Assembly (NCBI GenBank): GCA_963924555.1
Contig: OZ004591.1
Span: forward strand, 4,216,001 to 4,280,000
Length of the DNA stretch: 64,000 nt
Source: Crambe crambe
Taxonomy: Eukaryota > Porifera > Demospongiae > Poecilosclerida > Crambeidae
Reading direction: 5' to 3'
Numbering within the stretch: position 1 is the first letter of the stretch; every line of letters begins with the position of its first letter. The translations under genes were made by a program, and so were the position numbers. The notes under the pieces were generated by a model. The model saw nothing but the letters and a program-made list of their open reading frames with translations. It was not told where the DNA came from and made no database searches. This document shows positions 1 through 64,000 of the stretch, piece after piece.

Positions 1-1570
1 GCAATGGAATCAAAAACAAACATAACAGAAGAGGAGGAGAGAAAGAGCAATGGAAGAATCAAGATTTTTAAAATCATTAAAACCATGCCATAAAACATTA
101 TTGGCTGAAATGTTATAACAGTACAATAGAGAATGATTTGGATTGACTGACTGAATGGTTCAACTAGACTGTTGACTCACATGATAAAAGGGAAGCTGAC
201 TTGAGGAGACAGTTGGCGTACATGGGGAGGAGTTTGAGGCTCTCGGGGAGAATGAGTTGTCCTGCAGGAGACTGACTGGAGCAGTGCTTACGGTAGCGGG
301 AGAGGATGACTGCACATTGGTGAGTGAAACTCTCATGGTGTCCAGGGAAGCATTCATGACTGTGTGAAAGACGATTAAAGAAAACCATACATATTTCATC
401 ATCACACCACTGAAAAATTAGGGAATGTTATGGTACGTCCATTCAATGCTAGTGCAATTAAGACAACCAATGGTCTGAGGTAAACTAACAATTCTGATCA
501 CTTTTCATGATGTGACTCATGATCACTCTTTGATGTGTTGTACACCATTAAGAAAGGTTAAGTATTTTGGACATCAGAGGCTTCAAAGCACATGAGGGTA
601 GCTCCATTAAAGGTCTTACCATGAGAATCCTCACCTCCCTGGCCCATGTATGGGGACCTTGAATTGGAGGAACAGTTGATGGCCTTCACTGACAGTATAC
701 ATAGCCAACCCTATGGTAAGAAGTAGACTATGCTGGACTAGGGATCCACTGAAATACATAGTGGTGTATAACATAACTCTCACGTACACTATTAGGGATG
801 GAAGTGTCACACATAATGTACCTGAAAGAAAGACAACTCATCACTTCTGAGTGCATGTTCAATCCAGGTCAGACATTTTCATTTTCGACCAGTGTCAAGA
901 CGGTTCTAGCTTTAAAATCTCTAAACCTCGCATATTGGATGGTACTATCAGACTTTACAGAGACAGGTTTTCATGAAAGAGCTGGCTTCATATCGACCCT
1001 TTACAAACCAAATATCCTGTACGGGGTCGTCACGACACCAGACTTGATTGGATGCACCTATAATGCATACTCTTTTAGTGTAGACGCCTTACCAGACAGA
1101 ACATTGATCTGACATGTCATCTCAGAGTTTTAGTGGAAACTCAGCCACAGAAAGTAGTCAGCATAATTGTCTCCATGAATACCTGAGGACACCCACCAAT
1201 TTTCCATAAGAACCTGTTGGCTGAAGTGACAGAGCATAATGGTCAACAGTTCAAGATCCAAGAGTGCAATCATTATGATTGGAATTTATCAGCCAGTGGC
1301 ATGATGTAGCTGAGGTGAGCAGTTATAGGGCTCGCTCCTGGCAGTAGTACACCATTATATGTGGTTCACAATAACAATTAATTTCTGTTTCTGCCCAAAA
1401 TTCCTCTAATAAAATCCAGACAATAGCAGTAGCACTGGGTGAAACTTCAAAGTTACTGATTACCTCATGTGCCTTAATACCACCACCCTTTAGATGAAAA
1501 CATTTTTATTTCTTCTAGAAGTTTGGTACCTTTTCAACATTATAGTAATTGTATCACTGATTTAGACTGA
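1..1570. other. Duplicated flank upstream of MCM7 copy 1, no secure gene
   Basis: This stretch aligns in patches with 29,475-30,430, upstream of the second MCM7 copy, so it belongs to the same segmental duplication. Open frames at 160-405 (-) and 798-1112 (+) match no family I recognise, and the second copy does not preserve them because of indels. I see no splice-consistent gene. It may hold degenerated 5' exons of MCM7 or of an unknown minus-strand neighbour. Confidence 0.5.
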
Positions 1571-1574
1571 TCGT

Positions 1575-4530
<2,956 letters not shown>

Positions 4531-4651
4531 AGCTTCCTGTTACACCAACTTTTTAAAAGAGACATTTTTGAAATAACTTTGTCGATAAAAATAATATCCT
4601 ATACATGAAAACAACTAAACGAAATTTTTTGTGTGTGTATGTGTTCAGAGT

Positions 4652-7600
4652 TCACTCAAATGTTTGGATATTGTCCAGGAGTTCAGCAGCTGAGGGTCTG
4701 TTGTCTTTGTCTTGCTGAATGCATCGTCGGATCAAGTCCACCCAGTGCTGGTCTTGGATGGATGCTATGAACTTCTCACGAGCTGAGACTTCAGGGAATC
4801 GACAAGTGCACATCTCGACAAGGAGCACCCCAAAACTGAAGATGTCCATCTTGGGGGACTGGAGGGAAGGTTTGTGTGCCTCTGGGGCAGCATACACAGG
4901 AGAGCCTGGTCCCACGGTCTGCAGTTGCTGCTGGAAGTTGACTGAGCCATAATCGGTGACTTTTGCTCTCCAGCATTCAGAAGGGAGAGGTTCGAGGAGG
5001 ACATTGGCACTGCTGATGTCGCGATGGACGATGGGGTCTGGCTGTATCAGGTGGAGGTAGTTGAGGGCTCTGGCCACATCTAAACTGATGGAAGTCAGTT
5101 GATGTGCTGACATGTGGAAATCTACCTTCTCCATTTCTCTCCTCAAACTAGTTGGCATTAGCTCCATCAATATCATCATGCCTTCATCCATGCAGGCTCC
5201 GATGAACAGCACCAAGTTAGGATGTCGGATTCTGGAAGCCATGTCCATCTCTCGCATGAAGAGATCTTGGTAGTAGCCAGTCCTGATGGACTTGTAAAGC
5301 ATCTTGGCAGCAACTTTGACTCCTCTGAATCTTGCAACCTTCACTTCTCCCCAGCCTCCTCCTCCCAAACTCTCTTCTGTGATGTCAATTTCTCTTCTTT
5401 GCACCACCCAATGCCTCTCATCACCTCTTCTCTCTGCCTCCCTTGCATGCTGCTCAGCTTGTTGCACCCTCCTCTCTGCTTGAGTAGCTCGCTCCTCAGA
5501 TATTTGCAGTTTTCCTTCAGCTTCACGTGCTCTTCTCTCTGCTTCTGTGCATCTCCTCTCAGATTCCTTTGCTTGTTGTTCAGCTGCTTGTCTTCTTTCT
5601 GCTTCCCTAGCTTGTTGATTGGACTCTACAGGGGAAGGCATGAATTTTATATTGGATCTCTAGAATGTAGCTCTCTCTTTAGCTATGTGCACTATCCCTT
5701 CAGCTATTAGAGATTATTATACCTGCTGACACTCTCCTCTCAGCTTCCCTGACTCTTTCTTCCAGATCCCTCACCACTTTATCCCTTCCAGCTACACCCA
5801 CTGGTCTTGCTATTACTGCACTCTGAGTATTTTGACTCATCTTCACCATTTTCTCCCTGATCCTCTCACTTGTCCCTCGCTGGCTGTTGTCAGCTACATC
5901 TGTCAGCATCCACTCTCCAGTGAGGGACTGCAACTCTGTAAGATAACAAGCATTGTGAAGCTGGGATTGTCTCCTATTAGGAGATATTGTAATTTCTGAC
6001 CATTGAATGCATGACATGTTGTGTATCATTACATCATTATTTAACAATGAGCAATTGAATAGTACTGTGAACTATTTTCCTTTGATGTTGCTAAAGGAAT
6101 GCAGATATTCTTGATATATTATCATGACTTTCTGATCAATATGACATGTTGATATTACAGTATCATCCTTTCTTTCACTATCTGAGCAATTGAATAGAAC
6201 TATGAGCTACTTTCCTTCAATACTGCTAAAGGAATGCAACATATTCTTCATTGTAGTGATCTGATCTACAGGGAACATTGATTAACTGTTCAGCGAGTGA
6301 GCTGATCATGACTTATTGTGTATTCAGTCAGTGGATGCAGTGAGTAAAGCTGATTTGCACTTTGTCCTAGTAGCTATAATAAAAGGAGCCTCACCGAATC
6401 GTAGCACAGTGGTCATGGACAACTTCTTGAAGTCATTATCAGTCTTATAATTCTTTGGTAACTCAGGACAACCACCAAACATGACAACCTCTGTCACTCC
6501 TGGACTGATAGTAGAAGCAGCAGCACGATGCAAAAATCTTGGCTGGAGACTTGAAACTTTGATCTGCACATCATGCATGTGTTTAAATATACACCTGTAC
6601 ACAACATTTGAACAGGACAGCTGAGCTGAGCGGATATCAGCTACAGCAAAGTATGGACACATGTCTATTGTTGGATGGAGCACGTTTGGAATACTCTCAT
6701 CGTTATGACACAGTTCAGGTGAGGTATTGAGCCTGTCACTCAGTAAATCACATTCACTTACCTCTTTCCACTTCCTTGAGTCTAGATCCAATATCCACAC
6801 GTCACTTAGTATCATATTAGCATCAAGTCCCCCAGTCACTAAAAGTTTAGGGTTGTCCCCACCATAGCCCAAACAGACTGCAACATGAGAACTTCTTCCC
6901 ACTGGACGAGGTATTCCTTCCTGATGGTCAAGTTTACTCCAGTACTGCATAAAGGTACACAATAGGGAGGAAAATCTATCGATCATATGGAGGATAGCTA
7001 TGGCACTTAGTTACCAATAATGGCACGTTTTAATTCATAAATCTCACCATAGTGCTCAAGTCTATGATAAATGCATCATTGCTCCTCTTAACACATTGTG
7101 AATGTCTACCCCCAAACAACACTGCACGGTGGCCATCATTCATGTTAAAGGAGAAACCAGCACAGGGAGGTGGCCTCGTCCCACTGACATCAGGGGAGGA
7201 CCATGTACCTGCAATGGATTCATAGGAATATCTGTTACGTAGTAACTGAGTCTTAAATGGAGCACAGCATGTACAGATCATGAAATGAAGTATTACTTCA
7301 TCATGTGTAATTGTTACAGAACTATGACACTGATTAAGTTCTAGGACTGCATCTTTATAGTGAGATCTTCCAGAACTAACAGGTATAGAGGGAAGGAGGT
7401 GTCTGGTCAAACTCTTACAATCGACGTGTTCTGAATATCAACTTTTTTCTGGGTATTTGCATCATGTGATATCATGGAAGGGTTATAGCCTCGTACCCAG
7501 GCCTATTTCTTAGGCCTGGGTACGAGGTTAGGAAAGGCTATGGAATTTTGCATGAGGATTGTACTGTTACTATGTCATAGTCAGTGAGGTATAGATAAGA

Positions 7601-8498
7601 TGCAATGGAATGTGATACATTGCAATAGCTAACTAGTTATAAACTGCAATGGATTTGCCATCTATAAAGACAGTCTCCTATTGATAAACAGATTCCAACC
7701 TACGTAAGTAAAATATCTATGCCTCTTGTTTATATGAGATGATTAGCTGAGGTTCTTGACAGTGATCACGTAATTAACGCATCTTAGTGTAAACTGTGGT
7801 GTGACTTAGAACAACATGTATATCCCTGTTAATAATAATGATTATGTGGGCATACTCAAGTGATGTCTGCTCCTTGCCTTGAATAGGTCCCATTATGTTT
7901 TAAACATTTCCCCAGTACCTAAAACCCTCATATTCTTCAGTGAATATATCTATGGACCTGTTGACAATAATAATGATGCTCCCTCACCTTTTTTGAGGTC
8001 AAAGGTGTGCATTTCATTAGTCCACCCATGTCCATCAGTAGAACTACTATTTCTTATAAAGTCTGCTCCTGACTGGGTAGGGCCTGATGGGATGCCATAC
8101 CCACCAAATAATATGCACTTCTCTCCCCATACAACCATACCACAGGAAGATTTCTTCATTGGACTGTCAGCACTGTGTGGTGCCAATTCCTTCCATGATG
8201 ACGTCCTAGAGTTGAACTCATATAGAGATCCATAATATGACTGTCCACCATTCCCTCCATACGTGTAGATGATATGTCCTGAAGATGCACAGGCACCATC
8301 GTAGAGCCAAGGGGGAGGATCTCCTTTACTTGTCTTTCTTGTCCAAGTCTCAAGGTAGGAATCGAAACTCTCAATGGACACTATCTTTTTCTTTCTACTC
8401 CTAGAAAAATCTTCAGTACGTCCTCCCCACATATAGATCTCTCCATCGACGGAAGAAGAGAAGGGATCGAATCGAGGAGAGGGCTCGTAGAGAGCCAT
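4652..8498 (-). CDS. Kelch propeller - coiled coil - TKL/RIPK-like protein kinase (paralog 1)
   Basis: The phase-consistent model is complement(4652..5625, 5723..5935, 6395..6563, 6762..6944, 7048..7208, 7988..8498), 736 aa, starting at the ATG at 8498. Residues 1-345 carry about six Kelch motifs (for example YMWGG, ILFGG, AVLFGG, LLVTGG, VVMFGG), enough for a beta propeller. Residues about 385-485 are a charged coiled coil with repeated AEERR/AREAERR units. Residues about 490-736 are a kinase domain: glycine loop GGGGWGEV (about 499), VAAK lysine (about 520), HRD (about 613), DYG in place of DFG (about 637), and AAPE (about 659). The catalytic residues are present, so it is probably active and cytosolic; no signal peptide or membrane segment is seen. 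It converges on MCM7 copy 1. Paralogs lie at 18,466-25,387 and 33,617-37,631. The substrate is unknown; a stress or immune signalling role is inferred from domain type only. Confidence 0.85.
7484..7538. repeat. Short palindromic insert in a Kelch-gene intron
   Basis: ATAGCCTCGTACCCAGGCC and its inverse pair across a few bases to make a hairpin of about 50 nt. The same hairpin lies at the matching intron position of paralog 2 (about 24,372-24,418), and half of it survives in paralog 3 (about 36,643-36,665). It therefore predates the duplication. Its arm matches the termini of the MITE at 46,310-47,057, so it looks like a remnant made of that family's end sequences. Confidence 0.6.
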
Positions 8499-8544
8499 TT
8501 TACTCTAGCCCCACCCACCTCTCTGTAAGAAAGTCACGCCCACC

Positions 8545-8985
8545 GCATTTTATCAGAGAGCGCATAGGACTAATACAAAATGATCTCACAAAACAGTAAG
8601 TTGTAGCTGCTATGACTGCTTATCCTGTCTTTTATGCACATTCTTATCATGCAGGAGAATTTTGGAGGCTGAAAGACTCAACACGGAAGAATAACAAAAG
8701 CGCACTTTTTCATATCAGAGAGCGCGGTAGCGCTCTCTATGCAGGGATGACCTATGACCCTCCATAGGACTAATACAAAATGAAGTTGGATTTTCCCAGA
8801 AAACAGTAAGTTGTAGCTGCTATGACTGCTTACCCTGTCTCTTATACACATTCTTATCATGCAGGAGAATTTTGGAGGCTGAAAGACTCAACATGAAAGA
8901 ATAATAAAAGCGCACTTTTCCATGATTTCTTATCAGAGAGCGCAGTAGCGCTCTCTATGTAGGGATGATCTATGACTGTCATGCC
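8545..8985. repeat. About 200-bp unit present twice in tandem
   Basis: Two copies of a roughly 200-bp unit start near 8562 and 8763 (both contain CATAGGACTAATACAAAATG). Each is bordered by an imperfect palindrome of the type GAGAGCGC-GGTAG-CGCTCTC. The same repeat flanks the large transposon at 46,274-46,301 and 61,835-62,035. The stretch at 8951-8976 is therefore an uninterrupted version of that element's target site. Confidence 0.8.
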
Positions 8986-9135
8986 ATATTTGGTCCTGCT
9001 AGATTTGGTCCACGAGGACAAGATATGGCTGCCATATTTTGTCCTCATGGACCAAATCTGGTTGCAATATTTGGTCCCTTCTTGCCATATTTTGTCCCCC
9101 AATAATTATCCCCATATTTTTTGTCCAGACCTATT
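8985..9135. repeat. Cluster of short direct and inverted TTTGGTCC/GGACCAAA motifs
   Basis: Several copies of TTTGGTCC, TTTTGTCC and their complements alternate over 150 bp, separated by GCCATAT. A GC-richer cluster with the same alternation lies at 25,410-25,560. No coding potential is visible. Confidence 0.45.
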
Positions 9136-9297
9136 GCAATTTCATCCAGACAATTATAGCTACATGTTAGACCCGTCAAGATATAGGGAAAACAAAGCGT
9201 GAATTATTTTAGTAATAACCAGTTTTTTGGTTATTGTACATTCCTTGCAAGTTTAATTTAGACATCCTATTTGTTGGTTAATGGTTATTGATGATCA

Positions 9298-10308
9298 TAC
9301 AATCATGGTTATGGTTATGCATGGCTATTCATGGCTATATGCATAGTTATTGCTGGTTATTCATGGTTATGCATGGTATGGTTATTCATGGTTATTCATG
9401 GTTATTGCTGGTTATCCATGGTTATCCATGGTTATTGTTGGTCATCCATGGTTATTCATGGTTATCCATGGTTAATTCATGGTTATTCATGGTTATTGCT
9501 GGTTATCCATGGTTATTCATGGTTATCCATGGTTAATTCATGGTTATGCATGGTTATTCATGGTTATCCATGGTTATTGATGGTTATTGATGGTTATGCA
9601 TTGGTTACGCATGGTTATTCATAGTTATTCATGGTTAATGATGGTTATTGCTGGTTATACATGGTTATGCACTGGTTATGCATGATTATTCATGGTTATT
9701 CATGGTTATTCATGGTTATTGCTGGTTATCCATGGTTATCCATGGTTATTGCTGGTTATCCATGGTTATTCATGGTTATCCATGGTTAATTCATGGTTAT
9801 GCATGGTTATTGCTGGTTATCCATGGTTGTCCAAGGTTATCCATGGTTATTGATGGTTATGCATTGGTTATGCATGGTTATTCATGGTTATTGCTGGTTA
9901 TGCATGGTTATGCATGGTTGTGCACTGGTTATGCATGATAATTCATGGTTATTCATGGTTATCCATGGTTATCCATGGTTATTCATGGTTATTGCTAGTT
10001 ATCCATGGTTATCCATGGTTATTGATGTATGGTTATGCATCGGTTATGCATGGTTATTCATGGTTATCCATGGTTATTTATGGTTATCCATGGTTAATTC
10101 ATGGTTATGCATGGTTATTTATGGTTATGCATTGATTATGCATGGTTATGCACTGGTTATGCATGATTATTCATGGTTATTCATGGTTATTGCTGGTTAT
10201 CCATGGTTATCCATGGTTATTGATGGTTATTGATTGGTTATGCACTGGTTATGCACTGGTTATGCATGATTATTCATGGTTATGCATGGTTATACATGGT
10301 TATAATTA
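9298..10308. repeat. 10-bp minisatellite, about 100 units
   Basis: The array has consensus GGTTATNCAT, where N is mostly T, C or G, with occasional variants such as GGTTATTGCT or a 9-11 bp unit. Several hundred bases read open in more than one frame as Tyr-Ser-Trp-Leu / Met-Val-Ile-His-Gly patterns, a consequence of the repeat and not evidence of protein. The long apparent reading frames here should not be annotated as genes. Confidence 0.95.
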
Positions 10309-10825
10309 TATCCATACATACTGTAGGTGATTAAAACCACAAAGATAAAGTAACTGCATTGGCAGGTTAGAGGATATAAACAAGTTGAAGGTATATAGGG
10401 TATTATTATTGTATTATGATTAAATGATGATGAACATAAAAATGGTTGTGAAAGTGTAGAGAATTAAACTTCAGCAATAGATGCCAATATAATAAAAGAT
10501 ATGTACAAGTCTGAAAAGGAATTTCCCATACCATTAGCTCCACATCTTACTAGCAATGTTACTGTTGGCATTCCTTCTCCTGTTTTGCATGAGAATAACT
10601 GCATACAGAGCTAGAGGAAGCTGTAATGCTAGCCACAAAGCGCTTACAATAGACACTTATAAGCCTAGTGTCTACAATCAGAAACGCTGTAGAAATCAAT
10701 TACAACTTTAACAAGTCAAGCTCACTCACCGGATAAACAAAACGAATCCAACGGCCTGAAGGCACCACGCATGCTCAGTAGTTACATAATAAATTGATTA
10801 TTACGTAGATACCGTGAAATATCAC
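10309..10825. other. Non-coding spacer
   Basis: AT-rich sequence with no usable open frame, no splice-consistent exons and no repeat that I can relate to the rest of the window. Confidence 0.6.
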
Positions 10826-11090
10826 TCGCCGGAAGAAAAGGAGGGAGCGATTTGAGGAGAGGGCTCGTAGAGAGGCACTGCCATTTCGCTTGAGCCCCAC
10901 CCACCCACAGCACCTCGAAACCACACCTATCGCTAAAAGCACTGCCCCGCCCCCTTGTACAGACTTTTATATTTTTGCACAAATCAACTAGAAAAGGAGA
11001 CAGAGCAATACAATTGCTAAGTCATACGTTGCAGACACATGTCCACACATCGAAGGCCGCTATCTCTGCAGGAATAGACCCAAGGCATTA
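10826..11090 (-). pseudogene. Orphan 5' end of a fourth Kelch-gene copy
   Basis: On the minus strand this matches the start of paralog 3 (37,580-37,803). It has the ATG and first codons of Kelch exon 1 (about 10,883 down to 10,840) and about 180 bp of upstream DNA, including the conserved CCCGCCCCCTTGT block. Homology ends after roughly 15 codons, and the rest of the gene is absent. It is probably a breakpoint left by the duplications that spread the family. Confidence 0.7.
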
Positions 11091-14000
11091 TATGGCTATC
11101 TTTAATAATACGTGAGAGGGTCATTGGTATTCAGCACTATGAATAATACAAAACTGTGGAGGGTTGAGGGGGTATCATGCTACCTAGGTGCAGAGAGACT
11201 GAGAGTTAGAGGGAGGTGTCAGCATAGACAACAACCACTGTTGCATGGAGTAGCTATACATGAAACCAATTTGGTGAGTGTGCAAGTAGCAATCAAATGT
11301 TTCCCAGTACCTCCATCCTAGCTTTGATTTCAGTATAAAATGCTCCCATTTTCAGTATCTTACCATGAATTTCAGTATTTCAGCCATTATTTTATAAGTA
11401 GCTAATGGTAATATAAATGTGTATAGCTAGTAAATTTCAGTATTTTTGAAAACTCTTTGGTCATATTTCAATAAAAATACTGATGAATCAGTATAGTTGG
11501 AGGCTCTGCAAGAAGTAGAAAGGACATCAGTCTCAGTAATATTCTGATCTCTCAAACACCTCCTCAGTTGGAAATTGATGTCCCACCTCCCAATCTCTTC
11601 CCAATATCAGGACGCCTGCCCCCTCTCACCTCCTCCATATACATAGCTACCACCTTCACTCTAAGTGACTCTTCTTTGTGTAGGGTTAGTCAGTATAGCA
11701 GTTTCTATGAACATCTATTGCATAATTAAATTATGCAGCCTCCCTACATCACTGCCTCCCACCAAGCTGTCATGTCAGTGTAGCTAAGAGTTTTCTGTTT
11801 GGTTTAGGCAGTGATGTAGGGATCATTATTGAAGGCAGCATATTTTTAATGTTTGTTCACAGGAACTGCTATACAGACTAACCGTACATGGCCTTTTTAC
11901 TTAGCATTCCTACGTATAAGGCAAAACAAACGTAGCTCACACTCATGATCAATCTATCAATGAACTTTAAGATTCCTAGGAAGTAGAATTAACACCGAAG
12001 TAAATGCTATGACTCTTACTGCATTGGAGCTGAATTGAATGCATGCATTAGAACTGTAATCCTATTCCTTAGCTAGCTATCTGTAGAATCTAATTAAGGG
12101 AGAATAATATACATAATTTTCATAAAAAGGGTAAGTGTACTAGTTCTATAGCTGTACAAACCTGAGCCACGCAGGGTTGCCACAGAAAGTTGGCACCACC
12201 AGGCAGCAGCATAGCTACTGTGTGTCTTCTTCCAAGATACAATTAGGTCATAATAATGCATAGCATGGCTACATGATGTTTTTGGTTTCGTGGAAATTGA
12301 CTGGGTAAAAACAGATAGCTATTGTATCCCATTTTATATAGCTTGCTATTGATTTTCTTAAATATGCTTTGGTGCATTACACTGATAACTTATAAATGTA
12401 CAACTTCAGTTGCCACTTAATGCATATCAATCACCTAAATAAGGCCATATGTTATCCCGGCACATGGGTTGCCTTGTTCTCAGGCTCTCAGTGCGGGAAC
12501 ATTTCCTACTTCACTGGGAGCCTGCATGGGAATGAGGCTATATGTCCACATGGGATGCATGCATGGGCATTATATGTAGGTAGATATCAAAAGCATTGTA
12601 GTGATGGATAGAAGTGATGTTGGTGATGGAATGTTGTATCCTACCACCACATTGCAGTTGAATAACGGTTCTATTGTTTGCTATTAAGAGCGGACAACAG
12701 TAAAACAAAATAAAAGGCTTCTAGCTAAAATCAAATCATCGATTCTGTTCAGTGCTAAGAGAGCTATATAGAGTATTAGGCCGGTCAAACTCCATATCAG
12801 TATATAGCTATTCCTCTCCCTTCATTCCAATAGCTGCATTCCCTGCATTCACTTCATTCCCTTCATTCCATATTCATTCCAGTACCTATTCCATTCCACT
12901 TGTAATTTAAAATCAGTCCATACTCACAGGAGAAGTTGGGATTCTTTAGCTTTTGGGGTCACCTGTCAATATTTGACACCTGTGGCTGTGACAGTGCATC
13001 AAAAAATATTCTGCAATAAATATCAGGTATGAATCTACCTGGAACCCTACAGTTACATTGGTCTAGTCTCAAGACAGAACCTATCATAGTCACATGCTAA
13101 GTCAGTATCACACTGGAACTCAACTTAATGCTGTGTATCTGCTGCATTGGAACTAGAGTAAATGCTATGACTCTTTAGTTTTAGCTACTGCATTGCAGTT
13201 AGACTTACTACCATGCACGCATTGGAACTGGAATTCTCTTAGTCTATAGCTAGAATGAATGCAATAATCTAGCTAGTGCATTAAATTTTGATCTGGAATG
13301 AAATGAATGAAGAGTTTCTTAGCTACATTTGAGTGGAAGCTGGCTCTATCATTAACTAGCTAGGAGTTTCTGTAGACAGGAAAAAATCATAATAAAGTAC
13401 ACAAGTGTAAAGTATTACAAGCCTGAGCCATGCAGGGTCGCCACAAAAAAATAATTGTAATATCAAGTTGGCAATAGCATAGCTAGCTAGCTACTGTGTG
13501 TCTTTTTCCAAGAATTTATAACTAACTATAACTGTATAATGGTATGCATGGCTTCATGGAGTTTTGGTTTTCGTGGAAATCAGTAGAAATACTATTGTAT
13601 CCTATTTAGTTTCTCGAACATGCATGCTTTGATAGCTACTTCTCTGTTACTGATAATACTATAATTATAGCTAAATGTACAACTTCAGTTGTCACTTCAT
13701 GGCAATCATCTAAGGCTGCACGTGGGCGATTCATATGTTTTTGTTTTCTTGGAAATTTGACAGACCCGTAGAAATAGATTGCGTGCAATAATAGCTTGCT
13801 ACATATCAAATTTCTCTAACATGCTTTGATGTTTCTCTATTACTGATAACTTAGTTAGCTATAATTAGTTATAAATTTACAATTTTTATGGCAATCACCT
13901 AAGGCTGCATGTGGGCATATTAAGTTTGATATGCATGACATGGCTTCATAATGTTTTGGTTTTCGTGGAAATCGACAGACCCAGCTAGATTACATAACTT

Positions 14001-15750
14001 GCTATAATGTATTTCTCAAAAGATGCCTCTCTATATGGAGAACTGTATAACTTCAGTTGCCACTTTATGTTGATCACCTAAGGCTGTGGGTGTATAGCTA
14101 GCCAGGCTAAAGTGCATGTGACCAATAAACCACCTTGAAATGATCCTCCCAACCCACTTATATGCAGGCATTCTACGTAGCTAGTTGTAAAGGTAGCTGG
14201 TAGTTTTAGCAGCTCACTAAATGACAGTTTATTGATAGTATCAGGAGCTTCAGGTTCAGGCTAAAAGGTATATTATTTCACTTGTCGATGTACATTCAGC
14301 CATCTTTCCCCTATGTCATAAAACTACCAACCCAGATTTTGCTGAGTCAATACTGACTATAGATGCAGCTGGATGTGTGCTTGCAAAGTGTATATATGTA
14401 TACATGTTGTCAGCCACTAAAATTCTAACTATAATTATAGCTCTATTTATCTAATGTTCAGCACACCTTAAATTCTACCAATAATGCTCAAATGACCTAA
14501 AATTGCTCAAAAAAAAAATGCCAGCATGCATAAAAATGGCTAGTGTAGCTAGTCAAGTTATACGTAACTATGCAGAAAAGTCCTGTCCATCAGACCTGTC
14601 AAGAAAAAAGATATTAAAGACTAGTTCTCTGGCATTTGCTATACACGTATAAGGTATACATATCAAAGCATTAGATATAACATTAATTGTGTGCATGAAA
14701 ATTTCAGAATAGCATTCTATTATGGGGAGCATGATAATTTCTAGTGCATGGATTGTACAGGCATTTCACAGGTATAATAGCCATTGTTACTGTCCTATGA
14801 TAGCTCAAAATGAACTATCATCAGTATAGCTAATAGCTATAACTGGAAGAGACCCTTTTAGTGACTAGCTGTGTGCTTGATTTGACTAGTCATTATGAAA
14901 GTGACATAATCAAATTCTTCTTTCTCTCGCACGATAGCTAATTGCTATAAGCTATAATTTCTTACCCTTCATGGTTATGTCAATAGTGCACTAGTGGTAT
15001 GCTTGAGGTTAAATTAGTAATTTGGCTATAGCAATGATATAAAGGCTACTTGCTATTATAATTATAATGGATATAGCTATGCACTTAACAGAAGCACACC
15101 AAATTTTATTTTTCTACGGACACCAGAGCATACACCATTCTCCTTATTGTGAATATGTGATAGTACTTGAAAAAAGGTGTCTTATCTTGCAAAACATTAA
15201 AAGCTGTTTAATGCTTGTAAAATTTACAAGCTACGTACATATAAAATGTACATGAGATGAAAAATTCAATTCAGTATACAACTCAGGAACAAAATGGTGT
15301 ATAATTTGTTTTAAAAACCATATAGCTAGCTAAATCTCCAAATCAAGAGCTTTAGTAACTCTGTTTTGAATTTTGCCCCTTTTCTCAAGTACTATCACAT
15401 ATACTAGCTCTAGTTATTATAGAATTATACTCTCTGTGATATGACTAGCTAGCTAGCTATGTCACAGTGGATGAGATGAAGTCCAGTGAATACACTTTTG
15501 GACATCTTTGTGGTTTGTTATTATGATGCCAAGAAACAGTTATTACAATGTCATATATCTCTTCAAATTACATCAAATATATACATCATATCTAATTACA
15601 GCACTAGCTAATCAATCATGCAGCTATTCTGCAAATCCATAATACATTTGCTAATCATCTACGTATTATGCTAATCATTTGCTAATCATGCTAAATTCTT
15701 GCTAATCTATCGTTTATGGTTCATTGTTCCTTCACTGACTCAGTACTGAA
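11091..15750. other. Long non-coding stretch with dispersed repeats
   Basis: I see no convincing gene. Four degenerate copies of a unit containing CTGAGCCANGCAGGGT and/or GTTTTCGTGGAAAT-type sequence start near 12,165, 13,425, 13,730 and 13,930. TAGCTAGC-type runs are frequent. Open frames such as 12,396-12,611 and 15,067-15,255 are short, lack family similarity and are not kept between the repeat copies. Confidence 0.55.
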
Positions 15751-16532
15751 CTACTTTCCGAAATTGCAGACTCCAAAAATCCACCTCCTGTCCCTATAGA
15801 GTGCATGATAATCAATAGTTAAACAAGCTATTTTAACTGATGATAACTACTTACTCTTTATGATTATTGTGGAAGCTGTAGACTCCTGATATGATTTGAC
15901 CATGACCTATTTGAAAATCCATGTCACCATCAAATTTATTTACAAATCCACTATTATAGCAACTCCTGGTGGTAAAACCTGGAGAACCACAACAGTAGAA
16001 GCTCCACCTGCGATCTTCATGATGGTTGCTATGAGAGCTCTCAACTCCTCTGAGATACATATTCTGACCGCACATAAAAAACATAGGTTGATCATAGTAA
16101 TTCACTTCTCGATACCAATGGCAATGCTCATGCGAATGTGATGGTAGGACTGTCTTACACTCCCACCTCCAACGTCTATCTTCATGGTGATTACTGTGAG
16201 TACTGATGACACGGAACATGGCACTTCCTCTACCACACACTTGATGAAGCTGCCGATCGAAACTGTTGTGAAAAAGCTTTTGGTATCGCAACATGGCAGA
16301 AATTTTGTTACGAGAAGATGGGAATTTTTCGGAATCCTCATAATCTGAGAGCTGTGCGGAATCATCCTTATAATCTGACAGCTGTGATAAATCATCCTTA
16401 TTTATATCTGACAGTTGTGCTAAATCATCCGAGAGCTGTGCTGAATCATCTTTATAATCTGCATCAGATGGCAGACACCAGGTGGCAGAAACAAGTGCCA
16501 GAAGCAGCAGACACGGAATTATTCGGAGAGCC
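15751..16532 (-). CDS. Dermatopontin-like secreted matrix protein
   Basis: The exons are complement(15751..15793, 15855..16532), phase-consistent, ending in a normal stop. Exon 2 opens with a hydrophobic signal-peptide core (PCLLLLALVSATWC). An acidic repeat of the type KDDSAQLSD follows, about five units. The dermatopontin region then has three copies of the signature THSNHHEDRRW / SHSNHHEDRRW / SFHNNHKEDRRW, each with nearby cysteines. Dermatopontins bind collagen and proteoglycans in animal extracellular matrix. The start codon is unresolved: exon 2 begins at an acceptor (codon phase 2), and no ATG is visible in the short stretch between the TATA box and the GTAAGA donor near 16,665. Either the first exon lies elsewhere or the start is lost. 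The acidic repeat is probably an unstructured, calcium- or matrix-binding pro-region (inference). Confidence 0.85.
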
Positions 16533-16725
16533 CTGTACAGAAATAAATAAATAAGTAGTCAATTAATAAATAAATAAATAAATAAATAATTAATAAATAG
16601 ATAATTAATGGTATTATTACATGAATAAGGTTGATTATTGTTGTCTTTCTTATCCTAGTTCTTACACGACTGAGACTGGTAAGGACCCTGATGAGCCTAT
16701 GCACTACTTGCACTCGAACCCAGCT

Positions 16726-16734
16726 CTTTTATAG
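16726..16734 (-). promoter_or_regulatory. TATA box of the dermatopontin-like gene
   Basis: CTATAAAAG on the minus strand, about 195 bp upstream of exon 2. A GTAAGA donor near 16,665 downstream would end a short leader exon. It is the clearest TATA-type element near a gene in this window. Confidence 0.55.
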
Positions 16735-16839
16735 TCATTCTGCATCTGGGTCTGAACTGTGCCTAACCCTCCGTGCGCATGCGTAGCACGGTTACGTGAC
16801 GTTGACTCTTCGACTTTGACTTCGACTTTGACGTGTCAG

Positions 16840-18460
16840 TCACAGGCTCACTGTATCACGCACCTGATCTCCAATATGGCGACCTTTGGGGAGCACAAAT
16901 CTAATGTTTAAGAGCTGCATTTTAGTTGCAAACAGCCAGCTACGACATTTCTCTCCATTGACCTTTGAACCCAGATCCCCTAGCAGACTACATGATATTT
17001 CTGCTTCTGACCCTTTAATACATTCTATGGTTCAGTAACAAGTGATAACAAATAGTTGCAATTCCAAGCATGCATGTTTTTTGCGATGCTACAATTGGAA
17101 CCCACAGTGTGCTGTGGCCGGCAGTACTGTAGTCTTTCTCACATAATCTGGCTGTGTACATCCATAGAAAAAAATGGATTCCATGAGTTTTTCTCTTATG
17201 GTATACCTAGTATAATACACAGTCAGTTTGTGATAGGTGCAGTTTTATGAATTAATCTTTTTTTATTTTAGCTACATGATAACACTTTCTTGCTGGGAAG
17301 CTAGCTAGCTATAGCTAAATCTAGTCTATTTTGTATAGCTACCAGCAAATAATCAATCGAGTGTCTCTTCCCCCATATTTGTGCATTGCTCCGAGGCTAC
17401 TATTATTATGAGGTATATGAGTTGTTGTTTTTCTCTAATAAATTACATTGATTACATTGCAAGCAATGAGGTGGGCCAACTAGCCATTAGCTATTAAGGC
17501 CCCCTTGAAGGGAGTAGGTGTAAGAATGAGAGAGAAGAGGGAAGAAAAATAAGACTAATGAGACTGACTAAAACAAGTTTTCTATTGAATTTTATCACGT
17601 AAGCTGAGAGAAATAAGAAGTTTGAAACAAACTTGTTCACAATTTAAAGGTAAAGTTACAATTTACAAGGTAAAGTTTACAAGGTAAAGTTTACTGAACT
17701 CTATAGGAGAACCTAGCTATTTGTAGTTCTGAGATTGAAGTTTGTTCCAATTTTGAAATGATCATGCTTGCTCACAATAGTTGACTGAGTGGCAAATGTA
17801 TCACTTTTCTGGTTCTTTGCTCCACCAATTCAGTTTGTATCCCACCCAAGTGTGTCAGCTATGCAAGCTAGCAGGGTCAAGGCCTATCATCATTCAGCAG
17901 GGGAAAAAATTCATGCAAGGTAGCTCCCATAACCACCATTCTGACACACTAGCTAGCTAATGATCCCTACTGTACTACTTCAGATAGAAATTCCAACTTC
18001 ACTTCCAAAGGTTTTTGTGCCCATTTGTAGGACTCAGATTTCCATGGATGGTTGCCTGCACAAGTTGCATGGATCATTGGACTGAATAAAGCATGTTACG
18101 TACAATAATATGTTTCATTAGCCACACAGTAGCTATAGCCTATAATTATTATACCCTCCACAATTTTCTTTGTAGTCATCAAATATTAGTTTGGCCATAG
18201 CAGCAGTAGTTTCCATGACCATGCTTATGTTGTTTTGTGATTTTACTATCAGTGATGCTGCTTTAATTCTCTCTTACTCAGATAAAATAACATTTGATGT
18301 ATTTTAGGGTGCATTTTAGAAATTTACAAATTGCACTGCACATAAATAATTTGAATGTGTAGCAATAAAATAAATTGCTCAATAATTTTTGACTGCTAGA
18401 ACTTTGTGTCAAATTTGAAAGTATAAAAAAAGTGAACATCATTAGCTAACTAACTATGAA
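16840..18460. other. Non-coding spacer
   Basis: AT-rich sequence with short open frames only (for example 17,056-17,250), none with recognisable similarity or splice support. It contains runs of TAGCTAGC and short tandem copies of ACAAGGTAAAGTTTAC near 17,665-17,695. Confidence 0.5.
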
Positions 18461-18465
18461 GTGTA

Positions 18466-21400
18466 TCATGTGCAGTATTTTGTGGTGAGTGAAGTTGCTA
18501 GACTTGGATTGAATAGTCTCACAGCATCTATGATGGCTTTCCATGTTGGGGGAGGGTCCACCGTTCTCAGCCACATCTTAAGAACCTCAATGAGAGCTGC
18601 TTTGGGTTCCTTTGTCTTGAGTGTATCCAGTTCTCCTGGATCCAGCTGCAACTGAATACCAATGAACTCCCATTCACTGGCCACTGTAGTGTAGAGTTCA
18701 CTTGTGAGGTCTTTGAGAGTTTTTTTTGCAGGAGTAGGTTTTGTGAAGGAATTGATGATGACTGAAAGGTGCATCCAGGAGGTGTGGCCATTGTAACTTG
18801 AGAATCTATTAATGTGAAGATCAGCCATGATCTCATGGGAATCCCCCATGGTACCTCAACATCAAGAACTCCCATAACTATGTTAGTCATAATCATCCCA
18901 GCATTCCAAGTTTTTTATATTAAAGTTTGTGATATTTAGCTATATATACCATGGACTAGCCTTGAATCCAGGCTCTTGTAAAAGTAAGGGGCTGGATATG
19001 AGGCCCTAGGAGTATAGCTCAGTGTTTGTACTTACTAATTCGTTCAGAAGATTGAGCAGTGCTGGCCCCAGTCTATGAAAAGCATAATAATGATTGAGAT
19101 AGGAACTATGATAAAAAAAAAATCTCAACATTCATAGCTACAACTGGTAGCTATGGATCAGTCATAATAAAGAAGACTTACATCAGGTGCTGATGCTACT
19201 GGGGAAATCCCTGGTTGGTTTCCAGATAATGGCAGAGATTGCACTGGAGGCAATACTATAAAAAAAATTACATCGATATCAACTGCAAGTGGATTTTTAT
19301 CTATCTATATATATCTTTATCATGGCATGCCATAGCTATAGTTGACATTACCATGAGATGAAATACACAGTACAAAGTAAGTGTAAGGTTCCTCAGCACC
19401 AAGAAGGTCAATGCTGTATCTCAGATCAGATTTAGTGGATGCCAGACCTCTGTACAGAACTTTCAATTTGCAATATGAAAATTGCTTATGAAGTCGGTAA
19501 GTGTCCACATGAGACTTGAGAATCTGCATGTATATGGTCTAAAGTGACATTTTAATAATGAATTCAAACAATATAAAAATACCTGCAATGATAATAATAA
19601 TAAGTTATTACAAAAGATAATCAAGTTTACTTACAATAGGCACAGTCAAAGGCTGAATTGTCCAACCTCCATCCAAATTAAGTCCATCTTTGGGAATACT
19701 CAACTCTATTTTATTTTCTTTGAACAGGACAGGTTGTTCAAGTACAGTCCTATTGGGAAATTTCTCCAGAAGGTTCTGTGGTGAATCAAAATTGAAACAA
19801 ACAATGTTGAATTCAGACAGATAACTCACTTTAGAATGGATTTCAGTGTCTGGAGTAATACTGAACGTAACTTCCCAATCATTATCAATTTCAGTGAATA
19901 ATAGAAGGTAGCCTTTGTATAAATTGCGAGACTCAGGGCCATAACTCTGTTCCTGATTCACTTGCTCATGTCTTGCTGACCTTCTTGACTTTTTTGTCCT
20001 TGTGACACCATACTTGCTAAAATGTGTCACTTCAATTGTCCCAAATTGACTGTGAATAGGGAAAATCCCATCTTTAAGTGGGCGGAATTGAGAGGGCAGT
20101 TGGTCTTCAGTGCTGATGACGAAGGATAACTCTTCAGCTTCTTCTGGAGTGTCAATGGTGCTGAAGTGCTCAATTTCCACAGTCACTGACCGAGTGAAGG
20201 AGTGAGAGCTGTGAATGGAGTAGATTCCACTCACCAACTCAGCACCATCAGGAAACTGGAACTGGCCAGAGAGAGCTGCCCTGACTCGAACAGAACACTC
20301 TGTGACATCAAGAGGTAAGGCATCCTGGGGTAAGTGGAGCTTGAAGCCATAATCCTTCAAAGTGAAACTGAGAGTTTCTCCTCTGTAAGCAAACGAGGTT
20401 GATCCAATCACGTCCATTCCTCTCACATACTCTAATTGTTATACAAACATGATGGACATAATAATGTGGATTAGCTCTCATATTATCAGCATTTTATATT
20501 TACCATTCACTGAAGCACACATATTGGAAACTGTAGTCCGAGTTGCAATGGAATCAGTGGAAACTGAAGACTGAGTTGCCATGAAATCTGAAGATATAAT
20601 TATTATAACTAACATTGATCTCACAATAGAGTAAGGAATAAGGTGCAATGAATTGATTACAAACTCAGCTATACACACTCTATTTCAGCTTCACATAATT
20701 TCCTTCTTTGTTTCTCTGCTATCCTGTGCTTCCCTGGCATGTTGATCAGAAAATTGGCATAACTTAACCAAAAATAATCAGAGGATATAATTCATAATGA
20801 CACTTTCTAAGAATAATTAAGTATGTTGCCTCTTTGAATACTGATTCAAATATTTGACCAATGAGATATTAATTTCATTCTTATATGGGGTAAGGGTTAT
20901 ACCTGCAGATCTTCTCCTCTCTGCTTCTATAGTAGCCCTCTTCTCTGCTTCTCCTCAGCTGTGTGCATTCTTCTTTCAGCTTCACGTCCTCTCCTCTCTG
21001 CTTCTGTGACTCGTTCTTCAGCTAACCGTGCTCTTTCTTCCACTTCCGCAATCATATTCTCTGCTTCTTTATTAACTCGTTGCTCAGCTGTGTGCATTCT
21101 TCTTTCAGCTTCACGTCCTCTCCTCTCTGCTTCTGTGACTCGTTCTTCAGCTAACCGTGCTCTTTCTTCCACTTCCGCAATCATATTCTCTGCTTCTTTA
21201 GCTTGTTGCTCAGCTGTTTGTGCTCTTTCTGTTTCCCTGGCTATTTGTTCTATAGGTTAACCATATAACAAGTGAATAATGTAGCATCAATGTCAATAGC
21301 AAATCTACAAATATTGGTCAATGAGTATATAACTACTCTCTCTCATTGATAGGAGAAATTAATTGGCCAGCATGAAGCTACATAATTATACAGAAAAATG

Positions 21401-24400
21401 ATTCTACATACAAAGTACTCACCATTTGATATTCTCTCTGCTTCTGTAGCTCTTTCCTCAGCTGTGTGCAGCCTCCTTTCAGTATCACCAGACCTCCTCT
21501 CTGCTTCCCTTGCTCGTTGTTCAGCTTCACGTGCTCTTCTCTCTGCCTCTGTGACTCGATTTAACTCTACAGAGGAAGATGATAATTAGTCACAACAATG
21601 ATGTCTAGGATACTGAGTCCATGCAGCTACCTGTTGATAATCTCCTCTCTGCTTCTGTAGCTCTCTCCTCAGCTATGTGCACTCTCCTTTCAGCTTCACG
21701 CACATGATTGGATTCTATTAGGAGAAATGCAGTAATGAGTTATTAGAGTTATTTAGCTACACCTAACCATACCTGCTGACATTCTCCTCTCAGCTTCCCT
21801 GACTCTTTCTTCAAGATCCCTCACTATTTTATCCCTTCCAACCACATCCACTGGTCTTGCTGCTGCTGCACTCTGAGCCATTTGACTCATCTTCACCATT
21901 TTCTCCCTGATCCTCTCACTTGTCCCTCGCTGGCTGTTGTCAGCTACATCTGTCAGCACCCACTCTCCAGTGAGGGACTGCAACTCTGCAAAACAACAAG
22001 CATTGTGAAAGTGAAACTGCCTCCTATTAGGAGATATAGAAATTTTTGACCATTGAATGATTAATCAGCATGACATGTTGTGTATCATTACATCATTATT
22101 TAACAATGAGCAATTGAATAGTACTATGAGATACTTTCCTTCAATGTTGCTAAAGGAATGCAGATATTCTTCATTCTAGTGATCTGATCTACGAACAACC
22201 TTAATTAGTTTAATTAGCGGTTCAGCAAGTGAGCTGATCATGACTCATTGTGTATTCAGTCAGTGGAAAAGCTGACTCTCAGGTGATATGAATCCATCCA
22301 GACAGTTACATAACTATGTACATGTAGGGAACTGTAATTTTTACCACTAAGCACTTACACTTACTGACAAAATGCTGTACAGTCAATCATGTTTGCCTAT
22401 TGCATTAATGCACATGCTGGACACTACTAATCATGACAGACCACCTGGTGAATTTAGAGTGTAGACCTAGATGAGTCATGAGCTATGTAATAGATAAAGC
22501 ATGTGCGCGAGGTTTCTGGTTGATTTAGTGCACCGTAGCCCGAGGGATGGTGCACTAAAATCAACCAGAAACCGAGTGCGCATGCTTTATCTATTTTAGA
22601 TCCCATTGCGCATGCGCGTAGCTACTGTAGTCCATAGTTACAAACATCAGTACTGTTTGGTTTGCTATAGCTAGCTAATTGTTGTGTCTCCACTTCTTTC
22701 TTGAGTTGTGAAATGGCGGCAAGAATAGTCCACGTACCTGCTGATGCTCCTGTTATAGCTATCTATAAATCGGGGATACTCCCCGAGCACGAAGGATACA
22801 AGTATTTTGTGCCTGCCCAGTCCGAAGATCAAAGAAGGCGGCGTGTGAAACACCAGCTTGCTGTAGACCAGCTAGAATGTTCCTTCTTTTATACTAGCTA
22901 CTCTCAGAAAAGCTTGTTGGGTTTGAAACATGGAATTTTAATGTTATTCATTGCCACGTTGCACGTTTATAATGACATAACGTTTCAAACCCAACAAGCT
23001 TTTCAGAGAGTATAGTAGCCAGCATAAAAGGCAGAACTTCAACGACTTCTTCAAGCTGTCTTGCAGCATTCAGCATAGCCTGGGGATGCAAAAAATTAGT
23101 GCACTCCTACAAAATTAGTGCACTCCTACAGAATTAGTGCACACTTGCTGATTTAATGCACATAGCAACCACATAGAAACGGGATCTAAAAAGAACTAGA
23201 ACTGGTTATAAAGAGTTAAATAAGTACATGTCAAAATTAATATTGCACTTTGTCCTAGTAGTATAATAAAAGGAGCCTCACCAAATCGTAGCACAGTGGT
23301 CATGGACAACTTCTTGAAGTCATTGTCAGTCTTATAATTCTTTGGCCACTCAGGACAACCACCAAACATAACGACCTCTGTCACTCCTGAACTGATAGTA
23401 GAGGCAGCAGCACAATGCCAAAATCTAGACTGAAGTCTTGAAACATGGACCTGCACATCATGCATGTGTTTAAATATACACCTGTACACAACACTTGAAC
23501 AGGACAGCTGAGCTGAGTGGATATCAGCTACAGCAAAGTATGGACACATGTCTATTGTTTGATGGAGCATGTTTGGAATATTCTCATCGTTATGACATAG
23601 TTCAGGTGAGGTAGTATTGAGTTTGTCATTCAGTAAACTACCTCTTTCCACTTCCTTGAGTCTAAATCCAATATCCACACGTCACTTAGTGTCACATTAT
23701 TAGCATCACGTCCCCAAGTCACTAAAAGTTTAGGGTTGTCCCCACCATAGCCCAAACAGACTGCAACATGAGAACTTCTTTCCACTGGACGAAGTACCCC
23801 TTCCTGATGGTCAAGTTTACTCCAGTGCTGCATAAAGGTACACAATAGGGAGAAAAATCTATCAATCAAACAATTGTATGGAGGATAACTATGGTACTTA
23901 TTATTACCAAAAATGGCACGTTTTAATCCTTATTATTCATCCATACATCTCACCATAGTGCTCAAGTCTATGATAAATGCATCGTTGCTCATCCCTATAC
24001 CACTGTGGTAACCCCCAAACAACACTGCATGGTGGCCATCAATCATGGTAAAGGAGAAAGCAGCACAGGGAGGTGGCTTCGTCCCACTAGCAGTAGGGGA
24101 GGACCATGTACCTGCAATGGATTCATAGAAATATCTGTTACATAGTAACTGAGTCTTAAATAGTATGTACAGATCATGAAATAAGTATTACTTCATCATG
24201 TGTAATTGTTACAGAACTATGACACTGATGAAGTTTTAGGACTGCATCTTTATAGTGAGATCTTCCAGAACTAACAGGTATAGAGGGAAGGAGTCAAACT
24301 CTTACAATTGACTTGTTCTGAATATCAACTTTTTTCTGGGTAGTTGCATCATGTGATATCATGGAAGGGCTATATCCTCGTATCCAGGCCTATTTTTTAG

Positions 24401-25387
24401 GCCTGGGTATGAGGCTAGGAAGGGGTATGGAATTTTGCATGAGGATTGTACTGTTACTATGTCATAGTCAGTGAGGTATAGATAAGATGCAATGGAATGT
24501 GATACATTGCAATAGCTAACTAGTTATAAACTGTAATGGATTTGGCATCTATAAAGACAGTCTCCTATAGATAAACAGATTCCTGTCCCAAGCAACCTAC
24601 GTAAGTAAAATATCACCACATGATATGATATGCCTCTTGTTTATATGAGATGATTAGCTGAGGTTCTTGAAGTGGCTGGTGTGACTTAGAACAAGCTGGT
24701 AACATGTATATCCCAGTTAAGAAGTGAATGTGAGATATTAATGACTATGTGGGCACACTCAAGTGATGTCTGCTCCCTGCCTTAAATAGTGTTCTAAACT
24801 TTCCCCCAGTACCTGAAATCTTCAGAATATTTCTATGCACTTGTTGTGTGAGACCACAATAATAATGATGCTCCCTCACCTTTTTTGAGATCAAAGGTGT
24901 GCATCTCATTAGTCCACACCATTCCACCAGCACGACCACTTCTTACAAAGTCTGCTCCTGACTGGGTGAGGCCTGATGGGATACCATACCCACCAAACAA
25001 TACACATTTCTCTCCCCACACAACCATACCACAGTTTGACTTCTTCATTGGACTGTCAGCACTGTGTGGTGCCAATTCCCTCCATGATGATGTCTCAGTG
25101 TTGAACTCATAGAGAGATCCATAACGTGACTGTCCATCCCTCCCTCCATACGTGTAGATGATATGTCCTGAAGATGCACAGGCACCTTCGTAATGACAAG
25201 GGGGAGGGTCTCCTTTTGTAATCTTTCTTGTCCAAGTCTCGAGGTAGGAATCGAAACTCTCAATGGACACTATCTTTTCCCCTCTACTCGTACGAAAATT
25301 TTCAGTACATCCTCCCCACATATAGATCTGTCCATCGACGGAAGAAAAGGAGGGAGCGAATCGAGATGAGGGCTCATAGAGAGCCAT
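18466..25387 (-). CDS. Kelch propeller - coiled coil - ZU5 - UPA-like - death domain protein (paralog 2)
   Basis: The 15-exon model is complement(18466..18761, 19036..19072, 19182..19255, 19352..19523, 19635..20431, 20504..20587, 20695..20733, 20903..21249, 21423..21566, 21631..21714, 21773..21985, 23282..23450, 23642..23827, 23954..24111, 24880..25387), about 1102 aa. Codon phase agrees at every junction except for one missing base near 20,955. Residues 1-340 are Kelch repeats nearly identical to paralogs 1 and 3. Residues about 400-615 are an extended AREAERR coiled coil, including an internal duplication in the exon at 20,903-21,249. A ZU5 domain (about 650-790), a UPA-like region (to about 965) and a C-terminal death domain (about 1018-1100; LDPGELDTL, ALIEVLKMWLR) follow. 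ZU5-UPA-death is the tail of UNC5 and PIDD proteins, so a death-domain scaffold role is likely; the input is unknown. The frame break would truncate the protein before ZU5 unless it is a sequence error. Confidence 0.85.
20950..20962 (-). other. Single-base frame break in paralog 2 coiled coil
   Basis: In the exon at 20,903-21,249 the coiled-coil frame runs to ...MHTAEE and then meets TAG a few codons later. The downstream coiled-coil pattern (AEKRATIEAERR) continues in a shifted frame to a correct splice donor. Exon lengths show that exactly one base is missing. Confidence 0.75.
22487..23187. mobile_element. About 700-bp insertion with a terminal palindrome, absent from paralog 3
   Basis: Paralog 3 reads straight through the matching intron at 35,500 (…CATGAGCTAT then AAATAACTAG…), whereas here about 700 bp intervene between the same flanks. 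The insert begins with a 43-bp-arm palindrome (22,491-22,533 with 22,550-22,593; loop contains GCCCGAGGG). It also holds an inverted pair of a 50-bp sequence containing AAGCTTGTTGGGTTTGAAA (about 22,885 and 22,990) and three tandem copies of ATTAGTGCACTCCTAC. The open frame at 22,701-23,015 has no recognised relative and is likely incidental. Confidence 0.75.
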
Positions 25388-25575
25388 TTCGCACGAGTCC
25401 TGCTGTCACGCGAAATCCGGTCCCCCCGGACCAAAAGTAGCTGCCAAAATCAGTCCCCCCGGACTAAAATTGGCTGCCAAATACCAAATACAGTCCCCCC
25501 AAGCAAATTATGGTCCCCCTCCCGGACCAAAATTGGCAGCAAAAAATGATCCCCCTCCATACTGAAGTAAGTCCC
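25388..25575. repeat. GC-rich alternating repeat upstream of paralog 2
   Basis: Short direct and inverted copies of GGTCCCCCCGGACC and of TTGGC-TGCCAA alternate immediately upstream of the Kelch start codon. Paralogs 1 and 3 do not have this block there, so it probably replaced the ancestral promoter region. It resembles the cluster at 8985-9135. Confidence 0.5.
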
Positions 25576-25597
25576 CCAACTCATCTCAACACAGTAG

Positions 25598-28500
25598 CTA
25601 AGAGTAAAAAAACTTATACAGTATAGGGCATGGCCTCACTATTATTACACATCTATATACATCTACGTTCCACTTCTTCCGATTGTCTATATATGTTCTT
25701 GGAATCTTGACACAACTCGTGTGGTACCATTCTTTACATTGGTAACACTCAACCATCTTGTGTCCATCATCCGGCAGTCTGCATGTGCAGTACACCTTTA
25801 CCACCTCTGTTCTTGCTGGCACAAGCTTCTTCACAGTCCTTTTAATTTTCCCAGGGAATGGCGTTAACAGTTTATTTGACAACCCATCTATCAAATGTTG
25901 CCGCATCATTGCCTGGTCAAATCTGATAGTCGAGGGGTCCTGGCCGTTGCAGATTGCACATGCTGATGCAAGTGCAAAAAGTCCACAATCGTACCCACCT
26001 ACAGGGTTCAAAATAACAGTCTCAAAATGTCTGGTCACCATGGCCTTGCATGCACCGGCTAATTTGAGTGGTCATTTCTAATTTTGCATGGTTGTCATCA
26101 TTAAATCTTAGCAAAGAGATAACTATAGCTCCAAAAAGGGGAATAACTGCAACTGGCCAGCCCAATGGGTCATGCAAGTGCTAAAATGGCCGGCCAATTC
26201 AAACGAATGCACAGAAATTGGCCAGTTGTAATTATGAACCTTTACCTATCTGGTACTGCATGTCCATATACAGAATTGAAATGGACTTGCCACTGTATGC
26301 ATTAAATCAGCCACTATCCTCTTCAATGTGGAGGTAAGCATGAGATTGCTGCTGTCGTAGATCTAGATCGTAGCAGGGTCACAACCAACGGTCGAAATGG
26401 TTATCCAGTGACATCCACCCATATTGATGGTTCCCTGAACATCAAATGTGTGAGTTATTTGTAGGGCAGGATCCTGCAAACCAGAGATATCCAGATGTTG
26501 CTGGTGAAGTAGTTGCAATGCAGCAAACATGATGTTGTCTGTTAGCCAGCTACATGCGGTCAGTAATTTTTTGTCATCCTCAAGCAGTGATGTTATTCCA
26601 ATCTTGACCCATGGTATACTTGGTCTCACCTTCTGTCGTCCACATTCACCGCTTCCTCAGGATCAGGCTTAACGCTTGGCTTATTGGAACAAGTCCTACC
26701 AACACTTCCACAAGGAATTCTATTCAGCTTGCAAGGACATTTTCTTGTTGCACACCTGTTTTTACAGGAACAAGGATTCTGCCAATTCGCTGCACTGCAC
26801 AGCTCAGCTGAAGAGTCCAGGCAAGATTCTTCATCAAAAAAACAAACAAAAAAAACAACAAACAAACAAAGTAATAGTATTGTTATAGTAATAATAAATT
26901 GTGCCTGCTGTATCATGCTCTGATTTAGAATCCGCTTGAATCGGTGTAGACATGACGTGAGTGTACATGACCTGTACTGCCTATAACATAAGAGAACACA
27001 TTTCAATCCTTCTGGGTACAGAACATCCATCGTGTACGAAAGGTGCAGTCTCGGATATCTAAATATATTGTATACCTTCGCTCGACTGGAACGGGAACAA
27101 AACTCGCCAAGTAGAAAGTCCAACACAGCTCCTCAGCACACCTGCGATACAAAACATGAAACCATAATTATGTACTTCCAGAAAATTGCCATACTTAGAT
27201 TTTCACATGGACCCTGTGAAAGATTTCCGCTTAATGAAGTAAGAACCTATAACAGTGCCAACAAAAAAGATATTCTAGTGTTAACTCAGTCCTTACTTTC
27301 CCACATGACATCCTACTCAAAATTGAAAGCACCGCAGAAAACTTTGTTACCAACTCTTCAGGGCTTACTGCTTGTAGCCTTTTCACAATATCCTCATAGA
27401 AATTATCTGATGATTTTACTGGTGTACCGGACAATTGTGGTGAGAAGTTGTCTGCATGATTATGCATAGAATTTTTTTGAGCAACAACTTTATTCATACC
27501 AATGGGCTCAGGGTTTGTCGTCTAGTTGGGAATGATAGCAGAATTGACTCTTCATTATCATCAGTGGATGGCTGCAATGTTAGCATAAAAATAATATTAC
27601 CAGTACAATCAATCAATTTACTATGGTACCATTGGGCTAAGCGTTTGTTGTCTTCTTGGGAAAAGTGAATCCAGTGACTCTTCACTCTCATCAGCGGAGG
27701 GCTACAATAATTTATGCATTGACCAATCTATTGATTTTATCACAGCCTATTGCCACCACTGCATGGACTAACAGTGAGGCGGTTTGCCATAGGGAATCTC
27801 ATGTTTCAGTACAGTATACGTACCTTGTTGCTAGTCGGCATTTTGTATTCCTTTAGGTGAACACCATTGACTCTTGCAACAGTGTTGGCAGGATTGTACA
27901 CATCTTGAAGTCGATACTTAGAATCAAGTTTTCCTCCCTTCCTTTTCTTCTGAGTGAAATCCTTTTTCAGTACTAGAGCTCCTGTCCAAAATATCCGGGG
28001 GTTAGAATGTTTTCTATCATAAGCTTTCTTCTGCCTTTGTTGAGCGAGTATGATGTTCGCTTTAGCCTGCTCCAATAGATCTTGAGTCTTCTTAGTATCA
28101 ACTGTGATGTCATCTAAAGCATTACAATACATTACCTCCATTAATGGTAGAGTTATACGGGACATTAAATTTTACCTTCCTCTGGGCATTGTGATGGCAT
28201 ACCATCAGCATCACAGTCAATATCTATAAGTAAAATTGCCTTTCTTGAAAACATGAGCTCAAACGGTGTGAACTTTGAAGAATCGTGTCCTGCAGTGTTG
28301 TAGGCATACATGCACGTGTCAATATAATCCTCCCATGAGTCCTTCTTCTCGTCAACAAACTTAACCAACATGGTCTGGATTGTTTGATTGTATCGCTCAA
28401 CAAGGCCATTGGCCTGAAATAATAATTACTATTATGTCTATCTATATCACCATAATACAAACCTGAGGATGATATGGGGTGGTCAGACGATAGTCTATGT

Positions 28501-29364
28501 TTAGCAATGCCATCAGTTCCTGGTTCAAAGTGTTATTGAATTCTGAACCCTGGTCAGACGTTACAACTTGACAGATCCCCATCCTCATGAACAACTTTTA
28601 AAATTAGAAAATCAATGAAGAGAATAGTTCACTACAGCTAATAAGTAAACTATACCTTGAACAGAACAGTAGCAACACCAGTTGCATATTTGTCTTTTAT
28701 TGGGATGGCTTCTACAAACTTGGTGAAATAGTCTGTAACAGTTAGTATGTAGCAGTTCCCCTGAGATGACTTCGGTGATATGGGACCAATGAAATCAATC
28801 CCAATGTGGTACCATGGAGAAACAACTGGAATGGGATTCAATTCTGGAGCTGCTATATTTAACTTGCGTGGCAAATGTCATATTTGTCAACCTATGCCAT
28901 CACCAAAATAATGATATAGCTAATATTATGACCATTGCTTGCATGCTGGTAGCACAGAATAAATTATATAGACAGAATTATAACTCACAAATTCATTAAC
29001 ATCTTTTATGATTCCAGGCCAAATGAATCTCTCATTAATACGTGCCACTGTTTTCTTCAACCCTAGGTGTCCAGAAGTTGGCTCTGAGTGGCAAGATTCC
29101 AAAATTCTCAATCTTTCTTCCCTCTCTGAGATGTAACGCACCTGTAGCAAAATGCAACTCGAGACAGTAGCTGAGACAGTTAGCATGGGTGGTGATATAG
29201 GTATCTACAATCTCAAGTTGATTTACTACTGGCTGTATGGCTAGCAATAGACTCTAGTTAGTAGTTACATTACCTGGAGGGTAAATAGCATTCTGAAGGT
29301 ATTGCACCGCATCCCTCACCAATACTGCTTCTCTATCTTCTTCAGTCTCAGAGCATGAATCCAT
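25598..29364 (-). pseudogene. Ginger/GIN-type gene: integrase, CRC cysteine motif, Ulp1-like protease, PHD finger
   Basis: Read on the minus strand. First comes an ATG exon (29,274-29,364), then a zinc-binding integrase N-terminus (28,989-29,141; CHSEPTSGHLG, FIWPG). A DDE integrase core split by introns follows, with motifs GIDFIGPIS (about 28,800), TSDQGSEFNN (about 28,540) and NGLVERYNQT (about 28,395). Then come a C-terminal tail (27,806-28,165), a tesmin-like cysteine motif (CSCKNRCATRKCPCK, about 26,760), a Ulp1/C48 protease (WLTDN, GCHWITIS, IYDS, YDCGLFALA) and a PHD finger (25,640-25,800). Ginger DNA transposons and the host genes derived from them combine an integrase-like transposase with PHD and Ulp1/OTU domains. 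Lesions include an in-frame TAG between the protease His and Asp (about 26,364), a frame change near 26,290, and loss of the second integrase zinc cysteine pair (about 28,870). It is a transposon remnant or a decayed domesticated gene. Confidence 0.75.
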
Positions 29365-30436
29365 GACACAGCCAGCTCATATCGAGATACCTTCATTGAC
29401 TCCCATGATAAGAATACAGGCACCTTTCATCTGCAATGGTTGCACTTTAATACACTCTAGTCTTTATGTATAAAACATATTGGCTGAAATGTCAAGTACA
29501 ACAGTACAATAGAGAATGGTTTTTGATTGTGGTTCAACTAGACTATTGACTCACGTGATAAGAGGGCATCTGACTTGAAGAGACAGTTGGGTTCACACGG
29601 GGAGGAGTTTGAGGCTTTAAGGAGAATGAATTGTCTTGCAGGAGGCTGACTGGAGCAGTGCTTACGGTAGCAGGAGAGAAGTGTCATACATAAATGTACC
29701 TGAAAGAAAGACATCTCATCACTTCTAAGTGCATGTTCAATCCAGGTCAGACATTTTCATTTTCGACCAGTGTTAAGACAGTAGCATGTTGGATAACTCA
29801 CAGAGACAGGACAGGAAGACTTTTCAACCAACTAAATAAAGAGCTGGCTTCATAGCGACCTTTTACCAACCAAATTTCCTGTACGGGGTCGTCACGACAC
29901 CAGACTCGATTGCATGTACCTATATGGATACTTTCTTAGTGTAATCGCCTTACCAAACAGAACATGATCTGACTCAGAGCATAGATACTGCACATACTCA
30001 TGTATCTATGCTCAGAGTTTTAGTGGAAACTCAGCCACCGAGCATAATTGTCTCCATGAATACCTGAGGACACCCACCAACTTTCCATTAGAACCTGTTG
30101 AAGTGACAGAGCATAATACTCAACAGTTCAAGATCCAAGAGTACAATGATGATGACTGGAGTTATCTGCCAATGGCATGGCAGTTGTACACCAGTATATA
30201 GGGTTCACAATAGCAGGTTTGTCATAGGACATTAATTTATTCTGGCCCTTCTCTGGCCAAAATTGCTCTAATCAAATCCAGACAGTAATTATAGTGCATG
30301 CCTTGATATGGGGAGGGAGTAGCACTGGGTGAAACTTCAAAGTTACTGATTACCTCATGTGCTAAATATCAACACCCCTTAAGAACAACACATTCCCTTT
30401 CTCCTATATTTATCTCTTCTAATTGTATCAATGATT

Positions 30437-33469
<3,033 letters not shown>

Positions 33470-33616
33470 CACATGGATAGGCAGACATTGTGAACGTGAT
33501 AAAGCGTCCTGTTATACCAACTTTTTAAAAGAAATAACTTTGTCAATAAAAATAATATTAACTTTCAAAACCTATTACATAAAAACAAACTTTTTGTGTG
33601 TGTATGTGTTCAGATT

Positions 33617-36600
33617 TCACTTGAATGTTTGGATATTGTCCAGGAGTTCAGCAGCTGAGGGTCTGTTGTCTTTGTCTTGCTGAATGCATCGTCGGATCAA
33701 GTCCACCCAGTGCTGGTCTTGGATGGATGCTATCAACCGCTCACGAGCTGAGACTTCAGGGAATCGACAGGTGCACATCTCGACAAGGAGCACCCCAAAA
33801 CTGAAGATGTCCATCTTGGGGGACTGGAGGGAAGGGTTGTGTGTCTCTGGGGCGGCATACACAGGAGAACCTGGTCCCACAGTCTGCAGTTGCTGTTGGA
33901 AGTTGACTGAGCCATAATCGGTGACTTTAGCTCTCCAGCGATTGGAAGGCAGAGGCTCGAGTAGGACATTGGCACTGCTGATGTCACGATGGACGATTGG
34001 GTCTGGTTGTATCAGGTGGAGGTAGTTGAGGGCTTTGGCCACATCTAGAGAGACAGTGATGGTGAAATTGGCTGGCAAATTCTTCTGCTTCAGCTGTTGT
34101 CGTAGATTGGTGGGCATCAATTCAGTGAGAATCACCATCTCTTCTTGCAGTGAAGCTCCAATGAACTGCACTAGATTGGGGTGGCGAAGTTTCGATGCCA
34201 TGTTCATCTCTCGTATGAAGAGATCATGGTAATACTCGTACTGCAGTTCCTTGTAAAGGAGTTTTGCAGCTACTCTGGTCCCTCTGAACTTTGCAACCAT
34301 CACCTCTCCCCAACCTCCTCCACCCAAACTCTCTCTTGTGATGATGATTTCGTTTCTCTGTACCACCCAATGCTTTCCCTCCTCAGTTCTCCTCTCTGGC
34401 TGTCTGGTTTGCTGTAAGGACATTCTCAATCTTCTCTCTGCTTCAACTTGCTCCTGAGATATTCGAGCTCTTCTTTCAGCTTCTACAGCTCGTCTCTCAG
34501 CTTCTGCAGCTCGTTGTTCAGCTGCTTGTCTTCTTTCTGCTTCCCTGGCTCGTTGATTGGACTCTACAGGGGAAGGCAATTAATTTTGATGATTGTAATC
34601 AAAACCTTCAGGTTTACAGAGGTTTTGTAGATTGGGGGCCATGGAAGCTATGTTCTCTATTGTAGCCCTGCTATTAGAGATCATTATACCTGCTAACACT
34701 CTCCTCTCAGCTTCCCTTGCTTGTTGTTCAGCTGCTTGTCTTCTTTCTGCCTCTACAGGGGAAGGCATGAATTTTATATTGGATCTCTAGAATGTATCTC
34801 TCTCTTCAGTTATGTGCACTATCCCTTCAGCTATTAGAGATTATTATACCTGCTGACACTCTCCTCTCAGCTTCCCTGACTCTTTCTTCTTGGTCCCTCT
34901 TCACTTGGCTCATCCTCGCCATTTTCTCCCAGATCCTCTCACTTGTCCCTCGCTGGCTGTTGTCAGCTACATCTGTCAGCACCCACTCTCCAGTGAGAGA
35001 CTGCAACTCTACATGACAACAAAAAAAAAAGCATTGTGAAGCCGAGACTGCATCCTATTAGGAGAACAATCATTGAAAATAATTATGAACATGACATCCT
35101 GATCAACATTGATGTTACAGTATCATCATAACTCCGTATATAATCTACTATCATTCACTATCTGAGCAATTGAATAGTATTATGAGCTACTTTCCTTCAA
35201 TGTTGCTAAAGGAATGCAGATATTCTTCTTTCAGTGAGTGAGCCAGACTCACTGTGTATTCAGTCAGTGGATGCAGTGAGTAAAGCTGACTCTCAGGTGA
35301 TATGAATCCATCCAGACAGTTACATAACTATGTACATGTTGGGAACTGTAATTTTTACCACAAAGCACTTACACTTACTGATAAAATGCTGTACAGTCAA
35401 TCATGTTTGCCTATTGCATTAATGCACATGCTGGACACTACTAATCATGACAGGCCACCTGGTGAATTTAGAGTGTAGACCTAGATGAGTCATGAGCTAT
35501 AAATAACTAGAACTAACTATAGAGTTAAATAAGTACATGTCAAAATTAACATTGCACTTTGTCCTAGTAGTATAATAAAAGGAGCCTCACCAAATCGTAG
35601 CACAGTGGTCATGGACAACTTCTTGTAGTCATCACCAGTCTTGAGATTCATTGGTACCTCAGGACAACCACCAAACATGACAACCTCTGTCACTCCTGGA
35701 CTGATAGTAGAGGCAGCAGCACAATGCCAAAATCTAGACTGGAGACTTGAAACTTGGACCTGCACATCATGCATGTCTTTAAATATACACCTGTACACAA
35801 TATTTGAACAGGACAGCTGAGCTGAGTGGATATCAGCTACAGCAAAGTATGGACACATGTCTATTGTTTGATGGAGCACATTTGGAATACTCTCATCATT
35901 ATGACGCAGTTCAGGTGAGGTATTGAGCCTGTCACTCAGTAAATTCACTTACCTCTTTCCACTTCCTTGAGTCTAGATCCAATATCCACACATCACTTAG
36001 TGCCACATCATTAGCATCAAGTCCCCCAGTCACTAAAAGTTTAGGGTTGTCCCCACCATAACCCAAACAGACTGCAACATGAGAACCTCTTTTCACTGGA
36101 CGAGGTACTCCTTCCTGATGGTCAAGTTTACTCCAGTGCTGCATAAAGGTACACAATAGGGAGAAAAATCTATCAATCAAACAATTGTATGGAGGATAGC
36201 TATGGCACTTATTATTACAAAAAATGTCATCCTTATTATTCATCCATACATCTCACCATAGTGGTCAAGTCTAAGATAAATGCATCATTATTCCTCCCTA
36301 TACCAGGCTGGTAACCCCCAAATAACACTGCACGGTGGCCATCAATCATGGTAAAGGAGAAACCAGAACAGGGAGGTGGCCTTGTCCCACTGACATTTGG
36401 GGAGGACCATGTACCTGCAATGGATTCATAGAAATATCTGTTATATATAGTAACTGAGTCTTAAATGGAGTACAGTATATGTACAGATCATGAAATGAAG
36501 TATTACTTCATCATGTGTAATTGTTACAGAACTATGACACTGATGAAGTTTTAGGACTGCATCTTTATAGTGAGATCTTCCATAACTAACAGGTATAGAG

Positions 36601-37631
36601 GGAAGGAGGTGTCTGGTCGAACTCTTACAATTGACTTGTTCTGGCCTGGGTACGAGGCTAGGAAGGGCTATGGAATTTTTCATGAGGATTGTACTGTTAG
36701 TACTATGTCATAGTCAGTGAGGTATAGATAAGATGCAATGGAATGTGATACATTGCAATAGTAACTAGTTATAAACTGCAATGGATTTGTCATCCATAAA
36801 AACAGTCTCCTATAGATAAACAGATCCCTGTCTCAAACAACCTATCACTACATGATATGATACGCCTTATGTTTAGCTGAAGTTCTTGAAGTGGCTGGTG
36901 CAACTTAGAACTTAGAACAAGCCGGTAACATGTATATCCCAGTTAAGAAGTGAATGTGTGATATTATTAATCATACTCAAGTGATGTCTGCTCCCTGCCT
37001 TAAATAGGTCCCATCATGTTTTAAATTTTTCCCCAGTAGCTACTAGATTTTTCAGTGACTATAATATTTCTATGCACTTGTTGTGTGAGACCACAATAAT
37101 AATGATGCCCTCACCTTTTATGAGGTCAAAGGTGTGCATCTCATTAGTCCACCTACATCCATCAGTACGACTATTATTTCTTATGAAGTCTGATTCTGAC
37201 TGGGTGGGGCCTGATGGGATGCCATACCCACCAAACAATACACATTTCTCTCCCCACACAACCATACCACAGGAAAACTTCTTCATTGGACTGTCAACAC
37301 TGTGTGGTGTCAATTTCCTCCATGATGACGTCCTAGTGTTGAACTCATATAGAGATCCATAATATGACTGTCCATCATACCCTCCATAGTTGTAGATGAT
37401 ATGTCCTGAAGATGTACAGGCACCATAATAGTACCAAGGGGGAGGGTCTCCTTTAGTTGTCTTTCTTGTCCAAGTCTCAAGGTAGGGATCGAAACTCTCA
37501 ATGGACACTATCTTTTTCCCTCTACTTGTAGAAAAATCTTCAGTACGTCCTCCCCACATATAGATCTGTCCATCAACGGAAGAAAAGAAGGGAGATAATC
37601 GAGGAGAGGGCTCGTAGAGAGGCACTGCCAT
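33617..37631 (-). CDS. Kelch propeller - coiled coil - TKL/RIPK-like protein kinase (paralog 3)
   Basis: The phase-consistent model is complement(33617..34563, 34690..34752, 34850..35008, 35591..35759, 35953..36138, 36257..36414, 37115..37631), 732 aa, with no frame break. The architecture matches paralog 1: Kelch motifs (1-345), coiled coil (about 385-480) and a kinase with GGGGWGEV, VAAK, HRD, DYG and APE. It differs in an extra 21-codon coiled-coil exon (34,690-34,752) and a shorter linker exon (35,008-34,850). The N-lobe has diverged from paralog 1 (ARFRGVKVAAKMLYKSIRTG versus AKFRGTRVAAKLLYKELQYE), whereas the C-lobe is almost identical. The 3' end converges on MCM7 copy 2, as in the first block. 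It is the best candidate for a functional member. Confidence 0.88.
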
Positions 37632-37803
37632 TTTGCTCGAGCCTCACCCACCCACAGCACCTCGAAACCACACCTATCGCTAAAAGCGATGCCCCGCCCC
37701 CTTGTCAGACTTGCACACAAAACAACTAGAAAAGGAGACAGAACGATACAATTGCTAAGTCATACGTGCAGACAAAGGCCATTATCTCTGCAGGAATAGA
37801 CCT
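37632..37803 (-). promoter_or_regulatory. Putative promoter of paralog 3
   Basis: The 170 bp upstream of the start codon are GC-richer than their surroundings and contain CCCACCCACAG and CCCGCCCCCTTGT. They are conserved in the orphan copy at 10,900-11,090 while the DNA beyond is not. Conservation plus position suggests a core promoter and 5' UTR. Paralogs 1 and 2 lack this block. Confidence 0.45.
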
Positions 37804-37900
37804 AAGTGGCTCTTCTTTCCTATGATGGGGAAAAATTATTGGCGAGCGAAGCGAGCCACTCTCTGGTCATGTTAACGAGAGCTCGAGATATATATTTATA

Positions 37901-38291
37901 TACAAGTGAATGCAAAAAATTTCTTCAAAATAAAAATGTGAAGTAGGGATGCTATTATAACTGCAGCTTCATTATGAAAACCAAGTACTGCAGCATCGAA
38001 GCAGTATGGCCCAAAAATCTAGCTGGAATATGTATTATACTATTCCTACTTCACTCCCATGATCAAGGGCCAAGGGAGTGAAGTAGGAATAGTATCTCGT
38101 ACTTGATGATGGGTAAGGGTCACTTCACTAAGTTCACTCTCTTGCATGCAGTTATAATACATATTCCAGCTAGATTTTTGGGCCATACTGCTTCGATGCT
38201 GCAGTACTTAGTTTTCATAATGAAGCTGCAGTTATAATAACATCCCTACTTCACATTTTTATTTCGAAGAAATTTTTTGCATTCACTTGTA
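37901..38291. mobile_element. Foldback MITE with 139-bp inverted arms
   Basis: The arms at 37,901-38,039 and 38,153-38,291 are nearly identical in inverted orientation, beginning TACAAGTGAATGCAAAAAAT. A second inner palindrome (ACTATTCCTACTTCACTCCC and its inverse) fills the centre. If the ends are CAAGTG...CACTTG, the flanking TA pair is a TA target duplication as in Tc1/mariner MITEs. It has no coding capacity. Confidence 0.85.
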
Positions 38292-38429
38292 TTATCTAGG
38301 TCTACACTCCAAAATGCCCCAGGCGTACGTACGTGTCGTGCAATAGTAGCGCCCTGCGCGTGCATTCATGCGCATGCTCCAATTGTAATTCTTGATTGAT
38401 TTCTACATCGCTTCGTTATAGTACGGTGG

Positions 38430-38830
38430 ATAGTACGGCTAGGCTTATCTAAGTGGATTGTAGGCATTAGACATATCTAAGTGCTTTGTGGTAAGTACTA
38501 TGCATGCAGCTGCCTGCCACTTACATTACTCAACAGCAAAGCACAAATGAATTAGAGCCTATCAGCTCTAAGCATAGGTGCTTCTTGCTCACTCACTCGC
38601 TGTCTAACATTTCTTGTAACAGTCTTTTGGGCAGCAGGCACAAGGCTTATCTCAGTGGCTTGTAGGCACCAGGCTTATCTAAGTGCTTTGAGGCAGCTTT
38701 CTATGTATGCAGCTGCCTGCCACTTACATAACAGAGCAAAATCTTCTAAGGAGTTTAAGCTCAAACGAATATCAGTATAGGAATACTTGCTCGCTCGCTG
38801 CGACTCAAATGTTGTACATTGCCCTAGTTA
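38430..38830. repeat. Two diverged copies of a roughly 200-bp dispersed repeat
   Basis: Units start near 38,450 and 38,655 and share ATCTAAGTGCTTTG, GCAGCTGCCTGCCACTTACAT and TTGCTCRCTCRCT. A fragment lies inverted at 51,848-51,905 inside an intron of the ParB-like gene (AGAGCTGATAGGCTCT ... GTAAGTGGCAGGCAGC). It is a short interspersed element of unknown type. Confidence 0.65.
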
Positions 38831-38840
38831 TTATTAGTAA

Positions 38841-39360
38841 TAGTTATTAACCAAGCGCTAGGTTTGTAGTCGAATTATAAGCACGAGGCCCGAGGGGCGA
38901 GTGCTTATAATTCACTACAAACCGCACGCGCGCGGTTAATAACTATTTTATAGCCCGCGCGAGTGTACTACGCATGCTCAGTGCTTCTGTCTCTATAGCG
39001 ATGTAGCTACTTTTTGGCTGCTTACAAGAATATGGCCATCCCACTTCAACGTCGTGATTCATACGGTACCGAACTATCTTTCAGTCTATAACCCACCCAC
39101 TCGCTGTGCTTTAACTTGCTCACGTAAGGTAGGGGCACAGTGTCATAATTATGGTTGGACGCTGAATGGCAAGTAGGGCAGCTAGTGCAGAATACCAGCC
39201 ACGCTGTTACACAGCTCGCAAGTTCTGCCTTTTATGCTGGCTACTTTCTGAAAAGCTTGTTGGGTTTGAAATGTGGAATGTGGTCAATGAATATCATTAT
39301 AGCGTGCGCACCGTGTTCAATGATAAAATTCTTTTCTGAGAGTAGTTAGTATAAGGACAG
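38841..39360. mobile_element. Second member of the GCCCGAGGG palindrome family
   Basis: A palindrome with about 44-bp arms (38,841-38,884 and 38,901-38,945) has a loop with GCCCGAGGG. It is followed by CGCATGC-rich DNA and, near 39,225-39,285, a CTTTTATGCTGGCTACT...AAGCTTGTTGGGTTTGAAA segment also found in the insertion at 22,487-23,187. Order and spacing agree with that insertion, but the arm sequences differ. The right end is approximate. Confidence 0.55.
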
Positions 39361-40383
39361 AACTCTATACTGTCACATACTCACCTTTCAGTCTAGTCAT
39401 AACAGTCGAATGGCCAGCGTCCAAATTTAGTTGCAGATCGGAAGTGCTTCCTGTTAATTATTCGCTCGCTCATTTTTTGGACAATATTTTGTCATTTTTT
39501 ATACCCATCATATCTCAGTCATTTTGGCAAAGATGTTTAAGAAATTACATGAAATTGTTTTTCACTTCCTATAGATTATAATGATATAAAAATGAAAGTG
39601 GCTAAGAATGCCATTGCAAGTTTGACAGCAGATCCATTGGCAGTACTTCATCATGTACACATCATAGTGGCTGTGTATCTACTGTTCAAACATCAGTTTC
39701 CAGGACTTTTATACTCTCAAACTTACTGTACCAGTAGAACGATAGTTGTTGTTTCCATTCATCAAAAAATTAAGTTGTTCTTTTATAACGATTATCGACT
39801 ATAGATGCTATTTTCATACCATTAAAATTGAGAAAATTAATATGAACTAACTAGATGTGAAAGTAATCATTACCCTGGTTAGCCTCACAAAATTTGAAAT
39901 AACCATCACAGTAACTAAGCATGTTAGCTTAAGTATATGCCTACCATTGCATGTGAGGCCCTAGTTAGCCTTAGCTTATAAAAGGATTGCATCTAGTTCT
40001 AGTTCTGCTATGCTGAGCTGCATCATGCATGGTTACATGATCTACATGTTACTTGTATAAGTTCTGGGCACAAGATCCAGCTGCCTGCACTGTACTGCTG
40101 TTGAACTGCTGTTGAATGGTCCACAGAAGGTACACTATTAGTGGTTTCAACAACTTTAGCTTGAGGTTTGAGGTATGTAAACAAACATAACTGTAGTTGA
40201 CCAGTTATTATGTACTACATGTATACCAAAAAATTAGCTGAATGAAGTTATTCACCACTTGCAAAAGATTGGCAATTTAGGAAGTGGAATTAACAGAAGT
40301 GAAAGCTTAGGTAACACCAACTTAGAATACCACCTATAGATAATTATCATAATATTAAAAATTAATACAAAATATTATAGATA
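39361..40383. other. Spacer 5' of the DUF6589-like locus
   Basis: No gene is recognised. TCGAATGGCCAG at about 39,408-39,420 recurs inverted at about 46,113-46,124 beyond the downstream locus. These could be termini of a 6.7-kb element, but no matching target duplication is visible. Confidence 0.35.
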
Positions 40384-43300
40384 ATGAGTCATTCTACCAG
40401 AACCAGCAACACCCCTGTCCCAGAAGTCACTTCCAGCATTCATCATGGACAGCCATGCAGTCCATGTGTCCTCTGCAAAAAGGGGAACCAATCAAAGTAT
40501 TTCCACCCTAAATCATGGAAGGACCTTCAGGAATACGAGCCATCTCTAGACATCAAACCTGAAAGCTGCATCTGTCGACCATGTCGAAATGATGTAAGTA
40601 GCATCGGTATTGATGGCTTCATCCCTAGGTGGAGGAAATCCAATATAAGTACAGTATGCTATGTGCCTGGATGTAACAGCACTGATACTAAAATCACCAA
40701 AATTGTTGACAGTGAAAGACCACAAACATTTTTCTGTGGTGATTCACCTGAGTAATCAGAGTTTCACATGGGGGGTACACCTCTTTGTACTTCTCACTAT
40801 GGGGAATGGTACAGGCATCTCCACCCATCGCAACACTTGAAATGTAAAACATGCAATAGAAGTATCACTGAAAATAAGAGTCGTTGTTTTCCAGAACCAG
40901 CATTGATTGAGACCTTTTTGAAAGAAAATGAAGATTACACCAGCAAAATCCACCCTCAAGATAGACTATGTTATAGGTACTTGCTACAAATCATATTTAA
41001 TCATTATAAAGCATCTTAAAAAAATGGTGAATAGTACAGATACAGATCTTCATGCATTATTAGAAGAAATCAATAAGGGACTATCACATGTTACAGATCT
41101 ACATACTTTTAATAGTGCCCTTCACTATGCTTCCAGTGTATCAGCCATACACTTGGGTGAAGCACTGTTAAAACAAACAGCTATGCTACTTCCGAAAGTT
41201 TATGCCATCTTTAAAGATACCCTGGTAAAAGTCACCAGTGAACAGGGAATACCTAGTGAAGAACTTCCCAGTCATGCTTGGCTTAGAAGCCAGCTTTCTA
41301 CACACCTAGACCACCACATGTCTTATCGATGTTCAGTTATGAGATATGGTACACTTCTATATCGATTTGGGGGTGACTTGGTGCATGCACTTAGTGGAAG
41401 CCAAAGTCATACTGAAAATCCCAGGGAAAATGATTCACTTTCCGAAATTTGTTCCTTGGTAAATCTAAAATGCCATGCCCACATCAAGAAGCTTATAGCT
41501 CAGGATGCTGAAAGTCCTCATCTCATTGAAAATTTTGAAGTTGATGAATTTATTGATAGCATTGACCCCATTTTATGGAAAGCAGTGTGCATAATAACAA
41601 AACCATCATCCACAAAAGCAATTAAAAGGGACTCATCGCATGTTCGCAAAGTTCGAAGACTTTTTTGCATATGTACACTTCTTTTTACCATAAATAGTCA
41701 ATGTTCCTTCCCACTCCACACTCTCATAGCAGATGCTGTAGAGACTTGTGGAGGATCAAACAGATTAATGAGATTGTTAAACCGCTTCGGTGTGTGTGTT
41801 AGTCCAGAAACACATGCTAGGTACCTTCAGTATAGGAATCAGAAAAGAAAAAGTGAAGGACCCATGGCCGCATTCCCTAATAACACTTTCATGTTTGTGT
41901 CAGCAGATAACCTAGACTTTATTCATGGTTATGCAAGAGTTTATTGTGGAGAACAACAATCAAGTTGGCATGGGACCACTATTCAAATTGTACACCCACA
42001 ACCCCATAATCTCAGCAGTCCTACTGACATGAATGTAACTGTCTCAATGACAGACGTCACTAACTCAAAGAATGAGGTCTTTAACATATTATCTGATACC
42101 CTTTCAAAGAGGCCACACTTAACATTGTCTCCCAGAAAAACAACTCTAACCTGTTCTCCATGCCCTAAAAAAAAAAGGCGCTCAAGGACAGGTATGGAAG
42201 GTGGTCCAGGTGATGAAATGGACAGTTTACCCTCAATTGACAGAGTCTCCACTCTAAGGGAAGCATTAGAAAAGCCTAAAGTGAATATCACAGCTTTTCA
42301 ACTAAAAAGCAATGAGAACAAAGCTCGCACAGAATTCAAAAAAAATGAGCACCAATTATATGCTTTTAAAAGTTGCTAGCACAACTCATGAAAACACCTT
42401 GATCGACTTCACCACTTACTTTTCCTTATCAAACCAAGTACCACAACCAGAGCAGTCAAATATCATTTTCTTCAAGGTCTTAGATCAGAGGTGTGATGAT
42501 AAGGAAACACTCCTTAATGTCATCAATGATATGTTTGTAGAGTTTGTCCAATCTGGAAAGAAAAAATTTGTTTTATTGGAGGGTGACCAAGCCACATACG
42601 AAAGGCTTCAGTCCATTAAGGCATTATATGGAAATGACCTATCCTGGATGGTTCCTTTTCCAGGAGACTGGCATTTTCTCAAAAATTATCAAGAGGTTTT
42701 ACTGAAGATTTATTTGGATGCAGGTCTTAGAGACTTGGCCAAAGCTAGTGGATACCAGCCCAACTCAGTTGATTCTAACTTTAAAAGAACTCACCACTTT
42801 CTTTTAGAAGCATGGGAGTCCATCTACCGGTTTTTTCTCTCTCAATTTCTCTCAAAGAAAGCTCCACCAGATTTCTTAATTAAGGTATAGTGCTGACTGG
42901 ATAAATTCATTTCCTTCATCATAAAACCAAGAGAGCGCATTCAGGAATCTGAATGAAATGATAACAGATATAACAGAAAAATATAGCGGCTTCCAAGATC
43001 AGTTTTTGGGACTAACTGAAAAAGAATCTGGGAAGAACAAATTTTGGTTGCAATTTGTCTTCGAGGATTGCTTTGCCTATGTAGCATTGTATTTAGCTAT
43101 ACGAAGTGGCAACTGGGACCTAAGAATGGCAGCTATCAAACAGATGGCAGCACTTTTCACAGCCTTTGATAGGCATAACTATCAAAAGCTAATCCCTCAA
43201 CATCTACTTGACATGCTTACAATTCCTGAAGAGGTCCTTTCTAATCTGAAGCAAGGAGGCTTTTCAGTAAGTATCCTTGGAAGGCCTTGTCATTCTCTTG

Positions 43301-45614
43301 GAATAGATGAGGCACACGAGATGTGCATTAATCGGGAATGTAAGGAGTTCATAACCAAACCATCAGCAGATTACATCAATCGAACTGCACTTTTCCTTCC
43401 TATTAGAGCAAGTGCAATGAAAAACATAGAAAATCAGCTCTTTCCAGAAAGGAAAAATACTAGCTTCAAACCAATTACAACAATACATGCTACAGATCCT
43501 GAAAGCAAGAAACTTGAAGGCAATGTCCATTGCCAACTAAAGAAGCTAGACTCAAGTTCTCTAGCAACAAACGACTCCACAGAACTCTGTCATCTATTCA
43601 ATCAAAAAACACTATCTTCCGAACAAGTACATGATCTCATGAACTTTAGGAGTATTGGACAAAGAGAGTACGACTTGCGAGTAAAATCCCACATTCTACG
43701 AAACCCAAGTGCAAATCCTCCCAAACACCGCAAGAGCCTACTTACATTTACTGAAAGGCGAGGAAGGAAAAAGAAAGGGTCTGAGATAGAGAGAGAGAGA
43801 GAAAACTCCAGCTTGAATGCTGGAAAAAGAGAGTTGCTTTTGCTATGAGCACTGGAGCTCAAGTAAACACTTCATACGAACAGTGTCTAGAACTACCTAG
43901 AGCAATAGCAACAATCGATGGTAAGCCAGTCAAGGGCAATAAATCTAATACTACAACAGTTCTGGAGAAAAGGTATGCAGCTGCAACTCCCAAGATTATC
44001 ACAACATCATTAAAATCTGGATGGATACCTGACACAGTGGTCATGGAGGGCATGTTCTTGATAAACATCACACCATGGAGTGCACACAAAAACATGGGAC
44101 ACTATGCTGATTTTTTAATCAGGCAGCATATCCTTCCCCACTTCCAAGGTATGTCAAAAGAAGTACACTTACTTTTTGATGATCCAATCTGTGATGGAGT
44201 AAGCCCAAAGCACTTTGAAAGACTACATCGTGACCAAGCAAATCAGATTCCCGATGATCATTCTTGTTCTGATTTTTCTCAAGACATGTTAATTCCACCT
44301 AAATGGAGGAAAAACATATTGAACTGCAGGAACTGCAAGAGAAGACTCGTTAACTTCTTGTCTTCATATATTATGGAAAAAATTCAGCTAAAACTTGGCC
44401 CTCAACAAAAGTTTGTTACTGCTGGGGGGTTTGATGGTCCTATGAAAAACAAAGCAATGTTTGTCACTAGCACTACTTCAGCATTGCATGATAGTATACT
44501 ATCATGTAATGCTGAAGAAGCAGACATGAGGATCTGGCTGCATGTACTAAACTCGGCAGGTTCAAAGAAACTGGTATTAAGCCCCGATACTGATGTATAT
44601 CACATAGGCTTACCTATCATATCCAGAACAGAACTTGATGTGGTGGTACGACTGAGCCCCTTTAGCTCATTGGAACACCGTCTGCTTGACATGCAACCTC
44701 TCATCAAAGCATTCAGAAATGACCCAGATCTTGCTGTGGTGGATCAAGCCCTTTCTCCTTCTGTTATGCAAACATTATATATATGCACAGGTTGTGATTT
44801 CATTTCCTTTTTTAATGGATTTGGAAAAGCCACCTTTATAGCCACACTATTTGAATATTCCCAATTCATTTGTGGAAATACAGAGCATGCTCCAGGGATA
44901 TTGACTAACTGTGACATACCAGGCTTTATGGCTTTCCTTAGACTAGTAGGATGTGCCTATTTTAGGAAACACAAAGCAGCATTTTTACCATCATTTCCCA
45001 ACCCAACAACACTTTTCAACTCACTTGTGATAGACGATCAACCACATACTTCCCATCACAGCATATGGCTTGACACAATAAGGGAAAAAATATGGACAAG
45101 AATACAGTATGAAGATCAAATGATTCCTTCATACGATGCACTTCTGAGACACTGGAAGCGATCATGCTGGGTACGTTCTGTATGGAGTCAATCAACTTCA
45201 AATCATATCACATATCCACCATTAAACGATCATGGATGGAAACAGCCTGACCAAAACACGCTCTCCATTGACTGGGATAGCGAGAGTAATGTCTTCCAGA
45301 TACGATCAAGGGTTGACCTCATTTGTAAGGGATGTGGTTGCAAAACTAGATGCCACACAGCCCGCTGTAAATTCAAGAAAAGACATCAATGTTGTGGTGT
45401 AGGATGCAAATGCAGTGGATGTACTAACCTGCCTTTACAGGCTACCAGCCATCCCTCGAATACTGATTTGGAGACAACTGACAGTGACTCAAGCTCAGAA
45501 GATGAAGATGACCATACTGAAGATCACACTTTTGGCAGCATGTCTGTTAATGATATAATGATGGAAGTTTTTGGTGACTTCAATTATAATGAAGATACAA
45601 ACACAATCAACTGA
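40384..45614 (+). pseudogene. Decayed transposon-like locus: DUF6589-like region, PIN/FEN1-like region, CXC cysteine motif
   Basis: Five plus-strand blocks read as one interrupted protein of about 1700 aa. The N-terminus has paired cysteines (CVLCKKGN, CICRPCRND, CKTCNRSI). The middle resembles DUF6589 proteins (LEGDQATYERL, WMVPFPGDWHFLKNY) and an associated segment (RSGNWDLRMAAIKQMAALF, YINRTALFLP). The C-terminal block 43,845-45,614 has EEADMRIWLHV, LSPDTDVY and CTGCDF, an acidic-residue pattern like the XPG-I/PIN nuclease fold, then a CXC-type motif (CKGCGCKTRCHTARCKF). Lesions are a TAA at 40,753, frame changes near 40,977 and 42,312-42,379, a break near 42,885-42,933, and a GA-microsatellite slip at about 43,790-43,802. 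The near lack of introns contrasts with neighbouring genes and fits a mobile-element origin. This protein type recurs in invertebrate genomes without an assigned function. Confidence 0.65.
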
Positions 45615-46273
45615 AAGACTCTTATTATTGATGAAACTCTATGTATAAAACTAATATCCTCACTAATTATACTTGAAATTTTCCTGAAATTTGAGCTACA
45701 ATAACTTGTAACCACCTACAGGGAACAAACTACAAACTGCATCCTAGTTAAAAACATTGACTGCATGTTCTTAGGCCAGCTTATCTAATATGGGAAGCCT
45801 TGGGAACTAATGTTTGAACAGAGAATTATAACCATATCAAGCTGATCCTTTCAGAACCTACCTTTTTCTAAGCTGTCTGATGCCTCTATTCTTTTTCATT
45901 AGGAGATAAGTTTTGTCCTTTCATGATCTTCTTGCACTGTTCTCCCTTTCTGCCAAGATACTTTTACAAAGGATCACCTAGTCACTTAGAAAAAATGAAC
46001 TAAACATAGCCCACGAAACACGTGGATTTTGTTATCAGCTGTTTAATGACGTAATCGTTATTTATATAAAAAGTAACATTGTACGCGCTATAATGGAACT
46101 TCCGGTCTCTGGCCATTCGATCGATAACTCCTTAAAAGTGCAATATCAACTTTTCAGAATCTATATCTAACTTTTCCCTGTAAACACCACCCCAGGCTAT
46201 GATTACATGCACTGTATCACATTTATAAATCCATGTAAATCGGTCCGTTACCATGGCAACGGGCTATAATTAT
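45615..46273. other. Spacer between transposon-derived loci
   Basis: No coding potential is seen. The inverted TCGAATGGCCAG copy lies at about 46,113-46,124. The segment ends at the repeat copy (46,274 onward) that served as target for the large element. Confidence 0.45.
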
Positions 46274-46309
46274 TATCAGAGAGTGCGGTAGCGCTCTCTA
46301 TGTAGGGAC

Positions 46310-47057
46310 ATAGCCTCGTACCCAGGCCTTATTATTGAAATAAGGGCCTGGTATCCACTGTTTGCGCGTGCACGACCCCAGCATCTATGAATATCATTAT
46401 AATGTGCCGATGACGATGTAGAGTGGGCGGTACTAATTAGATGACTCGATCTTTGCCGCAGGAACAAGACTCTGTAGCAAAGTTCTCCTTGGAAGCAGAC
46501 TTAAAGAGATGATTATGGAGGGTTCACACACTTCTTTCTCAGTCCTCTGACCTGATCCTCCATCCGAACCAAGAACTGTGCTTCTCTTCCCAGCTAGCTA
46601 CTACTTCTTTTTTCTTATTACGAATCTCGCGCGGCCAGACCTTACTGAGACTAATAGAAGTTCTGGTGGTCCACTACAAACGGCAGAACTTGGCTCTTTC
46701 CAGTCGGCAGTCATACTTCGTTTTTTAAACAGACCTGATGGGCCAGGCTCTGTTCCTCTACACTATGCTCTACATAAGGCAAGCCCGACGTCTCCAAGGG
46801 AAAGCGACGGCGTCAGAAAAACAAGTAACTATCGTTTGTAGCCGACCTTATCGGTAGCTGAAGCTGGAGAAGCACCTTCCATTGTTCTAACTACTATCAG
46901 CCGTCATAGAAACAAGGCCCCGCCCAATTATTGTGACGTTTACGTATCCTAAAATTTCCGAAAGTGCACAAATTCACGGAAAAGCGTGAAAAACCAGCAC
47001 ATGCGCAAACAGTGGATACCAGGCCCTTATTTTAATAAGGCCTGGGGACGAGGCTAT
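46310..47057. mobile_element. hAT-like MITE, 748 bp, 8-bp target duplication
   Basis: The termini ATAGCCTCGTACCCAGGCC... are inverted over about 60 bp, and each terminus can itself fold (CCAGGCCTTATT...AATAAGGGCCTGG). The flanks are GTAGGGAC at 46,302-46,309 and at 47,058-47,065, an exact 8-bp duplication as made by hAT and P-type elements. The right-hand copy includes the first base of the large element's terminus. No transposase is encoded; the open frames inside (for example 46,578-46,841) have no recognised relatives. Confidence 0.85.
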
Positions 47058-47104
47058 GTAGGGACATAGATACTATAACCTCCGGACACGGGATTGGAAA
47101 CGGG

Positions 47105-47617
47105 TGGTTCGCGCGAGATTTTAGAATACAATCCGCGTTGTTTGCTGAGTCAGCAAAGACGTTGCCAAACAGTAGTGAAGGCAAGTATTTCGCAAATAAT
47201 GGCTGAAGCTATAGGAGAAACGTCTTCAACTACAAGTAAGCATAGTAAATTAAAGATTGTAACCTTAAATCCAGCTATGTAATTCACTTTTTAGGCCCCT
47301 CTCAGTGAGTCTGAGATATTAATTCAGGCAGTAAAAGAAGGTAGCTAATGGGTTTAAAATTCCTTCATCAGATGCTTCTGCATCTCTGCTATGGATTAAA
47401 GCAAAACTTGAAAGCTGACATTCATTCCTGCAGTCCAGGCACCATGCATATAACTCTCTTGCAGCTAGCAACATAGTCCAAAGGAAATAAGAAAACTAGA
47501 AAAAGAGGCTAAATGCAGGAAATTTTAGCCTAGACGTAGGAAGTTTAAAACTAATGCAGGAAGTATCAGATGAGTGTGGAACAAGGCACGTAAGTATCAT
47601 ATTTTATAATATAATAG
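47105..47617. other. Left subterminal region of the large element
   Basis: An ATG at 47,200 opens a short plus-strand exon ending at a GTAAGC donor. Possible exon-like pieces follow (about 47,296-47,340 and 47,372-47,419), but their phases do not join without stops. It may be the relic of a third gene. Confidence 0.3.
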
Positions 47618-50600
47618 CTAGCTATAATTCATGTTTGCTTGGAGATATTCCCGAGACTTCTTTTTTAGCCCCCCTTTCTTCGTCAGTTCAAAGCCATATA
47701 ATAAAATGTCTTGTAGAGATATAGTGCCTACAGCATTCGATGGATAGAAAAATCGAAGCCACTTTGGCTTATGTATGGCTCGTTCTTGATCCATCCAATG
47801 AACTGTGACATCTGAAGTTAATGATGGATTAGGAGGAATAGACACCACTCTTCCAACTTTGGGAAAACTTGCACTATTTGTTGTAGTTGCAATGAGCATA
47901 TCCACTTGTAGCTGCTTTACTATGTCTTGGTTCTGGACTACTGTGCTCCTTGAAGTTCCGATGTATATCTATAATAGCAAAAAAAACAAAAAAAAAACTG
48001 GAAGTGCAGGAGAGGGACCATTCCCATAAGTGCAGGAACAGTTCCTACACTTGGAAGGACCCATCAATAGTGCAGGAACAGTTCCTACACTTGGAAGGAC
48101 CGATCCAAAGTGCAGGAACAGTTCCTACACTTGGAAAGACCATCAATAGTGCAGGAACAGTTCCTACACTTGGAAGGACCATCAATAGTGCAGGAACAGT
48201 TCCTACACTTGGTTCCTACACTTGAAAGGACCCATCAATAGTGCAGGAGCAGTTCCTAGACTGATCCAAAGTGCAGGAACAGTTCTTACATTTGGAGGGA
48301 TCGATCCAAAGTACAGGAACAGTTCAAAAGACCTATTCAAGTGCAGGAACAGTTAGTTCAAATGGACAGCTAGTTCCAACACACTTTAGGTGCCCACAGT
48401 AGCTAGCTTCCATACATGCTCCACTTACATCCGGTAGTTGGTGTTTATCTTCAGTTAAAGTTGCAACTAGATCCTCGCCCAAGACAGATGTTGCCAACTC
48501 TTTTTTATCCTCAATTGTCTGACTGAAGCTCTGTTGTTCCTTCCAAAGTCCAGCAATCGGTGGCAGAGCTTTCTCTTTGTTTGTTGCTCTGCAGGTCAGA
48601 TGGGAAGAGCAAAGTTCAAGAGCTTTTCGGACCTCAGGGTGTGCACTCTCTTTTAGCCCAGCTACAATGAAAGCCTTATTACACTGAGCAGCCAACTCCT
48701 GGAGTTCTTTCTTTAGTGTTGCAGTCTGTGTAGCTGTCTCTTGCTGGGCCAAAGATTTTTCAATTGCATGTATCTGCACATATAACAACTTGTCAACAAA
48801 AATACTACATATACGTATGTAGTTACCCCTTTGTATCCAATCCATGCTGTTCGCAGTTCACCAATTCCTTCAATTGTACATGGAAACTGCTTCTGTGTTG
48901 ATACCAGCTTCTGAGTTGATATGATTTCCAGTCCAGATCCATCAGATGCTGGACCTGGAGACATTGGTGTGGATCTTGGAACTTGTGCACCCTTAATCAA
49001 GTCTTCGAGAAAGTGTTGGCCTGCAAAGGATTATGCATATAATAACTTCAATGTGTTTTAAGCCAATCACCTTCAACTACTTGGGGTTCCATTGGTTCAA
49101 CACATTCCTTTGCTTCTTCCATCCAGGAAACCCACCACTCGGATGCACTAGGACTGGCCTTGTTGAGATATGGACTAACTTTTCTTAATGTAGTTTCCAA
49201 TTTTTTCAAGTTTTCTAAATCGTAGTAGGGTTTGAGGATTAATGGTTGCTTAGTTGGAATATTGTTGCCACAAGGCAGAAAAACAAGTCCACCTTGAGGT
49301 AACCAAAATGTATCTGTACTCCATTCCTTATAGAACATCATGCATTCACCAAATTCATTACATTGGAACTTGAACTGGTGGGCCTTGAGATGGTCGTGTA
49401 ACAATGGAGTTTGCTCCAGCATCCATGCCTTGACATCAGTGACTGAGTCTAGAACCACAATAATAGGTTGGGGAGAGAAAGAGGATTGGATGGCTTGACT
49501 TAGTTCTGTAAGAATAGTATAAAAATCAATTTATATACATACAGGCTGCATGCATGGTCACCTGGAATAGTCAATGCATTGCGATGCTTCAGTCGCCGTG
49601 AAATGCATGAAAATGTTTGATCGATATCTTCATGGGTGTGACCCACAGGTAAAAAACCAAACTTGACCTACACATCATGTAGTAATAGTTGATACTGGCA
49701 TGCGATTATACTTATGACTTGTACCTTTCTGAACACTCCAAATTCAACTAACAAAGCTGCAAATGTCAGCGTAAACTTATTTTTATTGTCACGACAGGTG
49801 TTGTCCATCTGAACTAGCAACACTTCTGGCAATTTTCCCTGCAGCTAACGTCTTACATTAACTATTATTATTTTTGATACTTCTAAAATAAATACCTTGA
49901 GCTGATGAAACACTCGCAGCAGAACTTCAACTGTCAAGTTAGAGTCATGGCTAAACTGTCCGCAGTCTATAAACATCATAATTATTAAACCGGCCATGAA
50001 CCTTAACTCCAGTGACATGGGTTTCAAGTTTGTAGGCACCAGCCATCACTTTGGGATTATTGATGATGTGGGGTATGTCAGTCTTTGATTGATCCATACC
50101 ATCGATAATCAAACTCAAATATTTCTCTGGATTCTTCTCTGCCTTCCGTCGATGCTTAGCATACTTCTCTCGTTCACTCCTATAGATTAAAAAAGTCCTG
50201 TAATTTTACTTATGTATAGTATGCACTCTCTGAGTACTTCTCTAGTTCAATGTGTTGCTCTAAAATTTCAGTCAACCACATTCTAACGGTGTTATTTAGT
50301 GTCCTTTCTCGACCCTCTTTGATGGCAGTGCATACATCACACTTTGAGAAACGGCTCTCCTGTGTGGTATAATTATTATAATTAATTCCTTCCGATTATA
50401 TATTGTTTGTTAACTACCTTGGGAATCTTTACATGGGAGAAATTCCGGTTCCAAATCTCATAAAATGTAGAAATGCTACAGCATTGCAAGCCTCCTTGAG
50501 ATAGGTCATCATTTGCTAAGGAGTAGACATCGGCTTTGGTGAGGCAAGCAGGCAAATGAATTGCTGTAGAAGTTGGCATTCTATCCCCAACCTTATCACT

Positions 50601-51345
50601 AAATGTATGCAACCAACTTGTGACCCGGATACTGGAGTCACTAATTTCACATCTTCCTAGTCTGCCATGCTCAGCTAACACAACTCCACTTTGATACTTT
50701 AGTTTCACAGCAGCAAATCTATTGTATCTGAATCCATACACCATCCCGAAGCACGTCTCACAAACTTGCTGACCACCCACTGTGTACAGAACATCCTCAT
50801 CTCCTTGACTATGTTCTCGCATATAATTCAAGATGAGCTGAATCTGTTCAGTTTCAGATAGCGAAAAAACAGTAGACCTGATTCTTTCTATGGTGGCCTG
50901 TGACAGCAACTTGAAGCATGTAACCTGTTTTCGCTGGCAGCAGCAACGGGTCATTAGACTATCTGTTGAAAACTCGGGTTGCCCTAAGGTGCAAGAGTTA
51001 ATAAGCTCTGGTCCTGATCCTCACACAAGTGTGTGATTACCTTATTAGCTATTACAGGTATGCTACTTTACCACTATTGTGATATCAAGTGTGTTGGATT
51101 ACTAGTAAATTATAATAATGCATCATTCAATTCATTTATGAGCTATCAACTTGAACTCTGCATGCTTAACTAATACGTAGTAGCCTTAAGGCAATTGAAT
51201 ACATGTCCATACCTCTGGTTCTCTTCTTTGTAATTGATGAGGAATCACAATTGGAGGTCAATGGAGGGAGCATCTCTAAGCCACTGGTGGATGAATTGCT
51301 ATCATCAAAGCAGTCAGAAGTAGCAACTGACAAAATACATTCCAT
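47618..51345 (-). CDS. DUF7869-like, transposase-like protein of the large element
   Basis: The ten-exon model is complement(47618..47968, 48429..48773, 48827..49020, 49071..49505, 49562..49667, 49725..49838, 49896..50179, 50238..50359, 50418..50962, 51213..51345), about 875 aa. All junctions agree in phase apart from one extra base near 49,965-49,990. Residues about 60-270 are cysteine-rich (CCCQRKQ, VCETCFGMVYG, FSKCDVC). The core carries IIDGMDQSKTDIPH, THVTGVKVHG, HDSNLTVEVLL, LVQMDNTCRDNKNKF and VGHTHEDIDQTFS; its spaced acidic residues look like an RNase-H-fold active site. The C-terminal exon (VHWMDQERAIHKPKW, LYGFELTKKGGLKKKS) is typical of the same family. DUF7869-type proteins occur in plants, oomycetes and invertebrates, often in repeated copies. 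A transposase role is inferred from the motifs and from the terminal repeats around it. The start at 51,345 gives a 155-bp head-to-head gap with the ParB-like gene. Confidence 0.8.
48025..48355. repeat. Left array of a 21-bp palindrome (about nine units)
   Basis: Units of about 38-40 bp carry GTGCAGGAACAGTTCC followed by TACACTT. The first 21 bp are almost self-complementary around a central A (arms GTGCAGGAAC and GTTCCTACAC). The first five are near identical; later ones decay. The array lies in the last intron of the DUF7869-like gene, about 1 kb from the element's left end. The same core is arrayed at 59,622-59,850. Confidence 0.9.
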
Positions 51346-51500
51346 CCTGGCAAATTTGAAATTTGAAATTTGAATTTTGTCCAGTAAGCTAAAATTGTCC
51401 AATGACCTTGCTTCTATTTCAGAACATTCTAGAACTGCAAAAAAAGCCAGCCATGCTTTTTGTGGTTTTGTATTTGCTCATGCAAGTAAAGCTGAAAAGA
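51346..51500. promoter_or_regulatory. Putative bidirectional promoter of the large element
   Basis: The two start codons face away from each other across 155 bp containing direct repeats of AAATTTGA (51,352-51,375). No clear TATA box is seen. Joint control of both genes is inferred from the spacing. Confidence 0.45.
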
Positions 51501-54500
51501 ATGAGTAGTGTGAATATAAGTAAGGTTTCCTCAAAGCCCTGGCATCTGACTTTCTCTCCTGAAGAGAAACAGATGTATATATGGAAGGGTGGTTCCCGGA
51601 TGAAGCTGGTAGATCAAAGCTCCAGTGGACCAGTGATATCTGCATCATTTTTGAATGCAGATGTTGTAAACGTAAGTATAATAAGTCAGTATAGCTAGTA
51701 GTTATTGCTAGGTACCGCTGACCTGACTTATCACCACTGTCCAATTAGGATTTTGTCATTTGAGCCTTAAAATATCCCCATTTGAATAACAAATGAAGCA
51801 TACTAGAGTAGTGTGCAATATATTGACGAGCACATATTCCTCTGGGTTTTAGAGCTGATAGGCTCTTTAAATTAAAGTTATGTAAGTGGCAGGCAGCTTT
51901 GTGCATCACTAGCCTAGCACATACTACATGCTAGAGCTATATATCTATGAGTCATGAACTATAAGAGTCAGCTTGCCTGCAGAATCAAGATTTTTCCAGC
52001 TCTATTCACAGTCCCATTAGCTATCAAGATTCTGTTCAATTTCTTGTCAAAAATGTTATTTATTGCTCTACAGTTTAAAGGCCATGCAGGGAACGGGAGT
52101 AATCGGTATAGTTTCAACTGCCAGCTTTCCAAATTTATAAGTGACGCAAATGGGTTTTGTGCTGAACTGGCTCCATTTTTGTCTGATGCAAAAAATTTCT
52201 GCACACAATTGTGCTCCAAGACGAATGGGGTAGTTAGTCTCATCGGTGAGGCAGCATCTACAGGAATACCATCCTCTTCCTCCTCGTCATTGTCCTTGCC
52301 ATCATCAGCCTCATGTGGTCAAAAGAGGGGAAGCAGTACTAAGGCACCTAATGCCAAGAAGAAGAAAGGTGGCTATCAGGAAAAGATGAATATTCTTGAA
52401 GAAGAAATTCCTGATCATCAAATAGGTATGCAATTATAGCAGCATGATTCATCAGGCAAGTGAGTGTTGACCACATGCACGATGCTGGGCATGTGACCAG
52501 ACTCTTTCCCACCTTTGTGAAAGTCTGGTCCATGAAACTAACAGTATTAGCTACACTGTAACTGCAATTGGGTACTATGAGACTTAGTCAGCATGAGATA
52601 TGGCCAGCTGACGGTGAGAGATATTCGGCTAAGTGAAATAAACTGACAAGTGCAAAAAATTATCAGTGCATAACTACATATATCTGTAAGAATATAGGTA
52701 TGTTACTGATGTGTGGCACTGTATTATTATCCTTAAATAATAATGGTGAGCCATTGATTTCGGTACATAGCACACATAAAAAATTTGTGGTTAATTATAG
52801 CATGCTAGCATCCACTGTCAGAATATACCATAACCTTTTATGACAGGTGTTTATGACCTTCCCATTGACTTGTTGAGGGAGCCCCCAGATTACCTAAGAG
52901 TGAGGGAGGTAAAAGAGTGGTTTGTAGAGTACCTGGTGGACATGCTCAAAGAAGAAGAGTCGGATCATGAGGACCTGACTGCTCCCTTACTTGTAATAGC
53001 ATCATGCAGTAAGGGGAAATTCAAGCCAAGACACCTAGAGAAATATACCTATGAAGTGCGTACTAGTATGACAATTTCTATGTTTTGGTATTAGACATAC
53101 ATAATGTACTTATAGGTAATAGGAGGGATACAACGGTGGCATGCCATTAGGAAGGTCAACACTATTGCCACTCGTAAAATTGCCAGTAGAAAGTGTGCAG
53201 TATATGGAAACGACATGTCAAGGCCAGCAGCTATGATGTTGGCGAAGCAGCACAATGAGTTCAACACCATTCAACGAAAAACAGGGTTTGCTGAATTGGC
53301 TGGATGCTGCCGAAAGCTGTATTTTGTGCACTTTGCAAAGGACGGGGAGAATGATGATGGGGTAACTGATCTGCCCAAACAACATTACAACTCAAAGCCT
53401 TATAGGGCCTTTAAGCAGGAATGCTTGGCACTTCTATTGAGTTCCCAATCAGTATGTACAACTAAATGTGCATAGCTAACACTATTATGTGATTTTGTAT
53501 AGAGCCAAGCAATGATAGAGCAGGCAATCCAAATGGCACTGCAGCCAGCTACTATCTATCACAAGATGCAAGAAGTCTTTGCAAAGTATGAAGACGGGAA
53601 GTTAAAAGGCCAGAAAGAACGGTTCATGAAAGGAGTCATGCTGCAAAAGGCTTTAGATGGAAAGTTGGCTGCCAAGCTCCCCCAGTTCAAGATTTTTCAG
53701 GGACTTAGTGTAAGTATTGGTTCCACTAAACCACCAGTTAGCTAATTATGATAAATTGTTACAGGATACTGACAAGGAGCAGCTTTTAGACGGACTGCTG
53801 AACAGTTCATTCAGTTTTGATGAAGCTGAGGAGAGGAGTGTAAGGCTGAAAGCATTGGTCCAGAAAGGGAAAACTCCACCAAGAAGTTTCAAAGTCAGTA
53901 AGTGTGGTAACTGGTAAAGTACCGTGAAACAATTAGTATATTTTGTGGTTATTTTATGTTGTAATTATAATGAGTGTGACTACCGGTATAATTTTTATAT
54001 AATATCGCGTTTTAGTCATTTTTGTAAGTTGTCAGTTCTATCAATAACTTTGAGATATTACCCTTGATTGAGATATTACATTTGGCGACGAGGTGAAAAG
54101 ATGGCCACACATGGAACTGTGTCACCCTTTTATCCTAACAAAGAGAGCTGGACTAACTATGCGGAAAGGCTCGATCACTATTTTCTTGCGAACGATGTGG
54201 CTGACGCTGGAAAAAAACGCTCCATTCTTCTCTCTGCATGCGGACCCCAGACATACAAACTGATCCGCAGTCTCATCGAGACACCTGCTACCCTGAATAC
54301 GACGAGCTACGCCGACATTGTCAAGCTAGTCAAGGATCACTATGAGCCGAAACCATCAGCGATAGTGAAACGATTCCAGTTCAACACTCGGGTTCGAGAG
54401 CCCGGAGAAACTATTGCTTCTTACATTGCAGCTCTCCGTGAGCTCGGTGAGCATTGTAGCTACGGAACTTCTCTTCCAGAGATGTTACGAGATCGCCTGG

Positions 54501-57500
54501 TTTGTGGCGTCAATCATGATACAATTCAGAGGAAGCTCTTAGGTGAGACAGAACTTACCTATGAAACAGCACTTAAACTTTCCCTGGCAATCGAGACAGC
54601 AGAAAAAGATACTCGTAACCTCCGGGACTGCAAGAACAGTACCAATCCCAGGGTTAATTACATGGCTACCAAATCTACAACGTTAACCTCGACTAGAAAC
54701 AAACGTCAACTCCCGTCTAACCAGGGAACTCTGACCTGTTATAGATGTGGTGGAGCACATCTTGCTCCAGCATGCAAGTTTATCGAAGCAGAGTGCAGAT
54801 ACTGCAAGAAGAAAGGTCACATTGCAAGAGTGTGTCGCAGTAAAGCTCAGCAAGAATCCAAACCCAAAGCAGGAAAACAGACTCACTACATGCAGGAGGA
54901 CCAGGACCACGCCCACGATGAGGATGGTGCCTATGCTATGTTCACTATACGGGATAATGCAAGTGAGCCAATTGTATTGGAAGTACTCTTAAACAGTGTT
55001 CCGATCGAGATGGAGTTAGATACAGGTGCATCCACGACCATCATCAATAACTCTACTTATCAGTCGCTCTTTGAGATGGAGAAGGTAACCCCACTTAGCC
55101 CTTCCACCATACACCTAAAGACATATACAGGTCAGCCAATTTGTGTCTTGGGTACTGTTTCTGTCAAAGCCAAGTACATGGGAAAGGTGGCTGATGTATC
55201 TATTCAGGTGGTCACTGGGGATGGGCCTAATCTCATGGGTAGAGACATGCTGTCTCAACTTGAGGTCAATTTGGGGGAAGTGAACCTTTTGACGGATGTT
55301 ATTGATAATCCACTACAGAGATTATTGAATAAACATTCCATACTATTCAATGAAGAATTGGGCTGTATGAAAGATATGAAAGTCAAATTGCAAGTCGATA
55401 ATTCTGCTAAGCCCAAGTTTTTTAAACCACGTAGTGTTCCTTTTACACTTAAGGAGAAAGTTGAAATTGAATTACAGAGGTTAGAAAACCTTGGTATTAT
55501 CTCTCCTGTAAAGTTCTCTCGTTGGGCAGCACCCATAGTCCCAGTAGTCAAGAAAGATGGGAATGTCAGAATATGTGGGGATTATAAAGTGACCCTTAAC
55601 AAAGCTGCTCTAACAGAATCATACCCAATACCCCTAGTGGACGAGTTAATGGCTGATTTGGCTGGGGGCAAGTATTTTACTAAGTTGGATATGTCCCATG
55701 CTTATCTTCAATTACCCCTCGAAGATGAGTCAAAGGAATTGGTTACAATTAATACCCATAAAGGGTTATACAAGTATAACAGGTTACCGTTTGGAGTGTC
55801 ATCAGCACCCGCAATTTTTCAGCGTTCAATGGACACCTTATTGCGAGGACTGAATGGTGTCTCAGTTTACCTCGATGACATCCTCGTAACTGGCTCTACA
55901 CCAGAAAATCATCTGGCAAATCTGGACGCTGTCCTAGAAAAGCTAGAGCAAGCCGGACTACGCCTCAATCAAGGGAAGTGCTCATTTCTGCAACCTAACC
56001 TGGAGTACCTGGGGCATGTAATTGATTCAACTGGCAAACATCCCACTCAGGACAAAGTTAGGGCAATCAAGGAAGCTCCCTCTCCCAGGAACGTGACAGA
56101 GCTACGCTCTTTCCTTGGGATGATTACTTACTACAGCAAATTTCTCTCAAACTTATCTTCTAAGCTAACCCCGCTCTATACCTTGCTCCGGAAGAATCAA
56201 CGATGGTCTTGGGGTACCAAAGAAGAGACCGCATTCCAGTTAGCGAAGGATGCCCTACAAACTGATGCAGTCCTCGTGCATTATGACAGTTCCAAACCTC
56301 TCATCCTTGCTTGTGATGCTTCACAATACGGAATAGGAGCTGTCCTGTCACACAAAATGGAAAATGGACAAGAGCGTCCTATAGCCTATGTTTCCAGAAC
56401 TCTCAATCCAGCTGAAAAAAGATACTCACAGTTAGACAAGGAGGCATTGGCTATCGTATCAGGTGTCAAGAAGTTCCATAACTACTTATATGGACGCAAC
56501 TTCATAATTGAGTCTGACCACAAGCCTTTGTTCTATCTTTTTCATCAAGCTAAACCGATTCCACAGATGGCATCTGCAAGGATACAACGGTGGGCCCTTA
56601 CCCTTGCAGCCTACAATTACAGCATTCGGTACAAAGAAGGGAAGACACTATGCAATGCAGATGCACTGAGCCGTCTCCCTTGTACGCTAACAACATCCAC
56701 AGATAGCACGGCTGCACCAGCAGAACTGATCCATTTGATTGAACATCTGGACTCGACCTGTATCTCTGCAGCTAATATACAAGATGGTACGACTAAAGAT
56801 CCCTTACTTTCCCAAGTCAGGAGATTCATCCAGCTTGGATGGCCAGAAGAATCGCCTGGACCAGATTACAAGGTCTACTTTTCGAAGAAACAGGAACTCA
56901 GTGTCCTTGATGGCTGTATTTTACGTGGATCACGAGTCCTTGTTCCACTCCAATACAGGAAGTCGGTACTTGAGGAACTCCACCGAGCACATCCAGGTGT
57001 CACCAAGATGAAAGGACTAGCACGCAGTTATGTTTGGTGGCCCCGTATGGACCTTGAAATTGAAGCGTTAGTGAAGGAGTGTACTCAATGCCAGGAATCA
57101 CGACCATCACCATCGGCAGCGCCACTTCATCCTTGGGAGTGGCCGGCAAAACCTTGGAGCCGAATTCATATCGACTTCGCCGGTCCGTTCTTAGGACAGA
57201 TGTTCCTTGTTATTGTGGATGCCCATTCCAAATGGATGGATGTCAGGATTATGCATTCGATCACAGCAACCAAAACCATCGAACAGCTCAAACTTGTTTT
57301 CTCCACCCACGGGTTACCACAAAAACTGGTTTCCGATAACGGTCCAACTTTTACGAGTCAGGAATTTCGAGATTTCATGACACGCAATGGAATTGTCCAC
57401 ATTACTTCTGCACCATATCACCCTTCTACGAATGGGTTAGCAGAACGAGCAGTCCAGTCATTCAAATTGGGGATCGAAAGGATCAAAGGTAATTCTATCC

Positions 57501-59519
57501 AAGATCGACTTTCAACCTTTCTATTTCAATACAGAATTACTCCACACATAACCACTGGAGTACCCCCGGCAGAACTCCTTATGGGTCGTCGTCTTCGATC
57601 CAGACTTGATTTACTATTTCCAGATTTAACACCAAAAGTTCAAAATCAGCAGTTGAAGCAGAAACAATCGCATGATTCAAAGAAACCTCTTCGTACATTT
57701 AATGTTGGTGATCTCGTTTATGCTGAGGATTTCACAGCTTCACCGACAAAATGGATTCCAGGAAAGGTTGTAAAAGTTACTGGACCCCTATCTTATTCCA
57801 TTGAATTGTCTGACAGCACCATTGCTCGTAGACATGTTGACAGTGTGCGGGCTCGAGAAAGTTCTCCAGCTATTTCTGGCAATACTGCTACAGATCCACT
57901 AGCATTGCCTGATTTACACATTGAGCTGCCAGTGCTACCTCCTCCACCTCTCAGACGTTCAACTCGAACCAGGAATCGACCTGATCGATATGGCAATTAA
58001 CTTATTTTACTCCTAAAAGGGGGGGAGTGTGGTAACTGGTAAAGTACCGTGAAACAATTAGTATATTTTGTGGTTATTTTATGTTGTAATTATAATGAGT
58101 GTGACTACCGGTATAATTTTTATATAATATCGCGTTTTAGTCATTTTTGTAAGTTGTCAGTTCTATCAATAACTTTGAGATATTACCCTTGATTGAGATA
58201 TTACAGTAAGCTTCACTATTGATTTTAAGTCTTCTTCTATTATAATATTATATATCAGAGGGCTAAAGCTGCCATGTCTGGGCATCCCCAAGTGGTTCCT
58301 GTGATGGAAATTGCATGCATTTCCATGCTGGTGGCAGACTACACCCAACTTGGTCAGGTTGATTTTGAAGGCTGTTCTTTAATTCTATTGAGTGTCAAGG
58401 ATGTAAGTGCTTAGTATGCATTACATGAACAGTACACAAAACCAATTTTGTGTGTGCATGAGGACACATGCAGCAATTTATACTTGATTTAATGGGGAAT
58501 TAATCTTTTGCACATCAATGTTGGGTTATTAATTTTTAGTCAGCATATTGTGTGCATGCAGGTATGTTCCGATATGGTGCACAGTGTGACTTCTTCATTA
58601 GGGCTACAGAACTGTGCTGTCGCTATTTATAATATTGAAAATAATCCATTGCTGAAAAAATCAAAGCCATCTGCACTGCCTGTGGTGCCATGTACAGCCA
58701 TGTGTTCATGGTGACATCTGTTCTGCGTATTGCAGGTAAGTGTATAGCTGCATTAGTTACCAAAAATGAGATTAACATACCCAAGATCGATCATCAGGAT
58801 AATTAGCTGTGTACTTTAATGTGTATAGATGAGGCGTCTGTTGGAGTGTGCGTACCAATTGTAGTATCATGGTGGGGACCTGATCCTATACCAAATGGGC
58901 ACATTCTCACTGATGCTGAGAAGAATGAAGTCAACTCTTTAGTTTGCTACCCTGAACAGGAAGACACCATGATTTCCAGCTTATCATCCATGGGCTGGAT
59001 CAAGCTCCTCCTCAGAACACATCCAAAAATGGTGGCAGATATCTACAGTACATCTGGTAAGTGTACACAGCAAGGTAATTAATTATCCACTCTGACATCA
59101 TAACGTCACAAATAGGTGAACTGACTCAACTGTGTTTGGAGGAAGGGATTGTGTGCCATTCTGTTCATGTCTCCAAAGAAACTGCTAAGTTGCTGGCAAA
59201 CCAATTGGGACATGTGTTAGGAGAAGATGAAGGGGGGACAGATGGTGAAGATCTTTTAGATGGTGAAGATTTTTTAGATACTGAAGATGTGTTGAAACAA
59301 TTGAACGAAGCAGAAAAGATTGCTAAGGATGTTCTGCAAGATGGCGAGAAAGGACAAGATGGCAAAGATGACGATGGACAAGATGGGGAGAAAGAACAAG
59401 GGGAAAGAGCAGAAGGTGGGGAAGGATTAGAGATGCCTGGAAATCAAGTGGATGGGGGCAGAGTTACAAGAAGTAAAAGTCGGGGTATTAAGATGGCAGA
59501 AAGTTGGAAGAAAGACTGA
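51501..59519 (+). CDS. ParB-like domain protein of the large element
   Basis: The ten-exon model is join(51501..51671, 52074..52425, 52847..53055, 53116..53451, 53503..53709, 53765..53893, 58259..58402, 58562..58735, 58829..59056, 59116..59519), about 784 aa. All phases agree except for one base missing, probably in the A run at 58,655-58,660. Residues about 176-330 follow the ParB/sulfiredoxin-fold pattern: LPIDLLREPPDYLRVREVKEW, TAPLLVIAS, then the signature box VIGGIQRWHAIRKVN and a segment ending LAKQHNEFN. In ParB the equivalent box contacts CTP while the protein loads at palindromic parS sites. Downstream are a lysine-rich helical region, a segment with CTACGAMYSH, and a very acidic tail with DGE and QDGEK repeats (about 690-784). 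A nested Ty3/gypsy element lies in the intron between exons 6 and 7. A role in binding the flanking palindrome arrays is inference. Confidence 0.78.
53903..54080 (+). repeat. 5' LTR
   Basis: 178 bp with TG...CA ends, identical to the LTR at 58,028-58,205. It would supply the element's promoter; a TATATAA-like stretch lies near 53,997. Confidence 0.95.
54081..54095 (+). promoter_or_regulatory. Primer binding site of the retrotransposon
   Basis: TTTGGCGACGAGGTG directly follows the 5' LTR, where minus-strand priming occurs in LTR elements. The complementary tRNA cannot be named from this window. Confidence 0.7.
54101..58000 (+). CDS. Gag-Pol polyprotein of the Ty3/gypsy element
   Basis: I take the ATG at 54,101 as the start because the open frame further upstream runs into the LTR and primer-binding site; this gives 1299 aa in one frame. 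Domains in order are: a Gag-like helical region; two zinc knuckles (CYRCGGAHLAPAC, CRYCKKKGHIARVC); an aspartic protease with LDTGAS; reverse transcriptase with YLDDILV; RNase H with LACDASQYGIGAVL; an integrase zinc domain ending CTQCQ; and an integrase core with HIDFAG, SDNGPTF and AERAVQSF. All catalytic signatures are present. No chromodomain is visible at the C-terminus, which instead has a proline-rich, basic tail. Gag and Pol are fused without a frameshift signal. Confidence 0.97.
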   Translation: MATHGTVSPFYPNKESWTNYAERLDHYFLANDVADAGKKRSILLSACGPQTYKLIRSLIETPATLNTTSYADIVKLVKDHYEPKPSAIVKRFQFNTRVREPGETIASYIAALRELGEHCSYGTSLPEMLRDRLVCGVNHDTIQRKLLGETELTYETALKLSLAIETAEKDTRNLRDCKNSTNPRVNYMATKSTTLTSTRNKRQLPSNQGTLTCYRCGGAHLAPACKFIEAECRYCKKKGHIARVCRSKAQQESKPKAGKQTHYMQEDQDHAHDEDGAYAMFTIRDNASEPIVLEVLLNSVPIEMELDTGASTTIINNSTYQSLFEMEKVTPLSPSTIHLKTYTGQPICVLGTVSVKAKYMGKVADVSIQVVTGDGPNLMGRDMLSQLEVNLGEVNLLTDVIDNPLQRLLNKHSILFNEELGCMKDMKVKLQVDNSAKPKFFKPRSVPFTLKEKVEIELQRLENLGIISPVKFSRWAAPIVPVVKKDGNVRICGDYKVTLNKAALTESYPIPLVDELMADLAGGKYFTKLDMSHAYLQLPLEDESKELVTINTHKGLYKYNRLPFGVSSAPAIFQRSMDTLLRGLNGVSVYLDDILVTGSTPENHLANLDAVLEKLEQAGLRLNQGKCSFLQPNLEYLGHVIDSTGKHPTQDKVRAIKEAPSPRNVTELRSFLGMITYYSKFLSNLSSKLTPLYTLLRKNQRWSWGTKEETAFQLAKDALQTDAVLVHYDSSKPLILACDASQYGIGAVLSHKMENGQERPIAYVSRTLNPAEKRYSQLDKEALAIVSGVKKFHNYLYGRNFIIESDHKPLFYLFHQAKPIPQMASARIQRWALTLAAYNYSIRYKEGKTLCNADALSRLPCTLTTSTDSTAAPAELIHLIEHLDSTCISAANIQDGTTKDPLLSQVRRFIQLGWPEESPGPDYKVYFSKKQELSVLDGCILRGSRVLVPLQYRKSVLEELHRAHPGVTKMKGLARSYVWWPRMDLEIEALVKECTQCQESRPSPSAAPLHPWEWPAKPWSRIHIDFAGPFLGQMFLVIVDAHSKWMDVRIMHSITATKTIEQLKLVFSTHGLPQKLVSDNGPTFTSQEFRDFMTRNGIVHITSAPYHPSTNGLAERAVQSFKLGIERIKGNSIQDRLSTFLFQYRITPHITTGVPPAELLMGRRLRSRLDLLFPDLTPKVQNQQLKQKQSHDSKKPLRTFNVGDLVYAEDFTASPTKWIPGKVVKVTGPLSYSIELSDSTIARRHVDSVRARESSPAISGNTATDPLALPDLHIELPVLPPPPLRRSTRTRNRPDRYGN
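58015..58027 (+). promoter_or_regulatory. Polypurine tract
   Basis: AAAAGGGGGGGAG lies immediately before the 3' LTR, the expected plus-strand priming site. Confidence 0.85.
58028..58205 (+). repeat. 3' LTR
   Basis: Identical in length and sequence to the 5' LTR; followed by the GTAAG target duplication. Confidence 0.95.
58655..58660 (+). other. A-run frame break in the ParB-like gene
   Basis: The exon 58,562-58,735 enters in one frame and leaves in another, and is one base short of the length its neighbours require. Adding one base to the A6 run would keep the reading open to the donor. It is either a one-base deletion or a homopolymer sequencing error. Confidence 0.65.
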
Positions 59520-59621
59520 AGCTTGGACACATACAATATACCTATAACAATGTTTATGATTCATGATTATTGGTCCTTTACAGCACTTTTAAATATGGAG
59601 TGAATTCTGGCTCAAGTACAG

Positions 59622-59850
59622 AAACGTGCAGGAACTGTTCCAGTATTTTGTGTGTGCAGGAACTGTTCCGGCACTTCATGTGTGCAGGAATTGTTCCAGC
59701 ATTGTGTGCAGGAATTGTTCCGGCATTTTGTGTATGCAGGAATTGTTCCAGCATTTTGTGTGTGCAGGAACTGTTCCGGCACTTTAGAGCAGCGGCGTGT
59801 GTGCACAGGAACTGTTCTGGTACTTTGAGTGGCAGTATGTGCAGGAAATA
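59622..59850. repeat. Right array of the palindrome (about eight units)
   Basis: Units of about 25-30 bp carry GTGCAGGAACTGTTCC followed by GGCACTT or AGCATTT, the same AGGAAC-centre-GTTCC core as the left array with a T centre. The array begins about 100 bp after the stop codon of the ParB-like gene and about 2 kb from the right terminus. Later units diverge. Confidence 0.88.
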
Positions 59851-59879
59851 TTTTGGCAATAGATCAGCAGGAACCAATA

Positions 59880-60660
59880 TCCTACTGCATCTTGCAAGTG
59901 GATCAGTCTAATTTCACTTATATCCCGGTGCTGGGGGTGCTCTCTCTCAACATTCCTCTTCAATTTTGTGGGAAACTTTACACATTATCTGGACTTTTGT
60001 AGGAAGCATACTTCCTACTTTTTGAAAAGTGAACGTAAAATTAACTAATTTTATCCCCCACAACTTTGATTTATGCCCTAGCTCTCTCAATTTTTTTCTT
60101 ATTTCTTTCGGACTATGTTTAGCAAACTTGAAACAGCTCTGACTATTTAAAGTCAGCTGTAAACAAAGGTGGGAGTTTATAATTATAGCATTTGTTCATC
60201 GGATGAATTCATCTTAATGTGGAAGAAAATGTGATGAATTTCCCATCTTCCAGAATATCATCTGATTTTTTTTTTAGGTGAACATATAATGGGGGATCTA
60301 CTGTTACAGCAGCATGTCCTTTCTCTTATCAAGAGCCACTTTGAGGTATGCTGCTGGATACATATATAGAACTGTGAAGGACAGAGTCCATGGTATACTA
60401 TTGTAGGAGCAATTAAGAAATGTCATGTAGAAAAAAGATGAAATCATGGGAGAAGTAATGAATTGGTCTATATATTAGGATGAATGTCGAAATTGGGAAG
60501 GAGTTGCTGAAAATGATCATTGAAGGGTGGATCAAGATGAGGGAGTTCTCATTTGGTGACGCGTGGTTGAAACTTTAAGCAGAAGTCCCTCCAACATTCT
60601 AAAGGTCCTCATCACCAATAAATCAAGAATTCATGCAGCATGCATATTTTTTCTGAATGT
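59880..60660. other. Right subterminal non-coding region
   Basis: AT-rich sequence without recognised exons. The plus-strand frames are broken. Confidence 0.45.
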
Positions 60661-60664
60661 ATTA

Positions 60665-61130
60665 TAATGATTCATTCATGTTTGGAAATCATTCTCCACT
60701 TTGCATTTTCTTTTTCTAAATCAGGCTTGGAACTGTGAGCCCTGCAATTGCCTCTAACTGGACCTCTGCAAAATGTATTAATCACCCATAGTGCTTGAGT
60801 GTTGTTGATAAATTCCTTGACACTAGGATTATCATGAATTCCACCTCTTTGTCGCTGGCACCCACAAAACTTTTCAGTGGATCCTGGCAAAGGTGCTCAC
60901 TCAAAAAAAATTTTTTCACTCCATCAATGGAAAACAGAATATTCCATTAATGATAATAGAATATTAGCAAGCTAACAAGAAGCTCTAGCTAGCTAGCTAC
61001 CTGTCATTTTCAAACCCAGCAAGGTCTCAGGGCTAAGGAGCATTTTCTTTTTCTCAACTTTGGAAAACCCTTTCATTGCTTTTATACTCCATCCTAATAG
61101 ACAAGAAACTCTTCCTTTAGCCACTATATA
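60665..61130 (-). pseudogene. P-type (THAP9-like) transposase remnant
   Basis: On the minus strand an exon at about 61,110-61,012 reads SIKAMKGFSKVEK, KMLLSPETLLGLKMT and ends at a GTAGCT donor. A second piece at 60,900-60,665 reads HLCQDP, then after a one-base shift CGCQRQRGGIHDNPSVKEF, NTQALWVINTF and GPVRGNCR. This is the C-terminal catalytic region of P-element-type transposases. The rest of the gene is absent, so it cannot be active. It lies inside the large element near its right end. Confidence 0.65.
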
Positions 61131-61139
61131 TAAAATAAA

Positions 61140-61788
61140 ATGTAATAATAAAAATCATCACAGGTAGGAGTATAACCATGCATTTAGTTCAGAGTTGACC
61201 CAATTGGGTTTTTAAAGTTTATGGTTATAGCATATTTATGATGTGTAACTTAAGGCTTACACTAAAAGTCAACTCCTCTAACTATGCACATGCAAAACTA
61301 CTTTTATTTTACTACAACATCAACTAGTTATTTTTCATAGTAAACTTCTCCCAGACTGGTAAATTGAGCACACAATTACAAACATTAATGGCCTCCTGAA
61401 CTTACAAAACCCAGATTTTTTCCCAGTAATATTCAAGTCTTAGGGGAAAAAAGCATTCTATAACAAACTTTATCTCTATGTATACCATTTGGTGGAAAAA
61501 TTAATGCAAAATAGTTTAATTCAACACAGAAAACCTTTCACACAGTTTTCTTCTCCAGGAATTGACCAACCACGGCAAAACTAGCCATATTAATGAACTA
61601 GGGTTTAAATTTTTGTTTTAAGTACCAAAATGAGTAGTATAAAGTATTAGATAAATTATTTTCTTACCGGCTCGCTCTATTCATCCGCTTCAGAGTGCTG
61701 TCTTCATTCTCCTTTTATGTGCAGTCAACAAAAATTACAACGCGGAGTGCACGCAAGCAATTCAATGGTTGTCATAGGCGCACGTGAG
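61140..61788. other. Right end of the large element, no genes
   Basis: AT-rich with a GC-richer final 100 bp leading into the terminal repeat. No exons are recognised. Confidence 0.45.
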
Positions 61789-61834
61789 CCCGTTTCCAAT
61801 CCCGATCCCGTGTCCGGAGGTTATAGTATCTATG

Positions 61835-62040
61835 GTAGGGATGACCTATGACCCTCCATAGGACTAATACAAAATGAAGTTGGATTTTCTCAGAAAACAG
61901 TAAGTTGTAGCTGCTATGACTGCTTACCCTGTATTTCATGCACATTCTTATCATGCAGGAGAATTTTGGAGGCTGAAAGACTTAGCTAACACGGAAGAGC
62001 AGTAAAAGTGCACTTTTTCATGATTTCTTATTTTCTTGTT
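61835..62040. repeat. Right half of the interrupted target repeat
   Basis: This matches 8733-8935 (GTAGGGATGACCTATGACC, CCATAGGACTAATAC, AACAGTAAGTTGTAGCTGCT, GGAGAATTTTGGAGGCTG). Its left half is at 46,274-46,301. Together they show where the large element inserted. Confidence 0.85.
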
Positions 62041-62429
62041 CTTAATCATAATCATATTCATCATAATAATGGCACGATCTGGAGAAAAACTGGGCCGCGC
62101 TTGGGCCATGTTCTATATATGAATCTGTTCCATTTTACTCGGACCAGGTCCACGTCCCATCGGTTTAGCTTCTAGTGTACTCAGAAAAAAGCCGCTTTCT
62201 TAGCCTGTCGACTATTGAGCAGCCGGCCATTAAGCACGAACGCGCATGTGTGCGTAGTTGCCATGACACAATGTCATCTCTCAGCTGTTTCTTGAAACTT
62301 CACAATTTTGAGATAAGCTAGCTAGCTATCTAGCTTGCTATATTATAAATTCTAGCTAGCTCGCAAGCCGGCTAACTAGCTAGTTAGCTATCTGTGAAAT
62401 ACACAGGAAGCTACACTTCTATAACCTTA
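62041..62429. other. Non-coding spacer
   Basis: No coding potential is seen. A run of TAGCTAGC-type sequence lies at about 62,310-62,390. Confidence 0.45.
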
Positions 62430-63242
62430 CTAAAGTCTATTTGCGTTCACCTTGACCTTCTTATATCCGCGATAACTTGTTCAATTCTTGACCAATTTCA
62501 AAATTTCAAATACCAGCAGCTAGCTAATTATCTGAGATTTATGATGATGCTTTTTATAAGGACTCATTCCTTACCAGTAAGAAGTTAGCTGTATGTCCCA
62601 TAAGCAAAGTATGGAGCTGCCATTCACCACAAGGAATGTAGTGCGCGCGCATTGCGCGCGATAGAGCAACAACAATGGCCGGCTGCCAGGTGCTACTGAT
62701 TCTCGAGTAAGTTAGCTAGCTTACGCGAGTAACTGCTGGTTAAAACTAAGAAATATGAATTATAGAATAGTTTAGCTAACTAGAAAACTGAATCACAGAA
62801 TCTTTTAGCTAACTAGATCGATAGAATCGATGAGAAGTCACATTATCAAGTTTAACTACATATTCGAATCACTGCTAAACTTCCCGGCAGTTTAGCTTAT
62901 ACAGAACATACAGAATAATCATTGCTAAACCCTCCAGGAGTTGCTGGGATCAGGAAAGGAAGGAGCAGGCTTGAGATGTCAGCTAAACCACCCTACCTCT
63001 CTGGGGATCGTCCAGTAGAAGACAGGGCAGAAGTCCAGGGAGAGTCATGGCAGGCATGAGAGAAAGTCACGCAAAAACGAGAAAAGAACTTGATCTAAAC
63101 TGATAACACGTGGCTTGCCTCCAATTACCCGCGCATACCTCTAGCCATAACTATGTGGCTAATTGGATTAACACGCGTTCTTACGTAAGCTTACTATACC
63201 ACAGCTACTTCCGGGGCCAAGGTGAACGCGAATAGACTTTAG
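62430..63242. mobile_element. About 0.8-kb element with 28-bp inverted ends
   Basis: CTAAAGTCTATTTGCGTTCACC at the left, continuing to CTTGACC, is inverted at the right (GGCCAAGGTGAACGCGAATAGACTTTAG) with two mismatches. No open frame of note lies inside, and I cannot define a target duplication. A GCGCGCGCATTGCGCGCG palindrome is at about 62,642-62,660. Confidence 0.6.
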
Positions 63243-63485
63243 CTGGCTAGTTGCTAGCTCTGTACTTAGCAAGGCCTACCAGTATACAGCCTGTATTTAC
63301 ATTATTTATTTTAAAAAACATATAGCTATAATAATAATTATCTATCTTATACATTGTATAGCTATTATATATTAGGCCTATACATGCAGCCTGTATTTAC
63401 ACTATATTTAAATCAACAACAACAATTCATTATTTTTATAGCTATATTATCTGTCTATCCTTATATGTTATAATAATTAATAATT

Positions 63486-63800
63486 ATGGCGTTGGCAAAG
63501 AAAAAGAGGGCTCAGTGAAAAAAAGAGGTTGCGGAAAGGTCTGCAATGAAACAATACCGGTATGATAGGCACAAAAAATGATATGAAAACCAAATTTAAA
63601 CTATTATGAAAAGAACAAAGAAGACATGAGATCAAAGTTCAAAGAGTAAAAATGCCACGAAATCAAAATTTAAACAAAATTATGAAAAGAGAAAAGATGC
63701 TGCAAAATACAAATCTAGGCTAAAGAATGCCATGAAGTGTAAATTTAAACAGAACTATGAGATACCAAAAAATCAAAATGCAAGACATTATCATATCAGA
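63486..63800 (+). pseudogene. Degraded lysine-rich repeat protein
   Basis: An ATG at 63,486 begins MALAKKKRAQ and then meets a stop. After frame changes the strand encodes about 17-20 residue repeats of the type KFKQNYEKRKDAAKYKSR and MKCKFKQNYE. Repeats like this sit at the N-terminus of large repeat-rich proteins in sponges and cnidarians. Several stops make it a relic. Confidence 0.4.
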
Positions 63801-64000
63801 TACAAGTTGTTCTACCATTTGTAATGTGCAAACTTTAAATGAACTACTTTGACAGTGATTACAAGAGTACTGAGACAATTTTGCAAACCTGAATGTGTTC
63901 TAAGTACTTGGTTGCACCATGCTGAAGAGCTCCAAATAGAGTGAAACAGTCTAATTGCCACTTTTCTCTTTAAAGAGGGGCAATCAATCACACCATGCTT

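Follow-up and report, generated by a model that had tools for sequence, protein, structure and literature searches.

The DUF7869/ParB-like gene pair lies in a transposon of its own, positions 47470-60119 of the window (the whole 64,000-nucleotide stretch of Crambe crambe DNA analysed here), and the larger bracket around it, 47065-61834, is made of three nested elements rather than one. The gene-bearing element is real, with its own termini, its own target duplications and copies elsewhere in the genome. We propose that it is probably a two-gene cut-and-paste DNA transposon, in which gene A would encode a DDE transposase and gene B a ParB-fold helper that would bind palindromes near both ends.

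Three nested elements and their true borders

The features that define the nested architecture are the following, with positions given in the window:

47058..47064, with a second copy at 61835-61841, unstranded: GTAGGGA, 7-bp target-site duplication flanking the outer element
47065..61834 (parts 47065-47469 and 60124-61834), unstranded: outer non-autonomous TIR element of about 2.1 kb, split by the two-gene element
47466..47469, with a second copy at 60120-60123, unstranded: TAGC, 4-bp target-site duplication flanking the two-gene element
47470..60119, unstranded: two-gene transposon, 12,650 bp in the window
47470..47495, plus strand: left terminal inverted repeat of the two-gene transposon, 26 bp long, with 24 positions identical to the right end
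60094..60119, minus strand: right terminal inverted repeat of the two-gene transposon
53903..58205, plus strand: LTR element of Ty3/gypsy type, inserted in a gene B intron

The first-pass annotation had correctly located inverted termini of about 40 bp at 47065 and 61834 together with the GTAGGGA duplication, but it had attributed them to the gene pair, and both belong to the outer element. The left 201 bases of this element gave at least 41 matches in the 143-Mb genome (40 scored of 113 candidates, one match being just 37 bases long) and the right 151 bases at least 40 (40 scored of 111 candidates); with about 40 copies scored, both counts are lower bounds. Nearly all scored candidates match across most of the query, and many left- and right-end matches form pairs about 2 kb apart in the genome. 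Searching with the outer termini, which had been suggested as a way of finding further copies of the gene pair, therefore returns numerous copies, but the two genes are missing from all 12 that were fetched: in each of them the sequence passes directly from window position 47471 to 60120, and in 11 the exact empty site GCAGCTAGCAAACTTG was found by exact motif. Both ends could be seen by motif in eight of the 12 fetched copies, and all eight are flanked by a direct duplication, which measures 7 bp in seven copies and 8 bp in one.

As the insert is missing from all 12 fetched outer copies, 47065-61834 amounts to a 2.1-kb element interrupted by an insertion, and since the two-gene element sits inside this smaller TIR element, the borders first drawn for the genes were wrong and have to be moved to 47470-60119, with a 4-bp duplication. 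The earlier reading, a single transposon that fills 47065-61834, makes 7-bp duplications and carries the gene pair as native cargo, draws on the outer termini and the GTAGGGA duplication that bracket this whole interval, but it is refuted by the 12 fetched outer copies without the inner element and of three inner copies elsewhere that have 4-bp duplications and no outer sequence. The "empty-site paralog" formerly placed at 8951-8976 proved to be a 22-base match with little beyond the duplicated heptamer, and the outer insertion is better shown by the other copies. This region thus provides an example of how nested insertion can give a gene pair false termini.

The third element, of Ty3/gypsy type, contains one open frame of 1310 aa. 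In the window copy its LTRs are identical over 180 aligned bases and are flanked by the 5-bp duplication GTAAG, and it is missing from the copies L019 and L021 described below; this insertion in the gene B intron is young. Neither it nor the frame break in gene A had been part of the initial description.

Copies of the two-gene element

The interval 47470-60119 recurs at three other places, each without outer-element sequence: L019 on C10, which measures 8,466 bp without the LTR element and shows 99.75, 99.92 and 98.86% identity across its three blocks; L021 on C16, with 92.7 to 99.3% across the main blocks; and L024, also on C16, which is internally deleted. In all four copies (window, L019, L021 and L024) AACATAGTCC stands at the start and GGACTATGTT at the end, and their 4-bp duplications are TAGC in the window, then TTAA, TATA and ACCA elsewhere. 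The near-identity of the copies points to recent mobility. Two deletion derivatives, the 0.7-kb L114 on C18 (duplication TGTA) and L115 on C10 (imperfect duplication), retain almost nothing of either gene but still have both ends and one array each. Counting also the relatives presented in the following sections, an exact 4-bp duplication was found in eight of the nine copies examined (TAGC, TTAA, TATA, ACCA, TGTA, GTCA, ATTT and ATAT), L115 being the imperfect one. More diverged matches to the element ends are also present in the genome.

The first-pass annotation had warned that termini unique to this place, or host synteny, would reduce the structure to a chance bracket; the termini of the gene-bearing element recur in several copies elsewhere in the genome, and the view of the two genes and their arrays as a mobile DNA module holds. 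We give virtually no credence to host genes caught between chance inverted repeats, a reading that the exon-rich structure (about ten exons per gene) might favour, against four copies with exact ends and a different duplication each, and against a DUF7869 family with 47 matches in the 143-Mb genome, exons counted apart.

Gene A as a putative DDE transposase

The two genes are divergent, head to head, and were modelled as follows:

47618..51345, minus strand: gene A, putative DUF7869 transposase, 10 exons, with a frame break within exon four
51213-51345, 50418-51019, 50238-50359, 49896-50179, 49725-49838, 49562-49667, 49071-49505, 48827-49020, 48429-48773 and 47618-47968, minus strand: exons of gene A
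52053..59519, plus strand: gene B, predicted ParB-like accessory protein, its ParB domain encoded by the exons at about 52847-53055 and 53116-53451

The divergent DUF7869/ParB-like pair thus agrees with what had been described, as do the ten exons of gene A, whereas for gene B, previously also assigned ten, the model has about ten with the first exons and the start uncertain.

Gene A matches PF25273 with an E value of 4.6e-68 and 229 bits (curated cut-off 26), the model being read with an X at the frame break. This break in the fourth exon is common to the window and C10 copies, and none of the copies examined has an unbroken gene A, L021 having other breaks and L024 lacking the middle. We considered whether the break could be a small intron and rejected this reading, as splicing it out would, in our interpretation, delete part of the conserved core; gene A is therefore treated as broken.

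The predicted structure of DUF7869 has a DDE/RNase-H (integrase-type) core, in agreement with the kinship to DDE transposases that had been put forward for comparison. The predicted topology, VIA matches and the conserved residues D237, D318 and E357 in the relative P0006 all point to an RNase-H-like core with three acidic residues. Foldseek matches to the gene A model were weak, with one at E <= 0.001 and a TM of 0.2, in a list that also includes NurA, Argonautes and unrelated folds, and PDB sequence searches returned neither a transposase nor a ParB match. Among viral contigs, 92 pattern matches to DUF7869 relatives were obtained and none was confirmed, and the domain was not found by name in the open-licence literature searched. 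Taken together, the fold model, the termini and the target duplications suggest that gene A encodes a DDE transposase, which would give a concrete role to this domain of unknown function.

Gene B as a candidate ParB-fold partner

The ParB domain of gene B models as a ParB N-domain fold, consistent with the ParB-like label that it had received from the sequence. The domain was modelled on the C8 relative, using a 10-sequence alignment that included the window protein, and one of the five models was confident, the other four being low (pLDDT 42-49). Gene B had no match in Pfam or NCBIfam, including none to ParB, and gave a weak match in PHROG, to phrog_723, in three of ten members (best E 0.0059). 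Of the 7992 candidates scored in a protein search with gene B alone, none reached E 0.001, and a three-sequence profile returned 22 matches among 7996. ParB-domain pattern matches in viral and prokaryote contigs (15 and 17, respectively) included none that was confirmed. A degenerate methyltransferase in the C-terminal half, suggested by eye, was rejected for want of support in sequence searches: Pfam gave no N4/N6 DNA methyltransferase domain at E 10, and hhalign of single B sequences against a 22-member YhdJ-type profile gave <1%, although a strongly diverged domain could have escaped these sequence comparisons. On the strength of the fold model, we consider gene B a putative ParB-fold accessory protein.

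Conservation of the gene pair

The gene pair is conserved as a unit across divergent relatives. At L025 on C3 both genes are again head to head, gene A matching the window at 56% over exon 2 and gene B at 65% in a stretch of 51 residues and at 41-44% when a longer part is compared. Between these loci, two exons of each gene were compared and gave a pS of 0.75-0.97, near saturation, and replacement differences of 0.14-0.32, which indicates purifying selection on both proteins. A further head-to-head pair, L059/L060 on C8, matches gene A at roughly 40% and gene B, in its ParB part, at 27-33%, and lies in an element of 8,288 bp with a TIR of 17 perfect bp (34 bp with 31 matching) and the duplication GTCA. 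By tblastn, gene B was not detected near 15 fetched DUF7869 loci of other lineages (about 3.5 kb per locus).

Palindrome arrays near both ends

Palindrome arrays had been noted near both ends of the region, and they were located in the two-gene element about 330-960 bp inside each end:

48029..48350, unstranded: left palindrome array within the final intron of gene A (47969-48428), with five units of GGAACAGTTCC placed 39-40 bp apart and degenerate repeats after them
59626..59785, unstranded: right palindrome array, GGAA[CT]TGTTCC six times at 24-28 bp spacing, lying some 107 bp past the stop codon of gene B

One array lies in an intron of A and the other just past B. In the right array, three of the six units are perfect palindromes. 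The repetition exceeds what random sequence yields, as the window element contains one palindrome five times and its sister spelling three times, whereas no palindrome occurred more than twice in 200 order-1 Markov samples or more than three times in 200 simple shuffles. The C8 element has a palindrome of its own, GGAAATTTCC, with six copies past the last exon of B that was modelled with confidence and two within the presumed last intron of A (our reading of a stretch where the automatic model put a doubtful exon), and none of 200 order-1 Markov samples reached such repetition.

The palindrome is restricted to copies or remnants of the two-gene element family. In the 143-Mb genome TGCAGGAACWGTTCC has 45 matches, compared with 1 for the backwards control, 37 of them within the four copies and 8 at six places that match the same element family, one of which (L117 on C11) shows little match beyond the array itself. 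All 5 genome matches of GGAAATTTCCACCAGA fall inside the C8 element, with 0 for the control. No GGAA-TTCC palindrome was found in the 10 kb fetched for L025, the degraded C3 relative, where gene B is present. Among the 15 DUF7869 loci fetched from other lineages, eight were scanned for palindromes, the remaining seven being copies of the same families, and repeated palindromes were absent from all eight, which have no detected ParB gene; these loci are shorter than the two-gene elements (2.4-3.5 kb) and L048 alone is fully bounded, with 2.46 kb and the duplication ATTT, its copy L049 having ATAT. Two divergent families have candidate binding sites at matching positions but with different spelling, which makes the role of the ParB-like partner directly testable.

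Proposed mechanism and alternatives

In the order of events that we envisage, the two-gene transposon would have inserted into the 2.1-kb TIR element, and the Ty3/gypsy element would then have hit the two-gene transposon. The gene A protein would cut and rejoin the 26-bp termini, while B would, as the most likely mechanism, bind the palindromes near each end and, once bound at the arrays, help to bring the ends together or to mark them for the action of A. Binding of the palindromes by the gene B protein is the reading that we slightly favour, and the role of B would then lie in transposition, not in maintenance or in evading silencing. Against this reading stand the missing GGAA-TTCC palindrome at L025 and the short length of the palindrome-free loci, and because of their place near the ends the palindromes could have survived in deletion derivatives through position alone.

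The palindromes could instead be bound by the gene A protein, through an N-terminal part resembling an RFX-type winged helix, with B doing something else; this is the most serious of the alternatives, although we think it unlikely. Subterminal repeats are often transposase sites, which counts for it, as do RFX_DNA_binding matches, with a best E of 2.8e-5, in four of the 37 relatives of gene A and the best PDB match of the gene A profile, RFX5 (E 0.0051). The eight palindrome-free DUF7869 loci argue against it, although one alone of them is fully bounded and their transposases share no more than about 20-28% identity with gene A over the aligned parts, apart from 37% over one short stretch.

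It is more improbable that the arrays, placed as they are in an intron of A and just past B, regulate transcription or silencing, with B repressing or marking the element in the manner of a KorB/ParB repressor or an epigenetic accessory. An array is kept in derivatives without working genes, where gene regulation has no object; moreover, a methyltransferase was not detected by sequence in gene B.

Comparison with known systems

Our preferred reading, with B as a palindrome-binding helper, has its bacterial counterpart in ParB/Noc-parS, with which the element shares the ParB N-domain fold (in the model) and clustered palindromic sites beside the gene, and from which it differs in being a eukaryotic transposon. 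The palindromes are not known to resemble parS, no ParA gene was noticed, and the nucleotide-binding residues of gene B seem to agree with the ParB motifs in part only. As a speculative and rather doubtful extension, a ParB-parS module may have been turned into a transposition device, in which B, perhaps as a nucleotide-gated clamp, would load on the matching arrays near the two ends and bridge them for the DDE transposase, the palindrome spelling and B co-evolving from lineage to lineage under a fixed layout.

Among transposon superfamilies, Kolobok and KolobokP are animal TIR elements that encode a DDD/E transposase, to which KolobokP adds an accessory gene (PMC9587614). The Kolobok duplication is TTAA-specific, whereas in the present family it varies by copy, with one TTAA among eight exact duplications. 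Sola elements are characterised by 4-bp duplications, very variable termini, lengths of mostly 2-9 kb and a DDD-type transposase (PMC10741241). The two-gene element resembles them in its 4-bp duplications, and it may belong to this superfamily.

The closest parallel is Sola1-1_Ec32 of Ectocarpus, a 21.5-kb element for which the relevant passages report a gene with ParB-like and methyltransferase domains on the strand opposite the transposase, citing similar ParB-methyltransferase proteins for green and red algae (PMC12477816). The first-pass statement that no described transposon has such a gene pair was thus too strong, as both are large DNA transposons with a ParB-like accessory gene opposite the transposase strand. 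They differ in that the algal accessory gene has a methyltransferase domain and none was detected by sequence in gene B, for which reason we do not assign gene B to the algal ParB-methyltransferase family; in host and size, the present element being from an animal and 8.3-8.5 kb long without the LTR insertion; and in the paired palindrome arrays described here, candidate binding sites not being mentioned in those passages of the algal paper (PMC12477816). Our searches of open-licence papers found no animal case. ParB-carrying transposons were already published for algae, and what is new here is the animal host, without a detected methyltransferase, which appears to extend to animals a kind of element that these searches found in print for algae only.

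Elements nested around and within the two-gene transposon

The outer element, whose two parts (47065-47469 and 60124-61834) are separated by the two-gene transposon, is nearly 100% identical among several copies, and its insertions are flanked by 7-bp duplications. The longest stop-to-stop frame within its 2.1 kb is 74 aa. A Ty3/gypsy element at 53903-58205 of the window, with a 1310-aa open frame and LTRs identical at all 180 aligned bases, occupies an intron of gene B, the ParB-like accessory gene, having entered it at the splice donor; the 5-bp duplication thereby leaves a donor on either side of the insertion. The C10 copy (L019) is about 125 bp longer than the window in the stretch that separates gene B's first exons (5944-6069 in L019; window junction 52684/52685).

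Palindrome arrays and end motifs

In L024, the internally deleted copy, the right palindrome array (approximately 8657-8898) has the opposite orientation to that in the other copies, as though it had flipped. In the divergent C8 relative (joined L060 and L059), inspection by eye showed GATGAAAT/ATTTCATC motifs recurring at both ends, which are possible transposase sites separate from the palindromes.

DUF7869 relatives of gene A

DUF7869 gave 47 matches in the C. crambe genome, with each exon counted separately, and none in the 14 control genomes. The group is large and diverse, and some members are compact elements with long open frames and near-identical copies, such as L048 and L049 (99.9% identity). 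In some relatives of gene A, the DUF7869 transposase gene, an RFX-type DNA-binding domain precedes the DUF7869 core, which suggests a winged-helix domain for end binding.
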